From the NCBI GenBank assembly GCA_004292755.1, contig RDXE01000025.1:62001-126000 (forward strand): 64,000 nt of DNA, given 5' to 3'. The DNA is from Alphaproteobacteria bacterium (GTDB taxonomy: Bacteria > Pseudomonadota > Alphaproteobacteria > Elsterales > Elsteraceae). A program made the translations under genes and the position numbers. Shown one piece after another: positions 1 to 64,000 of this stretch (position 1 is its first letter; every line of letters begins with the position of its first letter). The notes under the pieces are model-generated. The model saw only the letters and a program-made list of their open reading frames with translations, was not told where the DNA came from and ran no database searches.

Positions 1-436
1 ACACGGCTTTGAGGGTGATGACCACCAAAACCTCCCGCGCGCCATCTACACTTTGGCGCGCGCCACCATCACGCAGGTCATCCCCAGCTGCGGCTGTTGT
101 CGGCGGCTCGCGAACGATCGTCTGGCGTGCTTCCAGCGAGGCACCGCCCACCGTCAGCGCTTCAGTCAGCACCACCAGCCGGTCGTCCAGCAGGGCTGGG
201 CGCTGGAAATCCATCACGCAGTGGCGAATCGCGTAGGCGACGCCGCCTGGGCGACCGAAGGGGGGGTAGTCCACGCCCAGGCAGCGCATGCACTCCGTCC
301 GCGCTTCTTCGGCGAACACGAGGTAGTTGGAGTGGTAAACCACGCCAGCCGCATCCGTGTCGGCATAGTAGACCCGGCGCGGCCAGACATGGACGCGGCC
401 TTCCATCCAGCCATGCTCGTAGCGCCGCTCAGGCAT
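1..436 (-). CDS. ybgC: YbgC-type acyl-CoA thioesterase (3' end cut by window edge)
   Basis: Hot-dog fold thioesterase of the Tol-Pal associated YbgC family, which hydrolyses acyl-CoA (or acyl-ACP) thioesters in the cytoplasm. The visible protein contains the family signature [18 protein letters not shown] with the expected catalytic Asp, followed by EEARTE and, near the cut end, a beta strand read as [11 protein letters not shown] that matches the last family strand. The ATG at 434-436 lies inside the end of ruvB (8-base overlap), so the gene is translationally coupled to the ruv operon. In related genomes tolQ, tolR, tolA, tolB and pal follow, but here they would lie beyond the window edge (inference). 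The segment around positions 60-110 aligns less well with the family and may be a variable loop. Partial: no stop codon is seen. Confidence 0.85.
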
Positions 437-1484
437 CCTCGTCCCCCAAACGTCCCAACAGGTCGAGTTGACGATCCAGATCGCGCGGCGGCGATTGCCC
501 GATCGCGCGCCATCCGGACACGGACAACATGCGCCCGCGCGGCGTGCGTTGCACCAAGCCCAGTTGCATCAAGAACGGCTCGATCACGTCTTCCAACATA
601 TCCCGCTGCTCGGATAGGGCGGCCGCCAGCGTGTCCACACCAACTGGCCCGCCGCCATAATCCGCGGCGATCCGGGCCAAATAGCGGCGATCCATGGTGT
701 CTAGGCCCTGGGCATCCACATCCAGGCGCAGCAAGGCGGCGTCGGCCGCGGCGGCATCCACGGGCCGCCCCGACGCACTGGCGAAATCGCGCACCCGGCG
801 CAGCAAGCGCCCGGCCACCCGCGGCGTGCCGCGCGCACGCTTGGCAATCTCCAGCGCGCCATCGGGCGTGAGGTCCAGGTTCAACAGCCGCGCTTGACGC
901 TGGACGATGCCCTGCAACTCGCTTGCTGAATAAAAATTCAGCCGCATCGGAATGCCGAAACGCTCCCGCAGCGGGGTGGTCAACAAGCCGGAGCGAGTGG
1001 TGGCGCCCACCAGCGTGAAGGGTGGCAGATCAATGCGAATCGAGCGCGCCGCTGGCCCCTCACCGATGATCAGATCAAGCTGAAAATCCTCCATCGCGGG
1101 ATACAGGATTTCCTCCACCGCTGGGTTCAGCCGGTGGATCTCATCGATGAACAGCACATCGCGGGCCTCAAGGTTGGTCAGCAGTGCGGCGAGATCGCCT
1201 GCCTTGGCGATCACCGGGCCCGAAGTTGCCCGAAAGCCGACGCCCAACTCCCGCGCCACGATCTGCGCCAGGGTCGTCTTGCCCAGCCCTGGCGGACCGT
1301 GGAACAGCACGTGATCCAGTGCCTCCCCGCGTCCACGGGCGGCCTCAACAAACACAGCCAGATTGGCGCGCAAATCGGGCTGGCCGACAAAATCACCCAG
1401 CCGTGCTGGCCGCAACGCGGCCTCGCCCCCTTCGGCGACGGAGGGATCGACCAGGCGGGTCGGCTGCGAGGCCATGCCAGTCAC
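429..1484 (-). CDS. ruvB: Holliday junction branch migration DNA helicase RuvB
   Basis: ATPase motor of the RuvAB complex that drives branch migration of Holliday junctions during recombinational repair. At 351 residues it has the usual RuvB length. The AAA+ core shows Walker [10 protein letters not shown], Walker B with DEIH, the sensor-1 region GATTRSG and the C-terminal winged-helix domain typical of RuvB (RTPRGRMLS near the end). It overlaps ruvA by 4 bases at its start and the ybgC-like gene by 8 bases at its end, so yebC-ruvC-ruvA-ruvB-ybgC reads as one operon. No LexA-type direct repeat (GTTC-N7-GTTC) was found upstream of the operon, so SOS control is not supported by the sequence. 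Confidence 0.98.
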
Positions 1485-2086
1485 CGGCCAAGATCCTTCA
1501 ACGCCGCGCGAATCACGGCATTCAAGGCAGCCCCCTCACCCAGGCTGTGATGTGCCTTGGCAACAGCGGCATAGGCCTCGGTGCGTCCGATGCCCAGATT
1601 GACCAGCGCAGAGACAGCATCGTCATCGACAGAGGCGACTGGGGCGACGGTCTGCGCGGTGGCCCGTGCGGCGGCTCCCAGTGCCAAGGTACCGGCCTTG
1701 TCCTTCAGCTCTGCTACCAGACGCTGGGCCAGCTTCAAGCCGACGCCATCGGCGCGTTGCACCGCTGCCCGGTCTCCCGCGGCAATCGCGCGCGCCAATT
1801 GATCGGGCGCCAGCACCGACAGGATGTTGAGGGCAACCTTGGCACCCACCCCCTGCACCGTCTGCATCAGGCGAAACCACGCCCGCTCCGCCTCGCTGGC
1901 AAAGCCGTAAAGGGCGATGCGGTCTTCGCGCACATGGGTGTCGACAAACAGGCTGGCTGGTTGACCCGCGGCCAGCGTCGCCAGCGTGCGGCTGGAGCAG
2001 AACACCAGATAGCCAACGCCACCGACATCAATGACTGCGCTGTCCACCTCGATCTGTTCGGCAATGCCGGCCAACTTGGCGATCAT
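1481..2086 (-). CDS. ruvA: Holliday junction DNA helicase subunit RuvA
   Basis: Junction-recognition subunit: RuvA tetramers hold the four-way junction and load RuvB rings. The 201-residue length fits the family. Domain I (OB fold) starts [13 protein letters not shown] and includes the motif GVGYLVFC; domain II has the helix-hairpin-helix stretches [14 protein letters not shown] and [12 protein letters not shown]; a short linker rich in Ala/Val leads to the C-terminal UBA-like domain ([17 protein letters not shown]) that contacts RuvB. The start overlaps the ruvC stop and the stop overlaps the ruvB start, each by 4 bases, which indicates coupled translation. Confidence 0.97.
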
Positions 2087-2637
2087 GGGGCAGACCCTGC
2101 CAGCACCCGTGCGCGGGCCATGACGGCCGTCGCCCGCCCGGTGTGGGCGTGGCAGATGGCGATGGCAAGGGCGTCGGTTGCGTCCGCTTTCTCCACCCGC
2201 ACGCCGGGCAACAGGCGGTGAACCATCATCGCCACTTGATCCTTCTCCGCGGCACCAGTGCCAACCACGGCTTTCTTCACCGTGGCGTTGTTGTACTCGG
2301 CAACTGTCAGGCCCATGCGAGCGGGAGCCAGCAGGGCGATGCCGCGGGCTTGCCCCAGCTTCAGGGTGCTGTCTGGGTTCTTGTTGACGAAGGTTTCTTC
2401 CACGGCGGCTTCTGTCGGCTGAAACCGGACGATCACGTCTTCCAAACGGGCGTAAAGCTCGGCCAGACGCTCAGCCAAGCTGCGATCGGTGGTGGAGGTG
2501 ATCACACCAGAAGCCACCCAGCCTAGGCGCATGCCCTGAACATCGACGATCCCCCAGCCGGTGCGACGCAAACCAGGGTCCAGCCCAAGGATGCGGCGCG
2601 TTGTGGACGTCAGGGGATCGCCGGGCAAGGCTGTCAT
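2083..2637 (-). CDS. ruvC: Crossover junction endodeoxyribonuclease RuvC
   Basis: Resolvase that cuts Holliday junctions symmetrically after RuvAB branch migration. The 184-residue protein has the RNase H-like active site expected of RuvC: Asp in [14 protein letters not shown], Glu in [12 protein letters not shown] and two Asp in [11 protein letters not shown]. An N-terminal extension of about 14 residues precedes the core. It is encoded immediately after yebC with a 4-base overlap and is followed by ruvA with another 4-base overlap. This yebC-ruvC-ruvA-ruvB order is widely conserved in proteobacteria. Confidence 0.97.
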
Positions 2638-3383
2638 GCCACCAGCCGCGCCAGCACCTCGTCGGAAACCTCATAGTTCCCGAACACAGTCTGCACGTCG
2701 TCGTGGTCGTCCAGCACCTCCAGCAGCTTGAACAGTTTTTCGGCTGCTTCGCCATCGACCGGCGTCGTAACGCGCGGACGCCAGGACAGGCGGGCGCTTT
2801 CTGGATCGCCAAACTTGGCCTCCAGCGCCTCGCGCACGGTGTTCAACTCATCGGGCGCGCACTGAACCTCATGGGTTTCAGCGCTGGATTCCACATTGTC
2901 GGCCCCCGCCTCCAATGCCGCTTCAAACATTTGATCGGCGCTAGCCTTCACAGCGGGATAAATCACTTGCCCAATCCGATCGAACTGGAACGACACGGAG
3001 TTGGTTTCGCCCAGCGCGCACCCTGCCTTGGTGAAAGCCGCACGGACATCGGCTGCTGTGCGATTGCGATTGTCGGTTAGGGTTTCGACAATCAAGGCAA
3101 CACCACCAGGGCCATAGCCCTCGTAGCGAACCTCTTCATAGTCGGCCCCGTCGCCAGCCCCCTGGCCGCGCTTGATCGCGCGTTCAATGGTGTCCTTCGG
3201 CATGTTCTCAGCCCGCGCCGCCAACACAGCAGCCCGAAGGCGCGGGTTGGCGTTGATGTCGGGCGACCCTGTGCGCGACGACACTGTGATCTCTCGGATC
3301 AGCTTGGTGAACACCTTGTTCCGCTTGGCATCCTGTTTGCCTTTGCGGTGCATGATGTTCTTGAATTGTGAATGACCGGCCAT
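2634..3383 (-). CDS. yebC: YebC/PmpR family protein
   Basis: Member of the YebC/PmpR family, described either as DNA-binding transcriptional regulators or as factors that help ribosomes through difficult sequences. The 249-residue protein opens with the family signature [15 protein letters not shown], followed by the three-domain layout with the conserved segments [10 protein letters not shown]-like (here [12 protein letters not shown]), [14 protein letters not shown] and [12 protein letters not shown]. It is the first gene of the ruv operon, so its transcript probably starts in the 285-base gap upstream (3384-3668), where no clear promoter could be assigned. Confidence 0.96.
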
Positions 3384-3668
3384 GGCATCCCGAATCGACG
3401 AAGGGGGCAGATCGAAGCCTCGACGCCCCCGGTAACCACGAGTGAGCCGGACATAGCCAACCGATCAGCCCTTCGTCCAGCATCTCAGGTAACCCGTTGG
3501 CAGCCCTTGAGGGATGCAACGTCGACGGCCCCGGTGCACCAGCGCGCCCGTGCGTGATTCGCTGCGCCGGACAACCGACAATCTGCCTAGTTTTCAGCTA
3601 CGGCGATTGCCCGCTTGCGTGTGGCACTGGCAGCCTCCGGTGTCCTTCATCAAAGCGGACCCACGATC

Positions 3669-4859
3669 ATGACGCGCTTCCGTTGGACCCTGCTTGTCGC
3701 TGGGTGTGTGAGTATTGCGACCCCTCTCGCCGCCCAGGCCCCTGCCACACCGTCTCCCTACGCCGCCTTCACCCAAACGGCGACGGTGCCGTTTGTGAAT
3801 GGCGCGCGGAACTTTGCCTTCGATTTGTCGGTGGCGGTCACAGTGAACGGTCATCGCCTGACGGTGCCAGTCGACACCGGCTCCACGGGCATGGCGGTGT
3901 CGGCCAGCGTCATTCCGGGCTATGACCCGAATTCCGAAGCCGCCAAGCAGTTTCCCGTGGGATGGGAGTTCTTGTCGAGCAGCAAGCGGCTGTGGGTTGG
4001 CCGCTGGGTTCCCGTCACCGTGCAGTTCCTGGACACGGCTGGGGCGCCGGTGGCTGAAGCGAAAGTGCCAGTCCTCGCGGTGTCGCAGGCGGGTATTTGT
4101 ACCAGCTATGTCGAGGCAAGCTCCGGCCCCAACTGCCCAGGCCAAACCCTGCCGCCTGCTCCCAGCACCATCGGCTACATGGGCGTTGGCTTTGGGCGCG
4201 AGCAGGATGGTCAAAGCCAGGGCACGCCAAACCACAATGCCCTGCTGAACATCACCCAAGTCGGCGGCCAACCCGTTGATGCAGCACGCTTCCGCCTGGG
4301 CTATGTGGTGTCCTCGGCAGGCATTGGCATTGGACTGACCGCGGCCAACACCGCAGGCTTCCGGGGTGTGCAACTCCAGCTTCGGGTGGCACCACCGAAC
4401 ACTGTGCAAGACAAGCGTGACTGGCAGCAGGCGCCTGTGTGCATCGGCATCAACACCCTGCCCTGCCAGATGGGCGCCTTCCTTGGCGATTCCGGTGTTG
4501 CCTCAATGTATATCGATTCAACTCAATCGCTGGCGAACTACACGGAACAGCAGAAGGACGCAAACAATCAAAACCTGTCGGTGCCAGTTCTGAAGCCAGG
4601 TAACTCGGTGACGATTCAGTTCGGGCCTCAAGCAGCACCTGTTGCCTGGTATCGCTTTACGGTGGGCCAGCAGGATCAACCCATGGCGCCACCCCAAGTG
4701 ATCGCCCTGTCGCCCCGCTCGGCGAACTTCGTCAACAGCGGTCGCCACGTGTTCCGCGGCTTTGAGGTGATGTTTGACGCGATTGGCGGCGTCTATGGCC
4801 TGAAGTGGACGGGTCAGGTGCCAGCCGCACAAGGCGGCATGGGGGCAGCACCACGCTGA
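3669..4859 (+). CDS. Exported pepsin-like (A1-type) aspartic protease homologue
   Basis: 396-residue protein starting at ATG 3669, chosen because a Sec signal peptide (MTRFRW, hydrophobic core, AAQA cleavage site) follows directly; an upstream in-frame start at 3615 would bury it. Two Asp-Ser/Thr-Gly motifs are visible: DTGSTGMAVSA at residues 69-79 and GDSGVASMYI at 273-282. Between them is GYMGVGFG (residues 169-176), which resembles the hydrophobic-hydrophobic-Gly element of the pepsin N-lobe, and the C-terminus reads VFRGFEVMFDAIGGVYGLKW (residues 361-380), which resembles the closing strand of pepsins. The spacing of 205 residues between the two Asp suits a bilobed pepsin fold. Six Cys residues could form disulfides in the periplasm or outside. 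The gene stands alone between the ruv operon and ymdB. The fold is inferred from motif order; activity is untested. Confidence 0.6.
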   Translation: MTRFRWTLLVAGCVSIATPLAAQAPATPSPYAAFTQTATVPFVNGARNFAFDLSVAVTVNGHRLTVPVDTGSTGMAVSASVIPGYDPNSEAAKQFPVGWEFLSSSKRLWVGRWVPVTVQFLDTAGAPVAEAKVPVLAVSQAGICTSYVEASSGPNCPGQTLPPAPSTIGYMGVGFGREQDGQSQGTPNHNALLNITQVGGQPVDAARFRLGYVVSSAGIGIGLTAANTAGFRGVQLQLRVAPPNTVQDKRDWQQAPVCIGINTLPCQMGAFLGDSGVASMYIDSTQSLANYTEQQKDANNQNLSVPVLKPGNSVTIQFGPQAAPVAWYRFTVGQQDQPMAPPQVIALSPRSANFVNSGRHVFRGFEVMFDAIGGVYGLKWTGQVPAAQGGMGAAPR

Positions 4860-5011
4860 TGTCCAGACGGGTTCTACCCCCGGCCTGAGCGCGACGCGGT
4901 GACGACAGGTGTCATCGGCAGCTGCACCGCCGCCAACCCAGCCGCAGACATGCCAGTGCCCGTACCCGCGACGCAGAACGCACCGATCGGAAGCAGCAGG
5001 AAGGCTTGTGC

Positions 5012-5845
5012 CTAGGTGGGTGGCAACACTCCACCTTGGCGGAAGGGTTCGATGCTGAGCGCCAGCCCGGTGCGCGGATCATGGGTGATCACCGCCCCGG
5101 CCAACGTCACGGGGCCAGCGGCAGGCTCCTGCCGGGCTGAGATGACCCGCTGGATCAGCCGCTCCAGTGCGATGTTGGTGCGCATGCCGATCACGCTGTC
5201 ATAGTCACCACACATGCCCGCATCAGTCTGATAGGCAGTACCATTGGCGAGCAGATGGGCATCGGCTGTGGGGATATGGGTGTGGGTCCCGATCACAGCG
5301 GTCACCCGCCCATCAAGATAGTGGCCGAGGGCCATCTTCTCGGAGGTGGCTTCGGCGTGGATGTCGACCAGGATGCCGGCCACGCCTGACCCCAACCGCG
5401 CGCCATCATCCAGGCGATAGGGGGCAAGAGCAGCGTCGGCTGTCCGGAACGGACAGTCCAGCGGCTCCATGAACAATCGACCCATTAGGGAGAGGACCAC
5501 CAGCTGCTGCCCACTGGCCAGGGTCAGCACCGTGAGGCCCTGCCCGGGTGCGCCTGGGGGATAGTTGGCGGGACGCACGATGCGCGGCTCACGCTCCAAG
5601 TAGGGCCAGAGGACCCGCTGCGCAAAGCCATGATTGCCAAGGGTCAGGGCGTCCGCGCCCGCGTCGAACAAGGCCCGCGCAATGTCTGGCGTCAGGCCAG
5701 AGCCACCGGCCGCGTTCTCCGCGTTGATGACCACCCAATCAAGCCGCAAGCGGGTGCGGAGGCCGGGCAAAGCCGCAACCACGGCCTCCCGGCCAGCCCG
5801 TCCCACAACATCGCCCAGGAACAACCCGCGCAGCGGGCCACTCAT
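5012..5845 (-). CDS. ymdB: YmdB family metallophosphoesterase
   Basis: Calcineurin-like metallophosphoesterase of the YmdB (TIGR00282) family; Bacillus subtilis YmdB hydrolyses 2',3'-cyclic nucleotides. The 277-residue protein shows the family motifs in order: FLGDVVGRAGR near residues 9-19, VINAENAAGGSGLT around 39-52, DALTLGNHGFAQ around 65-76, GRLFMEPLDCPF, DIHAEATSEKMALG and GTHTHIPTAD, which supply the metal-binding Asp, Glu, Asn and His residues. Its ATG overlaps the stop of the 5-FCL gene by 4 bases, so 6S RNA, 5-FCL and ymdB appear to form one transcription unit, a frequent arrangement in Alphaproteobacteria. Confidence 0.93.
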   Translation of the reverse strand: MSGPLRGLFLGDVVGRAGREAVVAALPGLRTRLRLDWVVINAENAAGGSGLTPDIARALFDAGADALTLGNHGFAQRVLWPYLEREPRIVRPANYPPGAPGQGLTVLTLASGQQLVVLSLMGRLFMEPLDCPFRTADAALAPYRLDDGARLGSGVAGILVDIHAEATSEKMALGHYLDGRVTAVIGTHTHIPTADAHLLANGTAYQTDAGMCGDYDSVIGMRTNIALERLIQRVISARQEPAAGPVTLAGAVITHDPRTGLALSIEPFRQGGVLPPT

Positions 5846-6417
5846 GACGCGCGCGTCACAAGACGATCCTCTGTCACCACAAGATCGAGCACGATATCCC
5901 GCGCATCACCGGGAACCAGCGGGACCTGCTGGGTGGCAAAACCGATCCCAATCGCCAGCAGCGGGCGGATCCGGCGAAGCGCGGGCACGGTGCGATCATA
6001 ATAGCCACCCCCCTGGCCGAGGCGGCGCAAGCGCTCGTCAAAGGCGATCAACGGCACCAGCAGAACATCCGGCAGGGCAAGTGCCCCCCCCAAGGGCACC
6101 CGTGCGCCATTGCCCGGCACCAGCGGCTCCCCCGGACGCCAAGTGTGGAACTCCAATGGCTGATCGCGCTCCACCACCACGGGCAGGCATAAGGGGTGGC
6201 CGCGCGCGGCCAACCGCGCCAGGGCAAGCGATGGATCCAACTCCGAGCCAGCGGCCGCATAGCCCGCGACCATGGCCCCCGCCGGCAGATCAAGCCCGCC
6301 CAGGCGATCGGCAATCGCCGCAGCAGCCGCGGCCCGCACCTCCAGCGGCAGCGCCTTGCGACGGGTGCGCGTTTGGGAACGCAGGGCTGACTTCGCTGCA
6401 ACCAACCAAGGGTTCAT
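5842..6417 (-). CDS. 5-formyltetrahydrofolate cyclo-ligase (YgfA/5-FCL)
   Basis: ATP-dependent enzyme that converts 5-formyl-THF to 5,10-methenyl-THF, recycling a folate storage form. The start at 6417 (MNPWLVAAKSALRSQTRTRR) gives 191 residues, the normal family length; a longer reading frame running to 6606 crosses the 6S RNA and is not used. Motifs include the N-terminal basic segment RSQTRTRRKAL, the substrate loop EFHTWRPGEPLVPG and the nucleotide-binding C-terminal motif RLGQGGGYYDR. The gene lies directly downstream of the 6S RNA on the same strand, an arrangement conserved across proteobacteria, and overlaps ymdB by 4 bases. Confidence 0.95.
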   Translation of the reverse strand: MNPWLVAAKSALRSQTRTRRKALPLEVRAAAAAAIADRLGGLDLPAGAMVAGYAAAGSELDPSLALARLAARGHPLCLPVVVERDQPLEFHTWRPGEPLVPGNGARVPLGGALALPDVLLVPLIAFDERLRRLGQGGGYYDRTVPALRRIRPLLAIGIGFATQQVPLVPGDARDIVLDLVVTEDRLVTRAS

Positions 6418-6439
6418 CACGGCACCGCGAAAACCGCGT

Positions 6440-6602
6440 GAGAGTGCAGCCGCCTTGGCCGTTGGCGTAGTCCATCCTCTGTGGCCTGCCAAGCAGGTGG
6501 GTGCCATGTGCCACGGCCACGACCGCGACAGGGACAGCTCCCGAGAGAATGGGTATAGCCCCAGGGATGCGAAGAGCCTGACGCACCAGGCAGCTGCCCT
6601 AC
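6440..6602 (-). ncRNA. ssrS: 6S RNA (RNA polymerase holoenzyme-binding regulator)
   Basis: A roughly 160-base untranslated region directly upstream of the 5-FCL gene, the classic location of ssrS. On the minus strand the 5' arm GCAGCTGCCT (6588-6597) pairs with the 3' arm AGGCGGCTGC (6446-6455) in a 10-bp closing stem with one G-U pair. Inside are segments that I recall from alphaproteobacterial 6S RNAs: CCCTGGGG followed by a T/A-rich stretch, CTCGGGAGCTGTCCCTG, and GTGGCCGTGGCACATGG. 6S RNA mimics an open promoter and sequesters housekeeping-sigma holoenzyme in stationary phase. The ends are approximate; the RNA may be processed from a longer transcript that includes 5-FCL and ymdB. Confidence 0.85.
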
Positions 6603-6660
6603 ACACCTAGGCTGGAACGGCACCCGGTGCAAGGGCCGGGTCATGCACGATGGGTTGGCG

Positions 6661-7203
6661 TCAACGCACGCGCGCCCGGCAGGCATTGGCAAGCGTCGGC
6701 AAATCGCGCCAAACACAGCGCGCCTCGCGGGTGACGCTGCCGAACACCTCGATCTCGGCTGGGTCTTCGAGGGTACAGCCAAGCGACTGATAAAATCGCA
6801 GTGCTGGGGCATTGTCCGTGAACACCCACAAAAACATGCTCCGGTGGCCAGCGGCGATCAGCCGCTCCACCATCCGCCCCAGCAGCAAGGGTCCAAGGCC
6901 GCGACCGCGCAGGTTCGGGCGAACATGCAGATTGTCGATCAGGGCGTCACAGCGACCTGCAGAATCCAGATAGGCCGCACAAAACCCAGCGGGGTCCGGG
7001 TCTTCGGCAATCAGGATTTGGCGCCAATCGGCAGAGGACAGTCGCTCGCGCCAGTGAGCCAAGCGCTCTGCATCGGCCTCATGATCCAGGAACTGGTCGC
7101 GGAAAATGCCACGATAGGCAGCCCGCCAACTGTCCGCGTGGAGGCGCGCCAGCAGGGCAGCGTCGGCGTCTGTTGCATCACGAAGCTGGACGCCCATGGT
7201 CAC
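6661..7203 (-). CDS. GNAT family N-acetyltransferase
   Basis: 180-residue protein with the GNAT fold: N-terminal VQLRDATDADAALLARLHADSWRAAYRGIF, typical of family members, and the acetyl-CoA-binding motif A in VRPNLRGRGLGPLLL (R-G-x-G-x-G/A pattern). The start overlaps the stop of the upstream permease gene by 4 bases, so it is the last gene of the amino-acid ABC transporter operon. The substrate is unknown; co-transcription with the importer suggests it may acetylate the imported amino acid or a derivative, but this is inference from position only. Confidence 0.9.
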   Translation of the reverse strand: MTMGVQLRDATDADAALLARLHADSWRAAYRGIFRDQFLDHEADAERLAHWRERLSSADWRQILIAEDPDPAGFCAAYLDSAGRCDALIDNLHVRPNLRGRGLGPLLLGRMVERLIAAGHRSMFLWVFTDNAPALRFYQSLGCTLEDPAEIEVFGSVTREARCVWRDLPTLANACRARVR

Positions 7204-7934
7204 CCCACCCGCACGCCCAGCGCTTGCTGGCGGCGCTGTTCGCTGTCCAGCGAGTCTTTCAGTTGCGGAGAGAGGTACAGCTCCAGCGCGCGCACGGCAC
7301 GGCTCAGCACCGCGTTGATCACCAAATAGATGCCGCCGGACACGATAAACAGCTCAATCGGGCGGAAGGTTTCAGCGATGATCACGCGGGCAATGCCTGT
7401 GATCTCCAGCAATGTGATGGTGGAGGCCAGCGACGACGCCTTGATCATCAAAATGATCTCATTGCCATAAGCAGGCAGCGCCTGCCGGAAAGCCACTGGG
7501 AACAAGATGCGGCGGAACAACAACAGGCCACTCATGCCACAGGCCCGCGCTGCCTCCACCTGCCCCCAGGGGACGGAGCGGATACCCCCCTTGATGATCT
7601 CAGCGGTGTAGGCCCCCGTATTCAGCATCAGCGCCAGCACAGCACAGGCAAAGGGTTCGCGCAAAAACGGCCACAGGAAGGAGGCGCGCACCGCCTGAAA
7701 CTGCCCAAGCCCGTAGTAGATCAAGAATATCTGCACCAAGAGCGGCGTGGAGCGAAACACATAGACATAGCCATCGGCTGGCAGTGACAGCCACCGCCGC
7801 CCAGACAAGCTGGCAAGCGCAATCACCGTTGCCAGCACAAAGCCAAGGCCTAGGGCCAGGAAGGTCAATTGGAACGTCATGCCAGCGCCCGCGAGCACCT
7901 TCGGCAGACTGTCCCACATCAAGGCAAAATCCAT
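7200..7934 (-). CDS. Polar amino-acid ABC transporter permease (HisM/ArtM-like)
   Basis: Inner-membrane permease subunit of the His/Glu/Gln/Arg/opine family. The start at 7934 (MDFALMWDSLPKVLAGAGMTFQLT) gives 244 residues; a longer frame to 8111 would overlap the neighbouring permease gene and lacks support. The family elements are present: GMTFQLTFLALGLG in the first membrane segment, YVYVFRSTPLLVQIFLIYYGL, and the cytoplasmic EAA loop VEAARACGMSGLLLFRRILFPVAFRQALP that contacts the ATPase. About five to six membrane segments are visible. It lies 4 bases after the other permease and overlaps the GNAT gene. Confidence 0.94.
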   Translation of the reverse strand: MDFALMWDSLPKVLAGAGMTFQLTFLALGLGFVLATVIALASLSGRRWLSLPADGYVYVFRSTPLLVQIFLIYYGLGQFQAVRASFLWPFLREPFACAVLALMLNTGAYTAEIIKGGIRSVPWGQVEAARACGMSGLLLFRRILFPVAFRQALPAYGNEIILMIKASSLASTITLLEITGIARVIIAETFRPIELFIVSGGIYLVINAVLSRAVRALELYLSPQLKDSLDSEQRRQQALGVRVG

Positions 7935-7938
7935 CGCC

Positions 7939-8640
7939 TCAAGCCCTCCGCACGCCGCGGTTGGCCCAGCGATCCGCCAAGCCAAACAACCGGTTAGAGC
8001 CAGTGGTGAGCACCAGATAGGCGATCGCCGCGACGGCATAGAAGGTGAATGGCTGGCGGGTTGAGCCCGCCGCCACACTGGCCTGCCGCATGATCTCCAC
8101 CAGCCCCACAACGGAGATCAGCGAGGTTTCCTTCAGCGTCACCTGCCAGACATTGCCCAAGCCCGGCAGCGCATAGCGCGCCACTTGCGGCACCAGGATG
8201 CGCCGAAAGCGCAGCGCCGTCGGCATGCCGCAGGCCTTTGCCGCCTCAATCTGCCCCCTCGGCACCGCCTGAACCGCACCACGGATCACTTCCCCCGCGA
8301 ACGCTGCGGACACAAAGCCAATGGCAATGGTGCCGATCATGAACGGCGAGAGTTCCAGATAGCCGTGATAGCCAAACAGACCCGCCGCCCATTGCAACGC
8401 CTGGCTGGAGCCAAAGAACAACAAGTAGATGATCAACAAATCGGGAATCGCCCGCAGCACCGTGGTGTAGGTTTCGCCCACTGCACGCAGCGGGCGCGCG
8501 CGGGCCAACCGCAACGCCGCGATGGCGGAGCCCAGCACCGTTCCCAACAAGAACGCCGCCGTGGCGACTGTCAGGGTCATCAGCGCGGCGCGGACCATTT
8601 CGTCGCCCCAGCCGCGGTCACCCCAACTCAACAGCTCCAT
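7939..8640 (-). CDS. Polar amino-acid ABC transporter permease (HisQ-like)
   Basis: Second permease of the same importer, 233 residues from ATG 8640. A strong GGGAGG ribosome-binding sequence lies a few bases upstream of this ATG and argues against the slightly longer alternative at 8658. It carries the family motifs YTTVLRAIPDLLIIYLLFFG and the EAA loop IEAAKACGMPTALRFRRILVPQVARYALP. The paired, non-identical permeases next to one substrate-binding protein and one ATPase are the standard layout of HisJQMP/ArtPIQM/OccTQMP systems. Confidence 0.94.
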   Translation of the reverse strand: MELLSWGDRGWGDEMVRAALMTLTVATAAFLLGTVLGSAIAALRLARARPLRAVGETYTTVLRAIPDLLIIYLLFFGSSQALQWAAGLFGYHGYLELSPFMIGTIAIGFVSAAFAGEVIRGAVQAVPRGQIEAAKACGMPTALRFRRILVPQVARYALPGLGNVWQVTLKETSLISVVGLVEIMRQASVAAGSTRQPFTFYAVAAIAYLVLTTGSNRLFGLADRWANRGVRRA

Positions 8641-8700
8641 GCGGCCTCCCAAACACAAGACGAGCCAGGGACCGTGGTCCCCGGCTCATGCTGTCGGTGA

Positions 8701-9540
8701 TTAGTTGATCGAGATGTCGAAGCCGAACCACTGCATGGACAGGCGGCGGATCACGCCCGTCTCATTGGCCCAGGTGATCGCCTGATCGAACATCGCCTTC
8801 AGGTCGGCATCATCCTTGCGCAGGCCAACGCCCACGCCAGCGCCGAAGGTGCCGCCAGAGAAGCCGGGGCCGAACATGGCGATGTTGTCGCCCTTGTCCG
8901 ACAGCGCCTTCAGGTTGGCCCCGGAGCCGAACACCGCATCGACTCGGCCGGCATTGAGGTCCAGCACCATGTTTTCCATGGTGTCGTAGGTGCGCACCCG
9001 CACAACGTTCTTCAGATGCTCATCCAGGAAGTTGGAGTGGATGGTCTGGGTTTGAACACCGACCGTCATGCCGCTGATCGCCTTGCGCAGCTCTTCGAGA
9101 GCCGTGTTCATCGGCGGGGTCAACGCATCCATGCGGATGCGCTCCACATTGCCCGGCGTCTGCCAGGAGGCCAGGCGATGCTGCCGCTGCACGGCAAGGC
9201 GGGCGGGCGACGAGCCATAGGGGATCGAGAAGTTGATGACTTCCAGGCGACGGGCGGTGATGGACATGCCCGCCATGATCGCGTCGTAGCGGCGTGCCTG
9301 CAGGGCCGGGATGATGCCGTCCCACGCCTGGGCCACAATCTCGCAACGCACCTGCATGCGCTGACAGAGTTGGTTGGCCAGATCAACTTCAAAGCCGATC
9401 AACTTGCCGGAGGCATCGGTTGCATTCCACGGCGGGAAAGCGCCTTCGGAGGCGATGCGGATGGTGCGCTGTTGGGCATCAGCCCCCGGCGCCAACAACA
9501 GAGCCGCGGCGGCAAGCGCCGTGGCGAGCAGCTTTTTCAT
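8701..9540 (-). CDS. Periplasmic amino-acid-binding protein of the ABC importer
   Basis: Type II solute-binding protein of the lysine-arginine-ornithine/histidine/octopine cluster, 279 residues. A Sec signal peptide (MKKLLATALAAAALLLAPGADAQ) precedes the mature domain with the family pattern IRIASEGAFPPWNATDASGKLIGFEVDLA and DAIMAGMSITARRLEVINFSIPY. The segment at residues 120-145 (HRLASWQTPGNVERIRMDALTPP) is an insertion relative to HisJ and is similar to what is seen in octopine/nopaline binders, but I cannot fix the ligand. It sits between the ATPase gene and the permeases in the operon. Confidence 0.93.
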   Translation of the reverse strand: MKKLLATALAAAALLLAPGADAQQRTIRIASEGAFPPWNATDASGKLIGFEVDLANQLCQRMQVRCEIVAQAWDGIIPALQARRYDAIMAGMSITARRLEVINFSIPYGSSPARLAVQRQHRLASWQTPGNVERIRMDALTPPMNTALEELRKAISGMTVGVQTQTIHSNFLDEHLKNVVRVRTYDTMENMVLDLNAGRVDAVFGSGANLKALSDKGDNIAMFGPGFSGGTFGAGVGVGLRKDDADLKAMFDQAITWANETGVIRRLSMQWFGFDISIN

Positions 9541-9566
9541 GATGGATCCCCTCTCCTAACCACGCG

Positions 9567-10340
9567 TTACAGTTGGCTGGCAATAAAGGCGCGCGCCCGC
9601 TCCGAGCGTGCATTGCCAAAAACCTGCTCAGGAGGGCCCTCTTCCTCGACCAGACCCTGATGCAGGAAAATCACCTTGTTGGAGACTTCGCGGGCAAAGC
9701 CCATCTCGTGGGTCACCACCAGCATGGTGCGCCCTTCCTCGGCCAATGCACGCATCACCCGCAGCACCTCGCCCACCAGTTCAGGGTCGAGCGAGGACGT
9801 GGGTTCGTCGAACAACAGCACCTGTGGCTGCATCGCCAGAGCCCGGGCAATCGCCGCGCGCTGCTGTTGGCCACCGGACAGATGGTTTGGGTAGGCGTGA
9901 CGCTTATCAACAATGCCAACCTTTGCCAGCAGGGCCTCTGCCTCTGCAATCACTTCGGCCTTAGGGCGCTTTTGCACATGCACGGGTGCTTCAATCACAT
10001 TCTCCAACACAGTCATGTGGGTCCAAAGATTGAAGCTTTGGAACACCATGCCCAGCTGGGTGCGGATGCGGTCCACCTGCTTTTGGTCCGCAGGCACCGG
10101 CGAGCCGTCGCGCCGCTTGGTCATGGCGATGGTCTCGCCCGATACCCGAACCTCCCCCCCATCGGGGGTTTCCAGCAGGTTGATACAGCGCAGCATGGTT
10201 GATTTGCCGGAACCGGATGAGCCGATCACCGAAATCACATCGCCGACATTGGCTTGGAACGTGATGCCCTTCAGCACCTCCAACGCGCCAAACCGTTTCA
10301 CCAGACCGCGCACGTCCAGTGCTGGTTGCACCGTGCCCAT
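9567..10340 (-). CDS. Polar amino-acid ABC transporter ATP-binding protein (HisP-like)
   Basis: 257-residue ATPase that energises the importer. The start at 10340 ([18 protein letters not shown]) is chosen because the nucleotide-binding domain begins immediately after it; the longer frame to 10499 has no domain sequence. Walker A is [10 protein letters not shown], the Q loop lies in [10 protein letters not shown], the ABC signature is LSGGQQQR and Walker B plus catalytic Glu is [14 protein letters not shown]. The insertion [16 protein letters not shown] before the Q loop is typical of histidine/octopine-type ATPases rather than glutamine-type ones. It is the promoter-proximal gene of a five-gene operon. 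Confidence 0.95.
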
Positions 10341-10504
10341 GGATAGTCGTTTCCTCAGTCTCCCGAAGGACAATCGGTAGACAGCGGCGCGGGCGGGTGC
10401 AAGCCCCTTTTGCGGCGACAAACGAGGCCGAGGCACCCGCCTCGGTCCGCGACGACACCGATTCCACTTGCGGAGCAACGCAACCTCAGGCACCTGCACG
10501 CCGC

Positions 10505-10897
10505 ATGGAAACCGACATCACAGACCCGTTGACCGCCCGCCGTCAGGCCGCTCTCGACCGCCTGGCCGTCCAGGAACGTGCCCTTGTGCAAGGGGCGATG
10601 ATCCGGTTCAGGGCCATGCTGGCCTCCGGCTTACTGGTCTTGTTGGGTTGGGTTTGGGTGGGCGCCAATGGCCTCTCTACCCTCTGGTTAGCCCTGCCGT
10701 GGACCGTGTTTGCCGCCTCGGCTGCATGGTTGGTCCAGAAGTGGGGTGCAGATCGGGAGGTCATGCGCAAGGCGTTGGCAGCCGAGGGGGGTATCATCAC
10801 CGAGGCTGAGTGGGACGCTGACCGCCGCGTGCGCTGGCAAACCTATTTCGCTGAGCGCAGAGCCAAGAAGTGGGCCTGGATGCGGCCACGTCAGTAG
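10505..10897 (+). CDS. Small hypothetical membrane protein
   Basis: 130-residue protein of unknown function starting at ATG 10505 ([14 protein letters not shown]). It has a charged N-terminal cytoplasmic stretch, two hydrophobic segments near residues 39-60 and 63-80 separated by a short turn, and a charged C-terminal tail rich in Trp and Arg ([11 protein letters not shown] at the end). It is transcribed divergently from the ABC importer operon. I do not recognise a family; a hairpin-type inner-membrane protein is the most that can be said. Confidence 0.7.
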
Positions 10898-11022
10898 AAC
10901 GCCCTGTCCCACCAATCCTCTGACCCGCTGCTATCGATCCTGGGGCGTGCATCCAAACAGCAAGCCGCACCGTTCCAAGGCTGATGCCAACCAACAGGGG
11001 TTGGCCGATCCGAGAGGACGCG

Positions 11023-11934
11023 ATGCGACTACCATCCTTTGCCAGCAGGCTTGCTGGCGGAATGCTGCTGGCTGCCAGCATGTTCGGCGCGGCCACGGCG
11101 CAGACCGCGCCAGCAGCGACGGAGCCAGGGAGCGGCTTTTCCAACAAGCTGTTGCTAACCGGCGGGGTCACCAACATCGAGGGGGCTGCCGGCGGAGGAC
11201 TAACACCCTGGGCCGTGATCGGGGGCTATGGTACGCGCGACGAAGTGGGCGGCGGCGCGTTCGTCACCGGCATCCGCTTCACCGACTACACCTTTACCAG
11301 CGCCGGGGCGAGCATCGGACTGTTCAACCGAGTGGAGCTATCGGTCGCCCGCCAAACCTTCGACACCCGCCGGGTTGGTCAAGCGCTGGGCCTTGGCAGC
11401 GGCTTCAAGTTTCACCAAACCGTGTTGGGCGCGAAGGTGCGGTTGTTCGGCGATGCTGTCCTTGACCAGGATAGCTGGCTGCCACAAGTCGCCATTGGGG
11501 CCTTCTACAAAAACAATGACCGGGATCAGCTGGTCCGTGCGATCGGCGCCAAACGCGACTCGGACATGGAATACTATGTTTCGGCGACCAAACTGTTCTT
11601 GTTTGAAAGCTTGCTGATCAATGCTACGCTGCGCCTAACTCGAGCCAACCAGTTTGGTATTCTTGGGTTCGGCGGTGGCAAGAATGATGATTATCAACTG
11701 ATGCCCGAAGCCTCCCTCGCCTACTTGCTGCGCAAGGATTTGGCGATTGGAGCTGAGTATCGGCGCCGCCCGAACAATCTTGGCATCGCCAAAGAAGAAG
11801 ACGCCTACGACGTGTTTCTGGCCTATCAGCCTTGGAAACACACCTCAATCACACTGGCCTATGTGGATCTTGGCAATGTTGTGATTAAGGACAATCAGCG
11901 CGGTGTCTATCTTTCACTACACGTTGGCTTCTAA
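11023..11934 (+). CDS. DUF3034 family outer-membrane protein
   Basis: 303-residue exported protein from ATG 11023, with a signal peptide (MRLPSFASRLAGGMLLAASMFGAATAQ is cut after AQ) and a mature domain that matches my recall of DUF3034: NKLLLTGGVTNIEGAAGGGL, WAVIGGYGTRDEVGG and SVARQTFDT. Alternating polar/aromatic strands and the terminal Phe (HVGF) are typical of outer-membrane beta-barrels. An exported truncated haemoglobin follows 39 bases downstream; this DUF3034-globin pairing recurs in proteobacteria (from memory) and suggests a shared but unknown role, possibly in handling oxygen, NO or a redox cofactor. Confidence 0.85.
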   Translation: MRLPSFASRLAGGMLLAASMFGAATAQTAPAATEPGSGFSNKLLLTGGVTNIEGAAGGGLTPWAVIGGYGTRDEVGGGAFVTGIRFTDYTFTSAGASIGLFNRVELSVARQTFDTRRVGQALGLGSGFKFHQTVLGAKVRLFGDAVLDQDSWLPQVAIGAFYKNNDRDQLVRAIGAKRDSDMEYYVSATKLFLFESLLINATLRLTRANQFGILGFGGGKNDDYQLMPEASLAYLLRKDLAIGAEYRRRPNNLGIAKEEDAYDVFLAYQPWKHTSITLAYVDLGNVVIKDNQRGVYLSLHVGF

Positions 11935-11973
11935 CAGCGCTGCAGCAATCCTAAGTCCACACAGGAGGATGTG

Positions 11974-12435
11974 ATGACCCTACGGATGGTGTTTCTCGCT
12001 GCCCTGCTGCTAGCCCCGGTGCCCAGCTTGGCGCAAGCCCCAACCGCTCAACCAACCGAGCGCTACGCCAAAGTCGACGACCCCGCGGTGCTGGAGTCAT
12101 TTGGCGGCGTCGAGGGGTTGCGGCGGTTTATGGAGCTGTTTGAAGCCGAACTGGCGGTTCATCCGCAAACCAAACCGTTCTTTGGCGGGCGCGACAACAC
12201 GCGCGTGAAGCAGCAGCTGGTCGACCAATTCTGCGACATTCTCGGCGGCGGCTGCATCTATCGCGGCCAAACGATGCGCGACAGCCACCGCGGCATGGGA
12301 GTGTCGATGGCGGCATTCAATGGTCTGGTCGAAGCATTCCAACGCGCCGCTGACCGTCACGGTGTACCATTTCGCTATCAAAACAAACTTTTGGCCGCAC
12401 TGGCCCCGCTGTATCGCGACATCGTCACCCGCTAA
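11974..12435 (+). CDS. Exported group I truncated haemoglobin
   Basis: 153-residue protein with an N-terminal signal peptide (MTLRMVFLAALLLAPVPSLAQA), unusual for a globin because it places the haem protein outside the cytoplasm. The globin part begins at SFGGVEGLRRFMELFEAELAVHPQTKPFF and contains the proximal-His region MRDSHRGMGVSMAAFNGLVEAF. A consensus AGGAGG (11963-11968) lies 5 bases from ATG 11974; GTG 11971 is an in-frame alternative. It probably forms an operon with the DUF3034 gene. Ligands of such periplasmic truncated globins are not firmly known. Confidence 0.88.
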   Translation: MTLRMVFLAALLLAPVPSLAQAPTAQPTERYAKVDDPAVLESFGGVEGLRRFMELFEAELAVHPQTKPFFGGRDNTRVKQQLVDQFCDILGGGCIYRGQTMRDSHRGMGVSMAAFNGLVEAFQRAADRHGVPFRYQNKLLAALAPLYRDIVTR

Positions 12436-12562
12436 CCCTGCCCTTCCGGTCCACCCGTCACCCGACCGCGGCGCATAGGCTTGAGCCCCGCGGCGGGTGC
12501 GGGATTGCACATCGAAGGCTTGCATGCCATAAGCGCGCGCTTCCTGGTTTTGGACCTGCCGC

Positions 12563-13030
12563 GTGACCGACGCCTCGCCTTCGAGCACTCCCCCACTGAT
12601 TTACGTGTTGAACGGGCCGAACCTCAACCTGTTGGGGCTGCGCGAGCCGCAGATTTACGGCCACGTCACCCTTGCTGATGTTGAGGCGCTCTGCCATCAG
12701 CGGGCTCTTGGGTTGGGTGTCGCGGTTTCGTTTCGGCAAAGCAACCATGAAGGCGTGCTGGTTGACTGGATCCATGAGGCCCGCACCGAAGCCGCTGGCA
12801 TCGTCTTGAATGCTGGCGCCTACACCCACACCTCCATCGCGATCATGGATGCCTTGCGGGGCACCGGTGTGCCCGCGATTGAGGTTCACCTGTCCAACGT
12901 CTTCCAGCGCGAAGCATTCCGGCATCACTCATATCCTGCTCTGGCTTGTGTCGGCGTGATCGCCGGTCTTGGGCCGATGGGCTATGAGCTGGCGCTCGAA
13001 GCGCTGGCCGGCCGGTTGAAGCGGAGTTGA
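12563..13030 (+). CDS. aroQ: Type II 3-dehydroquinate dehydratase
   Basis: Catalyses 3-dehydroquinate to 3-dehydroshikimate in the shikimate pathway. The 155-residue protein (type II enzymes are about 150) shows [21 protein letters not shown] with the active-site loop Arg and Tyr, [30 protein letters not shown] and [15 protein letters not shown]. The start is GTG at 12563; the core begins only about 10 residues later. It is the first gene of aroQ-accB-accC, an arrangement conserved in many proteobacteria, with 4 bases to accB. Confidence 0.97.
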
Positions 13031-13034
13031 TCCG

Positions 13035-13478
13035 ATGCCGAAATTCTCTCTCGATGCCGCTCTTGTTCGTCAGCTTGCTGGGCTGCTGGATGAAACCGGC
13101 CTGACCGAGATCGAGTATGCCACCAGCGATGTGCGGGTCCGCGTGGTGCGCCAGGGCGTGCCTATCAGCGTCACCGCCCCTCTGGCCCCGCCACCCAATG
13201 CTGGTGCCCCCGCCGCCACCCCGGCGGAGCAGGCGGCCAGCAACCCAGACACTGTCACCTCCCCCATGGTCGGCACGGCGTATCTGTCGCCGGAGCCCGG
13301 CGCGCGCCCGTTCGTCAACATTGGCGACACGGTCCGCCAGGGCCAAACGCTGCTGATCATCGAAGCAATGAAGGTGATGAACCCGCTGCCCGCCCCAAAA
13401 TCCGGCGTCGTGCGGCAGATTTTTGTGCGTGACGGCCAGCCGGTCGAGTTCGGTGAACCCCTGATCTGCGTCGAGTAA
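13035..13478 (+). CDS. accB: Acetyl-CoA carboxylase biotin carboxyl carrier protein
   Basis: Carries the biotin that shuttles carboxyl groups between AccC and the AccAD carboxyltransferase in the first step of fatty-acid synthesis. The 147-residue protein has the N-terminal FSLDAALVRQLAGLLDETGLTEIEY segment, an Ala/Pro-rich linker (residues 50-75) and the C-terminal biotinyl domain with EAMKVMNPLPA; Lys113 is the expected biotinylation site. It sits 4 bases after aroQ and 13 bases before accC, so the three genes are probably co-transcribed. Confidence 0.98.
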   Translation: MPKFSLDAALVRQLAGLLDETGLTEIEYATSDVRVRVVRQGVPISVTAPLAPPPNAGAPAATPAEQAASNPDTVTSPMVGTAYLSPEPGARPFVNIGDTVRQGQTLLIIEAMKVMNPLPAPKSGVVRQIFVRDGQPVEFGEPLICVE

Positions 13479-13491
13479 GGGGAACCCAGGA

Positions 13492-14841
13492 ATGTTTGAG
13501 AAAATCCTGATTGCCAATCGCGGCGAGATCGCCCTGCGCATCCACCGCGCCTGCCGGGAGCTGGGCATCCAGACTGTTGCCGTCCACTCCACGGCCGATG
13601 CCGATGCCATGCATGTGCGCCTCGCTGATGAAAGCGTGTGCATTGGGCCACCGGCGCCGCGCCAGAGCTACCTCAACATTCCTGCCATTCTCTCGGCCGC
13701 GACCATCACAGGCGTTGACGCCATCCACCCCGGCGTCGGCTTTCTGGCCGAAAACGCCGATTTCGCCGAGATGGTGCAGGAGCACGGCTTCACCTGGATT
13801 GGCCCGGAGCCAGAACATATCCGCGTGATGGGCGACAAGATCGCCGCCAAGCGCAAAGTGATCGAACTGGGCCTGCCAACAGTGCCGGGCTCCGACGGGC
13901 CCGTTGGACCGGACGATGATGTGGCGGCCCTTGCGGCATCCCTGGGCTATCCCGTGCTGGTCAAGGCAGCCGGCGGTGGTGGTGGTAAGGGCATGAAGGT
14001 GGCCCACGGGCCGGAGGATCTGGATCAGGCGCTGTCGCTGGCACGCTCAGAGGCCAAAGCGTTCTTTGGCAACGACATGGTCTATCTGGAGAAATTCCTC
14101 GGCAAGCCCCGGCACATCGAATTGCAAATTCTCGGTGATGGTCAAGGCGGGGTGATCCACCTGGGCGAGCGCGATTGCTCCTTGCAACGCCGCCACCAGA
14201 AGCTGCTGGAGGAGGCCCCCTCCCCGGCGCTCAACGCCGAAGAGCGCGCTGCGATTGGTGCCAGAGCTTTGGAGGCCATGCGCACCCTCGGCTACCGCAG
14301 TGCCGGGACGTTGGAGTTCTTGTACGAGGACGGGCACTTCTACTTCATCGAGATGAACACCCGCCTGCAGGTGGAGCATCCGGTGTCGGAGTGGATCACC
14401 GGCATCGATCTGGTGCGCGAGCAGATTCGCATCGCCGCGGGCGGTCGCCTTGGGTTCGGGCAGGAGGATGTGCGCTTCCAGGGCCACGCGATTGAGGTGC
14501 GCATCAATGCCGAGCACCCGGAAACCTTCGTGCCGTCGCCGGGTCGAATCTCTGACTACCACGCCCCTGGCGGCCCTGGGGTGCGCGTCGACAGCCACCT
14601 CTATCAGGGGTATCGCATCCCGCCGACCTACGACAGCCTTGTCTCCAAGCTGATTGTCTACGGTGCGACCCGCAATGAGTGCCTGATGCGGCTGCGCCGG
14701 GCCTTAGAGGAGTATGTGATCGGCGGCATCGAGACCACGATCCCGCTCCATCGAAAGTTGATACAGGCGCCGGATTTTCTTAACGGCGACTATGATATTC
14801 ATTGGCTGGAACGGTTCGTCGCAGGGGACCGAGCGGCTTAG
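13492..14841 (+). CDS. accC: Acetyl-CoA carboxylase biotin carboxylase subunit
   Basis: ATP-grasp enzyme that carboxylates biotin on AccB using bicarbonate. At 449 residues it has normal length. Motifs: N-terminal EKILIANRGEIALRI, glycine-rich ATP loop KAAGGGGGKGMKV, HIELQILGDGQGGVIHLGERDCSLQRRHQK and the active-site EMNTRLQVEHPVSEW. A good Shine-Dalgarno-like AAGGGGA lies before ATG 13492. The partner genes accA and accD are not in the window, as is usual. Confidence 0.98.
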   Translation: MFEKILIANRGEIALRIHRACRELGIQTVAVHSTADADAMHVRLADESVCIGPPAPRQSYLNIPAILSAATITGVDAIHPGVGFLAENADFAEMVQEHGFTWIGPEPEHIRVMGDKIAAKRKVIELGLPTVPGSDGPVGPDDDVAALAASLGYPVLVKAAGGGGGKGMKVAHGPEDLDQALSLARSEAKAFFGNDMVYLEKFLGKPRHIELQILGDGQGGVIHLGERDCSLQRRHQKLLEEAPSPALNAEERAAIGARALEAMRTLGYRSAGTLEFLYEDGHFYFIEMNTRLQVEHPVSEWITGIDLVREQIRIAAGGRLGFGQEDVRFQGHAIEVRINAEHPETFVPSPGRISDYHAPGGPGVRVDSHLYQGYRIPPTYDSLVSKLIVYGATRNECLMRLRRALEEYVIGGIETTIPLHRKLIQAPDFLNGDYDIHWLERFVAGDRAA

Positions 14842-14893
14842 ATCGCTTGGGGGAGAAGACAGACGCTGGTCTTCGCGCTAAGTCGGTCAGGCG

Positions 14894-15583
14894 ATGAGCC
14901 GTCTTACCCCAGACCTGCTGCTGAACGCCTACGCCGTCGGGATTTTCCCGATGGCGGAGCATCGCGACGACTCCGAGATCTTCTGGGTGAACCCCGAACG
15001 CCGCGGCATCTTGCCGCTGGATGGGTTTCATGTCCCCCGCTCGCTGGCCAAGGTGCTGCGACAAGAACGGTTCGTCGTCACCGTCGACACCGCCTTTGAT
15101 GCCGTGGTTGCTGCCTGTGCAGAGGCAACCGAGGAGCGCCCGGAAAGCTGGATCAATGACGAGATCCGCACGCTCTACGGCGCGCTGTTCCGTATGGGCC
15201 GTGCCCATTCGATTGAAAGCTGGGTCGATGGACAGTTGGTCGGCGGGCTCTACGGTGTGGCGTTGGGCGGGGCGTTTTTCGGCGAGAGCATGTTCAGTCG
15301 GGTGACCGATGCCTCCAAGATCGCGCTGTGCCATCTGGTTGCGCGGTTGCGCCGCGGGCATTTCCAGCTGCTGGACACCCAGTTTGTGACTGCCCACCTC
15401 GCCCGCTTTGGGGCAACCGAGATCCCCCGCGAATCCTATTTGCGGCGGTTGGGGGTGGCGCTGCGCATCCCGGCCCGCCTCCCGCGCGAGATGTCGGCAG
15501 CGGACGTACTGAGCGCCCTCGCCATTGGCTTGCCGGGGGCGGAGGTGAGTTCGCCTGCATCCGATCCCCGCTCCGCCCAGTAA
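14894..15583 (+). CDS. aat: Leucyl/phenylalanyl-tRNA-protein transferase
   Basis: Adds Leu or Phe from aminoacyl-tRNA to N-terminal Arg/Lys of proteins, marking them for ClpS-ClpAP degradation (N-degron pathway). The 229-residue protein contains the family signatures [14 protein letters not shown], the [13 protein letters not shown] segment, [41 protein letters not shown] and [18 protein letters not shown]. It follows accC after about 50 bases. clpS and clpA are not in the window. Confidence 0.97.
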
Positions 15584-15615
15584 CAAGCAGCATCCAAACC
15601 TTGTGAGGGTGTCTG

Positions 15616-16089
15616 ATGCTGCGTCATGTCTCGATCCCCGCAACCAATCCAGCTGTTGTGGCAGATGTTCTGGCTCACCTGATGGGGGGTGAGGCCCTGC
15701 CCTTCGTACCATTGCCGGGCGCCTGGGTCGCCTTCGCGGCTGGCGAGGATGGCACCACGGTGGAGGTCTATCCTGCGACCACCTGCATGGTGCCGGGTGC
15801 GCTGGATGTTGCCTTTGAACAGACCACCCCACGCACGCCAGCCGCACCCGCCGTCCATCTTGCTATCGAAACAGTTCTCGACACGAGGGCGGTGACCCAA
15901 CTTGCCACCCAACATGGCTGGCTGGTGCGCGAGGCGCAGCGCGGCCCATTCTTCTCGGTGATTGAGGTCTGGTTGGAAAACAGCTTGATGGTGGAGGTGA
16001 TGACGCGCGCGATGGTGGCTGACTACCTCTCAGTCATGACGGCCGAGCGCTGGCGCACCCTGGTTATGGCCGGTCCACCACCGGCATGA
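15616..16089 (+). CDS. Conserved hypothetical protein, VOC/glyoxalase-like
   Basis: 157-residue protein starting MLRHVSIPATNPAVVADVLAHLMGG. The N-terminal pattern (short strand, helix, then PLPGAWVAFAAGEDGTTVEVYP) and the later HLAIETVLDTRAVTQLATQHGW resemble a beta-alpha-beta-beta-beta unit of the vicinal-oxygen-chelate superfamily. There are few obvious metal ligands, so an enzyme role is not supported. It follows aat by 32 bases and converges on the DUF2155 gene. Function unknown. Confidence 0.75.
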   Translation: MLRHVSIPATNPAVVADVLAHLMGGEALPFVPLPGAWVAFAAGEDGTTVEVYPATTCMVPGALDVAFEQTTPRTPAAPAVHLAIETVLDTRAVTQLATQHGWLVREAQRGPFFSVIEVWLENSLMVEVMTRAMVADYLSVMTAERWRTLVMAGPPPA

Positions 16090-16117
16090 GCGGAACGGCG
16101 GCTCTGATCGCGCTGGA

Positions 16118-16555
16118 TCAGCGCCGACAGTCCAGCAGGGTGACGTCATAGACCGGGTGTTCCAGGCTATTCAGCGCCGGGCTGGCCTGGAACATCCATC
16201 CGGAGAACACCTGTGCCGGCTCCCGACCCGGTGGTTGATCGAGGATCTGGACGAAGGCCGAGGCATCCGGTGGTTCATCCGGTGGGCGTTGATTGCAGGC
16301 CCGCACCGCGATTTCCAGCGTTCCGAACCGCGCAGTCTGGCCAATCGTCACTTCCAGGCGCGAAACGCGGGCGGTCACCTTGTCCAGCGCTTGCAAGATC
16401 GCGCCATTAACCGGCCCAGTGGCGGGGGCAACCGGCCTCGCGGCGGGTGGGGCCGGACGGGTCTGCGCCAAGGCGGTGCTGACATTTACACCGGCCACGA
16501 TGGAGGCGACCAGCAGCCAACCGACCCTGAGGGCCAGGGGATTAGCGCGGCGCAC
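16118..16555 (-). CDS. DUF2155 domain exported protein
   Basis: 145-residue exported protein: signal-anchor-like N-terminus (LALRVGWLLVASIVAGVNVSTALAQ), a Pro/Ala-rich linker, then the DUF2155 core LDKVTARVSRLEVTIGQTARFGTLEIAVRACNQRPPDEPPD and the end FSGWMFQASPALNSLEHPVYDVTLLDC with conserved Cys residues. DUF2155 genes commonly sit next to aat and an NDUFA12 gene in Alphaproteobacteria, as here. The start overlaps the mlaD stop by 14 bases, so the two are co-transcribed. The role is unknown, probably in the envelope. Confidence 0.88.
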   Translation of the reverse strand: MRRANPLALRVGWLLVASIVAGVNVSTALAQTRPAPPAARPVAPATGPVNGAILQALDKVTARVSRLEVTIGQTARFGTLEIAVRACNQRPPDEPPDASAFVQILDQPPGREPAQVFSGWMFQASPALNSLEHPVYDVTLLDCRR

Positions 16556-17015
16556 TGCCGCCAGCCGCCCCTTGCGCGCCAGAGAAGATCGCCCGACCGA
16601 TCAAATCCATCAAATCAACTGGTGGCGTGACCCGAGTGACACGGCCGCCAGGGGTGATGGTCTTGTCATCGGCACCGGGCACCAGCTTCAGATAGCGCCC
16701 CCCCAGCAACCCATCGGAGCCGACCTCGACAACGGAGTCGATCGGTAAGCGCACGGTGTTGGGCACCGAAAAGGTGATCTCCGCCAAAAAGGTCTGCGGG
16801 TCGAGGGCAACACCGGTGACGGTGCCCACTTTGATGCCAGACAGGCGAACATCGGTGCCGACGGTCAAGCCACCGGCCGTCTCAAAGCGCGCGCTCAAGG
16901 GATAGCTGTCGCCACGGCCGCCAAACCCAGTGGAGGCCACCGCGAACCAAGCAAAGCCAGCCGCGACCATCAGCACGGCGCCGCCAACCAGTGTTTCCAA
17001 GACACCGCGTGACAT
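16542..17015 (-). CDS. mlaD: MlaD-type MCE-domain protein
   Basis: Periplasmic MCE-domain protein anchored by one N-terminal membrane segment (residues 8-28). In the Mla pathway MlaD hexamers pass phospholipids between the outer and inner membranes. The MCE core is clear: YPLSARFETAGGLTVGTDVRLSGIKVGTVTGVALDP and a C-terminal segment VEVGSDGLLGGRYLKLVPG. At 157 residues it is close to typical MlaD. The MlaE/MlaF partners are not adjacent, a common situation in Alphaproteobacteria where this mlaD lies beside NDUFA12. It ends within the DUF2155 gene. Confidence 0.92.
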   Translation of the reverse strand: MSRGVLETLVGGAVLMVAAGFAWFAVASTGFGGRGDSYPLSARFETAGGLTVGTDVRLSGIKVGTVTGVALDPQTFLAEITFSVPNTVRLPIDSVVEVGSDGLLGGRYLKLVPGADDKTITPGGRVTRVTPPVDLMDLIGRAIFSGAQGAAGGSAPR

Positions 17016-17018
17016 GGC

Positions 17019-17396
17019 TTAGGCCTGCGTCCGCGATCCGGCGTCGGGTGACCACGCCTCATAGTCGCCCGTGGCGCGCGCACGGGTGCCACCGCGCAAC
17101 TGGTGCCCTGGGGGGCGATAGGCTGCAACCGTCGCGGTCAGGTTCGGCTGGTGCGGCTTCTCCCAGGCGTGGGGCTTGTGCGGCTCGCTCGGCAGCTTTT
17201 CGTCCAACTTGTGCAGCCAAGCATGCCACTGCGGCGGCACGCGGGTGGCCTCGGCCTCGCCCTTGTAGATCACCCAGCGGCGCTGACGACGCCAATCGGC
17301 GAAGGTCCCACGCTCCTGGTAATAGACGTTGCCCTGGTCATCCTCGCCGACGCGTTCGCCCTTGAACCGGGTGAAGAGCATGGTGCCGAAAGTCAT
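17019..17396 (-). CDS. NDUFA12-type NADH:ubiquinone oxidoreductase accessory subunit
   Basis: 125-residue homologue of mitochondrial NDUFA12 (B17.2), a supernumerary subunit of respiratory complex I found in Alphaproteobacteria. Motifs: TRFKGERVGEDDQGNVYYQERG, RRWVIYKGEAEATRVPPQWHAWLH, and a Pro-rich C-terminal tail beginning KPHAWEKPHQPNLT. It lies 3 bases before mlaD on the same strand. Its presence is strong evidence that the source is an alphaproteobacterium. Confidence 0.95.
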   Translation of the reverse strand: MTFGTMLFTRFKGERVGEDDQGNVYYQERGTFADWRRQRRWVIYKGEAEATRVPPQWHAWLHKLDEKLPSEPHKPHAWEKPHQPNLTATVAAYRPPGHQLRGGTRARATGDYEAWSPDAGSRTQA

Positions 17397-17524
17397 CGCA
17401 TATCCTGTCGCACGAAGAGCCCGCCCGCACGTCTGCGGAGGCGTGGGTTGCGCGGACTATGGCATTCGCTCTGCCCCCTCGTCCAGAGCGCTTAGGCGCG
17501 TCAGTTCATCCACAGGAATTTCGA

Positions 17525-17557
17525 CTAGCGCCGTCAAACATCCTTGAGCGGCGCTAG
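17525..17557. repeat. Inverted repeat upstream of nrdJ
   Basis: Perfect 9-bp arms CTAGCGCCG (17525-17533) and CGGCGCTAG (17549-17557) with a 15-base spacer. It could be a transcript hairpin or an operator. The right arm overlaps the distal NrdR-like box described separately. Confidence 0.55.
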
Positions 17558-17594
17558 CCCTTGGGTCATCATGCCGACAGGCCACAATATCTAG
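17554..17594 (+). promoter_or_regulatory. Candidate tandem NrdR boxes upstream of nrdJ
   Basis: NrdR represses ribonucleotide reductase genes by binding two boxes of consensus core CwAtATaTwG. The proximal site CAATATCTAG (17585-17594) matches 9 of 10 core positions. A weaker site CTAGCCCTTG (17554-17563) keeps the outer CwA and TwG. Their starts are exactly 31 bp apart, the helical phasing reported for NrdR box pairs. The proximal box ends 15 bases before ATG 17610, so it would overlap the promoter or the leader. No nrdR gene is in the window. Confidence 0.5.
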
Positions 17595-17609
17595 ACCCAG
17601 GGGGACAAG

Positions 17610-20600
17610 ATGCGGATCGAGCGGCGCTTCACTGAGGCCGGAACCTCACCCTATGCCGGTATCGGCTTCCGAAGTGCTGCGAGCGAAATCCGCAACCCCG
17701 ATGGCTCGGTGGTGTTCCGCCTGGAGGATATCCAGGTTCCGTCCGAGTGGTCTCAGGTCGCGTGCGATGTCTTGGCGCAGAAGTACTTTCGCAAGGCTGG
17801 TGTGCCCGCGGCGTTGAAGCCAGTGATCGAATCAGAGGTTCCGGCGTGGCTCGCCCGCCGGGAAGCCGACGTCGACGCACTGGCCGCCCTGCCCGCGTCA
17901 GAGCGGTTGATTGGCGAAACCGATGCCCGCCAAGTGTTCGACCGGCTGGCCGGGACCTGGACCTATTGGGGTTGGAAGGGCGGCTATTTCGATCAAGAGG
18001 CCGACGCCCAGGCCTTCTATGACGAGCTGCGCTACATGCTGGCCCGGCAGATGGTGGCCCCAAATTCCCCGCAGTGGTTCAACACCGGCCTGCACTGGGC
18101 CTATGGCATTGATGGCCCGGCGCAGGGCCACTTCTACGTCGATTTCCGCACGGGCGAACTGACCGCCTCCACCACGGCCTATGAGCATCCCCAACCGCAT
18201 GCCTGCTTCATTCAGGGTGTGGACGACGACTTGGTCAATGATGGCGGCATCATGGACCTGTGGGTGCGCGAGGCGCGGCTGTTCAAGTACGGCTCGGGTA
18301 CGGGCTCAAACTTCTCGCGCCTGCGCGGCGATGGGGAGCGACTGTCGGGCGGTGGCAAGTCCTCTGGCTTGATGAGTTTCTTGAAGATTGGCGACCGGGC
18401 TGCGGGGGCGATCAAGTCCGGCGGCACCACCCGGCGTGCCGCCAAGATGGTGGTGGTGGATGTGGACCACCCGGACATCGAAGATTTCATCCGCTGGAAG
18501 GTAACCGAGGAGCAGAAGGTCGCCGCCCTGGTCGCGGGCTCCCGACAGGCGAAAAAGCACCAGGACGCCGTGATGAAGGCGATCTGGACCGACAGCATCG
18601 CCGAGGGCGATGAAGCGCGCTTTGATCCCAAGCGCAATCCGGCGCTGGCCGCAGCAATTCGGGCAGCGCGCAAGTCTGACGTGCCCGAAAACTACGTTCA
18701 GCGGGTGATTCAGTACGCCCGTCAAGGCAATCGCACGGCTGAAACCTTCAAGACCTACGACACCGATTGGGACGGCGACGCCTATCTGTCGGTCTCCGGC
18801 CAGAACTCCAACAATTCCGTGCGGGTGACCAACGGCTTCCTTGATGCCGTGGCGCAGGATGGCGATTGGCAGTTGATCCGGCGCACCGATGGCAAAGTGG
18901 CGCGCACCTTGAAGGCCGCCCAGTTGTGGAACGAGATCGGTTATGCCGCCTGGGCCTGTGCGGACCCCGGCATTCAGTTCGACACCACGGTGAATGAGTG
19001 GCACACCTGCCCGCAGTCCGGCCGGATCAATGCCTCCAATCCGTGCTCCGAATACATGTTCTTGGATGATACGGCGTGCAATCTCGCCTCAATCAACTTG
19101 ATCCAGTTCCGCAACACCGATGGCAGCTTCGACGTCGCCGGGTTTGAGCACACCACCCGACTGTGGACCATCGTCCTCGAAATCTCGGTGTTGATGGCGC
19201 AGTTTCCGTCCAAGCGGATCGCCGAACTGTCCTACCGGTTCCGCACCCTCGGCCTTGGCTATGCCAACATCGGCGGGCTGTTGATGGCCTCCGGCTTGTC
19301 CTATGACAGCGACCGGGGGCGCGCACTGTGCGGCGCCATCACGGCCGTGATGACCGGTGCCTCCTACGCCACCTCGGCCGAGATGGCAGAAGAGCTGGGC
19401 GCCTTCCCTGGCTATGCCGAGAACCGTGCGGACATGCTGCGCGTGATCCGCAACCATCGCCGCGCCGCCCACGGCTTGCGCGATGGCTATGAGGGGCTGT
19501 CGATCCGTCCCGTGCCGCTGGATCATGCCAACTGCCCGGACGCTGCCTTGTCGGCTGCTGCCAAGCGGGTGTGGGACGAGGCGATGGCCCGTGGCGAGGC
19601 CCATGGCTTCCGCAATGCGCAAGCCACGGTGATCGCGCCCACTGGCACCATCGGACTGGTGATGGACTGCGACACCACGGGCATCGAGCCTGACTTTGCG
19701 CTGGTGAAGTTCAAGAAGCTGGCGGGCGGCGGCTACTTCAAGATCATCAACCGGATGGTGCCGCAGGCGCTGGCAACGCTGGGCTACAGTGCTGCTGAAA
19801 TCGACCGGATCACCAAGTATGCCGTCGGTCACGGCACCCTTCGGGGCTCTCCGGCCCTCGGCCATGCAGCCCTCGCCGCCTGTGGCTTTGATGCCGCCAC
19901 GCTGGAACGGCTGGAGGCAGGCCTTGGCTCCGCCTTCGATATCAAGTTCGCCTTCAACAAGTACTCGCTCGGCGAAGAGTTTTTGGTTGAGACCCTAGGC
20001 GTGCCGCGGGAGAAGTTGGACGACTACAGCTTCGATCTGTTGGGCTTCCTTGGCTTCTCCAAGGCTGAGATCGAAGCCGCCAACACGTATTGCTGTGGTG
20101 CGATGACTCTGGAAGGCGCGCCCGGCCTCAAGGACGAACACTTGTCGGTGTTCGACTGCGCCAACCCATGCGGCCGCATTGGCAAGCGCTTCCTGTCGGT
20201 CGACAGCCACATCCGCATGATGGCTGCCGCCCAGCCGTTCATCTCTGGTGCCATCTCCAAGACCATCAACATGCCGAACGACGCGACGGTGGAGTCGTGC
20301 AAGGAAGCCTACCTGTTGTCCTGGCGCTTGGGTGTGAAGGCCAATGCGCTCTACCGCGACGGCTCCAAGCTGTCGCAGCCGCTGTCGGCCCAATTGCTGG
20401 CCGACGATGCGGAGGAGGCCGAGGCCGTCGCAGAAGCCGTGGCACAAGCCCCAACTGCCGCGGCTGCCGCCCTGGTGACAGAGCGGCTGGTGGAGCGGGT
20501 GATCGAGCGTAGCCTGCCGCCCAGCCGCTCCAAGCTGCCCCATCGCCGCAAGGGGTACACCCAGAAGGCAGTGGTTGGTGGTCACAAGGTGTATCTGCGT

Positions 20601-21281
20601 ACGGGCGAATATGAAGATGGCCGCCTGGGCGAAATCTTCATCGACATGCACAAAGAGGGAGCGGCCTTCCGCTCGCTGATGAACAATTTCGCCATCGCCG
20701 TTTCCATCGGCCTGCAATATGGCGTGCCGCTGGATGAATTCGTGGAGGCGTTCACCTTCACCCGGTTTGAGCCCTCGGGCATGGTGGAAGGCAATGATGC
20801 CATCAAAATGGCATCGTCAATCATCGACTACATCTTCCGGGAGCTGGCGATCAGCTATCTCGGTCGCGATGACTTGGCTCATGTCAGCCTGGACGACACC
20901 GCGCCGGACACCATCGGTCGCGGCATTGCCGAGGGCCAGCAGGTGCACGAAGCCGTCGCCGTCGCGCAGGAGGCGTTAAAGAAAGTGGCCTCCACGGGTT
21001 TCATCCGCTCGCGTCTGACCGTCCATCAGGGTGGGCTGACGGGTGGGGCCACTCAGGCAACCGCCTATCTGGCGACGGGAACCGATGGACCGGGCGGCTA
21101 TGGCGCTGCGCTGGTAGCTGGTGCGACTGCCGATGCCCCTTCCCGCGCAGACCGCATCCGCGAGGCGCGTCTGAAGGGCTATGAAGGCGATGCCTGCGGG
21201 GAGTGCGGTAACTTCACGCTGGTGCGAAACGGCACCTGCTTGAAGTGCGACACCTGCGGCTCGACGTCTGGCTGCAGCTGA
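17610..21281 (+). CDS. nrdJ: Class II (adenosylcobalamin-dependent) ribonucleotide reductase
   Basis: Makes deoxyribonucleotides using B12 radical chemistry, independent of oxygen. The 1223-residue protein has the long form typical of Alphaproteobacteria. Visible features: N-terminal segment with [12 protein letters not shown], the substrate-site region [24 protein letters not shown], the loop with [21 protein letters not shown] (catalytic Cys and Glu), [16 protein letters not shown], the TGTIG segment, and a C-terminal zinc-ribbon-like CGECG...[14 protein letters not shown] with redox Cys pairs. The insert region around residues 970-1010 is Ala-rich. It is monocistronic, with NrdR-like boxes before it and a strong terminator after it. 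No cobalamin riboswitch was found in the 213-base leader. Confidence 0.97.
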
Positions 21282-21306
21282 CTTCGGTTTGATGACCGTT
21301 TGATCC

Positions 21307-21336
21307 AACCCCCGGCCGTCCCAGGCCGGGGGTTTT
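21307..21336 (+). terminator. Intrinsic terminator after nrdJ
   Basis: Perfect 9-bp GC stem CCCCCGGCC (21309-21317) and GGCCGGGGG (21324-21332) with a 6-base loop, extended by an AA/TT pair and followed by TTTT. It lies 26 bases after the nrdJ stop and before the kinase ATG at 21393, so the kinase needs its own promoter or read-through. Confidence 0.93.
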
Positions 21337-21392
21337 CTGTTGCGGCGCACAAGCGCTTCCCACCGCGCCTGATCGCCCGCTACTATCGGTTT

Positions 21393-23486
21393 ATGGTTCG
21401 CGCCCCCACCGATCGGGTCATCCTTTCGCTCGCGGCACTCGGCGCGATGCTGATCCTGTCTGGCATCATTTTGGTCAGCGCGTTCCTGTATCGCGACTAT
21501 CACCGCCGGATTGAGATTGCGTTGTCCGAGGCCTCAATCCTCACACGCGGGTTGGAACAGCACGCGATCCGCACCTTGCAGGTGATCGACCTGCACTTGC
21601 GCGCCGTGGAGGATTACGTCGTTGCCAATCGGCTTGATCTCGACGACACCAGCTTGATTGAGAAGGCGCGCAGCCGGTTGGCGCTAACGCCGCAAATGAC
21701 AGCGCTGCTGGTGATCCGACCCGACGGCATCGGCATTGCCATCACTCCACAAACCGTCGTGGGTCCTGCCGAGTATGGCGACCGCGACTACGTCTCGGTG
21801 CATCGACGCTCAAGCGGGGTTCCTGCCTTTATCGGCACACCCGTGGTGGGGCGGGCAACCGGCGAGCGCTCCATCCCGCTGTCTCGCCCGATCACCCGCC
21901 CGGACGGCACTGTTCTGGGTGTTGTCGCTGCTGGCGTGTTCGCGAGTTACTTTGAACAGTTCTATGACGCGCTCGGCCTGCAGGACGACCAGCGCATTGG
22001 TCTCTACCGCTCGGACGGCAGCAGTCTGGTGCAACACCCTTTCCCCGTGAGCGATCGGGACCGTGCTGCCTGGATTGCCAACACGCTGGGGGCCCGTGGC
22101 AAGGCCGACGGCTTGGCCATCGCCGACACACCCGACGCACCCGGCGGGGATGGCCGGATTCTCGCCGCCAAATGGCTGCCCGGCTACGATGTATTCGTTG
22201 CGATTGAAGGCGAGCGGGACCGCGTGCTGGCGCGGTGGCGGGAGTTGGTGCTGGTTCTGGCCGGCGGCGGATTGTTTGCCTTCATCGCCATCATCTCGTT
22301 CCTGCTGGTCGCCATCCGCGGCCAGTTGCGCACTCGTGCAGCACTCGAAGCGACGGAGGAAGCGCGACGGATGTTAACGGCGGTCGTCGACGCGATTCCC
22401 CACGTGATCACCACGCGGGACACCAGTGGACGCTACCGGCTGTTCAATCGCTTTGCCCGCGAAGTCCGCGGCATCACCGAATCCCCCATCGGCCGTCGGC
22501 CGGAGGAGGTGCTGCCGCCAGAAATGGCGCTGCGCATCAACACCCAGACCCGTACCATCCTGACCAGCGGGCAGCCCATCCTCAATCAAGCGCAGCGCTT
22601 TCCCGATGACCGCGGGCGCCTGCGCGACTGGTTGGTCTCGGTCATCCCCCTGCGCGATCCCGATGGCGTGATTGAAGCAATTCTGACCGTGATGCTTGAG
22701 GTAACCGACGTCGTCCGGATTGAGCAGGATTTGCGCGACGCGCTGGCGCGTGCCGAGGCCACCAATGCCGCGCGCTCCCGGTTCCTCGCGACGGTCAGTC
22801 ACGAGCTGCGCACACCACTGAACGCCATCATCGGGTTTGCCGAACTGATTGAACGCTTTGGTGTCGATGCCGGACCGGACCGTCTGCGCGACTACGCCGT
22901 GGATATCCGCGACAGTGGTGAACATCTGCTGCGTCTGATCGGCGATATCCTGGACCTCAGCCGAATCGAGGCTGACAAGCTTGATCTGCAAGTGGCGCCG
23001 ATCGATGTGGCGGGCCTGTTGCGCCGCTCCCTCCGATTGGTGCAGGGCACCGCAGACAAGCGCGGCGTGGAGGTACAGTTGGACATAACGGGCAGCCTGC
23101 CCCCGATTCGAGGCGACGAGCTGCGGCTGCGCCAGGCGGTGGTCAACCTGCTCTCCAATGCCATCCTCTACAATCGACCCGATGGCAAAGTGGCACTGAA
23201 GGCCATAGCCATGGGCGACCGGGTGCGCATCACCATCGCTGATACTGGTGTCGGCATGCGCCCGGAAGACATTCCGCGCGCCCTCACGCCCTTCGAGCGG
23301 TTGGGCACCGTGGTGAATGTTCATGGCACTGGACTTGGCCTGCCGCTGGCGGAGCGGCTGGTCCAACTCCATGGTGGTCAGTTGCAGCTAACCTCGACCC
23401 CAGGGCGCGGCACAACGGTGACAGTCACCCTGGCTTCGGAGCCGCCGAAGTTCCGCGGCAGCACCGATATGTTCACCCCCGGCTAG
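21393..23486 (+). CDS. Membrane sensor histidine kinase with extracytoplasmic sensor and PAS domain
   Basis: 697-residue kinase from ATG 21393; an earlier in-frame TTG at 21300 would run through the nrdJ terminator and is rejected. Layout: membrane segment at residues 9-33, a periplasmic region of about 250 residues of the PDC/dCache type (DRDYVSVHRRSSG and STRPIT-like SRPITRPDGTVLGVV), a second membrane segment at about 286-308, a PAS domain at about 325-440, a HisKA domain with FLATVSHELRTPLNAIIGFAEL (phospho-accepting His near 470) and a HATPase domain with NLLSNAILYNRPDG, ADTGVGM and GTGLGLPLAERL. No response regulator is adjacent, so it is an orphan kinase. The signal is unknown. Confidence 0.93.
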   Translation: MVRAPTDRVILSLAALGAMLILSGIILVSAFLYRDYHRRIEIALSEASILTRGLEQHAIRTLQVIDLHLRAVEDYVVANRLDLDDTSLIEKARSRLALTPQMTALLVIRPDGIGIAITPQTVVGPAEYGDRDYVSVHRRSSGVPAFIGTPVVGRATGERSIPLSRPITRPDGTVLGVVAAGVFASYFEQFYDALGLQDDQRIGLYRSDGSSLVQHPFPVSDRDRAAWIANTLGARGKADGLAIADTPDAPGGDGRILAAKWLPGYDVFVAIEGERDRVLARWRELVLVLAGGGLFAFIAIISFLLVAIRGQLRTRAALEATEEARRMLTAVVDAIPHVITTRDTSGRYRLFNRFAREVRGITESPIGRRPEEVLPPEMALRINTQTRTILTSGQPILNQAQRFPDDRGRLRDWLVSVIPLRDPDGVIEAILTVMLEVTDVVRIEQDLRDALARAEATNAARSRFLATVSHELRTPLNAIIGFAELIERFGVDAGPDRLRDYAVDIRDSGEHLLRLIGDILDLSRIEADKLDLQVAPIDVAGLLRRSLRLVQGTADKRGVEVQLDITGSLPPIRGDELRLRQAVVNLLSNAILYNRPDGKVALKAIAMGDRVRITIADTGVGMRPEDIPRALTPFERLGTVVNVHGTGLGLPLAERLVQLHGGQLQLTSTPGRGTTVTVTLASEPPKFRGSTDMFTPG

Positions 23487-23528
23487 TCGGCTGAACGCAG
23501 GGTTGGGCGTCAACACCTCAAGCGCCGT

Positions 23529-24578
23529 CTATACCGACGCAAGCCACAGCACATCGCGGATGCTGGTGGCACCAGTTGCCAGCATCGCCAACCGATCAAC
23601 CCCCAAGGCAATGCCTGCCGCCGGTGGCATGTGGGCTAAGGCCTGCAAGAAATCTTCATCGATCGGGTACGCCCGACCATAGAGTTCCTGCGCCAGTGCC
23701 CGATCTGCCTCGAACCGGCGGCGCTGCTCGGCGACATCCGTCAATTCGCCGAAGGCATTGGCGAGTTCCAGGCCTGCGACATAAAGCTCGAACCGATCCG
23801 CGAGGCGGGCATCGCTGGGGTCGGGCCGCGCCAATGCCGCCATGGAAATGGGATACCCCGTCAGCACGGTGGGATGGGGGTGGCCCAGCTGGGCCTCAAC
23901 CCGATTGAGGAAGATGCGGAAGAACACATCCTCCCAGCGATCATCGGCGGCGGCCTCGATCCCGATGGTCTGGGCTGCTGCAGCAAGGGTACGCCAATCC
24001 TCAAGTCCCGGCGTGCCCGCTGGCAGTGGCAACGCCATCCCAGCATACCGCTGAACCGCCTCAGCCACGCTAAGCCGCGCCATGGCGCTGGGATCAGCCG
24101 ACTGGCCCTGCCAGGACAAGGCCGTTGCGCCGGTCGCCTCCACTGCGGCTTGCAGCAGGGCGTGACAATCCGCCATCAGGTCCTCGGTCGTGCCATGGGC
24201 GCGATACCACTCCAGCATGGTGAATTCGGGGCTGTGGGTGTCCGACGCCTCGCCATTGCGGAACACGCGGGCGAACTGAAAAATCCGCGGCTCGCCCGCG
24301 GCCAGCAGCTTTTTCATCGCGAATTCGGGGCTGGTGTGCAGATGGCGCTCGGCTTGGCGACCCTCGGGCCAGACGCGCAGGCACGAAAACGCATGAAGGT
24401 GCGGCTCCAGCCCAGGCGAGACCTGCAAGGCCGGGGTTTCCACTTCGACAAACCCGCGGTCGGCAAACACCCGGCGTATCGCCTTAATCATCGCCCCGCG
24501 CTGGATCAGAAACGGGCGGCGGCGGGCGAAGTCGCCTGGGTCCCACACTGGTCTCACAAGGCGCCGGGGCTCAGACAT
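23529..24578 (-). CDS. epmA: EF-P lysine lysyltransferase EpmA (GenX/PoxA)
   Basis: Paralogue of class II lysyl-tRNA synthetase that attaches (R)-beta-lysine to a Lys of elongation factor P. The start at 24578 (MSEPRRLVRPVW) gives 349 residues, slightly longer than the E. coli enzyme; AGGAG lies 9 bases before it, whereas the alternative ATG at 24587 abuts that sequence. Class II motifs are present: ERHLHTSPEFAMKKLLA, motif 2 IFQFARVFRNGEASDTHSPEFTMLEWY and motif 3 GIALGVDRLAML. No anticodon-binding domain is present, which separates it from LysRS. It is divergent from efp, its substrate gene. epmB (beta-lysine synthesis) is not in the window. Confidence 0.95.
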   Translation of the reverse strand: MSEPRRLVRPVWDPGDFARRRPFLIQRGAMIKAIRRVFADRGFVEVETPALQVSPGLEPHLHAFSCLRVWPEGRQAERHLHTSPEFAMKKLLAAGEPRIFQFARVFRNGEASDTHSPEFTMLEWYRAHGTTEDLMADCHALLQAAVEATGATALSWQGQSADPSAMARLSVAEAVQRYAGMALPLPAGTPGLEDWRTLAAAAQTIGIEAAADDRWEDVFFRIFLNRVEAQLGHPHPTVLTGYPISMAALARPDPSDARLADRFELYVAGLELANAFGELTDVAEQRRRFEADRALAQELYGRAYPIDEDFLQALAHMPPAAGIALGVDRLAMLATGATSIRDVLWLASV

Positions 24579-24683
24579 GGCGGGCATCTCCTGGTGTGTC
24601 GTTGCACAGGCGCGAAGCTTTCTGTACGGTCCCGCGGCTTTGAAAGCACCCTTCTCCGGCCACCCCCATCCAACGGTTCCTCC

Positions 24684-25250
24684 ATGAAGATCAACGCCAA
24701 TGAACTGCGCCAGGGCAACGTCCTGGAGCATAAGGGCAAGCTCTACAGCGTCATCAAGGCGCAACACGTCAGCCCCGGCAAGGGTGGCGCGTTCGTGAGT
24801 TGCGTGCTGCGCGACGTGATCGGCGGCAACAAGCTTGATGAAAAGTTTCGCTCTGGCGAAACAGTTGAGCGGGTTCGGATCGACGAAGTCGATTACCAGT
24901 TCCTGTTTGCCGACGACACCACGGTCACCTTCATGGACGAGGCCACCTACGAACAGCTGGCGGTTGACCGCGAGGTGCTGGGCGATCAAGCCGCCTATCT
25001 GGTGGAAGGGATGAAGGTCATCCTCTCGGTCTATGAAGGGCGCTGTGTCGGCGCTGAACTGCCGCCCACCGTGGTGCTGGAAGTGACGGAGACTGACCCC
25101 GTGGTGAAGGGGCAGACGGCCGCCAACTCCTACAAGCCAGCCACTCTGTCCAACGGCGTGCGCACCCAGGTTCCGCCCTTCATCGAAGCTGGCGAGAAGC
25201 TGGTGATTCGCACCGAAGACGGTAGCTACGTCGAGCGATTCAAGGGCTGA
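24684..25250 (+). CDS. efp: Elongation factor P
   Basis: Relieves ribosome stalling at polyproline stretches by binding between the P and E sites. The 188-residue length is standard. The KOW-like domain I ends in the modification loop HVSPGKGGAF, with Lys33 the predicted site of beta-lysylation by EpmA. The following OB domains contain TVTFMDEATYEQLAV, GMKVILSVYEGRCVGAELP, the signature VKGQTAANSYKPATLSNG and the end IRTEDGSYVERFKG. It is divergent from epmA across 105 bases. The window also encodes a very Pro-rich protein (26129-27487), a plausible client (inference). Confidence 0.98.
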   Translation: MKINANELRQGNVLEHKGKLYSVIKAQHVSPGKGGAFVSCVLRDVIGGNKLDEKFRSGETVERVRIDEVDYQFLFADDTTVTFMDEATYEQLAVDREVLGDQAAYLVEGMKVILSVYEGRCVGAELPPTVVLEVTETDPVVKGQTAANSYKPATLSNGVRTQVPPFIEAGEKLVIRTEDGSYVERFKG

Positions 25251-25254
25251 TCGA

Positions 25255-26049
25255 ATGCGCGTTACCAGCAAGTCTGCGTTGATCAATGTGATGGCGCGGG
25301 CAGCCGAAAAGGCTGGCCGCGGCCTCATCCGCGATTTTGGCGAAGTCGAGCATCTGCAGGTCAGCCGCAAGGGGCCTGCCGACTTTGTCAGTCAGGCAGA
25401 CTTGCGCGCCGAACGCATGCTGCGCGAGGAGTTGGCGAAGGTTCGCCCCGACTTCGGGTTCCTGATGGAAGAATCAGGCGAAAGCCCTGGGCGCGGATCG
25501 GAGCGCTGGATCGTCGACCCGCTGGACGGCACCACCAACTTCCTGCACGGCATCCCCCACTGGGCAGTGTCGATCGCTGCGGAGCGGGATGGCGAGATCA
25601 TTGCCGGGGTGGTGTATGACGCCGCCAAGGACGAATTGTTTTGGGCGGAGCGTGGGGGCGGTGCGTTCGTCAATGACCGGCGCCTGCGCGTCGCAGCCCG
25701 CCGGGATCTTCCCTCCACCCTGATCGGCACTGGGATTCCCTTCCTAGGGGTGGGGGACCACCCGAAGTACCTAGCCTCCCTCGCGCGGGTGATGGCACAA
25801 ACCGCGGGGGTGCGGCGCAATGGCGCAGCTGCGCTGGATCTTTGCTGGGTCGCCGCGGGGCGGTTCGATGGCTTCTGGGAATATGGGTTGAAGCCTTGGG
25901 ATGTGGCGGCCGGCATGCTGATCGTGCGCGAGGCTGGCGGCTTCGTGACCGAGATCGGGGGCGGTGCGAATCCGGTGTTCGGGGGCTCGGTTATCGCTGC
26001 CAACGACCACCTGATGAAGCCGCTCACCGCTCTGATCCTCGGCACCTAA
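25255..26049 (+). CDS. suhB: Inositol monophosphatase family protein (SuhB-like)
   Basis: Mg2+-dependent phosphatase of the inositol monophosphatase family, 264 residues, 4 bases after efp. Motifs: GPADFVSQADLRAE, EESGE (metal-binding Glu), the core WIVDPLDGTTNFLHGIPHWAVSIA, and WDVAAGMLIVREAGG near the C-terminus. In bacteria such proteins dephosphorylate inositol phosphates and some (SuhB) act with NusA in rRNA antitermination; which applies here cannot be told. The efp-IMPase-ExbB-OmpA neighbourhood recurs in Alphaproteobacteria (recall). Confidence 0.92.
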   Translation: MRVTSKSALINVMARAAEKAGRGLIRDFGEVEHLQVSRKGPADFVSQADLRAERMLREELAKVRPDFGFLMEESGESPGRGSERWIVDPLDGTTNFLHGIPHWAVSIAAERDGEIIAGVVYDAAKDELFWAERGGGAFVNDRRLRVAARRDLPSTLIGTGIPFLGVGDHPKYLASLARVMAQTAGVRRNGAAALDLCWVAAGRFDGFWEYGLKPWDVAAGMLIVREAGGFVTEIGGGANPVFGGSVIAANDHLMKPLTALILGT

Positions 26050-26128
26050 CCGCCTGTTGGTGAATCGCTCGCCAGCGCGCTGTTGGACTGGTTGATCCGG
26101 CGGGGCCAAGCCGCTAGGGTCCGCCGCG

Positions 26129-27487
26129 ATGCTGAAGGGTTTTGTTCATGCCGGCTTTGCCGGTGGTCTGGTTGCTGCCGCGCTGATCAGCGCCGCGGTG
26201 ACACCGGCTGTTGCTCAGACACCACCGCTCGGCCAGCGTGCGGGCGTGATGGTTGATCCGGGCGCTCTACCCGCCGATACGCCCCTTGCCCGGCGCCTGA
26301 CTCCCTCCTTGCCGCCGCCGGGTGTAGCAACAAGCCCAGCGTTGCGTCAGGGATGGACGCGCCCACCGGGCGGTCTTGGTGGTCCGCAAGTGGCTGGAGG
26401 CGGGGTGGACTTCCTGCGCAGTGGCCCACAGGCGGCCCCTGGGGGCATGCCGCAATCGCAGTTCCTGGCAGCGCGCCCGCAAGGCGAGCCGACTGCGCTG
26501 GCTCCAGCAACCTCCTCGGCGGCGGGGCTTGGCGTGCCGAGTGCCAGTACCGCCCCAGTGTCAGCGCCGCGCGCCGATGGCGGGATGGTGGCGCTTGCCC
26601 CGTCTGCTGCGGCGGGGGCAGGCCCGGTGGCCCCGCCACCGGCCAGTCAGCCTGACACCAGTGATCTGCCGCCGGGCTTGATCCGGCAAAGCTTCCCCCG
26701 TCCCGTGTCTGGCGAGCCACCGCCGATGCCGCCGCGCCGCGGATTGGAGGTTCCCTCCGGTCAGCGCACCCTGCCCCCCCCATCCTCCGAACCGCCGCCG
26801 CTGCCGCCTTTGCCGGCCGCACCGGCACCGTTGGCGGTGGCCCAGGCGCCCGCTGCCATCGCACCACCGCAACCAGCGCGGGGCGGTGTGCTAGACCTGC
26901 CACCCTTGCCGCCGATGCCGTCAGCGATGCCGCAAAGTGCAGTGCCAGCACCGCGTCCGGCTGGCCCACCTGCAGCAGCGGCCCCGGCGCCTGCTGCTGC
27001 ACCGCCCGCGCCTGCTGCTGCACCGCCCGCGCCGCGTCCCGCGCCCCAAGCGGCAGCGCCAGCCCCGCAGCCAGCCCCCGCACCGGCTCCTCCGCGTCCA
27101 GCGCCACCGCAAGCCGCAGCACCCCGTCCGGCACCGCCGCCGCCGGTGGTGGCATCGCTGCCGTCCCAGCGGCTGGGCGGTGGCGAAGTGGTGCGCTTGC
27201 CGTTCGCCGCGCAAGACACCAGCGTCTCCCCGGCAGCACAACGTGTGCTGGCCCCGGTGATCGAGCGAATGCGGGCCGACCCCGACCTGCGCGTGATCGT
27301 GCGCGGCTTCGCAGCCGCCCAACCGGATCAGCCCGCGATGGCCCGTCGGCTCGGCCTGTCCCGTGCGATGGAGGTGCGCAACGCGTTCGCAGCCGCTGGC
27401 ATCGCAGCCCAGCGCGCTGTCGTTCAGGCTCCCCCTCCAGTGGAGGGCGATTCCCAGCCAGACCGGGTTGAGATCGAGTTGCCCTGA
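26129..27487 (+). CDS. Proline/alanine-rich exported protein with degenerate OmpA-like C-terminus
   Basis: 452-residue protein with a signal peptide (residues 1-29, ending AVAQT). Residues 40-350 are a low-complexity Pro/Ala/Gln-rich linker with runs such as PAPAAAPPAPAAAPPAP, long enough to span the periplasm. The last 110 residues resemble an OmpA/MotB domain: VVRLPFAAQDTSVSPAAQRVLAPVIERMRADPDL and LSRAMEVRNAFAAAGI. The peptidoglycan-binding Asp of the usual GHTD motif is replaced (RGFAAAQ), whereas the Arg in LSRAMEVR remains, so binding to diaminopimelate may be weakened. It precedes the ExbB-like and OmpA genes on the same strand and may be part of that module. Confidence 0.8.
   Translation: MLKGFVHAGFAGGLVAAALISAAVTPAVAQTPPLGQRAGVMVDPGALPADTPLARRLTPSLPPPGVATSPALRQGWTRPPGGLGGPQVAGGGVDFLRSGPQAAPGGMPQSQFLAARPQGEPTALAPATSSAAGLGVPSASTAPVSAPRADGGMVALAPSAAAGAGPVAPPPASQPDTSDLPPGLIRQSFPRPVSGEPPPMPPRRGLEVPSGQRTLPPPSSEPPPLPPLPAAPAPLAVAQAPAAIAPPQPARGGVLDLPPLPPMPSAMPQSAVPAPRPAGPPAAAAPAPAAAPPAPAAAPPAPRPAPQAAAPAPQPAPAPAPPRPAPPQAAAPRPAPPPPVVASLPSQRLGGGEVVRLPFAAQDTSVSPAAQRVLAPVIERMRADPDLRVIVRGFAAAQPDQPAMARRLGLSRAMEVRNAFAAAGIAAQRAVVQAPPPVEGDSQPDRVEIELP
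26987..27028 (+). repeat. Two tandem 21-bp repeats in the Pro-rich gene
   Basis: Two adjacent identical 21-bp units (26987-27007 and 27008-27028), each encoding a PAPAAAP-type heptad, with the start of a third unit after them. They suggest expansion by slippage of the linker. Confidence 0.85.
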
Positions 27488-27493
27488 TCCAGC

Positions 27494-27527
27494 CACAGAG
27501 GGCTGACAGCGTCTTTAGCCTTCTGTG
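27494..27527 (+). other. Intergenic hairpin between the OmpA-like and ExbB-like genes
   Basis: An 11-bp stem with one G-U pair: CACAGAGGGCT (27494-27504) and AGCCTTCTGTG (27517-27527) around a 12-base loop. No T-run follows, so it is not an intrinsic terminator; it could be an RNA processing or stabilising hairpin that sets different expression of the two flanking genes. Confidence 0.5.
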
Positions 27528-27552
27528 CGTCTGACCTGAGGAGACACCGGCG

Positions 27553-28725
27553 ATGGTCATGGCCTCTTCGCAGCCAAGCACAGTCCGCATGACTGGCACC
27601 GGTCGGTTCCTCGGTCGGGTGGCTTTGTTCCTTGCGGCTGTGATCGCCGGTGTGGTGGTCAGCCATGGGCTGCTGCTCCAGGCGTTTGAGGCCAATCCTT
27701 CGCTCAACGGCATGATCCTTGCGGTCATGCTGCTGGGTGTGGGCTTTATCATTCGCCAGATGCTGGTGCTGAACCCGGAGGTGCGCTGGGTTGAAGCATT
27801 CCAGCGCGGCCAGCCGCCGCCATCGGGGTCGGTACGGCTGCTGGCGCCCATGGTCAGCATGATCGGCAATCGCCAGGGGCGGCTGGCCTTGTCGCCAACA
27901 TCCATGCGCTCGCTGCTGGATTCGATTGGCGCCCGGCTGGATGAAGCGCGCGACATCGCCCGCTACTTGATCGGTTTGCTGATTTTGCTGGGCTTGCTCG
28001 GCACCTTCTTCGGGCTGATGCAAACTGTTGGGTCGGTTGGCGATGTTGTCGGGCGGTTGACCATGGGGGGTGGCGACACCACCGCCGCCTTCGAGGATTT
28101 GAAGCAGGGCCTGGCAACCCCGCTCTCGGCGATGGGCACGGCATTTTCCTCCTCCCTGTTCGGATTGGCGGGGTCGCTGATCCTTGGCTTCCTCGACTTG
28201 CAAGCGGGGCAAGCCCAGAATCGCTTCTATAACGAGTTGGAAGAGTATCTCTCCAGCCAGACCCGGCTTGGCTCGGCCGGACCAGTCGGCGATGGCGAGG
28301 CGTCGGTGCCTGCCTACATCCAGGCCTTGCTGGAGCAAACAGCTGACAGCTTGGAGTCGCTCACCCGCACTATGGGCCGCGGGGAAGAAGGCCGGGCGCA
28401 AACCAACCAGAACCTGAACCAACTGGTCGACCGGCTGGCGCAGTTGAGCGAGTTGATGCGCGGCCAAGCGCAGATGCTGGAGCGGCTGGGCGACGCGCAA
28501 CTGGACATTCGCCCGACCCTGCAGCGGCTGGGGGAGCATCTGTCCCGCAGCAATGCTGGACTGGATGATGGGCTGCGCACCCATTTGCGGAGCATTGATC
28601 TAACGCTCCAGCGTTTGGTGGAAGATCAGGCACGTGGACGCCAAGAGGTGGTCAGTGAGGTACGGGCTGAAATCCGGCTGCTGACCAAGACCATCGTGTC
28701 CATATCGGATCAACAGGACACCTGA
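27553..28725 (+). CDS. MotA/TolQ/ExbB family proton-channel protein with long cytoplasmic tail
   Basis: 390-residue inner-membrane protein. Hydrophobic segments lie near residues 18-40, 55-75, 138-165 and 195-220; the third carries LLGLLGTFFGLMQTVGSV and the fourth the FSSSLFGLAGSLILGFLDL pattern characteristic of TolQ/ExbB/MotA channels. A C-terminal tail of about 150 residues, rich in Gln, Leu and Arg (RLAQLSELMRGQAQMLERLG), is predicted to be helical or coiled-coil and exceeds that of TolQ. It lies 3 bases before a MotB/OmpA-like gene, so the two form a stator-like pair. A GAGGAG sequence precedes ATG 27553. Confidence 0.9.
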   Translation: MVMASSQPSTVRMTGTGRFLGRVALFLAAVIAGVVVSHGLLLQAFEANPSLNGMILAVMLLGVGFIIRQMLVLNPEVRWVEAFQRGQPPPSGSVRLLAPMVSMIGNRQGRLALSPTSMRSLLDSIGARLDEARDIARYLIGLLILLGLLGTFFGLMQTVGSVGDVVGRLTMGGGDTTAAFEDLKQGLATPLSAMGTAFSSSLFGLAGSLILGFLDLQAGQAQNRFYNELEEYLSSQTRLGSAGPVGDGEASVPAYIQALLEQTADSLESLTRTMGRGEEGRAQTNQNLNQLVDRLAQLSELMRGQAQMLERLGDAQLDIRPTLQRLGEHLSRSNAGLDDGLRTHLRSIDLTLQRLVEDQARGRQEVVSEVRAEIRLLTKTIVSISDQQDT

Positions 28726-28728
28726 TCT

Positions 28729-30255
28729 ATGCCGCGCGCCAGTCGCCGTCGGGGTGATGTCGAATTCTGGCCGGGATTTGTGGACGCGCTGGCAACGCTT
28801 CTGATCGTCATCATCTTTCTTGTGCTGGTGTTTGTGCTGGCGCAATTCTTTTTGACACAAGCGATCACCCGCAAGGACGAAACGCTGGACCGCCTGACGG
28901 CACAGATCAGCCAACTGGGCGATCTGTTGGCGTTGGAACGCCAAAGCGTCGCCGACCTGCGCCTGCAACTGGGTGAAACCCAGGCGGAGGTGTCACAGGC
29001 CCGCCAACAGCGCGAGGCGCAGAACCGCCAGATCGCCCTGCTGACGCTGGAACGCGACGGCCTTGCCACACGGCTGGGTGAGGCGGAGCGGCGCGGCGGC
29101 GACTTGCAGTCGCGCCTCGATCTTGCGTTGCGCGCACAAGACAGCGCGGAACGGCAGCTGGCCGACGCCGCCCGGGCGACCGACGCCGACCAAGCGCGCA
29201 TCCGCGCCTTGCTGGCTGAGCGGGAACAGGTCCAGCGGGATATCGCGGCGCTGCGCACGGTGCGCGCCGATTTGGAACGCGAGGTTGCGAAGCTGGCGGG
29301 TGACGTCCGCGCTCGCGATGCCAGCTTGGCTGAGCGGGATCAACGGTTGGCTGAGCGGGATCAACGCCTGACGGAGGCCGCGCAAGCCCGCGCGGACTTG
29401 GAGCAACGTCTGGCCAGCCAGGCAGGCACCCTGGATGCGACCACCAGAGATCTTGGCGCCGTGCGCGACCGAGCGGCTGCGCTGGAAGCGCGGCTCGCGA
29501 CCGAGGTGGAGCGCACGCTTCTGGCGCAACGGCAAATCGCCGAGCGGGAGGTGCGGCTGGAGGAATTGCTTGCTGCCAGCGGTGCGCTCACGCGCGATCT
29601 CACGGCCGCCCAGCGACTGAGCGAGGCCCAGCGCGATGAAATCGCCCTTCTGGCCCGCCAGTTGGATGAGGTGCGCGCGCAGTTGGTGCGTCTGAACGCA
29701 GCGCTGGAGCAGGCCGAGGCCGAGGCGCGCGACAAGGGTGTGCAAATCATCAATCTGGGGCAACGCCTCAATGCCGCCCTCGCCGGGCGGGTGGAGGAAT
29801 TGGCCCGCTATCGCTCGGAGTTCTTTGGGCGGTTGCGCCAGTTGCTGGGGGACCGCGACGATGTCCGCGTGGTGGGTGATCGGTTCGTGTTCCAATCCGA
29901 AGTGTTGTTCCCCACTGGCTCCGCCGAATTGCGCGGCGAGGGGCGCGAGCAGGTGCTGCGGCTGGCGGCCACTATCCGAGAGTTGATCGACGTGATGCCA
30001 ACCGACCTGCCATGGATTCTCCGCGTCGACGGTCACACTGACCGCGCCCCTATTCGCTCGGGTCAGTTCCGCTCCAACTGGGAATTGTCGGCTGCGCGGG
30101 CAATCACTGTGGTGCGCACGCTGATCGAACAGGGTATCCCGCCCGATCGTGTGGCCGCTGCTGGGTTTGGCGAGTTCCAGCCGCTGGGACCCGACGATGA
30201 TCCCGACGCGCGCGCGCGCAACCGCCGCATCGAACTGAAGCTGACGGAACGCTGA
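28729..30255 (+). CDS. Coiled-coil OmpA/MotB-like peptidoglycan-binding protein
   Basis: 508-residue partner of the ExbB-like channel. A short basic N-terminus leads to one membrane segment (WPGFVDALATLLIVIIFLVL, residues 14-33) with Asp19 at the position of the proton-carrying Asp of MotB and TolR. Residues 55-370 form a long, highly charged coiled coil (repeated ERDQRLAERDQRL at about 200). The C-terminus is a complete OmpA domain: FQSEVLFPTGSAELRGEG, LRVDGHTDRAPI (peptidoglycan-binding Asp) and NWELSAARAITVVRTLIEQGI (Arg), then RNRRIELKL. This is the layout of a proton-driven stator that anchors to peptidoglycan, but the target of the force is unknown. Confidence 0.92.
   Translation: MPRASRRRGDVEFWPGFVDALATLLIVIIFLVLVFVLAQFFLTQAITRKDETLDRLTAQISQLGDLLALERQSVADLRLQLGETQAEVSQARQQREAQNRQIALLTLERDGLATRLGEAERRGGDLQSRLDLALRAQDSAERQLADAARATDADQARIRALLAEREQVQRDIAALRTVRADLEREVAKLAGDVRARDASLAERDQRLAERDQRLTEAAQARADLEQRLASQAGTLDATTRDLGAVRDRAAALEARLATEVERTLLAQRQIAEREVRLEELLAASGALTRDLTAAQRLSEAQRDEIALLARQLDEVRAQLVRLNAALEQAEAEARDKGVQIINLGQRLNAALAGRVEELARYRSEFFGRLRQLLGDRDDVRVVGDRFVFQSEVLFPTGSAELRGEGREQVLRLAATIRELIDVMPTDLPWILRVDGHTDRAPIRSGQFRSNWELSAARAITVVRTLIEQGIPPDRVAAAGFGEFQPLGPDDDPDARARNRRIELKLTER
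29326..29367 (+). repeat. Tandem 21-bp repeat in the coiled-coil gene
   Basis: Two adjacent 21-bp units (29326-29346 and 29347-29367, differing only at the last base) encode the heptads LAERDQR and LAERDQR-like in the coiled coil, consistent with growth of the coil by heptad duplication. Confidence 0.85.
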
Positions 30256-30256
30256 G

Positions 30257-31999
30257 ATGGCACGCGTGACACTCAGCGTCCCCCCCTTGGTCGCGCGCTT
30301 GCTGGTGGCACGCTCCGGCGGCCCACCACCACCGCCACCGCGCGCGGAGGATCGCGACGAGCCCGATGCCGACCGCCCCAGTGGTTGGCGCTATGGAATC
30401 TGGCTGGGGTTGGTTGCCCTGTGCTTGGCGCTTTACCTGCCGGGCCTGTTCTCCCTACCGCCAATTGATCGTGATGAAAGCCGGTTCGCACAGGCGACCC
30501 GGCAGATGATCGAAACCGGGGACTTTGTTGAAATTCGCTTCCAGGACGAGGCGCGCAACAAGAAACCAGTCGGCATCCACTGGGCGCAAGCGGCCAGTGC
30601 TGCGGTGTTCGGCGGCAGCGAGGCACCGATCTGGGCCTATCGCCTGCCCTCGGTGATTGGGGCGACAGCCGCTGTCCTGCTGCTGTTCGCCGGGGCACGC
30701 CGCGTCACCAGTGACCAGACCGCGGCCATGGCCGCATCCGTGTTCGCAGCCTCCATCGGGTTGGTGCTGGAAGCGCACATGGCGAAAACCGACGCCGCGT
30801 TAACTGCCGTGACCTTGGCGGCGCAACTGGCGTTGGCCCGCTGCTGGATGGGCACAGCCGACCGACGGGTCGCCTGGGTGTTCTGGGTTGCCCAGGGCCT
30901 TGGCATTTTGATCAAGGGGCCGATCACGCCCATGATCAGCCTGCTGACGGTGCTGGCCCTGGGCCTGACCAGTCGGCGCTGGCGCTGGTTGGGCGCGCTG
31001 CGCCCGGCAACCGGGGTCCCTATCGCGCTAGCCCTGGTGCTGCCCTGGATGATCGCAATCTGGGTGGCAACCGATGGACAGTTTTTCCGCGATGCCATTG
31101 GCAACGACCTTGCGCCAAAGATCGCAGGCGGCGGGCAGCCGGTCCACAGCGGTCCACCGGGCTATCACCTGTTGTGGGTGATGGCAGGCCTGTTCCCGGG
31201 ATCCCTGCTACTGGTGCCAGCCCTGGTGATGGCATGGCGGCTGCGACACGAGCCATTGGTCTGGTTCTTGATCGCCTGGGTGGTGCCCAGCTGGATTGTG
31301 TTTGAGTTGGCACCCAACAAGCTGCCGCACTATGTGCTGCCACTCTACCCTGCCCTTGCCCTGCTGATCGCACGGGTGGCAGTGGATGTGCCGGAGGCGT
31401 TGGGGCGCCTGAGCACCCGCATCGGCATCGGCGTGTGGGCGCTGGTGGCGCTGGTGTTCGCAGCCGCGATGGTGGCGCTGCCGCTGCATGTTGACGACAC
31501 ATTCGATTGGGTGTCTGCGATTGGCGTCGGCGCTGCGGTTGCAGGTGTGGTGATGGTTGTGATGCGCGTCCGCCGCGGTGAGGCGATCGGTGCGCTGACC
31601 ACTGCGATTGGGCTGGGCGTGCTGCTGGTGTCGCTGGCCCTGCAAGTGGTGCTGCCGCGCGTGGACGGGTTCTGGGTCAGCCGATCAATCGAGGCGATGC
31701 TGAGCCGCAATCAGGTTGACCGGGTTGCTGCCTCCGGCGGGTTTACCGAGCCAAGTCTGGTGTTCCTCACCCAAACCGACATTCGGCTGGGTGATGGCGA
31801 GCAAGCCGCCCAGGCGTTGATCACCGATCCCAGTGCCCGCGTGCTGGTGGAAAGCCGCCACATCGACCGCTTCACCAACCGCTTGTTGGCGGCTGGGCTC
31901 GAAGCGCGGTTGATCGATCAAATCCAAGGGTTCAACTACAGCCAGGGCCGCCGCGTCAGCGTTGCGCTGTTCGAGCGGTTGGACCGGCGCTTGCCCTGA
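30257..31999 (+). CDS. ArnT-like glycosyltransferase family 39 membrane protein
   Basis: 580-residue integral membrane protein of the GT-C fold (PMT_2/ArnT-like), which transfers sugars from polyprenyl-phosphate donors to lipid A, proteins or glycans in the periplasm. The first periplasmic loop has the catalytic-type motif PPIDRDESRFAQATRQMIETGDFVEIRFQDE and KKPVGIHWAQAA. About 11-12 hydrophobic segments follow (for example ALALVLPWMIAIWVA and HYVLPLYPALALLIARVA). A Pro-rich cytoplasmic N-terminus of about 45 residues precedes the first segment. It starts one base after the OmpA-like gene stop, so it may belong to the same transcript. Donor and acceptor are unknown. Confidence 0.9.
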   Translation: MARVTLSVPPLVARLLVARSGGPPPPPPRAEDRDEPDADRPSGWRYGIWLGLVALCLALYLPGLFSLPPIDRDESRFAQATRQMIETGDFVEIRFQDEARNKKPVGIHWAQAASAAVFGGSEAPIWAYRLPSVIGATAAVLLLFAGARRVTSDQTAAMAASVFAASIGLVLEAHMAKTDAALTAVTLAAQLALARCWMGTADRRVAWVFWVAQGLGILIKGPITPMISLLTVLALGLTSRRWRWLGALRPATGVPIALALVLPWMIAIWVATDGQFFRDAIGNDLAPKIAGGGQPVHSGPPGYHLLWVMAGLFPGSLLLVPALVMAWRLRHEPLVWFLIAWVVPSWIVFELAPNKLPHYVLPLYPALALLIARVAVDVPEALGRLSTRIGIGVWALVALVFAAAMVALPLHVDDTFDWVSAIGVGAAVAGVVMVVMRVRRGEAIGALTTAIGLGVLLVSLALQVVLPRVDGFWVSRSIEAMLSRNQVDRVAASGGFTEPSLVFLTQTDIRLGDGEQAAQALITDPSARVLVESRHIDRFTNRLLAAGLEARLIDQIQGFNYSQGRRVSVALFERLDRRLP

Positions 32000-32051
32000 G
32001 CCCGCGCGCCGGGCACTGTCTGGCGCCGGAGGAAGGCCTGACGAGGACCAC

Positions 32052-33017
32052 ATGATGGCAGACACAATGCATACCAAGGTGTTGATCATTGGCTCAGGTC
32101 CGGCCGGCTACACGGCCGCGATCTATGCGGCGCGTGCCAATCTGGCGCCGGTGCTGGTGGCGGGTCTGCAACCTGGTGGCCAGTTGACGATCACCTCCGA
32201 TGTCGAGAACTACCCGGGCTTTGCTGAGGCGGTGCAGGGTCCCTGGCTGATGGAACAGTTCCGCGCTCAGGCGGAGCATGTCGGCACCACCTTGGTGGAT
32301 GACCTGATCACCGCCGTCGACTTCACGCGCCAGCCGTTTCACTGCACGGGCGACAGTGGCCGCATCTACACCGCCGACAGCGTGATCATTTGCACCGGCG
32401 CCCAGGCGCGCTGGCTTGGCTTACCGTCGGAGCAGCAGTTCCGCGGCTTCGGCGTTTCCGCCTGTGCAACCTGCGACGGGTTTTTCTATCGCGGCAAAAC
32501 CGTCGCAGTGGTTGGCGGCGGCAACACCGCCGTGGAAGAGGCGCTCTATCTGACCAATCACGCCAGCAAGGTGACGCTGATCCATCGTCGCGACAGCCTT
32601 CGCGCCGAGCGGGTGATGCAGCAGCGCCTGTTCTCCCACCCGAAGGTGGAGGTGATCTGGAACCACACCGTCGCCGACGTCCTGGGGGCGGAGGGCAGCG
32701 GGGTGACAGGCCTTCGCCTCGCCCACACACAAACCGGTGCCACGCGGGACCTCGCGGTGGATGGGTTGTTTGTTGCCATCGGGCATGATCCAGCCACGAC
32801 GGTGTTCAAAGGCGCCGTCGCGATGGATTCCGAAGGTTACATCCTGACCGCGCCTGATTCGACGGCAACCTCGGTTCCAGGCGTGTTCGCTGCGGGCGAC
32901 GTGAAGGACAAAGTCTTCCGTCAGGCTGTTACGGCAGCCGGAATGGGGTGCATGGCGGCGCTGGAAGCCGATAAATTTCTGGCTCACCTCGAATCTCGTT
33001 TGGCAGCAGCCGAATAA
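32052..33017 (+). CDS. trxB: Thioredoxin-disulfide reductase
   Basis: FAD- and NADPH-dependent enzyme that reduces thioredoxin. The start at 32052 (MMADTMHTKVLIIGSGPAGYTAA) follows a GGAGGAA sequence; the longer frame overlaps the previous gene. The 321-residue protein has the FAD motif GSGPAGYTAAIYAARANL, the redox-active CATC at residues 138-141 in SACATCDGFFYRG, the NADPH motif VVGGGNTAVEEALYL and the C-terminal FAD motif GVFAAGDVKDK. A LysR regulator gene follows after 118 bases. Confidence 0.97.
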   Translation: MMADTMHTKVLIIGSGPAGYTAAIYAARANLAPVLVAGLQPGGQLTITSDVENYPGFAEAVQGPWLMEQFRAQAEHVGTTLVDDLITAVDFTRQPFHCTGDSGRIYTADSVIICTGAQARWLGLPSEQQFRGFGVSACATCDGFFYRGKTVAVVGGGNTAVEEALYLTNHASKVTLIHRRDSLRAERVMQQRLFSHPKVEVIWNHTVADVLGAEGSGVTGLRLAHTQTGATRDLAVDGLFVAIGHDPATTVFKGAVAMDSEGYILTAPDSTATSVPGVFAAGDVKDKVFRQAVTAAGMGCMAALEADKFLAHLESRLAAAE

Positions 33018-33090
33018 CGCCGATAGTGGGCGGGGCGCCGCGGGTGGGCCTTGCCCCACGAGGGGGCAGTTGGTGTAACCCTAGTGCGCA

Positions 33091-33111
33091 CCAGGGCTTT
33101 TGAAACCCTGG
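33091..33111. promoter_or_regulatory. Inverted repeat between trxB and the LysR gene
   Basis: CCAGGG (33091-33096) and CCCTGG (33106-33111), with TTT and AAA inside the arms, form a dyad 25 bases upstream of the LysR-family ATG. A LysR autoregulatory site in this position is plausible, but a transcript hairpin is equally possible. Confidence 0.4.
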
Positions 33112-33135
33112 GAAAGTGGGCCGGGGGGAGTTGGG

Positions 33136-34023
33136 ATGGATTGGGACAAATTGCGGGTGTTCCTGGCGGTCGCTGAGGCCGGCAGCTTTACCCATGCGGG
33201 CGAAACGCTGAACCTGTCCCAGTCGGCAGTGTCACGGCAAATCTCAGGCCTGGAAGAGAGCCTGAACGTTCCGTTGTTTCATCGCCACGCGCGCGGTCTG
33301 ATCTTGACCGAGCAGGGCGAGCTGCTGTTTCGCACTGCAAAGGAAATCTTCTCCAAGCTCGCCATGACCGAGGCGATGCTGAACGAGACGAAGGACCGGC
33401 CGAAGGGGCCGCTGAAGGTGACCACGACAGTCGCCTTTGGCTCCATGTGGCTAACCCCACGCCTTCATGAGTTCCTGGACCTTTATCCCGAAATCCGCCT
33501 GACCTTGCTGGTGGATGATCAGGAGTTGGATCTGTCAATGCGTGAAGCCGACGTGGCGATCCGCATGACGCCACCCAAGCAGGCAGACTTGATCCAGCGT
33601 CACCTCGTGACCTTCCATTTCCACCTCTACGCCTCGCCGACCTATCTGAAGAAGTTCGGCACACCGAAGACGATGGACGATCTGAAAAACCATCGGCTGA
33701 TCACCTATGGCACGGATATCCATCCGCCGTTCCCCGACGCCAACTGGGTGATCCGGGCCGGTGGCGTCGACTTGGCGCACAAGTCAGTTTTCTGCGTGAA
33801 CAGCTTCTTCGGTATTTTGCGCGCCGTGCAAACCGGTGCTGGCATCGCTGCCCTGCCAGATTACATGGCGCGTGAAGACGCCAGTCTGGTTCGCCTGCTG
33901 CCCGAGATCGAAGCGCCAGCCGTGCCTGCCTACTTCGTCTACCCAGAAGAGCTGCGCCATTCCAAGCGCATCGCTGTGTTGCGTGAATTCCTGCTGCGCA
34001 AGGTTGCCGAGCAAGAGTTTTAG
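33136..34023 (+). CDS. LysR family transcriptional regulator
   Basis: 295-residue regulator from ATG 33136 (MDWDKLRVFLAVAEAGSFTHAGETL). The winged helix-turn-helix covers residues 1-60 with LSQSAVSRQISGLEESLNVPLFHRH. The effector domain begins at KGPLKVTTTVAFGSMWLTPRLHEFLDLYPEI and includes the pattern ASPTYLKKFGTP. It resembles the GcvA/CrgA-like branch that binds small anions or aromatic ligands rather than OxyR: the paired redox Cys of OxyR are absent. It follows trxB in the same orientation; target genes are not evident. Confidence 0.93.
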   Translation: MDWDKLRVFLAVAEAGSFTHAGETLNLSQSAVSRQISGLEESLNVPLFHRHARGLILTEQGELLFRTAKEIFSKLAMTEAMLNETKDRPKGPLKVTTTVAFGSMWLTPRLHEFLDLYPEIRLTLLVDDQELDLSMREADVAIRMTPPKQADLIQRHLVTFHFHLYASPTYLKKFGTPKTMDDLKNHRLITYGTDIHPPFPDANWVIRAGGVDLAHKSVFCVNSFFGILRAVQTGAGIAALPDYMAREDASLVRLLPEIEAPAVPAYFVYPEELRHSKRIAVLREFLLRKVAEQEF

Positions 34024-34350
34024 CGCCGATTGGTGGACCAGCCCGTGCGGTAGCCAGCAGACGACAAGTCTGGCCGCAGATAATGTTTCACCGCTAGAAA
34101 CGCGTTTCACAGCGATGAAACGCGTTTCGGTCAACCACTGCGGTGGAACGTCGCGCTGCTGCTGGGTCTCATCGCGGTGCCTCGCTGCGACGTTTGGATG
34201 CGCCGCACAAAACCGTAGACGGTACCAGCAGACTGTTTCTGCACGGTTTCCGAGTGGCCAAGAGAGTCAATCGATTCATGCACTTGGCGCATAACCCATC
34301 CGTTGGATCAGGCATGGTCTGAAACATCAGACGGCGTATCCTTGCTCTCA
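34024..34350. other. Gene-free stretch after the LysR gene
   Basis: No convincing reading frame. It contains the two perfect palindromes at 34097-34128 (listed separately) and an extra GTTTC/GAAAC dyad (34085-34101). Past 34140 the sequence is less GC-rich than its neighbours and contains nothing I can assign, apart from the upstream region of the candidate small RNA. Confidence 0.6.
34097..34128. promoter_or_regulatory. Two phased copies of a 12-bp perfect palindrome
   Basis: GAAACGCGTTTC occurs at 34097-34108 and again at 34117-34128, a centre-to-centre distance of 20 bp (about two helical turns), which would put two dimers on the same DNA face. The half-site resembles LacI-family operators. 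No LacI-type gene is nearby; the candidate small RNA and the TVP38 gene lie downstream. Confidence 0.55.
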
Positions 34351-34474
34351 TGAAGTCGCTGCAGCGCAGGGCTTCTCCGGGCTCCCCGCCCGGGAGGATC
34401 TGATCAGATCCTCACCTCCCAGACGTGAAGCCTCCCTGTACACTCCGACCGGGCCCTCGTGGCCCGGTTCTTTC
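34351..34474 (+). ncRNA. Candidate small RNA with stacked hairpins and CCUCCC motifs
   Basis: From 5' to 3' on the plus strand: palindrome CGCTGCAGCG (34357-34366); hairpin CCGGGC/GCCCGG (34377-34393) with loop TCCCC; directly adjacent 20-bp perfect palindrome (34394-34413, arms GAGGATCTGA); a linker containing two CCTCCC motifs (34415-34420 and 34431-34436); and an intrinsic terminator (34448-34474). Unpaired CCUCCC can pair with Shine-Dalgarno sequences, as in known alphaproteobacterial anti-SD small RNAs. The 5' end is a guess and no promoter could be fixed. Confidence 0.5.
34448..34474 (+). terminator. Intrinsic terminator upstream of the TVP38 gene
   Basis: Perfect 8-bp stem ACCGGGCC (34448-34455) and GGCCCGGT (34461-34468) with loop CTCGT, followed by TCTTTC. 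No protein-coding gene lies within 420 bases upstream on this strand, so it most likely ends a small RNA. Confidence 0.8.
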
Positions 34475-34487
34475 GTGTGGAACCCCA

Positions 34488-35141
34488 ATGGCGCGGCGGC
34501 TCACGCACACACTTCTTTGGGGGCTGGTGGCTGCCCTGGCCCTCGCGGTGCTCGTCGGGCCAGGACGGCCTGCCTTGATCGCGTTGCTGGCAGGCGATCT
34601 TCCGGCCTTGCGTGCGGCCGTGGCGGAGGCTGGGCTGTGGGCGCCCCTGATCAGCGCCATCCTGATGATCGTACAAGGTGTGCTGGCACCCCTGCCCGCG
34701 TTCTTGATCACCCTCGCCAATGCGGCACTGTTCGGCTGGCTGTGGGGGGCGCTGTTGAGTTGGACCTCCGCCCTGCTGGCAGCGTGGTTGTGCTTTGCCA
34801 TCGCGCGCTGGCTGGGACGCCCTGGAGTGGAACGGTTCGTCCCACCCCAGGCGCTAGCCGCCACGGACCGATTTTTCGCCCGCTTTGGCACCCAGGCCGT
34901 CCTGGTCGCGCGCCTACTGCCCGTGGTGCCGTTCGATGCAATCAGCTATGGCGCGGGGCTGACGCCAATGTCCACCGCGCGCTTTCTGATCGCCACGGGC
35001 ATCGGGCAAGCGCCAGCGACGCTGATTTATTCCTACGCGGGCGAGCGGGTTGGCTCCGCAGGTCCGATCCTGCTCGCGGCCGCGGGTGTGGTGGCGCTGG
35101 TCGCAGTGATCTGGGTCTGGCGCCGCCGCCCGCCTACATAA
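34488..35141 (+). CDS. TVP38/TMEM64 (DedA-like) family membrane protein
   Basis: 217-residue membrane protein from ATG 34488 (MARRLTHTLLWGLVAALALAV). It has about six hydrophobic segments and the SNARE-associated/VTT core: LTLANAALFGWLWGALLSWTSA-like segment, FCAIARWLGRPGVERF-like (LCFAIARWLGRPG) and the reentrant motif LVARLLPVVPFDAISYGAGLTPMSTARFL with conserved Arg, Pro and Gly. VTT-domain proteins are linked to lipid scrambling or flipping and membrane homeostasis. Its end overlaps the end of msrP (convergent, 8 bases). Confidence 0.92.
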   Translation: MARRLTHTLLWGLVAALALAVLVGPGRPALIALLAGDLPALRAAVAEAGLWAPLISAILMIVQGVLAPLPAFLITLANAALFGWLWGALLSWTSALLAAWLCFAIARWLGRPGVERFVPPQALAATDRFFARFGTQAVLVARLLPVVPFDAISYGAGLTPMSTARFLIATGIGQAPATLIYSYAGERVGSAGPILLAAAGVVALVAVIWVWRRRPPT

Positions 35142-36141
35142 ACAGCCGTTCCGAGGCAGGCAGGCCGCGATACAGCCCAGCGACCCACTCGCCATAGCCA
35201 TTGTAGACCTGGGTCGGCACCCGCTCATCATTGCCCAACAAGCGCTCGCTCGCCTGGCTCCATCTGGGGTGCGGCACCTCCGGGTTGACGTTGGCCCAGA
35301 AGCCATATTCCGACGGCCCCGACACCTCCCAGAAGGTTTTGGGCCGCTGGTCAGTAAAGGTGAACCGGACAATCGACTTGATGGACTTGAAGCCATACTT
35401 CCACGGAGTCACCAGCCGCAGCGGCGCGCCCATCTGCTTGACGATGGACTTGCCATAGGCGCCCGTTGCGATGAAGGCGAGTTCGTTGGTCGCCTCCTCG
35501 ATGGTCAAACCTTCGATATAGGGCCAGGGATACCAGAACTGGCGCTGACCCGGCGCTTCCTCCGGTCGCTGGAAGGTCTCCATCCGCACATATTTGGCGC
35601 TGCTGAGCGGCTTGGCCAGGGCCACCAGTGCGGCCAGCGGATAGCCGGAAAACGGCACCGTCATTGCCCAGGCCTCGACGCAGCGGAAGCGATAGACCCG
35701 CTCCTCCCGGGGTAAGCGGCGCTCCAGATCGGCCGCATCCAGTGTCATTGGTGTTTCCACCATGCCATCCAGGCGCACCTGCCAGGGCTGCGTGGTCAAA
35801 CGCTGAGCCGCCCGGCTGATCTGCTTATGGGAGCCGAACTCGTAGAAATTGTTGTAGGTGGTGGCCACTTCCTCAGCCGTCACCGCGCGCCCGGCTTCGG
35901 CGAAGCGCTCGGCGCGCGGGAATGGGTGCACCACCTGGTCACCGGTCTGCGCCGGGCCGATGGGGGCAAGAGCGACCGCAGGCTGCCCGCGCCGCTGCGC
36001 AAGGGCAGGAACGGACAGGGAGGGCGCCGCCACAGCAGCCAGACCGCCTGCCGTCAACAGCCGACGGCGGTCCCAGAAAAGAGCCTCAGGGGTGGCCTGA
36101 GCCTCTGGCACTTCCCATCCGCGACGACGCACAACCTTCAT
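35134..36141 (-). CDS. msrP: Periplasmic protein-methionine-sulfoxide reductase MsrP (YedY)
   Basis: Molybdenum enzyme that repairs oxidised Met residues in periplasmic proteins. From ATG 36141 the protein has 335 residues (a further ATG at 36171 is possible). A Tat signal WDRRRLLTAGGLAA lies at residues 23-36. Cys154 in YRFRCVEAWAMTVPFSGYPL is the expected Mo ligand; ATTYNNFYEFG and KYGFKSIKSIVRFTF are family signatures of the cofactor pocket. The usual haem partner gene msrQ is not adjacent: the next gene is convergent TVP38. The Mo-cofactor genes moaD and moaE lie 12 kb away in this window. Confidence 0.95.
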   Translation of the reverse strand: MKVVRRRGWEVPEAQATPEALFWDRRRLLTAGGLAAVAAPSLSVPALAQRRGQPAVALAPIGPAQTGDQVVHPFPRAERFAEAGRAVTAEEVATTYNNFYEFGSHKQISRAAQRLTTQPWQVRLDGMVETPMTLDAADLERRLPREERVYRFRCVEAWAMTVPFSGYPLAALVALAKPLSSAKYVRMETFQRPEEAPGQRQFWYPWPYIEGLTIEEATNELAFIATGAYGKSIVKQMGAPLRLVTPWKYGFKSIKSIVRFTFTDQRPKTFWEVSGPSEYGFWANVNPEVPHPRWSQASERLLGNDERVPTQVYNGYGEWVAGLYRGLPASERLFM

Positions 36142-36250
36142 GCCTTCCCCCATCCCCCGGCGCCAAGCCAAGCCGCAGCCGACCTGGAGCCAGTTGCTAT
36201 GATACGGCTCATTCGCATCACACTGGGACGAAGTTATGGCACCTCTCAGC

Positions 36251-38094
<1,844 letters not shown>

Positions 38095-38108
38095 CGTCCC
38101 CTCCCCCG

Positions 38109-38651
38109 TTACGCCGCCTTCAACACATCATCGCCCTTCTGCCAATTGCAGGGGCAGAGGTCGTCCGTTTGCAGAGCGTCCAGCACCCGCAGCACTTCTT
38201 GCGGGTTGCGGCCGACCGACAGGTCATTGACGGCGACGAAGCGGATAACCCCTTCGGGATCAACGATGAACGTGGCGCGGAGCGGCACCCCCTCGGCCCG
38301 ATCCAGCACGCCGCATGCCGTCGACAGCTCGCGCTTCAAATCGGCGAGCCAGGGGAAGCGGACGTTGGTTAAATCCTCATGGTGGCGGCGCCAGGCGGCG
38401 TGAACGAACTCGCTGTCGGTGGACACTCCCAGCAACTGGGCATCACGGTCGCGAAACTCGCCCTCAATCTTGTCGAAGCCAACGATTTCGGTCGGACAGA
38501 CGAAGGTGAAGTCCTTCGGCCAGAAAAACACCACCAACCACTTGCCGCTGTAGCTGGCATTGGTGACGGGCTGAAACGCCGTCTTTGGGTCAGCCGAAGT
38601 GACAGCGGTGAGGGAGAAGTCAGGGAAACGGTCGCCAACGGTCAGCATCAT
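38109..38651 (-). CDS. ahpC: Peroxiredoxin AhpC
   Basis: Reduces H2O2, organic peroxides and peroxynitrite. The 180-residue protein begins MMLTVGDRFPDFSL; ATG 38651 and ATG 38648 are both possible, and a GGAG lies 5 or 8 bases upstream respectively. The peroxidatic Cys52 lies in PKDFTFVCPTEIVGF and the C-terminal resolving Cys pair in DLCPCNWQKGDD. The CPCNW ending and the linked ahpD gene are typical of actinobacterial/alphaproteobacterial AhpC-AhpD pairs. A Fur-family-like dyad lies 86-100 bases upstream (separate entry). Confidence 0.96.
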   Translation of the reverse strand: MMLTVGDRFPDFSLTAVTSADPKTAFQPVTNASYSGKWLVVFFWPKDFTFVCPTEIVGFDKIEGEFRDRDAQLLGVSTDSEFVHAAWRRHHEDLTNVRFPWLADLKRELSTACGVLDRAEGVPLRATFIVDPEGVIRFVAVNDLSVGRNPQEVLRVLDALQTDDLCPCNWQKGDDVLKAA

Positions 38652-38736
38652 CAGGTCTCCAGTCCAATGCGAATTGGAATGCTTCCAACTCCTGGCGCGA
38701 GGTATCGCGCAGCCGCCGTGTCCCGTCAAGATGCTT

Positions 38737-38751
38737 TTTGGAATTATTCCA
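38737..38751. promoter_or_regulatory. Candidate Fur-family (Irr-like) box upstream of ahpC
   Basis: TTTGGAATTATTCCA is a dyad with TGGAA/TTCCA arms around TTA. It resembles the alphaproteobacterial iron-control element (TTTAGAA-N3-TTCTAAA) bound by Irr. It lies 86 bases upstream of ahpC, directly after the stop of the preceding MBL gene, in an AT-rich patch. No Fur/Irr gene is in the window. Confidence 0.4.
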
Positions 38752-39636
38752 CTAAAGGCCACCACTGGGTAAGCCGACGACCATGTCGCCGTGGCGCACC
38801 GAGCCGCGCTCCAGGTCAACCACCATCAAATCCTCGCCAATCAGGATCGGCCCGTTGAAATCCTGGCGCACCTCCGCCAGCAAGGCTGCACGGTCGAACC
38901 GGGTGGGAACGAAGTGGTTCAACACCAGCAGGCCCACGGCAGCTGCTGTCGCGATCCGGCCAACCTCGTGCGACAGGGTGTGATAGCCCGCCACGGCTTC
39001 CAGCCCTTCAGCCGTGCGCACACCGGGGATAAGTGGCATCTCACGATGGATGAAGCATTCATGCAGCAGCAGATCGGCCCCGCGGGCGGCGGCGATCAGC
39101 GCCTCGCACCACGCCGTGTCACCAGACAGAACGAGGCGCTTGCCCGCATGGGCAACAACATAGCCGAAGGCGTGTTCAATCGGCTGATGCGCGACAGGCA
39201 CAGCCGTTACCGACACGCCATCCCGGCTCCACACCTCGCCCGGGCCAATTTCGGTTACCTGGACCGCCAAGGCAGCCGTGGAGGGACGCCGCTCATGGGC
39301 GATGCGCTGCGCCAACTCTGGCTGCCACAGCGCCATCATTCGGTCGACATAGGCTTGGGTGCCGGGCGGCCCGAACACCAACTGCGGGGTCTGGCGGCCC
39401 TGATGCCAACTGGACAGCACGAGCTGAAACAAGTCGACGATGTGGTCAGAGTGCAGATGGGTCAAAAACAGCGCGGTGATCTGCGCGCCAGAGCTGCCCG
39501 CGGCGACCAACCGTTGGGTGACACCAGAGCCGCAGTCAAACAGCAGCGACTGGCCACCCGTGCGCACCAGCGAGGCTGGGCCATGGCGGTGAGGGTCAAC
39601 CTGAGGACAGCCTGTCCCCAACAGCACCAATTGCAT
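38752..39636 (-). CDS. MBL-fold hydrolase, RNase Z/ElaC-like
   Basis: 294-residue metallo-beta-lactamase fold protein. It begins MQLVLLGTGCPQVDPHRHGPA (typical of the RNase Z/ElaC group), has FDCGSGVTQRL, the metal-binding motif LTHLHSDHIVDL, the later ligand motifs SGDTAWCEAL (Asp) and HECF, and the final His in LNHFVP. RNase Z family members process tRNA 3' ends, but the flexible exosite arm of true RNase Z is not evident, so it may act on another substrate. ahpC follows in the same orientation 101 bases downstream. Confidence 0.85.
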   Translation of the reverse strand: MQLVLLGTGCPQVDPHRHGPASLVRTGGQSLLFDCGSGVTQRLVAAGSSGAQITALFLTHLHSDHIVDLFQLVLSSWHQGRQTPQLVFGPPGTQAYVDRMMALWQPELAQRIAHERRPSTAALAVQVTEIGPGEVWSRDGVSVTAVPVAHQPIEHAFGYVVAHAGKRLVLSGDTAWCEALIAAARGADLLLHECFIHREMPLIPGVRTAEGLEAVAGYHTLSHEVGRIATAAAVGLLVLNHFVPTRFDRAALLAEVRQDFNGPILIGEDLMVVDLERGSVRHGDMVVGLPSGGL

Positions 39637-39886
39637 CGTATCCTCCCCTGGTATCGCTCGCCACTCTGCCAGCGTGGCTTTGGCGGTGGCGTGTGCCTGA
39701 CCTTTCCTGATGCGTCACCCGCTGTCCATTGGGCTTGCACCCCTGATGTCAGAGGGGCGAGGCATCGGTCCCGACCGCGTCGCAGCCGGATGGCGGGACC
39801 GCGCGCCTGGCACCTGTCGGTCGGGGATTGACGCCCCGCCCTGACCCCCTAGCCTCAAGCTCACTCGTTGAGGGAGACCATCGCCC

Positions 39887-42058
39887 ATGTCGCTCGCCGA
39901 CCATCCGCTGGGGGGAACCCGCCCGCCGCGTCTGCCAACGCCCACGGGCGGCAGCCGCCTTGAGGTGGTGTCTGACTTCCAACCAGCCGGCGATCAGCCC
40001 GCTGCGATTCGCGACTTGGTGACTGGATTGCAGCACGGCGAGAAGGATCAGGTGCTGCTGGGGGTGACGGGCTCTGGCAAAACCTTCACCATCGCCCATG
40101 TCCTGGCGGAGTTGCAGCGGCCGACCTTGATTCTGGCCCCAAACAAAACCCTGGCAGCGCAGCTCTATGGCGAGATGAAGAGCTTCTTTCCGAACAATGC
40201 TGTCGAATACTTTGTGAGCTATTACGATTACTATCAACCAGAAGCCTATGTTCCGCGCACTGATACTTACATCGAGAAAGAATCCTCGATCAATGAGCAG
40301 ATTGACCGCATGCGCCACTCCGCCACCCGCGCGCTGCTGGAGCGGCGTGATGTCATCATCGTCGCGTCGGTCTCGTGCATCTACGGCATTGGTTCGGTTG
40401 AAACCTACTCAGCAATGGTGATCGATCTGGCAGTGGGTCAGACCATTGATCAGCGTCAGGTGCTCCGCCAATTGGTGGAGCTTCAGTACAAGCGCAATGA
40501 CATTGGCTTCCAGCGTGGCAGCTTCCGCGTGCGCGGCGATACGCTTGAAATCTTCCCCGCCCACTTGGAAGACCGCGCCTGGCGCTTGTCCTTGTTTGGT
40601 GATGAGATCGAGGCTATCCAGGAATTCGATCCTCTGACGGGCGAGAAGACCGACGCCCTGAGCAGTGTGCGGGTCTATGCCAACAGCCACTATGTCACTC
40701 CGCGTCCAACCCTGCTGCAGGCGATCCAGCAAATCCGTGTGGAGCTGAAGCAGCGGCTGGAGGATTTGACCGCCAGCGGCAAGCTGCTGGAAGCCCAGCG
40801 TCTGGAACAACGCACCCAATTTGATCTGGAAATGCTGGAGACCACTGGCTCCTGTGCCGGGATTGAAAACTATTCCCGGTATCTTTCAGGTCGAGCACCG
40901 GGAGAGCCGCCGCCGACACTGTTTGAATTCTTGCCCGAAAACGCGCTGCTGGTGGTTGATGAAAGCCACGTCACGGTGCCGCAGGTGGGCGGCATGTACA
41001 AAGGTGACTTTGCCCGCAAATCCACTCTGTCCGAATTTGGCTTCCGCCTACCCTCGTGCATGGACAACCGTCCACTGAAGTTTGAGGAATGGGACGCCAT
41101 GCGCCCGGACACTGTGTTTGTCTCCGCCACTCCTGGCCCGTGGGAGTTGGAGCGCACCGGCGGGGTGTTCGTTGAGCAGATCGTGCGGCCCACCGGCTTG
41201 ATCGACCCCGTGTGCTTGATCCGGCCAACGGAACACCAGGTGGATGACTTGATCGCAGAGTGCAAAACCTGCGCGAGCAAGGGGCAGCGCGTGCTGGTCA
41301 CCACATTGACCAAGAAAATGGCCGAGGCGCTGACCGAGTATCTGGGCGAGGCGGGCTTGAAGGTGCGCTATGTCCACTCCGACGTGGAAACCCTAGAGCG
41401 TATTGAGATCATACGTGACCTGCGGCTGGGTGTGTTCGACGTGCTGGTGGGCATCAACCTGCTGCGCGAGGGGCTGGACATTCCGGAGTGCGCGCTGGTG
41501 GCGGTGCTGGATGCCGACAAGGAGGGTTACCTGCGCAGTCGCACCTCGCTGATCCAGACCATTGGCCGCGCGGCGCGCAATGTTGAGGGTCGCGCCCTGC
41601 TCTATGCGGATCGGATGACGGACAGCCTAAAGGCCGCGATTGAGGAAACCAATCGCCGCCGGGAGAAGCAGCAAGCCTACAATGCAGCCAACGGTATCAC
41701 GCCGGAGAGCGTGAAGAAGCAAATCGCCGATATCTTGATGTCCGTCTATGAGCGCGGCGACCGCATTGAAGTGGATGCCGAAGTTGGCGAAGAGTTTGTT
41801 GGCAAGGACCTAAAGACCGTCATCGCCGACTTGGAAAAGCGCATGCGCGCAGCGGCAGCCGATCTGGAATTCGAAGAAGCCGCGCGCCTGCGCGACGAGA
41901 TCAAGCGGCTGGAGGCCCAGGATCTTGGCGTGCCAACCAGCGCGACACGCCGCCCGCCGCCGGAGCGGCGGGAGGAGCGCCGCCGTGGTCGCCCGAAGTC
42001 CGATGCGGAACGCGCCGTCGCCCGCGGCGCCGCCAAGGCGGCGCGCCGACGCAGCTAG
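39887..42058 (+). CDS. uvrB: UvrABC excision nuclease subunit B
   Basis: Damage-verifying helicase-like subunit of nucleotide excision repair. The 723-residue protein shows Walker [11 protein letters not shown], the beta-hairpin region [36 protein letters not shown] (DESH motif), domain motifs [19 protein letters not shown] and [15 protein letters not shown], and the UVR domain near the C-terminus ([22 protein letters not shown]) for UvrC contact. A basic tail of about 45 residues ([12 protein letters not shown]) extends beyond the E. coli protein. No GTTC-N7-GTTC LexA site is seen in the 250-base upstream gap. Confidence 0.98.
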
Positions 42059-42088
42059 TGCAGGCACCGGCTGGAACTTAGGTACCTG

Positions 42089-43018
42089 TCAACCGTTGCG
42101 GATCAGCGTCTCGATCAACTCGCGCTCCACCCGTGCTGCGTCCGGGTTGGCAACTTGGCAGGTGCCAGCAGCATCATGACCACCACCGCCATAGCTGAGC
42201 ATCAAGTCACCAACCCGCGTTTTGCAGGTGCGATTTGTGATGGAGTGGCCGACGGCAAACACGGTGTTTTGCTTATGCAATCCCCACAGCCGATGCACGG
42301 AGACATTGCATTCTGGATACAAGGCGTAGATTAGGAAACGGTTGGCGGGTACCAGTTCTTCTTCGCCAGTCGTGTCCAGGAACGCGACATTCTGGTGCAC
42401 GGTGCAGATGCGGCGCAACTGATGCTCGGCACGCTCGGCATTTTCCAAGTAGAACAGCACGCGCTCTTGCACGTCCGGAATTGCCAGGATTTCCTGAATG
42501 GAGGGATTGCGACAATGGACGATCAAATCCATCATCAGATCATAGTTGGATATCCGGAAGTGCTTGTATCGGCCTAAGCCAGTGCGCGGGTCCATGATGA
42601 AATTCAGCAGCGTCCATCCCTCGGGCGCTAGAATGTCCTCGATGGTGTATTGCGCGCTATCGGCTTGGTCCACCGCCTGCATCATCTCTTCCGAGACATC
42701 GGCGAAGCGCTGGCGACCACCGAAATGGTTCCACACCACCCGTGCAGCCGACGGAGCCAGCGGGTCCAGAATCAAGTTTGGCTTCGCCCCGGTGAGCCGG
42801 GTTTCCTCGGACGCGTGGTGGTCAAAGCAGAGATAGGCCGAGGGCTGGTACGGCAGATTGGTGACGATGTCTCGACCAGAAACTGCGATTTTCCCGTCCT
42901 GCATATCTTTCGGATGGACGAAGCTGATATCGTCAATGAGCCCGAGATCGCGCAACAAGACGGCGCATACCAGTCCATCGAAATCAGAGCGCGTCACCAG
43001 CCGATACTTGTCACCCAT
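42089..43018 (-). CDS. DHH superfamily phosphoesterase
   Basis: 309-residue protein from ATG 43018 (MGDKYRLVTRSDFDGLVCAVLL); a longer frame to 43120 is open but adds no recognisable domain. The DHH domain shows RSDFDGLVCA, GRDIVTNLP and the signature FDHHASEE; the C-terminal DHHA1-like motif is GGGGHDAAGTCQV. Such proteins hydrolyse pyrophosphate, oligoribonucleotides or cyclic dinucleotide products; this one differs from RecJ and PpaC by length and by the insertion around YTIEDILAPEGWTLLNFIMDP. The substrate is unknown. Confidence 0.88.
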   Translation of the reverse strand: MGDKYRLVTRSDFDGLVCAVLLRDLGLIDDISFVHPKDMQDGKIAVSGRDIVTNLPYQPSAYLCFDHHASEETRLTGAKPNLILDPLAPSAARVVWNHFGGRQRFADVSEEMMQAVDQADSAQYTIEDILAPEGWTLLNFIMDPRTGLGRYKHFRISNYDLMMDLIVHCRNPSIQEILAIPDVQERVLFYLENAERAEHQLRRICTVHQNVAFLDTTGEEELVPANRFLIYALYPECNVSVHRLWGLHKQNTVFAVGHSITNRTCKTRVGDLMLSYGGGGHDAAGTCQVANPDAARVERELIETLIRNG

Positions 43019-43167
43019 CTCTCGCCCATCCGCTGCAAGGTCGCGCTGAGTGTAGCCACCCGCGGCGCGGCAAGCGAGAGGCTTCCTGCACACCGCCGGT
43101 GCAATTGGCTGATTAGTCATGCATCAACCTCTTGTCGCGCTGCAAGACGCGCCTAGCTTGCCACGCC

Positions 43168-43947
43168 ATGACGCCTCTGCCCCCTCCGACACGTCCCGCA
43201 GCCTTGGTCACTGGTGGCGCCCAGCGCATCGGTCAGGCGCTGGTGCACGCGCTCGTCGCCCGCGGCCACCCGGTTGCAATCCACTTCCATCGCTCCCAGC
43301 AGCCAGCGAGGGAGCTCGCAACTGCAATCACTGCGGCAGGTGGCCGGGCCATTGCTCTGCCAGCAGACTTGGGCGTGGAGGCTGAGGTCGCAGCCCTGAT
43401 CCCAGAGGCGTCGGCCACGCTCGGCCCGATTGGCGTGCTGGTCAACAATGCCTCCAGCTTTGAGCGGGATGATGCGCTGACCGTGACGCGCGCCAGCTGG
43501 GACTTGCATCTAGAGGCCAATCTGCGGGCCCCCTTTGTGCTGATGCAGGCGATGGCGGCTGCCCTGCCAGACCCGCAAACCGGTGTGATCATCAATTTGA
43601 TCGATCAACGGGTCTGGGCGCTGACACCGCATTTCATCAGCTACACAGTCTCTAAAACCGGGTTGTGGACGCTGACCCAAACCATGGCGTTGGCGTTGGC
43701 ACCGCGCATTCGAGTCGCCGCGATTGGACCGGGCCCGACGCTGGCGAACACCCGCCAAGACCCGGCTGCGTTTGCCCGTCAAGCCGCCGGTGTGCCGCTG
43801 GGGCAGCCCACGGGAGTGTCCGAGATTGCAGCCGCCATGGGCTTCATTCTCGACACCCCCTCCTTCACCGGTCAGATGCTGGCACTGGATGGCGGCCAGC
43901 ATCTGGGCTATGCGTTCCCGCCGCCTGGCACCCCGGTAGACGAATGA
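43168..43947 (+). CDS. Short-chain dehydrogenase, FolM/pteridine-reductase-like
   Basis: 259-residue NAD(P)H-dependent reductase. The cofactor motif is TGGAQRIGQAL, the TGxxxRIG form found in pteridine reductases and FolM; then NNASSFERDD and the active-site Tyr and Lys in ISYTVSKTGLW. The C-terminus has GGQHLGY. The stop overlaps the folB start (ATGA), which supports a role in pterin metabolism, such as dihydromonapterin or dihydrofolate reduction (inference from context and motif). The start at 43168 (MTPLPPPTRPAALVTGG) is preferred over 43132. Confidence 0.88.
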   Translation: MTPLPPPTRPAALVTGGAQRIGQALVHALVARGHPVAIHFHRSQQPARELATAITAAGGRAIALPADLGVEAEVAALIPEASATLGPIGVLVNNASSFERDDALTVTRASWDLHLEANLRAPFVLMQAMAAALPDPQTGVIINLIDQRVWALTPHFISYTVSKTGLWTLTQTMALALAPRIRVAAIGPGPTLANTRQDPAAFARQAAGVPLGQPTGVSEIAAAMGFILDTPSFTGQMLALDGGQHLGYAFPPPGTPVDE

Positions 43948-44312
43948 CCCTACGCTTATTGGTTCGCGACGTGGCGGTTGAGGCCGAGATTGGCGTCAAC
44001 CCTGAGGAGCTGTTTGGCCCACAAACCCTGCTGATCTCTCTTGAGGTGACAGTGGTTCCCCCGGCCGACCCCTCGCGCGACGACTTGTCCTGCGTTGTCG
44101 ATTACGCCCGCTGCCTTACCTATCTGCACGAGGAAGCGGGGCGGCAGCGCTTGCGTCTGCTGGAGACATTGGCCCACCGTATTGCGGTGCGGTGTTTTGA
44201 TGATCTTCGCGTAGAAAGTGTTCGCGTGATCATCACCAAGCCAAGCTTGCTGCCGGGGACTGCGGCAGTTGGCGTCGACTGGCATTTTCTTCGAGACATA
44301 GTGTCCCACTGA
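43944..44312 (+). CDS. folB: Dihydroneopterin aldolase
   Basis: Cleaves dihydroneopterin to 6-hydroxymethyl-dihydropterin in folate synthesis. The 122-residue protein has the family pattern LLVRDVAVEAEIGVNPEE (catalytic Glu region IGVNPEE), LSCVVDYARCLTYL, LLETLAHRIAVRCF and the Lys-containing end VRVIITKPSLLPG. ATG 43944 overlaps the SDR gene stop. It ends the folM-like/folB pair; the 388-base gap that follows holds the DnaA-box-like cluster. Confidence 0.94.
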   Translation: MTLRLLVRDVAVEAEIGVNPEELFGPQTLLISLEVTVVPPADPSRDDLSCVVDYARCLTYLHEEAGRQRLRLLETLAHRIAVRCFDDLRVESVRVIITKPSLLPGTAAVGVDWHFLRDIVSH

Positions 44313-44700
44313 GGCGCACTGGCGCAGGCTGAGGGCGCTGACGGCGTTAATCAATTCTGATTATGCACAGGCGGGTGACATACCGCAGTCATCCCTGTCA
44401 ACCCCCCCACGGGCATAGCAGACTGTGTAGCAGCGATGACGAACTGGTCGCAGCTCGCCAAAAATTCCTTTGAAATCAACGCAGTAGATTTTTTGCATAA
44501 AAAACGGGCAACGGGGTGGGAAGGCCGGGATTCTGCGGCGCATCATGGGTTGCCCGCTTGGTTGTCCACGGGGTTATCCACAGAAAGCGGGGACAGTTTT
44601 GGGACGTCTGACATTGTGTCTGGAACTTGACAATGCCAGCACCAGTTGTTCATCCGAGATGCTTGACGGACGTGCGTCGCTGTCCCACTTGCTGCCCGCT
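44313..44700. other. AT-rich intergenic region with DnaA-box-like sites before uvrC
   Basis: 388 bases with no convincing gene. DnaA-box-like 9-mers: TTATGCACA (44361-44369), TTTTGCATA (44491-44499, one mismatch), TTGTCCACG (44562-44570) and the perfect consensus TTATCCACA (44574-44582). The last two start 12 bp apart in the same orientation. The stretch 44457-44507 is distinctly AT-rich with runs of A and T. The region could be a replication origin, a DnaA-titrating site or the uvrC promoter region. Confidence 0.5.
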
Positions 44701-46641
44701 ATGACCGACGACACCCGCTTGTCCAGCCCGCTGGACCCACCCTCCGTCGAACCGGGAGAGGGCGAGCAGACCAGCGCCCGGCGCCTGACTGGCGCCAATC
44801 TGGCGCGGGGCGTTGCAGTGATCCAGGCCGTGGTTGATACCCTGCCCGCCTCACCCGGCGTCTACCGGATGCTGGCAGGCGATGGCAGCGCGCTCTATGT
44901 CGGCAAGGCCCGCAGCCTGAAGGCACGGGTGGTCAACTACACCCGTGTCCAGGCCCTGCCCAATCGCTTGAAGCGCATGGTCGCCGAAACCATCACGATG
45001 GAGATCGTGACCACCCACACCGAGGTGGAGGCGCTGCTGTTGGAAGCCAATTTGATCAAGACGCTGGAGCCGCGCTACAATGTGCTGCTGCGCGATGACA
45101 AATCCTTCCCCCATATTCTGCTGACTGGCGACCACGCGTTTGCCCGCATCACCAAACATCGTGGCGCCCGCAACCGCCCTGGCGACTATTACGGCCCCTT
45201 CGCCAGCGCCAATGCCGTCAACAAAACCATTGTCGCCTTGCAACGTGCATTCTTGTTGCGCAATTGCTCCGATCAAATCTTCAGCAGCCGCACCCGTCCC
45301 TGCCTGCAATATCAAATCAAACGCTGTGCTGCACCGTGCGTTGGGCGTATCTCGGAAGACGAGTATGGCGCCCTGGTCGCTGATGCGCGCCGGTTCCTGG
45401 CGGGGCGCAGTCGAGATGTGCAGGATCGCCTTGTCAGCCAAATGCAAGAAGCGGCCGAGCACCTGGAATTTGAACGAGCCGCCAGGCTGCGCGACCGCAT
45501 CCGCGCCCTCACCTTCGTCCAAACCCACCAAGAGGTGAATGTTGACTTTGTGGAGGATGCCGACGTGATCGCCATCCACCAAGCGGGTGGCTCGTCCTCC
45601 GTCCAGGTGTTCTTTTTCCGCGGTGGCTCCAACTATGGCACCCGATGCTATGCGCCCCGCCATGACCGCGACTTGGGTCCGGCCGCGGTGCTCGCCTCTT
45701 TTCTGGGTCAGTTCTACGACGGCAAACAAATCCCGCCGCTGATCCTGCTGTCCGAAGCCCCCGATGAGCTGGAGTTGCTGGGCGAGGCGCTCAGCCTGCG
45801 GGCAGGTCGCAAGGTCAGCTTGGTGGTGCCACAACGCGGCACCAAACGCAGTCTGGTTGAGAATGCGCTGACCAACGCGCGCGAGGCCCATGGCCGCCGC
45901 CTCGCCGAAGCCTCGGCCCAGCGGACCTTGCTGGAGGGTCTGGCCGAGCGCCTGGGCCTGGAGGACACCCCAGAGCGGGTGGAGGTGTATGACAACAGCC
46001 ACATTCAGGGCACCAACGCCGTTGGCGCGATGATCGTCGCTGGACCCGAGGGGCTGATGAAGGGCCAGTACCGCACCTTCAAAATCCGCAACACTGCAGT
46101 GGCTGGTGATGATTATGGCATGATGCGCGAAGTCCTCACCCGTCGGCTATCCCGATTGATGGAGGAAGACCCAGATGGTGAAAAGGGCACCAAGCCCGAT
46201 TTGCTGCTGATCGACGGTGGTCAAGGCCAACTGGGCGTCGCTGTAGAGGTTCTGAAGTCCCTCGACATCACAGATATTCCCGTAGCAGCGATTGCCAAGG
46301 GACCAGATCGCGATGCCGGGCGCGAACGCTTTTTCTTGCCTGACCGGGAGCCGTTTCAACTGCCGCCCAATGATCCCGTACTGTATTTCTTGCAGCGCTT
46401 GCGCGACGAGGCTCACCGTTTTGCGATCGGCACCCACCGGGCACGGCGCACCAAGGCCCTTGGCCGCTCGGAACTGGATGAGATCGCTGGCATTGGGTCT
46501 GCGCGCAAAAAGGCCTTGCTGCAGCATTTTGGGTCCGCACGGGCAGTGGCCCGGGCGGGATTGGAGGATCTGGCTGCGGTTCCGGGCATTAATCGAACTG
46601 TCGCCCAAAAAATCTATGATCACTTCCACCCAGGCGGCTAA
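44701..46641 (+). CDS. uvrC: UvrABC excision nuclease subunit C
   Basis: Makes the two incisions around DNA damage. From ATG 44701 the protein has 646 residues; an upstream in-frame start at 44545 would cover the DnaA-box-like sites and adds no domain. GIY-YIG nuclease: [33 protein letters not shown] motif: [26 protein letters not shown]; RNase H-like C-terminal nuclease: [19 protein letters not shown] and [13 protein letters not shown]; HhH tail: [18 protein letters not shown] and [20 protein letters not shown]. uvrC-pgsA-moaD-moaE follow in one direction. Confidence 0.98.
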
Positions 46642-46701
46642 ACTGTCGACCACCCTAAGGGCCGCTGCGCTGCTGCCCTGCCCCCTCTCGTGCCGGATGC
46701 G

Positions 46702-47283
46702 ATGACTCTTGCCAATTGGTTGACCCTGTCCCGGATCGCCGCGATCCCGCTGCTGGTGACGTTGCTGTACGTCCCCGGCCCCGTTGGCGCGTGGACAGCC
46801 TGTGCCGTGTTTTGCCTGGCAGGCTTTACTGATTGGCTGGACGGTCACCTTGCGCGCACCCGCAATCAGGGCTCCGACTTCGGTCGGATGATGGACCCGA
46901 TTGCGGACAAGCTACTGGTCGCCTCGGCGCTGCTGGTCATGGTTGCCACCGGCAAGATTGAAGACTGGGCCGTGCTGGCCGCCCTGGTGATCCTGTGCCG
47001 CGAAATCCTGGTCTCTGGCTTGCGTGAGTATCTGGCTGGTTTGAAGGTGGGTTTGCCGGTCTCCCGCTTGGCGAAGTGGAAGACAGGCTTACAGATGGTC
47101 TCCATCGGGGTGCTGATTGTTGGAGCCGATGGCCCGGCGTGGCTGCCGGTTCTGTGGATTGGAGAGATTGGTCTGTGGGGTGCAGCGATTTTGACCTTGT
47201 GGACGGGGTGGGACTATCTGCGCGCTGGCATCGGCCATGCTGACACCACGGGTCGCCCCGCCTCACTGCCGGAGGGGAGATGA
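46702..47283 (+). CDS. pgsA: CDP-diacylglycerol-glycerol-3-phosphate 3-phosphatidyltransferase
   Basis: Makes phosphatidylglycerol phosphate, the committed step to PG and cardiolipin, at the inner membrane. From ATG 46702 (MTLANWLTLSRIAAIPLL) it has 193 residues; an in-frame GTG at 46690 is an alternative. The CDP-alcohol phosphotransferase motif is DWLDGHLARTRNQGSDFGRMMDPIADK, with its Asp residues spaced as required. Several membrane segments follow. Its stop overlaps the moaD start by 4 bases. Confidence 0.94.
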   Translation: MTLANWLTLSRIAAIPLLVTLLYVPGPVGAWTACAVFCLAGFTDWLDGHLARTRNQGSDFGRMMDPIADKLLVASALLVMVATGKIEDWAVLAALVILCREILVSGLREYLAGLKVGLPVSRLAKWKTGLQMVSIGVLIVGADGPAWLPVLWIGEIGLWGAAILTLWTGWDYLRAGIGHADTTGRPASLPEGR

Positions 47284-47528
47284 TCCGCATCTTGTATTTC
47301 GCGTGGTTGAAGGCCCGAATCGGACGGGCCGAGGAAACCTTGACCCCAGTGCCGCCCACCGTCGGTGCCCTGATCGCCACCCTGGCAGCGCGCAGCGGTG
47401 GCTACGCCGATGCCTTCAGTCGGCCTGAGGCGATTCGCTGCGCCGTCAATCAGGAGTTTGCCGAGCCTGACCAGCCGCTGGCGGCGGGCGACGAAGTCGC
47501 GCTGTTCCCGCCGGTCACGGGAGGCTGA
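47280..47528 (+). CDS. moaD: Molybdopterin synthase small subunit MoaD
   Basis: Ubiquitin-like sulfur carrier of molybdopterin synthase. The 82-residue protein starts MIRILYFAWLKARIG and ends with the diagnostic thiocarboxylate-forming Gly-Gly (FPPVTGG). It overlaps pgsA by 4 bases and precedes moaE by one base. Together they insert the dithiolene sulfurs into the molybdenum cofactor used, for example, by the MsrP encoded at 35134-36141. Confidence 0.95.
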   Translation: MIRILYFAWLKARIGRAEETLTPVPPTVGALIATLAARSGGYADAFSRPEAIRCAVNQEFAEPDQPLAAGDEVALFPPVTGG

Positions 47529-47529
47529 G

Positions 47530-47988
47530 ATGGCCGTACGTGTGCAGGAGGCGCCGTTCGATGTCGGCGCCGAGTATGCCCGCTTCGCAGCAGGCGGCGG
47601 CAGCCATGGCGTCGGTGCGATTGCCATGTTCGTCGGCACAGTGCGCAGTGTAGACGACCAGCCAAGCGTGAATGCGCTGACACTGGAGCATTATCCCGGC
47701 ATGACTGAGCGCATGCTGGAACGCATTGAGCAGGATGCCCGCAGTCGCTGGCCGCTGGCAGACGCACTGATCATTCACCGCTACGGGCGTATGCTGCCGG
47801 GCGAAGGCATTGTCCTGGTCCTTACTGCCTCAGCCCACCGCGCGGCGGCCTTGGACGCCTGTGCCTTTCTGATGGATTACTTGAAGACCAAAGCGCCTTT
47901 CTGGAAGCTGGAGGAGACCGCTGCCGGGGCCACCTGGGTGGATGCGCGCGACAGTGACGACGCCGCCTTGACCCGCTGGACTGCTTGA
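47530..47988 (+). CDS. moaE: Molybdopterin synthase catalytic subunit MoaE
   Basis: Catalytic partner of MoaD that converts cyclic pyranopterin monophosphate to molybdopterin. From ATG 47530 (MAVRVQEAPFDVGAEYARFA) it has 152 residues. Motifs: GAIAMFVGTVRSVDDQPSVNALTLEHYPGMTERML, IIHRYGRMLPGEGIVLVLTASAHRAAALDAC and the Lys-rich DYLKTKAPFWKLEE, which holds the active-site Lys residues. A gene frame extending upstream to 47398 only shadows moaD. Confidence 0.95.
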   Translation: MAVRVQEAPFDVGAEYARFAAGGGSHGVGAIAMFVGTVRSVDDQPSVNALTLEHYPGMTERMLERIEQDARSRWPLADALIIHRYGRMLPGEGIVLVLTASAHRAAALDACAFLMDYLKTKAPFWKLEETAAGATWVDARDSDDAALTRWTA

Positions 47989-48087
47989 TCCCCGACCCCT
48001 CACGCCCCGCGACAACCGAACACAGCCGCATTGGCCGTGCCGGGGACTAGTGTCCCGACCGTCCGTCCCTACGCGGCAGGCTCTATC

Positions 48088-49050
48088 ATGACCGGCTTTG
48101 TAACCGCTGGCGCCAAGGCGCTGGCGATGTTGTGTCTCACCATCGTCCTTGCACTGCCTGCTCAGGCGCAAACGGTGCTGGTGCTGAATTCCAACGATGA
48201 CTCACTCAGCGTGCTCAGCTTGAGCGAGCGGCGGGAAATCGAACGGCGACGGATTGGGCGGGGCCCCCATCACCTCACCCGCCATCCCGGCACGGGGGAG
48301 GTGATCGTCGGCAACACCACCGGCAATGAGCTGGTGTTCCTGGATGGCGCCACGGGCAAGGAGTTGCGCCGCATGGCCAACATCCCAGACCCCTACCAGA
48401 TCGGTTTCAGCCCCGATGGCAAGTGGATGGTGTTGACCTGCAACCGCCTGCACTGGGTGGACATCTACGACGCTGCCACATTGCAGCGGGTGGCGCGGGT
48501 GCCGGCCCGCTCAATCCCGTCGCACATCGCGTTTGACCGCGCCTCCAGCCAAACCTTCATCACCTTGCAGGACACCAATCTGGTGATGGCCGTCGACCTT
48601 GCCAGCCACACTGTGCTGTGGCAGACGCGGGTTGGAGCCGCGCCTGCGGGGATTGTGATGACCCCCGATGACCGCCACCTGCTGGTCGGCAATATGGGAG
48701 GCGAGACCGTCAGCGTGATCGACTGGCGCACGGGACGGGTGACCCAGGAGATTCGCACCGGCAAGGGCGCGCACAATCTTTTCCTCACGCCCGAAGGCGA
48801 TGAGGTGCTGGTAACCAACCGGGTGGCTGGCACCATCACGCGGCTGGACTGGCGGACCTTGCAGGTGATCGGAGACATTCGCGCGTCTGGCTGGCCCGAT
48901 GATGTTGAATTCTCCCCCGATCGCACGCAGCTTTGGGTGACCAGCCGGGTTGCCAAGCGGGTTCAAGTGATTGACCGCCACAGCCAAGCCGTTGTTGGCG
49001 AGATTTCGGTGGGCCGCTCCCCTCATGGCATCTACATCCATCAACCCTGA
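48088..49050 (+). CDS. Exported YncE-like beta-propeller protein
   Basis: 320-residue exported protein from ATG 48088 with a signal peptide (MTGFVTAGAKALAMLCLTIVLALPAQAQ). About seven repeats of 40-42 residues follow the pattern of YVTN/YncE propellers, for example VLVLNSNDDSLSVLSL, IGFSPDGKWMVLTCNRLHWVDIYD, IVMTPDDRHLLVGNMGGETVSVID and FLTPEGDEVLVTNRVAGTITRLD. Such proteins are binding or scaffold modules with no catalytic residues. The 3' end overlaps the start of the NodB-like gene by 26 bases, which implies an operon. Confidence 0.88.
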   Translation: MTGFVTAGAKALAMLCLTIVLALPAQAQTVLVLNSNDDSLSVLSLSERREIERRRIGRGPHHLTRHPGTGEVIVGNTTGNELVFLDGATGKELRRMANIPDPYQIGFSPDGKWMVLTCNRLHWVDIYDAATLQRVARVPARSIPSHIAFDRASSQTFITLQDTNLVMAVDLASHTVLWQTRVGAAPAGIVMTPDDRHLLVGNMGGETVSVIDWRTGRVTQEIRTGKGAHNLFLTPEGDEVLVTNRVAGTITRLDWRTLQVIGDIRASGWPDDVEFSPDRTQLWVTSRVAKRVQVIDRHSQAVVGEISVGRSPHGIYIHQP

Positions 49051-49816
49051 CCGTGTTGTCCCGGCGCTCACACGCCGAACCGTACTGGGCAGTGGGCTTG
49101 GCATTCTGTCCTGCCCGGCGCTCGCCCAGATGCCGCAGCGCAGCTGCCGGGGGGACATCTGGCTGACCATCGACACAGGGTCGATGGCAGCAGCCGATGA
49201 GATCGCGACGCTGCTGCAGCGCTACTCCATCCGCGCCAGCTTCTTTCTGGCCAATGAGCGGACGATCACCAGCGACCGGTCGCTGGAAGGGCGTTGGTGG
49301 GACTACTGGCGTGCCCGTGCAGCCGAGGGGCATGCCTTTGCCAGCCACACTTGGCGGCACTGGTACCTGCGTGCTGATCGACAAGATGGGCGCATCGACT
49401 ACATTGCCTGGGGCGGAGGGCAGCGCGAGGCACTGGACCGTGCGGCGTTCCTGGCCGAGTTGGAGCGCCCAGCCGAGCGGTTCGCCGCCGAGACAGGCAG
49501 CCGCATGGTGCGGCTGTGGCGGGCACCAGGAGGGCGCACCACGCCGCGGGCGCTGGCATGGGCGGAGAGTGCGGGCTGGCGTCACATCGGCTGGACCCCC
49601 GCTGGGTTCCTGGGCGATGAATTGGACAGTGATCGCTTTCCCAACAGCCAGTTGCTGGCACAAGCGCTGCGCCGCATCGGGCCCGGTGACATTCTCGTGA
49701 TGCACACCGGCATCTGGGACCGGAAGGACCCATTCATCAAAGTGTTTGAGCCATTGTTGCAGGGTTTGCTGCACCGTGGCTTGTGTTTCCGCGCCCTGAA
49801 TGAGGCTGTGCCGTGA
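49025..49816 (+). CDS. NodB-like polysaccharide deacetylase family protein with altered metal site
   Basis: 263-residue exported protein with a Tat-like leader (LTRRTVLGSGLGILSCPALAQ). The NodB fold is indicated by DIWLTIDTGS (motif 1), the metal His pair in ASHTWRHWY (His108 and His112, HxxxH-type), LWRAPGGRTTPRAL (motif 3) and ILVMHTG (motif 5). Motif 1 normally reads TFDDG; here the second Asp, a metal ligand, is Thr51 (IDTG), so activity or specificity may differ from classical deacetylases. It overlaps the propeller gene by 26 bases and the next gene by 4. Confidence 0.82.
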   Translation: MASTSINPDRVVPALTRRTVLGSGLGILSCPALAQMPQRSCRGDIWLTIDTGSMAAADEIATLLQRYSIRASFFLANERTITSDRSLEGRWWDYWRARAAEGHAFASHTWRHWYLRADRQDGRIDYIAWGGGQREALDRAAFLAELERPAERFAAETGSRMVRLWRAPGGRTTPRALAWAESAGWRHIGWTPAGFLGDELDSDRFPNSQLLAQALRRIGPGDILVMHTGIWDRKDPFIKVFEPLLQGLLHRGLCFRALNEAVP

Positions 49817-50799
49817 TCTCCACTGTGTTCACATCGGTCGGTGAAGCCTGGGCTGATGCGCTGGCACGCATCTGGGATGCGCTTCTGCTGCCCGCCCTCT
49901 ACTCCCTCGGGCTGATGGCGTTTTCCGAAGACCTGTTCGCGGTGTTCGAAGCGTCCATGCTGGGCGTGGTGGAGGTTGGCATCCTGGTCATTCTGCTGCG
50001 CCCACTGGAAGCGCTGATCCCCGCCGAGCGCTGGCAGGGGCGACGGGCTGTGCGTGTGGATATTCTCTACACCATCCTGGCGCGGGTGGGGATCATCCCG
50101 CTGGCGTTCTTTTTCATTCTTTCGCCGATTGAATTGGAGATTGAAGCGCTGCTCGTGGCCAATGGCTGGATCCGGCCAACACTGGAACAGTTGCTGCCGT
50201 TCCTTGGCATCTCCTCAGTCTGGGCGTTCGTTGCCTATTTGATTGTGTTTGATTTTGGGGAGTACTGGCGCCACCGGCTGCAGCATCAGTTCCGCTGGTG
50301 GTGGGGTTTGCACAGCCTGCACCATTCTCAACGCCACTTGTCGTTCTGGTCAGACAACCGCAACCACTTGATTGACGATATCATCGGCGCGTTCTGGGTT
50401 GCGGGTGTCGCCACTTTGGTTGGTACCCCGCCAGAGCACTTTATTCTGGCCCTGATGGCAGCGCGCTTCATCGAGTCCCTCAGCCACGCGAACATCCGGT
50501 GGAGCTTTGGCCGGGTTGGTCAGTATCTGTTGGTCAGCCCGCGCTTTCACCGCCAGCATCACGCCCTCGATTATGAGGGAGAGCCATTCCGGATGTATGA
50601 CCGGAACTTTGCTGTGCTGTTCCCGATCTGGGATATCCTGTTCCGCACGGCCTATTTCGGGCCGGAGTATCCAGCCACCGGCGTGCGGGACCCAATGGTT
50701 GACCGCGACAATCGGCTGGGTTGGTGGGGACAGCAAGTGCTTGGCATCCGCCGGATGCTGGGCCTGACCAGCCGCCACTCCACCCACCCGGCGGAGTAG
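49813..50799 (+). CDS. Sterol desaturase/fatty acid hydroxylase superfamily protein
   Basis: 328-residue membrane protein with the di-iron His-box pattern: HRLQHQ, GLHSLHHSQRH and SPRFHRQHHALD, plus DNRNHLID between them. Several membrane segments precede the boxes. Members hydroxylate or desaturate lipids such as fatty acids, sterols, carotenoids or hopanoid side chains at the membrane. It overlaps the NodB-like gene (ATGA), so propeller, NodB-like and hydroxylase genes appear coupled; their joint substrate is not known. Confidence 0.9.
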   Translation: MISTVFTSVGEAWADALARIWDALLLPALYSLGLMAFSEDLFAVFEASMLGVVEVGILVILLRPLEALIPAERWQGRRAVRVDILYTILARVGIIPLAFFFILSPIELEIEALLVANGWIRPTLEQLLPFLGISSVWAFVAYLIVFDFGEYWRHRLQHQFRWWWGLHSLHHSQRHLSFWSDNRNHLIDDIIGAFWVAGVATLVGTPPEHFILALMAARFIESLSHANIRWSFGRVGQYLLVSPRFHRQHHALDYEGEPFRMYDRNFAVLFPIWDILFRTAYFGPEYPATGVRDPMVDRDNRLGWWGQQVLGIRRMLGLTSRHSTHPAE

Positions 50800-50838
50800 C
50801 CGCGGCTGGCGTCAGTGTCGGCGTGACGGGGGGTTGGG

Positions 50839-52050
50839 GTGGCTGAGTTGAGTGTGTCAACGCGCATTTGGCGCGTGTTTCTGCCGTTTTCTGCTGGGTA
50901 CCTGCTGTCCTATCTCTATCGCACGGTCAACACCGTCACGGGTCCGCTGTTCGCAGGAGAACTGGGCTTGGATACGGTGGCGCTGGGCAATCTCACTGCC
51001 GCCTACTTCGCCACCTTTGCCGCCATCCAAATTCCGCTGGGCTTGGCACTGGATCGCTACGGTCCCCGCCGGTGTGAGGCGACGCTGCTGGTGATTGCCG
51101 CCGGTGGTGCAGCCGTGTTCGCGCTCGCCCCCGATGGTGGGTGGTTGACCATCGGGCGCGCACTCATCGGTGCGGGGGTGGCGGCCTGCTTGATGGCAGC
51201 GTTCAAAGCCAATGTGGAGACATGGCCCGCTGGCCGCCTGCCGCTCGCCAATGGCTTGCTGCTGGCGTTCGGGGGATTGGGGGCGGCGTTGGGCACGGTG
51301 CCAGCTCAAGTGCTGGCCGATTGGGTTGGCTGGCGCGGTGTGTTCTGGGTGCTGGCCGCCGTGACCCTGCTGGTTGGCTGCTGGCAATGGCTGGCCGTGC
51401 CAGAGCGGGCACGCGGACCTGCCCAGCCGCTGCGGGCGGAGATGGCAGTGCTGCGCCAGATCCTCACCTCCCGGTCGTTCTGGGCCGTGGCCCCCGTCAC
51501 TGCTGCCACCCATGGCTGCCTGCTGGCCTATCAAAGCCTGTGGGCGGGGCCGTGGCTGGTGGATGTCGCTGGGCTGACGCGCGGCGATGCCGCGGTGGTG
51601 CTGTTCTGGATGTCGATTGCGATCATCCCTGGCTATGCGCTGGGCGGCATGGCAACCGACGCTCTGATCCGCCGTGGGGTGAGCATTGAGCGGCTGTTTC
51701 CGCTGGCCTGCATTGTCTTCTCAGCCGTGCATCTGCCGCTGATCCTGGGCTGGACTGGGGCAGTGACGCTGTTGTGGTTCGCCTATGTGTTCCTGGGCGT
51801 GCAGACCATTCTGGGCTATCCGCTGTTGACCCAGCGCTTTCCAGCCAGCGCGGCTGGGCGGGTCAACACGGCCCTCAACATGGTGGTGTTTGGCACTGGC
51901 TTCGCCGTGCAGAGCCTGGCTGGCGTTGGACTACAAGCAGCACCGGACCGTGTCGCCGGTCACGCCGTCGTGCTAACCGTGCTGGTGACACTCCAACTTG
52001 CCACCCTGATCGCGTTCTTCGTGCTGAACCGCCGCGGCCAGCGCGATTAG
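50839..52050 (+). CDS. Major facilitator superfamily transporter
   Basis: 403-residue membrane protein with about 12 hydrophobic segments. The loop after segment 2 carries LGLALDRYGPRRCEATLL, a variant of the MFS motif A (G-x-x-x-D-R-x-G-R-R). It starts 39 bases after the hydroxylase gene, with GGGGTGGCTGAG upstream; ATG 50839 is reported, actually read as the alternative start codon GTG. It converges on the hydrolase gene with a 4-base overlap. The substrate is unknown. Confidence 0.9.
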   Translation: MAELSVSTRIWRVFLPFSAGYLLSYLYRTVNTVTGPLFAGELGLDTVALGNLTAAYFATFAAIQIPLGLALDRYGPRRCEATLLVIAAGGAAVFALAPDGGWLTIGRALIGAGVAACLMAAFKANVETWPAGRLPLANGLLLAFGGLGAALGTVPAQVLADWVGWRGVFWVLAAVTLLVGCWQWLAVPERARGPAQPLRAEMAVLRQILTSRSFWAVAPVTAATHGCLLAYQSLWAGPWLVDVAGLTRGDAAVVLFWMSIAIIPGYALGGMATDALIRRGVSIERLFPLACIVFSAVHLPLILGWTGAVTLLWFAYVFLGVQTILGYPLLTQRFPASAAGRVNTALNMVVFGTGFAVQSLAGVGLQAAPDRVAGHAVVLTVLVTLQLATLIAFFVLNRRGQRD

Positions 52051-52922
52051 TACGGGCGGGTCGCCACCGTGGTGACCCCTCGACCCAGCAGAGCCGCTTC
52101 GAGGAACGTGGCCGCCTGATCATGGGCGCGAACGAGGTCACTGCCGCGGAAACTATGACCAGCACCCCGGAACGTGGTCATTTGCACGGGAGCACCGGCC
52201 TGTTGCATCGCCGTGTAAAGACGCTGAACCCGCTGGAACGGCACGATCCGGTCATTGGTACCATGCAGCAGCAGCGTCGGCGGCATGGCGGCCAAGCTGC
52301 GATCTTCCGGATTGTTGCCCGGCATGGCGCCCACGAAGCTGACAGCCGCCAGGATGCTGCGATCCCGCGATGCGATGTCGAGTGTATGGAAACCACCCAG
52401 CGACAAACCGAACAGACCGATCCGGTTGCCATCCACATGGGGCTGGCGGCGAATGAAGCTGAGGGCGTCGGTCAACACCCGGTCACGGCTGGCATGCAAC
52501 CCGGGGCTGGCGAAATTCGTCCGTGCCGGGCGCTGCGCCGGAGCCGCTCGCGCGCTGGTCTGGCGCGTGTTTGCCTGCCGCGCCGTTGGCTGGCGGTTAT
52601 TGGTGGCCGCCGGGCGCACGTTCGGGGCGGGGGCGGCCAGACCATCGAAATAACGCACGACATAGGCATTGATGCCGCGGTCCGCGAGATCGCGCGCCAG
52701 CGGGTACAGCAGCGTACCGTCGCCCAGACCGGATGCGCCGTGCAGAATCATCACCGCGGGCCCGCGACCGCCGCCATGGGCGCGAAACTCATCCACCCGG
52801 ACAGACCGGCCATTGGACTCAAAGCTGCGCAGACTTTGCGCGGCAGCAGACCCAAGCGAAACTGCGAAACAGACGGCGGCGAGAGCAATCCGAGAGACGA
52901 CTTTCAAGCTGACCGTCCGCAT
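52047..52922 (-). CDS. Exported alpha/beta hydrolase (dienelactone-hydrolase-like)
   Basis: 291-residue protein from ATG 52922 (MRTVSLKVVSRIALAAVCFAVSLGSAAAQ), with a Sec signal peptide. The hydrolase core has ILHGASGLGDGTLLYPLARDLADRG, nucleophile elbow GLFGLSLGGFHT (Ser rather than the Cys of true dienelactone hydrolases), acid DGTNDRIVPF-like (LLHGTNDRIVPF) and His in GAGHSF. A 40-residue low-complexity insertion (residues 107-146, rich in Ala, Arg, Gln and Thr) sits on the lid side of the core. Function is unknown. Confidence 0.87.
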   Translation of the reverse strand: MRTVSLKVVSRIALAAVCFAVSLGSAAAQSLRSFESNGRSVRVDEFRAHGGGRGPAVMILHGASGLGDGTLLYPLARDLADRGINAYVVRYFDGLAAPAPNVRPAATNNRQPTARQANTRQTSARAAPAQRPARTNFASPGLHASRDRVLTDALSFIRRQPHVDGNRIGLFGLSLGGFHTLDIASRDRSILAAVSFVGAMPGNNPEDRSLAAMPPTLLLHGTNDRIVPFQRVQRLYTAMQQAGAPVQMTTFRGAGHSFRGSDLVRAHDQAATFLEAALLGRGVTTVATRPY

Positions 52923-53314
52923 TCCGCCATCCTCCGTCCACATGCCCCCGTCGCTCTGCGGTCATAGCCGTGACGGCGATCACATGGCAACAGGAAAACG
53001 TCTGAGCCCACCAACATTCGTGCGATCCTGCACATCTCCGGACGATCAGTCCGGGGCCGGGTCCAATCAAACAGAATGGAACCGATCCAGGTGCGGCAGT
53101 GGATATCAAACAATCCCTCGGCTGATCGTCCAATCGACCCGTGTCCGCGCACCTGATCTTGACGATGCTGGTGGGTGCCGCACGAAGACTGGCAGATCAG
53201 CAACAGTGTGACAAATTTGCACCTTCTTGCCACCCCCTGCGGCACGACACCCACCTTGACCACCCGTGCCGCCATCCTGTCTGGTGACCGCGACCAAGGG
53301 ACCTTCGAGCGATC
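52923..53314. other. Gene-free region between the hydrolase and MarR genes
   Basis: 392 bases with divergent promoters presumably for both neighbours. A perfect dyad CCGGAC-GATCA-GTCCGG (53038-53054) is present and may be an operator; it lacks a T-run. No RNA gene or convincing reading frame is visible. Confidence 0.5.
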
Positions 53315-53806
53315 ATGACCGCCGCCAAAGCTGGACACACCCAACTGTTCTTGCGCGAAGAGGACCTGCGACAGGCGATTGAACTGCTGTTCTTCGCCTA
53401 CCGGGACTTCACGGCTGAGCCCGATCGCATCCTTGATGCTTACGGCTTTGGCCGCGCGCATCACCGGGTGATCTATTTCGTTGGCCGCCACCCCGGCATG
53501 ACTGTGTCGGCGTTGCTGGCGATCTTGAAGATCACCAAGCAATCGCTGGCGCGCGTCTTGAGCCAACTGGTCGCCGAGGGCTACATCCTGCAACGCCCCG
53601 GCCAAAGCGACCGCCGCCAACGCTTGCTAGAACTGACCGACAAAGGCCGCGATCTGGAACGTCTGTTGACCGACTGCCAAAAACGCCTGATCGCCGACGC
53701 CTACCGCAACGCGGGTGCCCAAGCGGTTGAAGGCTTCCGCACGGTCATGACCGGCCTGGTCAGCGCCCACGACCGCGACCGCTTCAAGCGCCCGGAGCCG
53801 AAGTAG
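53315..53806 (+). CDS. petP: MarR family transcriptional regulator, PetP-like
   Basis: 163-residue winged-helix regulator. The DNA-binding core is DAYGFGRAHHRVIYFVGRHPGMTVSALLAILKITKQSLARVLSQLVAEGYILQRPGQSDRRQRLLELTDKG in order (wing DRRQR). The protein and its downstream OmpR-type partner resemble the PetP-PetR pair of Rhodobacter, in which both genes are adjacent. Here the two are about 1 kb apart, separated by a segment with two small genes of different composition. The gene symbol is by resemblance and context. Confidence 0.8.
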   Translation: MTAAKAGHTQLFLREEDLRQAIELLFFAYRDFTAEPDRILDAYGFGRAHHRVIYFVGRHPGMTVSALLAILKITKQSLARVLSQLVAEGYILQRPGQSDRRQRLLELTDKGRDLERLLTDCQKRLIADAYRNAGAQAVEGFRTVMTGLVSAHDRDRFKRPEPK

Positions 53807-54055
53807 CAGCGTAGCGCGGGTGCTGGAGCGACTGCGCCAGCCAGAGGCCTCGCCATTTGAGTTGAATGTCTCAGCGACACTGCTAACTTGCGCCATGTAT
53901 CCTGATTGACAGATATCTGCAGACCCGAATACATTAAGAGTGTGACTGTCCAACGCCATCAGGATAGTTGGGGTTGTCCCGCCTGCGGGATGGGTCACGG
54001 TCCAGGTCGTTGGTGATAACAGCGGTTTGGGGACAATCGGTTCACGGTGTCGTGA
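53807..54055. other. Gene-free left part of the insert between petP- and petR-like genes
   Basis: 249 bases whose composition shifts from GC-rich to more AT-rich at about 53870. It holds a short hairpin TCCCGC-CT-GCGGGA (53977-53990) but no gene, terminal inverted repeat or recombinase site that I can recognise. Confidence 0.5.
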
Positions 54056-54382
54056 GGTCAGGTCAATGAGTCTGCGTATCCGATCGACCGATCAACAGGG
54101 TGGCGCCCGATCTCCAATCAAGTCTATGACGTTACCAAAGCAGTTATCGAATCTCTGTCGAATGACTTTCCGATGCCAAGCCTTGCTCCTCTACCGGATG
54201 GAATTGTCTCACTAGATTGGGCCAAGACGGAAACAGCATCCTTCTCAGTTCGCATCAGTGCTGACGGGCGGATCGACTATGCTTGGCTTGATGGCATCAA
54301 GTCCGGTTCTGGCAAATCCACCGTGGACGGTGTGACGCTGCCGAAATGGTTGCTTGGCAATATCAGAGACTTCCTGCGCTAA
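54056..54382 (+). pseudogene. Small gene of unknown function, apparently lacking its 5' end
   Basis: The reading frame is open from a TGA at 54053 to 54382. Only the last 69 residues follow an ATG (54173), but protein-like sequence extends upstream of it without a start codon: GWRPISNQVYDVTKAVIESL leads into the segment after the ATG. The later part (IVSLDWAKTETASFSVRISADGRIDYAWLDG, then LPKWLLGNIRDFL) resembles a family of small proteins of unknown function from mobile or accessory regions (recall). The missing start suggests truncation; expression from ATG 54173 is still possible. Base composition is lower in GC than the neighbours. Confidence 0.5.
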
Positions 54383-54386
54383 CCCC

Positions 54387-54767
54387 ATGCTGCCATCCGG
54401 ATTGCCAGTCACTGTCGATGACGGGGAACCTCTTGCGCGCTTTTGCTATCAAAGCGGGCATTTTGCTAAGGATAAACCGCATTACACAGCATTGATGCCT
54501 CATAACGGAAGCACCTCAGTCTTCCGCGTCGACGGCATGACTGCAGAAGAGCGAGAGAGCTTAGCGCGCCAGTATCCCCGACCAAACTCGCCAGCCAAAG
54601 GCGATGCGTTGTTTACGGCAGGAGCCGGTCGAGCATTGGAACGATCCCTTGATGCGGACGATACGCCACCGCGTCACGCCCATGGTATCGGGTGGCCGGA
54701 AGAGAAAAACGACATCATGCTGCGCGCCACGCAATTGGCTGCCGCCGCCACCGTCGTTCGGTTCTGA
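54387..54767 (+). CDS. Small accessory protein of unknown function
   Basis: 126-residue protein from ATG 54387 (MLPSGLPVTVDDGEPLARFCYQSGHF), 4 bases after the previous frame. Recognisable segments are HYTALMPHNGSTSVFRVDGMTAEE and the C-terminal RHAHGIGWPEEKNDIMLRATQLAAAA, which recur in a family of small uncharacterised proteins often paired with the preceding type of gene (recall). No enzyme motif, membrane segment or signal peptide is present. Codon use is less GC-rich than in flanking genes, consistent with acquisition by transfer. Confidence 0.7.
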   Translation: MLPSGLPVTVDDGEPLARFCYQSGHFAKDKPHYTALMPHNGSTSVFRVDGMTAEERESLARQYPRPNSPAKGDALFTAGAGRALERSLDADDTPPRHAHGIGWPEEKNDIMLRATQLAAAATVVRF

Positions 54768-54813
54768 CCCGCTCGAAATAGCGCCCGCCCCAGCGCTCGG
54801 CTACACTCAGCGT

Positions 54814-55515
54814 ATGGACAGTGCAGCGCCCTCCCCCGCCCCTGCTGATTTGCCGCATGTGCTGGTCGTCGATGATGATGATCGGCTGCGCGGCCTCCTG
54901 CGGCGGTATCTGTCGGACCAAGGGTTTGTCGTCTCCGAGGCGGGGGATGGGGCTGAGGCATTGGCGCTGCTGGAGGCGGTGGCAGTCGACCTCGTGGTGA
55001 TGGATGTCATGATGCCCGGCGTCTCTGGGTTTGAGGCCACGCGCGCGATCCGGCAACGCTCCCAAGTGCCGATCCTGTTGTTGACGGCGATGACGGAAGT
55101 GGAGCAGCGCATCGAGGGGCTGGAGAGCGGTGCTGATGACTATCTCGGCAAGCCGTTTGAGCCGCGCGAACTGGTGCTGCGCCTGCGCCGGATTCTGGAG
55201 CGGGCAACCCCCATTCCACCGGCACCGGGCCTGCGCTTTGGCACCAAGCTGTTTGATCCCGTGCGCCAGCGCCTGCGCCAGGGCGAGGAGGAGGTGCGGC
55301 TGACCAGTGCCGAGGCACAGCTGCTGGTGTTTTTCGCCAGTCGCGCAGGCCAGCCAGTCGCCCGCGATGATCTGATCGAGGCAGGGTTTGGCGGGCAGGA
55401 ACGCGCGATTGATGTCGCCGTCACCCGCCTGCGCCGCAAGCTGGAGCCGGACCCAAAAGCGCCACGCTATTTACAAACAGTGCGCGGCGTGGGCTATGTC
55501 CTGCAGCCGGACTGA
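54814..55515 (+). CDS. petR: OmpR-type response regulator, PetR-like
   Basis: 233-residue response regulator from ATG 54814. Receiver: VLVVDDDDRLRGLLRRYL with acidic triad, phospho-acceptor Asp64 in LVVMDVMMPGVSGFE, Thr in LLLTAMTE and Lys in YLGKPFEPRELVLRL. The C-terminal winged helix has VRLTSAEAQLL, RAIDVAVTRLRRKLE and LQTVRGVGYVL. A histidine kinase gene follows 34 bases downstream, so the two form a two-component operon. Resemblance to PetR rests on the MarR gene upstream. Confidence 0.92.
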   Translation: MDSAAPSPAPADLPHVLVVDDDDRLRGLLRRYLSDQGFVVSEAGDGAEALALLEAVAVDLVVMDVMMPGVSGFEATRAIRQRSQVPILLLTAMTEVEQRIEGLESGADDYLGKPFEPRELVLRLRRILERATPIPPAPGLRFGTKLFDPVRQRLRQGEEEVRLTSAEAQLLVFFASRAGQPVARDDLIEAGFGGQERAIDVAVTRLRRKLEPDPKAPRYLQTVRGVGYVLQPD

Positions 55516-55549
55516 CCCGTCCGATGATCGGTGGAGTTGAGAGGCAGCC

Positions 55550-56869
55550 ATGCTGCTGTGGCTGAAACGCTTCCTGCCGAAGTCCCTGTTCGGGCGCACC
55601 TTGCTGATCCTGGTGTCGCCGCTGGTGCTGTTGCAGGCGATTGCCGCTTACGTGTTCTTTGAAACCCACTGGGACACGCTGGCCCGGCGTTTGTCAGCCT
55701 CGGTCGCGGGTGATGTCGCCATGGTGGCAGAGTTGAGCGAGCGCTCCTTCGATGCAGCGGGGCGCGAGGCGTTTTTGGACACGGCGCTGCGCAACACTGG
55801 CATTCGCTTTGGCTTTGTCGATGGCGCGATCCTGCCGAACACACCGGACCGGGGCGATGATGGTTCTACCCTCGCAGCCCTGTTGATCGCGGGGCTGGAG
55901 GAACGGGTCCAGCGCCCCTTCACCATCGACAATGGGGCCGATGACCGCCACGTGCTCATCGGGGTGCAACTCGCACAAGGCGTGTTGACTGCCACTGTCT
56001 CCCGCAAGCGCCTGTTCAGCACCACCACCTATGTGTTTCTGCTGTGGATGGTGGGTTCCTCCCTCATTCTGGTCGCGATTGCAGCTGCTTTCATGCGCAA
56101 TCAGGTGCGCCCAATCCGGCGACTGGCGGCCGCGGCCGAGGCATTCGGCAAGGGGCGCGACACGCCCGGCTTCAAGATCGAGGGCGCGACGGAGGTGCGC
56201 CGGGCAGCGCTGGAGTTCCTGCGCATGCGGGAGCGCATCACCCGCGCAGTCACCCAGCGCACCGAGATGCTGGCCGGGGTCAGCCATGATCTGCGCACCC
56301 CGCTCACCCGCATGAAGCTGGCCCTCGCGTTCCTGCCCGAAAGCCCGGAGACCGCCGAACTCCAGTCCGACATTGCAGAGATGGAGCGCATGGTCGATGG
56401 CTATCTCGCCTTTGCCCGCGGCGAGGGAACCGAGCCCACCGTTGCAACGGACCTCAAAGGCTTGATTGAGGATGTGGTCACCAATGCCCGGCGGGCGGGG
56501 GCGGATGTTAGCCTGACGCTCGCCACTCTCCCTTCCCTCAGCATCAAACCGATGGCGTTGAAACGCGGCCTCGACAACTTGATCGGCAATGCGGCGCGGT
56601 ACGGCAGCCACATCGCCGTGGCCGCCCGCCAGGATCAAACAGCGATTGAGATCACTGTGGACGACAATGGCCCTGGCATTCCCCGTGCCCAACGCGAGGA
56701 TGTGTTCAAGCCGTTCTATCGCCTGGACAAGTCGCGCAATGCCGCAACCGGCGGCGTCGGCTTGGGCCTCACCATCGCGCGCGATGTGGTGCGCAGCCAT
56801 GGCGGCGAGGTGATGCTGGCCGACAGCCCGCTGGGTGGCTTGCGCGCCACCATTCGCCTGCCGGTTTAG
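55550..56869 (+). CDS. EnvZ-like sensor histidine kinase
   Basis: 439-residue kinase. Membrane segments at about residues 18-38 and 160-182 flank a periplasmic domain of about 120 residues; a HAMP-like linker (NQVRPIRRLAAAAEAFGKGRD) follows. HisKA: LAGVSHDLRTPLTRMKLALAFL, with phospho-acceptor His near residue 246. ATPase: LIGNAARYG (N box), DDNGPGIP (G1) and GGVGLGLTIARDVV (G2). It is co-transcribed with the response regulator gene. The stimulus is unknown. Confidence 0.93.
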   Translation: MLLWLKRFLPKSLFGRTLLILVSPLVLLQAIAAYVFFETHWDTLARRLSASVAGDVAMVAELSERSFDAAGREAFLDTALRNTGIRFGFVDGAILPNTPDRGDDGSTLAALLIAGLEERVQRPFTIDNGADDRHVLIGVQLAQGVLTATVSRKRLFSTTTYVFLLWMVGSSLILVAIAAAFMRNQVRPIRRLAAAAEAFGKGRDTPGFKIEGATEVRRAALEFLRMRERITRAVTQRTEMLAGVSHDLRTPLTRMKLALAFLPESPETAELQSDIAEMERMVDGYLAFARGEGTEPTVATDLKGLIEDVVTNARRAGADVSLTLATLPSLSIKPMALKRGLDNLIGNAARYGSHIAVAARQDQTAIEITVDDNGPGIPRAQREDVFKPFYRLDKSRNAATGGVGLGLTIARDVVRSHGGEVMLADSPLGGLRATIRLPV

Positions 56870-56880
56870 CGACAATGCAG

Positions 56881-56932
56881 CCCAAACGGGGCAGCCCAAA
56901 CGGGGCAGCCCAAACGGGGCAGCCCAAACGGG
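56881..56932. repeat. Tandem 14-bp repeats after the kinase gene
   Basis: Unit CCCAAACGGGGCAG occurs three times in perfect tandem from 56881 and a fourth time in part (to 56932). Each unit holds a small CCC/GGG dyad. It lies 11 bases after the kinase stop, between convergent genes; a slippage-prone minisatellite or a transcript-end structure are both possible. Confidence 0.92.
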
Positions 56933-57020
56933 CGCTGCGGCTCAGCCTGACGGGGCCGTGTTGATGGTCACCTCGGACAGCTCGGTGCCAAGCAGGCCAC
57001 GCGCTGCCTGGGCGCCGGGG

Positions 57021-57335
57021 CTACCCGCTGGTGCGTTCCAACTTGCCAGCAATCGCCTCAATGCGATGGGCAATTGCCTCAATCGCCGCGGTGCCCTTGG
57101 CCTCTGTCGCAAGGTCGGCACGGGGCTGGCGCAGTTCGGTGAGTTCGGCTGCGAGCATCAAGCCAGCCAACACCAACAACTGTCCCTCACCCGGCTGACC
57201 ATAGGCTTTCACGAACATCTGAACCCGGCGGTCCAGCTCAGCAGCCGAGGCCTCGACCAACGGTTCCTGGCCCGCGTCGCAGGTAACCGGGTAGCTGCGG
57301 CCGTTGACGGTGACGGTCACGGTCGGCATCGGCAC
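57021..57335 (-). CDS. zapA: Cell division protein ZapA
   Basis: FtsZ-ring-associated protein that cross-links FtsZ filaments. The 104-residue protein begins with the family strand pattern VTVTVNGRSYPVTCDAGQEPLV, followed by a helix with RRVQMFV and a C-terminal helix used for dimerisation (LLVLAGLMLAAELTELR). It is encoded one base after a coiled-coil gene on the same strand; such pairs are frequent in Alphaproteobacteria and the coiled-coil protein may be a ZapA partner. Confidence 0.92.
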   Translation of the reverse strand: MPMPTVTVTVNGRSYPVTCDAGQEPLVEASAAELDRRVQMFVKAYGQPGEGQLLVLAGLMLAAELTELRQPRADLATEAKGTAAIEAIAHRIEAIAGKLERTSG

Positions 57336-57336
57336 C

Positions 57337-58104
57337 TCAGCTTTGCAGAAGGCCGCGCAAGCGACCGATGGTTTGATCGACCCGCTGGGCCGCCTGGGTG
57401 TTCAACTGCGCCAAGGCCGCGCGGCTATCTTCGGCATCGCGGACGGCTTGGGTCAGGGCTGCCTGCTCGGTCCGCGCGCTCGCCAATTCGGCGTTCAGTT
57501 TTGCGCGTTCCGACTCGGCAGTCGCCAGTTGAAGGGACAGCCTGCGACGATCTGCCTCCGAAATCTCCAACTGCTCGGCCAGCTTGCGGCGCGCTTCGGC
57601 GTCACCGGGCGAGGCACCAGCGCTGCGCAGGGCCGTCAACTCGCCGCGCACAGTGGCAAGGTCACGCCGCAACACCTCAACCTCGGCCAGCAGGGCCGCA
57701 CGCTCGGTGCCAAATGCACCGGCCGCCTCGCGATGGTCCGCGGCCATCGCTTCTAGAGCTGCGCGATGCTCAGCCGCCGCGGCGTCGGCTGCTTCCAGGC
57801 GGCGAACCAACGCGTCGCGTTCAGCCGCACGCTCGGCCGCTTCGGCTGTGCGGGCTTCAGCCAGCGCCGCACCAGTGGCCCGTGCTTCGGCCAGATGCAC
57901 TTCGGCTGAGCGGGCGTCGGCGAGATCGGCCTCTGCCTCCTTCAGCTTCAAGGTCAGGCGTTGCTGGGCGGCTTCAGCCGCGGCCAGGGCGGAGCGCAGG
58001 CCATCCCGCTCAGTGGCGAGGGCTTCCAGACGGTCCGCGAGAGCACCTTCCATCTTGAGGAGGGCGGCATCCAGGCGGGCGCAGGCGGCGTCAAGTGAAC
58101 TCAT
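57337..58104 (-). CDS. Coiled-coil protein encoded upstream of zapA
   Basis: 255-residue protein from ATG 58104 (MSSLDAACARLDAALLKMEGAL). Almost the whole length is an Ala/Glu/Arg/Leu-rich coiled coil with no signal peptide or membrane segment, for example LTLKLKEAEADLADAR. The first 30 and last 30 residues (DQTIGRLRGLLQ) resemble DUF4164/ZapB-like small proteins found beside zapA, with a longer coil between. It probably acts with ZapA at the division site (inference). A longer frame to 58314 runs into the tkt upstream region and is not used. Confidence 0.8.
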   Translation of the reverse strand: MSSLDAACARLDAALLKMEGALADRLEALATERDGLRSALAAAEAAQQRLTLKLKEAEADLADARSAEVHLAEARATGAALAEARTAEAAERAAERDALVRRLEAADAAAAEHRAALEAMAADHREAAGAFGTERAALLAEVEVLRRDLATVRGELTALRSAGASPGDAEARRKLAEQLEISEADRRRLSLQLATAESERAKLNAELASARTEQAALTQAVRDAEDSRAALAQLNTQAAQRVDQTIGRLRGLLQS

Positions 58105-58331
58105 GGTTAACGCAATAGTACCGCGCGCGGGTGTGCCGACACAACAGTTGACGGGCCGCAGGGCTGGTCTCAAATTCCCGCCGCTTTGGGGGTCCCTCCG
58201 TCGTGACGGGATGCCTCGCCAAACCCGGTGACCTGTGGCCCCATACCGTGTGGCGACAGGGTTGGTTACGACCCGGACCTGGTACCGCAGCACGCCCGTT
58301 CCACCCACGCCCAATCAACAGGGACCAGCGC

Positions 58332-60311
58332 ATGTCCAGTACCGTTGCCCACGCCGACCTTGCGAATGCCATCCGCGCGCTCGCGATGGATGCCGTGGAA
58401 CACGCAAAATCCGGTCATCCTGGCATGCCGATGGGCATGGCCGATGTCGCAACGGTGCTGTTCCGCGAGGTCTTGCGGTTTGACCCGGCCCATCCAGACT
58501 GGCCTGACCGTGATCGCTTCGTGCTCTCGGCCGGTCACGGCTCGATGCTGCTGTACGCGGTGCTGCATTTGACCGGCCATCGCGACATGACGATGGACCA
58601 GATCAAGGCGTTCCGCCAGCTGGGCTCCATCACCGCGGGCCACCCGGAATACGGCCACGCAGGCGGGGTGGAGACGACAACCGGTCCCCTCGGCCAAGGG
58701 CTCGCCACGGCTGTTGGGATGGCAATCGCAGAACGCGCCCTGAACCAAAGCTTTGGCGACAGCCTTGTTGATCACCGCACCTATGTGATCGCAGGTGATG
58801 GCTGCCTGATGGAAGGCATCAGCCAGGAAGCGATCAGTCTGGCTGGGCATTTGAAGCTCAACCGCTTGATCGTGCTTTGGGACGACAACGCGATTTCGAT
58901 TGATGGCCCGGTCTCGATGTCCTCCTCCGAGGATCAGATCGCGCGCTTCCAGGCAGCGGGCTGGGCGACCACTGCGATTGACGGCCATGATCCGGAGGCC
59001 ATTCGCGCGGCGCTGGCCTGGGCGCAGGAGCAATCGCTACCCTCACTCATCGCCTGCCGCACGGTGATTGCCCGCGGTGCGCCGAAGAAGGCTGGCACCT
59101 CCGCGTCCCACGGCTCGCCACTGGGTGCGGAGGAGATTGCCGGAACGCGCGCCGCGATTGGCTGGCCCCACCCGCCGTTCGAGATTCCAGAGCCGATTCT
59201 GTCTGCGTGGCGGCAAGCGGAGGCCCGCGGCCAATCCCTCTACGACGCCTGGATCGCGCGCTATGACGCGGCACCAGCCGAAACCACGGTCGAGTTCAAC
59301 CGCCGCTTATCTGGCGAGTTGCCGGAAGGATTTGCCGCCACAATTCGCGAAATCAAGCAGTCCTTCTCCACCAGCTCACCGAAGATCGCAACCCGCCAAT
59401 CCTCCGGCATGGTGCTGGACGCGCTGGTACCCGCGGTGCCGGAGTTGCTGGGCGGCTCAGCAGACTTGACTGGCTCCAACAACACCAAGGCGAAGGGGGT
59501 GGACCTGTTGACGGCTGCCAACCCCGGCGGTCGTTACCTGCATTATGGCATCCGCGAGCATGGCATGGCCGCGGCGATGAATGGCATGGCGCTGCACGGC
59601 GGTGTGATTCCCTTCGGCGGCACCTTCCTGGTGTTCACCGACTATTGTCGGCCCGCCATTCGCCTGTCGGCCCTGATGGCGCAGCGGGTCGTCTATGTGA
59701 TGACCCACGATTCGATTGGTCTCGGTGAGGATGGTCCGACCCACCAACCGGTCGAACACTTGGCCGCACTCCGCGCCATTCCGGGTCTGGCCGTGTTCCG
59801 GCCCGGTGACGCCGTGGAAGTGGCTGAGTGCTGGGCGCTGGCGCTGACCCGCCGGGGCCCATCGGTCCTGGCACTGACCCGCCAAGCCTTGCCGACGCTG
59901 CGCACGGTCCACACCGATGGCAACCACTCGGCCCGCGGCGGCTATGTGCTGCACGAGGTGGAAGCCCGCGACATCACCCTGTTGGCGACGGGTTCTGAAC
60001 TGCATCTGGCACTGGAGGCCGCGCGTCTGTTGGCGGTCGATGGCATCCAGGCGGCTGTCGTCTCCCTGCCCTCATGGGAATACTTCGCGGAGCAGGATCG
60101 CAGCTATCGCGAAGCCGTGCTGGGCGCCGCCCCACGGCTTGCCATCGAAGCCGCATTGCCCTTTGGCTGGACCCGGTTCGTTGGTCAGGAAAGCGATGTC
60201 GTCGGCATGACCGGCTTTGGCGCGTCTGCTCCGGCGGAAGACCTGTACCGTCACTTCGGCATCACGGCGGACGCGCTGGCAGCCAAGGCCCGCGCCAAGC
60301 TGGGCCGCTGA
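58332..60311 (+). CDS. tkt: Transketolase
   Basis: Thiamine-diphosphate enzyme that moves two-carbon units in the pentose phosphate and Calvin pathways. From ATG 58332 ([22 protein letters not shown]) it has 659 residues. Motifs: [43 protein letters not shown], ThDP motif [13 protein letters not shown] with the WDDN segment, and the pyrimidine domain with [48 protein letters not shown] and GWTRFVGQ-like end. gap follows after 66 bases. Confidence 0.97.
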
Positions 60312-60377
60312 TCCAGTCCCCTTTTTGGTTCTTTGTCCCTTGATCTCCCCACAGAAACGTTCCCGGAGGAAACTGCC

Positions 60378-61385
60378 ATGACCGTGCGTGTCGCCATCAA
60401 CGGGTTCGGCCGGATCGGTCGCCTCGTCGCCCGCGCCCTGTTCGAGAGCGGGCGCAGCGACATCACCCTGGTTGGCATCAACGACCTTGGTCCTGCTGCC
60501 GCCAACGCCCATCTGATCAAGCATGACAGTGTCCACGGGCAGTTCCCGGGTGCCGTCAGCGCCGGTGAGGACTGGATTGACCTTGGCACCGGCAAGATCA
60601 AAGTAACTGCTGAGCGCGATCCGGCCAAGCTGCCCTGGGGCGAGTTGGGCGTGGACATTGCGTTTGAGTGCACGGGCATCTTCACCAAGCGCGAGTCCGC
60701 GGCCAAGCATTTGGAGGCCGGTGCCAAGCGCGTGCTGGTCTCCGCTCCTGCAGACGGAGTTGACTTGACGGTGGTGTATGGCGTGAACCATCAGGCCCTG
60801 ACGGCTGAGCACACGGTGGTCTCCAATGCCTCCTGCACCACCAACTGCTTGGCGCCGGTGGCCCAGGTGCTGCACCAGACGGTGGGCATTCAGCACGGCT
60901 TCATGACCACGATCCACGCGTACACAGGCGATCAGTCCACCGTCGACACCCTGCACAAGGATCTGCGACGCGCCCGGGCTGCGGCCTTGTCGATGATCCC
61001 GACCTCCACTGGTGCCGCCCGAGCCGTCGGGTTGGTGCTGCCGGAGTTGAAGGGCAAACTGGATGGCACGGCGATCCGGGTGCCAACCCCCAACGTCTCC
61101 CTCATCGATCTCACCTTCACCGCAGGTCGGGCCACCACGGCGGCCGAGATCAACGCCGCGATCACCGAAGCGGCCAATGGTCGCCTGAAGGGCGTGCTGG
61201 ATGTGACGTCGGCGGAGTTGGTGTCCAGCGACTTCAACCACAACCCGGCCTCCTCCACCTTCGACCTGACCCAGACCCAGGTGATCGAGGGCAGCTTTGT
61301 GCGCGTGCTGTCCTGGTATGACAATGAGTGGGGCTTTTCCAACCGCATGCTCGACACCGCAGCGGCCATGGCAAAGTTGATCTGA
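60378..61385 (+). CDS. gap: Glyceraldehyde-3-phosphate dehydrogenase (type I)
   Basis: Oxidises glyceraldehyde 3-phosphate to 1,3-bisphosphoglycerate with NAD(P)+. The 335-residue protein has [17 protein letters not shown] (Rossmann motif), INDLGP, the active-site [12 protein letters not shown] with Cys153, and the C-terminal [23 protein letters not shown] sequence lies before ATG 60378. It is co-oriented with tkt; pgk, often next, is not seen. A short unknown gene starts 4 bases after the stop. Confidence 0.97.
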
Positions 61386-61389
61386 CCCC

Positions 61390-61833
61390 ATGGCGCGGCG
61401 GGAGGGACGGACAGGATTGCCCACCCTGCCGCCTGCGGTGACGGTGCATCACTTGGCCCATGCTGTGGCGGCACTCACCGCCGCAGCCCGCCTGGACCAA
61501 CAGATCGCGCTGATGTCAGCTGTTGCAGCCGGGTCCTTCACGGGGCCCGGCTTTTTTGCAGCTGTCATTCGGGACGCGCGTGCTGCCGTGCCGGAGGGGC
61601 GCGCTCTCGCCATGTTGGATTGTCAAGGCGCACCTGGGCGGGCGATGGCAGCCGTGCATCAACGGGCCGCGGACGTGATCATCTACACCGGCAGCCATGA
61701 GACTTTGTTGAAGCTGGCGGGCATCGCGATGGAGCACGGCATCACCATGCTGGACCATCGCCCGCCCAGTCTGGACTTGGCCAGCGTTGCCGATCCCGAG
61801 GCAGCCACCCACGACTGGCTGCTGCGGCGCTGA
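61390..61833 (+). CDS. Conserved hypothetical protein encoded after gap
   Basis: 147-residue protein without recognised catalytic motifs. Alternating segments such as RALAMLDCQGAPGRAMAAVHQRAADVIIYTG and LLKLAGIAMEHGITMLD suggest an alpha/beta fold. Similar small proteins are found in alphaproteobacterial glycolytic gene clusters (recall, weak). Its ATG is 4 bases after the gap stop. Unusually, codons 47-56 form a textbook intrinsic-terminator structure (61527-61557), so many transcripts from gap may end inside this gene. An internal ATG at 61513 is also upstream of that structure. Confidence 0.65.
   Translation: MARREGRTGLPTLPPAVTVHHLAHAVAALTAAARLDQQIALMSAVAAGSFTGPGFFAAVIRDARAAVPEGRALAMLDCQGAPGRAMAAVHQRAADVIIYTGSHETLLKLAGIAMEHGITMLDHRPPSLDLASVADPEAATHDWLLRR
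61527..61557 (+). terminator. Intrinsic-terminator-like structure inside the gene after gap
   Basis: Stem AGCCGGGTCC (61527-61536) pairs with GGGCCCGGCT (61543-61552) over 10 bp with one G-U pair; the loop is 6 bases and six T residues follow (61552-61557). By sequence it is as good as the nrdJ terminator. It lies 142 bases after the gap stop. Confidence 0.75.
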
Positions 61834-61938
61834 GGCCCCTGGCTGCGGCCTGTCTCACGGACATCGGCATCTGGTACCAGCAGCCCTAGGTTGCTAGACT
61901 TCCTCTATTGGCAACAAGGTGGGTGGGGGACGCAAGCA

Positions 61939-62736
61939 ATGGATCACACTCCGTCACGGCGGGCCGTGGTTGGTGGCTTGGCGGCAGTGTCGCTGGCCGG
62001 GTGCGAGCACAATGCTGTTCTCGGTCGCAGTCAGTTAATGCTGATCAGCGATGAAGAACTAGCCCAGGCAGGCCAGCAAACCTGGGGCCAGATTCGGCGC
62101 CAATATCGCCGCTCCGACAACGCCCAAATGCAGCGCCAGATTGATCGCATCGGCGACCGCGTGGTCGGCACCACTGAGATGACCAACTTGAACTGGGAGT
62201 TTGAGGTGTTCGAGGGGCCGCCCAACGCCTTTGTGCTGCCCGGCGGTAAGGTTGGTTACTTCACCGGCATGCAATCGCTGGCCGACAATGATGCCAAAGT
62301 CGCCAACATCCTCGGCCATGAATGTGGCCATGTGGCTGCGCGCCATGGGGCGGAGCGGATGAGCCAGCATCTGGCTGCTTCGCTGGTGGTGGGGGTGGCC
62401 AGTGCATTCATCGCCGGTGCTGCTTCCAACCGGCGCCAAGCCTCGCTGCTGGCGGGGTTGCTGGGGGCGGGCGTTACCTATGGCGTGTTGATGCCCTACT
62501 CGCGCCAGCATGAGTTCGAAGCAGACGCGCTGGGCCTGCGCTACATGGCGGGCGCTGGCTACGACCCGCGCGAGGCACCCCGCTTCTGGCAGGCCATGGA
62601 AGCTGAAAGCCAACGCCGCGGCTCGCCGCCGGAGTTCCTTTCAACCCACCCAAGCGACGCCGCGCGCATCGCCGCCCTCAATGAACGGCTGCCGGAGGCC
62701 GAGGCGCTGTTTCAACGCAGCCGCCGGGTTGGGTAG
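61939..62736 (+). CDS. M48 family metallopeptidase, lipoprotein
   Basis: 265-residue zinc protease of the M48 (HtpX/LoiP/BepA-like) family. The leader SRRAVVGGLAAVSLAGC holds a twin Arg and a lipobox with Cys22, so it is likely an envelope lipoprotein. HEXXH zinc site: NILGHECGHVAARHGAER (residues 127-131), and the third ligand Glu in YSRQHEFEADALGLRYM. The C-terminal FLSTHPSDAARIAAL is typical of the LoiP/YggG branch, which works in outer-membrane protein quality control. From ATG 61939; an upstream frame from 61891 adds no domain. Confidence 0.93.
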   Translation: MDHTPSRRAVVGGLAAVSLAGCEHNAVLGRSQLMLISDEELAQAGQQTWGQIRRQYRRSDNAQMQRQIDRIGDRVVGTTEMTNLNWEFEVFEGPPNAFVLPGGKVGYFTGMQSLADNDAKVANILGHECGHVAARHGAERMSQHLAASLVVGVASAFIAGAASNRRQASLLAGLLGAGVTYGVLMPYSRQHEFEADALGLRYMAGAGYDPREAPRFWQAMEAESQRRGSPPEFLSTHPSDAARIAALNERLPEAEALFQRSRRVG

Positions 62737-62809
62737 AACCTAAATCATCAAGCATTGATTGGAACGGCGTCCAGCCTGCTACGACAGGAGGCTGGTTCGA
62801 CTCGGAGGT

Positions 62810-64000
62810 ATGAGTGTGGGGACGTTCAATTTTACCGCCGGGCCGGATGCTTTCTCGTCCAGCCAGGGCGCCTATGATGACTATAAAGCCAACCCTTTGA
62901 CCACTCTAACGAGTGCCGATACTGTTTGGGCCAGTGCTGGCGACCTGAACAGCGCGCGCGACGCACTGTATCTGTTTCCAGCCGCCAACGGCACGATGGC
63001 CGCCTTTACCGGTGCAGCGTTCCCGAACATGCGCGGCATCGAGATCATGCTGTGGAACAATGGCTTCGACGGCACGCTGACCCTCGACAACGCGTTTGTC
63101 GCGGCCAACCACTATGGCGACGGGCGCCTTGCCATGGTGTTGGAACCGACGGTGGCAACCGGGCTCAACACCCATGTCGATGCCTCCGCAGTGACCCGCT
63201 GGCAAGGGGTCGTGATCACTGGGTCAAATTCCGCCAACTCGCTGATCGGCTCTCAAGGCAACGATGTCATTGATGCGGCGTGGGGTGGGGATGACACCGT
63301 CGCCGGGAATGGCGGCGATGACTACGTCATCACCAAAGAAGCCAACCTAACCAATGCCGACATCATCAGCGGTGGCAGCGGCCTTGATACCTTTGAACTG
63401 TGGGACACCAACGGCTGGAGCTACACGACGGGCGCTGGAATCCTTGCCAATGTCACGGGGTTTGAGCGGTTCGGCTTCGGCGTGCGCGACCTCTACGCCA
63501 GCCCGAGTTACGCACCAGTCGGCTATAGCCAGGGAACCGGAACCTATCGCGAGTTGATTGTCACCGATGCCTATGTCGGCACCCTGGCCAACAGTCGCTT
63601 GGAAATCCAGATTGGCAGTCAGGCAGCAATCAGCACCAAAATCGTCGCTAGCGGCCTATCAGTCGGCAAGTCGATCCACGTCATCGAGAACCGGTCCACC
63701 CAGGCGGTGGACATTCTCGGGGGCGCTGGCCATGACACGCTGCGCGGTGGCTTGGGGAACGACACGCTGGATGGCGGCACCGGCATCAATGTGATCGACG
63801 CTGGACCCGGTGACGACACCATCTATAGCGGCGGCGGCACCGACACCGTGATCGGTGGCTTCTCGATTGATACGCTGATTCCGTCGGCCGCAGGCGGTGT
63901 GGTGCGCTTTGCCGATGCGAATTTCGGTGACCGGATCGGCATCAACCTCGGCGGCGGTGTGACCGGCATGGGGGCAGGCAGCGGCACCAACATGGCCGCG
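62810..64000 (+). CDS. RTX (haemolysin-type calcium-binding repeat) secreted protein, 3' end cut
   Basis: At least 397 residues without a stop. There is no N-terminal signal peptide, as expected of type I-secreted RTX proteins whose signal is C-terminal. Residues 1-140 form a beta-rich domain of unknown type (FNFTAGPDAF, NMRGIEIMLWNNGF). RTX nonapeptides follow in two clusters: GSQGNDVID and GNGGDDYVI near residues 145-170, and GGAGHDTLRGGLGNDTLDGG with GPGDDTIYSG near 304-345. ATG 62810 is only one base after GGAGG; GTG 62816 with spacing 7 is an alternative. Export genes are not in the window. Confidence 0.85.
   Translation, partial: MSVGTFNFTAGPDAFSSSQGAYDDYKANPLTTLTSADTVWASAGDLNSARDALYLFPAANGTMAAFTGAAFPNMRGIEIMLWNNGFDGTLTLDNAFVAANHYGDGRLAMVLEPTVATGLNTHVDASAVTRWQGVVITGSNSANSLIGSQGNDVIDAAWGGDDTVAGNGGDDYVITKEANLTNADIISGGSGLDTFELWDTNGWSYTTGAGILANVTGFERFGFGVRDLYASPSYAPVGYSQGTGTYRELIVTDAYVGTLANSRLEIQIGSQAAISTKIVASGLSVGKSIHVIENRSTQAVDILGGAGHDTLRGGLGNDTLDGGTGINVIDAGPGDDTIYSGGGTDTVIGGFSIDTLIPSAAGGVVRFADANFGDRIGINLGGGVTGMGAGSGTNMAA

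Follow-up and report, generated by a model that had tools for sequence, protein, structure and literature searches.

Ion-driven motors of the MotA/TolQ/ExbB/ZorA superfamily offer several described counterparts for the gene pair reported here. TolR and ExbD, the partners of the TolQ and ExbB channels, lack a peptidoglycan-binding OmpA domain, and the channels themselves have three transmembrane helices. The flagellar stators MotA-MotB/PomA-PomB combine a four-helix channel with a MotB-like OmpA domain that is reached through a short plug and linker. In type I Zorya (PDB 8VVN; PMC11890865), a two-gene A-B core with a Ser/Thr ring, encoded with ZorC/ZorD at a defense locus, comprises ZorA, whose helical tail is a long cytoplasmic rod, and ZorB, with an Asp starting its membrane helix and an OmpA peptidoglycan-binding domain. 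ZorA and ZorB of the control loci used here have ~680 and ~233 residues. A DUF3348-DUF802-OmpA cluster (locus L162; similar pairs at L163 and L171) joins an OmpA partner to a channel with this same core, with no adjoining ZorC/ZorD.

A Stator-Type Gene Pair at a Core Locus

The window (the whole 64,000-nucleotide stretch of alphaproteobacterial DNA analyzed) encodes a related pair, here termed ChanA and StatB, downstream of a proline-rich protein, ProOmpA. A sequence-only reading had described the pair as a stator-type channel and a single-pass partner with a membrane Asp, a layout borne out by the following features; all three open reading frames are at the positions that it gave.

24684..25250, + strand: elongation factor P (efp) by sequence, a neighbor outside the machine, syntenic in 44/61 loci
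25255..26049, + strand: SuhB-like inositol monophosphatase, a neighbor outside the machine, syntenic in 47/61 loci
26129..27487, + strand: ProOmpA, secreted Pro-rich protein, 452 residues
27203-27427, + strand: ProOmpA OmpA-like C-terminal domain, residues 359-433, Arg kept, Asp lost
27538-27543, + strand: GAGGAG, ribosome-binding-like site 5' of the ChanA ATG
27553..28725, + strand: ChanA, MotA/TolQ/ExbB/ZorA-superfamily channel, 390 residues, ATG at 27553
27991..28017, + strand: ChanA GLLGTFFGL, residues 147-155, TM3; its T151 is invariant and corresponds to the pore Thr of TolQ/ExbB
28312..28719, + strand: ChanA cytoplasmic helical tail, residues 254-389
28729..30255, + strand: StatB, single-pass partner, 508 residues, NCBIfam NF006543 (PRK09039)
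28783..28785, + strand: StatB Asp19 codon; Asp19 opens the TM helix (residues 19-45) and is the presumed ion-binding site
28870..29811, + strand: StatB residues 48-361, coiled coil in the periplasm with a hydrophobic period of 3.50 and a constant register
29326..29366, + strand: exact 21 bp tandem duplication in the StatB coil, two copies, the second minus its last base; a one-heptad unit
29812..29826, + strand: StatB residues 362-366, RSEFF, the conserved motif at which the coil ends
29881..30249, + strand: StatB OmpA-like domain for peptidoglycan binding, in which D438 and R457 are invariant

ChanA lies directly 5' of StatB in 60 of the 61 loci compared, far above chance, and efp and suhB usually precede the pair, in agreement with the core-gene neighbors described earlier. 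Of the 381 alphaproteobacterial genomes of good quality, 259 (about two thirds) contain ChanA, usually as a single copy; the pair is found in S. meliloti (LZK74_31000/LZK74_30995), and the module is missing from some lineages. A Mantel test was powerless to address vertical inheritance because its positive control, EF-P against SuhB, failed (r 0.03), which leaves the case for such inheritance incomplete.

ProOmpA has an N-terminal hydrophobic segment, a Pro-rich middle and a Pfam OmpA match (E 3.8e-7) at its C terminus. The Arg of this domain is kept in 39/39 sequences, whereas Asp occupies its usual position in 6/39 and is replaced by Ala in the protein of the window, so that the diaminopimelate-binding Asp and Arg pair of peptidoglycan-binding OmpA domains is incomplete. 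The proposal of a second, degenerate OmpA domain on a Pro-rich linker holds for the protein itself, but the gene is not universal: it lies upstream of the pair in 38 of the 61 loci, and the S. meliloti pair has no such gene next to it. Polyproline in ProOmpA as the reason for the linkage to EF-P was rejected as a general explanation because orthologues have a median of 1 PPP triplet versus 8 in the window protein.

Channel and Partner

ChanA narrowly misses the Pfam MotA_ExbB cut-off (16.2 against 22.9 bits); the same profile matches 45 of 53 ChanA orthologues at E<=0.01, and the PADLOC ZorA models match 53/53. In the AlphaFold model (pLDDT 86), four helices are of a length to span the membrane and the tail is helical; the model's best PDB matches by Foldseek are ExbB, ZorA and TolQ (probability 1.00, E 1e-3 to 5e-3); a profile search of ChanA against PDB sequences returned coiled coils only and none of the known channels. 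T151 and S201 are invariant among orthologues, and the pore Thr and the TM4 Ser/Thr align with those of E. coli TolQ/ExbB. The long helical tail attributed to the channel is present in the window and in many lineages (~165 residues), but is reduced to 75-104 residues in several others, and a 268-residue channel in genome G352 is almost tail-less. Tail length shows no heptad quantization and correlates weakly with coil length (rho 0.30, p 0.06).

StatB carries a TM segment at residues 11-48, in which the helix begins at residue 19. Asp19 is ~97% conserved among 66 orthologues and stands at the start of the membrane helix, which supports the sequence-only reading. The OmpA domain (Pfam, residues 393-499, E 1.3e-15) is intact, with D438 and R457 100% conserved among orthologues, and its fold matches MotB/MotS/PomB (best E 6e-12). 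With a score of 440 bits, above the curated threshold of 305, StatB is a member of NCBIfam PRK09039 (NF006543 and sister models), whose family name, 'peptidoglycan -binding protein', assigns no function, and whose model contains neither the channel partner, the Pro-rich gene nor the coil register. The description of the pair as uncharacterized stands in part: the partner belongs to an already named family, but a literature search, with preprints and most subscription journals outside its reach, found no functional study.

Relation to Described Systems

Judged by the sequence features of its channel and partner, ChanA-StatB appears to belong to the MotA/TolQ/ExbB/ZorA ion-driven motor superfamily, within which it is distinct from both TolQR and flagellar MotAB. 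It shares the channel core and the pore Thr/Ser positions with TolQ-TolR/ExbB-ExbD, but ChanA has four predicted membrane helices, StatB combines a long coil with an OmpA domain, the neighbors are other genes, and no TolA, TonB or Pal gene is present in the module; the genome's own TolQ is at C2:61248. The four-helix channel, predicted here, and the MotB-like OmpA domain are shared with the flagellar stators, which differ in having a short plug and linker where StatB has a long register-locked coil. ChanA scores below the MotA_ExbB threshold, its context is efp-suhB without flagellar neighbors, and a separate MotA-like gene lies elsewhere in the genome. In the DUF3348-DUF802-OmpA cluster, by contrast, the long coil is in the channel's cytoplasmic tail (channels of 675-722 residues), the partner is short (214-224 residues), and the accessory gene is a different one. 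Identity with the S. meliloti Rgs polar-growth proteins was rejected on their published descriptions: those listed are encoded at other loci, and no ExbB-like or OmpA-like member appears among them (PMC7327166).

The likeness to ZorA/ZorB without ZorC/ZorD, also noted earlier, is upheld. The closest named defense families are ZorA1 for ChanA (E 1.2e-11) and ZorB3 for StatB (E 5e-29), and both systems have the two-gene core, a helical tail on the A subunit, a Ser/Thr ring, and a B subunit that carries an OmpA domain and whose membrane helix begins with an Asp. However, the long rod is periplasmic here (StatB 508 residues, ChanA tail ~165) and cytoplasmic in Zorya. A PADLOC scan of eight neighboring genes detected no ZorC/ZorD, whereas control Zorya loci (e.g. 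L184) carry EH_Signature and SNF2+Mrr genes beside ZorAB. The window ChanA scores 19.2 bits against a cut-off of 500 for antiphage_ZorA_4 and 16.6 against 100 for antiphage_ZorA_2, and with 390 residues lacks the long tail of control ZorA1 proteins (628-708 residues). ZorA1 forms its own clade apart from ChanA in a FastTree phylogeny on ~120 columns, the deep branches of which are weak, and genome G343 carries Zorya and the ChanA-StatB module at separate loci. Zorya membership was rejected on the missing ZorC/ZorD, the scores far under the cut-offs and the separate clade; annotation of defense genes by homology only may mislabel the pair as Zorya.

Length and Register of the Periplasmic Coil

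The very long coil of about 300 residues seen in the earlier reading was confirmed in StatB (residues 48-361), and its length is quantized in heptads, which is a new result. In the window protein the distance from Asp19 to RSEFF is 343 residues, or 49 x 7. Among 140 orthologues, in which this distance spans 154-550 residues, the length modulo 7 is 0 in 106, 4 in 19, 3 in 13 and 1 in 2, and remainders of 2, 5 or 6 are seen in 0/140. A first set of 88 sequences (0:62, 4:13, 3:12, 1:1) showed the heptad excess, which a held-out set of 52 (0:44, 4:6, 3:1, 1:1) confirmed; seven held-out StatB sequences were omitted because their membrane motif varied. Counting distinct coil lengths in the first set, 26 of 42 are 0 modulo 7 (p 1.7e-12), with flat controls, and the length of the Pro-rich linker shows no heptad quantization. 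The best hydrophobic period of the coil is 3.5 in 88/88 sequences, the register is unchanged along the whole window coil, and only 2 prolines occur in 28,544 coil residues.

From the quantized length we infer a register-locked periplasmic shaft between the ion site and the cell wall. A low-confidence break at residues 253-259 of the AlphaFold monomer can be read as a hairpin, which is not favored because the heptads stay in phase across it. A straight shaft would measure 47 nm in the window protein and up to about 79 nm elsewhere. The normal periplasm is narrower than this, and the shaft must therefore be tilted or bent, or run along the wall.

Proposed Motor and Alternative Explanations

We propose, with a probability of roughly 60%, that ChanA-StatB is a housekeeping ion-driven motor, anchored to the wall via the register-locked coil, rather than a phage-defense system. 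By homology with MotAB/ZorAB/ExbBD, ChanA and StatB would assemble 5:2, and ions, whose type is likewise presumed, would move between Asp19 in dimeric StatB and the ring of Thr151/Ser201 in pentameric ChanA, driving rotation or stepping of one subunit against the other. Both membrane helices of the StatB dimer would run on as a single parallel, register-locked coiled coil, a rigid shaft ending in a peptidoglycan-binding OmpA dimer; with the shaft bound in this way, the cell wall would either hold or receive the torque or tension generated in the inner membrane. ProOmpA, where present, may be a periplasmic partner at the wall end of the shaft. A role in envelope or wall mechanics during growth is most likely given the presence in 259/381 genomes, usually as a single copy, the efp-suhB synteny and the lack of ZorC/ZorD; lipid transport, a function suggested earlier, found no support.

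The same components might do other work. A Tol-like energizer, in which the motor cycles StatB to pull on the wall or ProOmpA and stabilizes the outer membrane beside or instead of Tol-Pal, would account for the match of the pore residues to TolQ and for a periplasmic OmpA-like partner gene conserved in 38/61 loci, but is unlikely when the genome already has its own TolQ, the module lacks a TolA-like or TolB-like gene, the Pro-rich gene is absent from many lineages, and StatB, unlike TolR/ExbD, has a peptidoglycan-binding domain. Slightly less probable still is a cytoplasmic output, with wall-anchored StatB fixed and a rotating ChanA tail acting on a cytoplasmic partner, by analogy with MotA acting on FliG and as likewise proposed for the ZorA tail. 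The intact StatB anchor site and the ~165-residue helical tail of many lineages are consistent with this; the tail, however, is short in several lineages and almost missing in G352, its length is unconstrained where that of the periplasmic rod is constrained, and no conserved cytoplasmic partner gene lies nearby besides the core genes efp and suhB. A defense system akin to Zorya, its effectors lost or encoded elsewhere, would fit the closest named families and the shared two-gene core, but is very improbable in view of the absence of ZorC/ZorD-like neighbors such as those at control loci, a tail far shorter than in ZorA1, the conserved core locus in most genomes of the class, the separate ZorA1 clade and the occurrence of both systems, apart, in G343.

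The heptad rule itself might be a mutational footprint alone, produced by slippage duplicating 21-bp near-repeats with the register unselected. The exact 21-bp duplication in the window coil is what such a process would leave, and the ease of such duplications could partly underlie the heptad steps. As the whole explanation it is improbable: the channel tail is helical too, yet is not quantized, the non-zero classes are almost all 3 and 4, stutter or hendecad steps that a coiled coil can accommodate, remainders of 2, 5 and 6 are absent from all 140 lengths, and the steps continue across the 154-550-residue range.

The wall-anchored housekeeping motor would place a predicted ion-driven, wall-gripping machine, seemingly without an assigned function, in roughly two of every three Alphaproteobacteria sampled, S. 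meliloti included. More tentatively, at somewhat under even odds, it may be an additional core envelope motor of the class beside Tol, Ton and the flagellar stator, with a shaft that keeps its register while varying more than threefold in length, and that relays either torque or a conformational signal sensitive to phase across some 20 to 80 nm. The heptad rule predicts that the coil should accept 7 extra residues but not 3 or 5, which bears on how such motors are coupled to peptidoglycan.

A Three-Gene Module Conserved in Alphaproteobacteria

The three open reading frames proposed at 26129–30255 from the sequence alone are present at these coordinates:

26129–27487, + strand: ProOmpA (452 aa), with a hydrophobic stretch at the N terminus, then a region rich in Pro; the C-terminal part is OmpA-like (Pfam E 3.8e-7)
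27553–28725, + strand: ChanA (390 aa), predicted stator-type channel; start codon ATG, with GAGGAG just before it
28729–30255, + strand: StatB (508 aa), single-pass partner with a long coiled coil and an OmpA domain; starts 3 bases past the ChanA stop

ChanA is barely placed by single-sequence searches (16.2 bits against Pfam MotA_ExbB, cut-off 22.9), but its placement is clear with 53 orthologues: MotA_ExbB is matched by 45 of them at E ≤ 0.01, and ZorA profiles by every one across the membrane core. An AlphaFold2 model built from the orthologue alignment (pLDDT 86) has helices at 17–45, 49–84, 115–168, and 176–241 and a tail at 254–389; a fold comparison with solved structures ranks ExbB (5SV0), ZorA (8VVN), and TolQ (9DDM) best, each with probability 1.00 yet with E values of 1e-3 to 5e-3. 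Thr151 and Ser201 are invariant, and in the core alignment both match positions of the pore Thr residues in E. coli TolQ and ExbB. StatB has a single membrane segment (residues 11–48), with Asp19 at the start of the helix, in the membrane as anticipated. The top fold matches of its C-terminal domain are MotB, MotS, and PomB, and the expected peptidoglycan-binding residues Asp438 and Arg457 are invariant among 66 orthologues, suggesting that StatB binds the wall. The superfamily profiles, the pore positions, and the MotB-like fold uphold the stator-type layout of channel and partner put forward in the sequence-only reading. The second, degenerate OmpA-like domain ascribed to ProOmpA is likewise supported by its Pfam match and by Ala at the Asp position, which is Asp in just 6/39 sequences; the peptidoglycan-site Arg, surrounded by a family-specific RRLSLSRALAVR motif, is retained in 39/39 (window counted).

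The three-gene module is real and conserved. The channel lies directly 5′ of the partner in 60/61 orthologous loci, and an OmpA-like gene immediately precedes the channel in 38/61. Core genes recur beside the pair, as had been proposed, with SuhB near it in 47/61 loci and EF-P in 44/61, part of the absences being contig ends. The adjacency of the ArnT-like gene starting one base past StatB is not conserved in these loci. In S. meliloti the inositol monophosphatase gene is followed by those for channel and partner, and the Pro-rich gene is missing there. Of 381 good-quality alphaproteobacterial genomes, 259 carry the channel by profile search, mostly as one copy; in a phylum-wide sample, strong matches were nearly restricted to this class, the few in other classes (L152–L157) being pairs without EF-P and SuhB. 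Two genomes (G239 and G138; loci L115 and L116) carry a second StatB-like copy with no recognizable ChanA adjoining. In a family mostly without the module, a single genome (locus L159) encodes a divergent channel of 573 aa adjoining EF-P, which suggests remnant synteny. EF-P, the polyproline translation factor, is encoded two genes upstream of ProOmpA with its eight PPP triplets (24684–27487), a link that may be chance because the median in ProOmpA orthologues is only one.

StatB falls within NCBIfam NF006543/PRK09039 (440 bits, cut-off 305), which carries only the name “peptidoglycan -binding protein”. That name was already known. What this analysis adds is that the three genes are syntenic, that the pair is separate from Zorya, Tol, and Mot, and that coil length follows the heptad rule described below. 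The literature searched, with preprints and most subscription journals outside its scope, contained no functional study of the pair, which we provisionally regard as unstudied.

Relationship to Zorya, Tol, and Mot Systems

The likeness to ZorA/ZorB of the Zorya phage-defence system, noted earlier together with the lack of ZorC/ZorD, is borne out by the ZorA profile matches, and a PADLOC scan of eight genes near the pair gave no ZorC/ZorD matches. PADLOC on 27553–30255 returned ZorA1 (E 1.2e-11) and ZorB3 (E 5e-29), and loose thresholds would call false Zorya systems throughout Alphaproteobacteria. Zorya I controls of the same phylum are arranged A-B-C-D and encode both EH_Signature and SNF2+Mrr proteins. 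In a core-alignment tree of ~120 columns, whose deep branches are weak, ZorA1 forms one clade (0.994) and TolQ/ExbB another (0.992), with the ChanA family apart from both; one alphaproteobacterium (G343) carries a ChanA orthologue and ZorA1 on separate contigs. In the controls the long rod is cytoplasmic, being the ZorA tail (ZorA 628–708 aa, ZorB ~233), whereas in ChanA/StatB it is periplasmic (StatB 508 aa, ChanA tail ~165); published Zorya structures served as comparison (PMC11890865). The absence of ZorC/ZorD beside the pair, the separate ZorA1 clade, and the rod on the other membrane side lead us to reject a Zorya identity. TolQR or flagellar MotAB identity is also rejected, as the genome has its own TolQ and MotA-like gene elsewhere and TolQ/ExbB form a separate clade. 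A study of MotAB evolution describes the non-flagellar B subunits of its set as lacking homology to OmpA (PMC12505986), a statement to which the StatB family is an exception.

Other channel–partner pairs were observed. Locus L162 has a second non-Zorya A-B pair (DUF3348, a DUF802 channel with a long cytoplasmic coil, and an OmpA partner), where a GntR-type regulator comes next in place of Zorya effectors; L163 and L171 contain comparable pairs of channel and partner. In Fibrobacter, L008 (5887–8417) encodes a ZorA-like channel (621 aa) and then a MotB-like partner (220 aa), an orphan pair in that, as in other Fibrobacter loci, no ZorC/ZorD-sized genes directly follow.

Heptad Quantization of the StatB Coil

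Coil length was counted between the Asp in the membrane and RSEFF, the conserved motif that ends the coil (residues 362–366 in the window StatB), leaving the coil itself unaligned. Across 88 orthologues it ranges from 154 to 463 residues, and modulo 7 it is 0 in 62, 4 in 13, 3 in 12, and 1 in 1, with none at 2, 5, or 6. Hendecad or stutter steps yield classes 4 and 3. Among the 42 distinct lengths, 26 are 0 modulo 7 (p 1.7e-12), and of the other moduli between 3 and 15 only 14 comes close; between length-differing relatives, 30/31 differences are 0, 3, or 4 modulo 7. With the prediction fixed beforehand, 60 new genomes gave 52 measurable coils of up to 550 residues (0 in 44, 4 in 6, 3 in 1, 1 in 1). 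As controls, the 36 distinct lengths of the ChanA tail and the 28 of the ProOmpA linker showed a flat distribution modulo 7. A hydrophobic period of 3.5 is best in 88/88 coils, the window StatB holds its heptad phase within about 45 degrees along 290 residues, and each set contains a single coil proline (in 16,617 residues of the first and 11,927 of the held-out set). The AlphaFold StatB monomer breaks the helix at 253–259 (pLDDT <50), a break we do not trust because the heptad phase there is unchanged. The window coil contains an exact 21-bp tandem duplication (29326–29366); such duplications are a likely source of heptad steps, and a mutational bias toward them may contribute to the quantization. 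The heptad rule offers a clean bench test.

A Possible Shaft or Anchor

Homology of ChanA/StatB to 5:2 motors is well supported, and by extension ion flow and rotation would be expected. The 7-residue steps and constant phase argue for parallel StatB dimerization, since an antiparallel hairpin would favour steps of 14. In the simplest reading, the two StatB membrane helices of the motor complex would run on as one coiled coil, and however long the coil, the peptidoglycan-binding dimer would face the same way with respect to the Asp pair; a shaft that passes on torque, or an anchor rigid enough to withstand it, would need this. Motor output could instead be cytoplasmic, via the ChanA tail, but this tail is variable and unquantized. 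Synteny, breadth, and the absence of effectors point to a role for the predicted motor in envelope maintenance. At 0.1485 nm per residue, the shaft of the window StatB would measure 47 nm and the longest near 79 nm. The periplasm is usually taken as narrower than this, and the rod could fit only by tilting, bending, or running along the wall. Coils of 550–560 residues, as in the StatB orthologues of L123 and L264, would correspond to rods near 80 nm.
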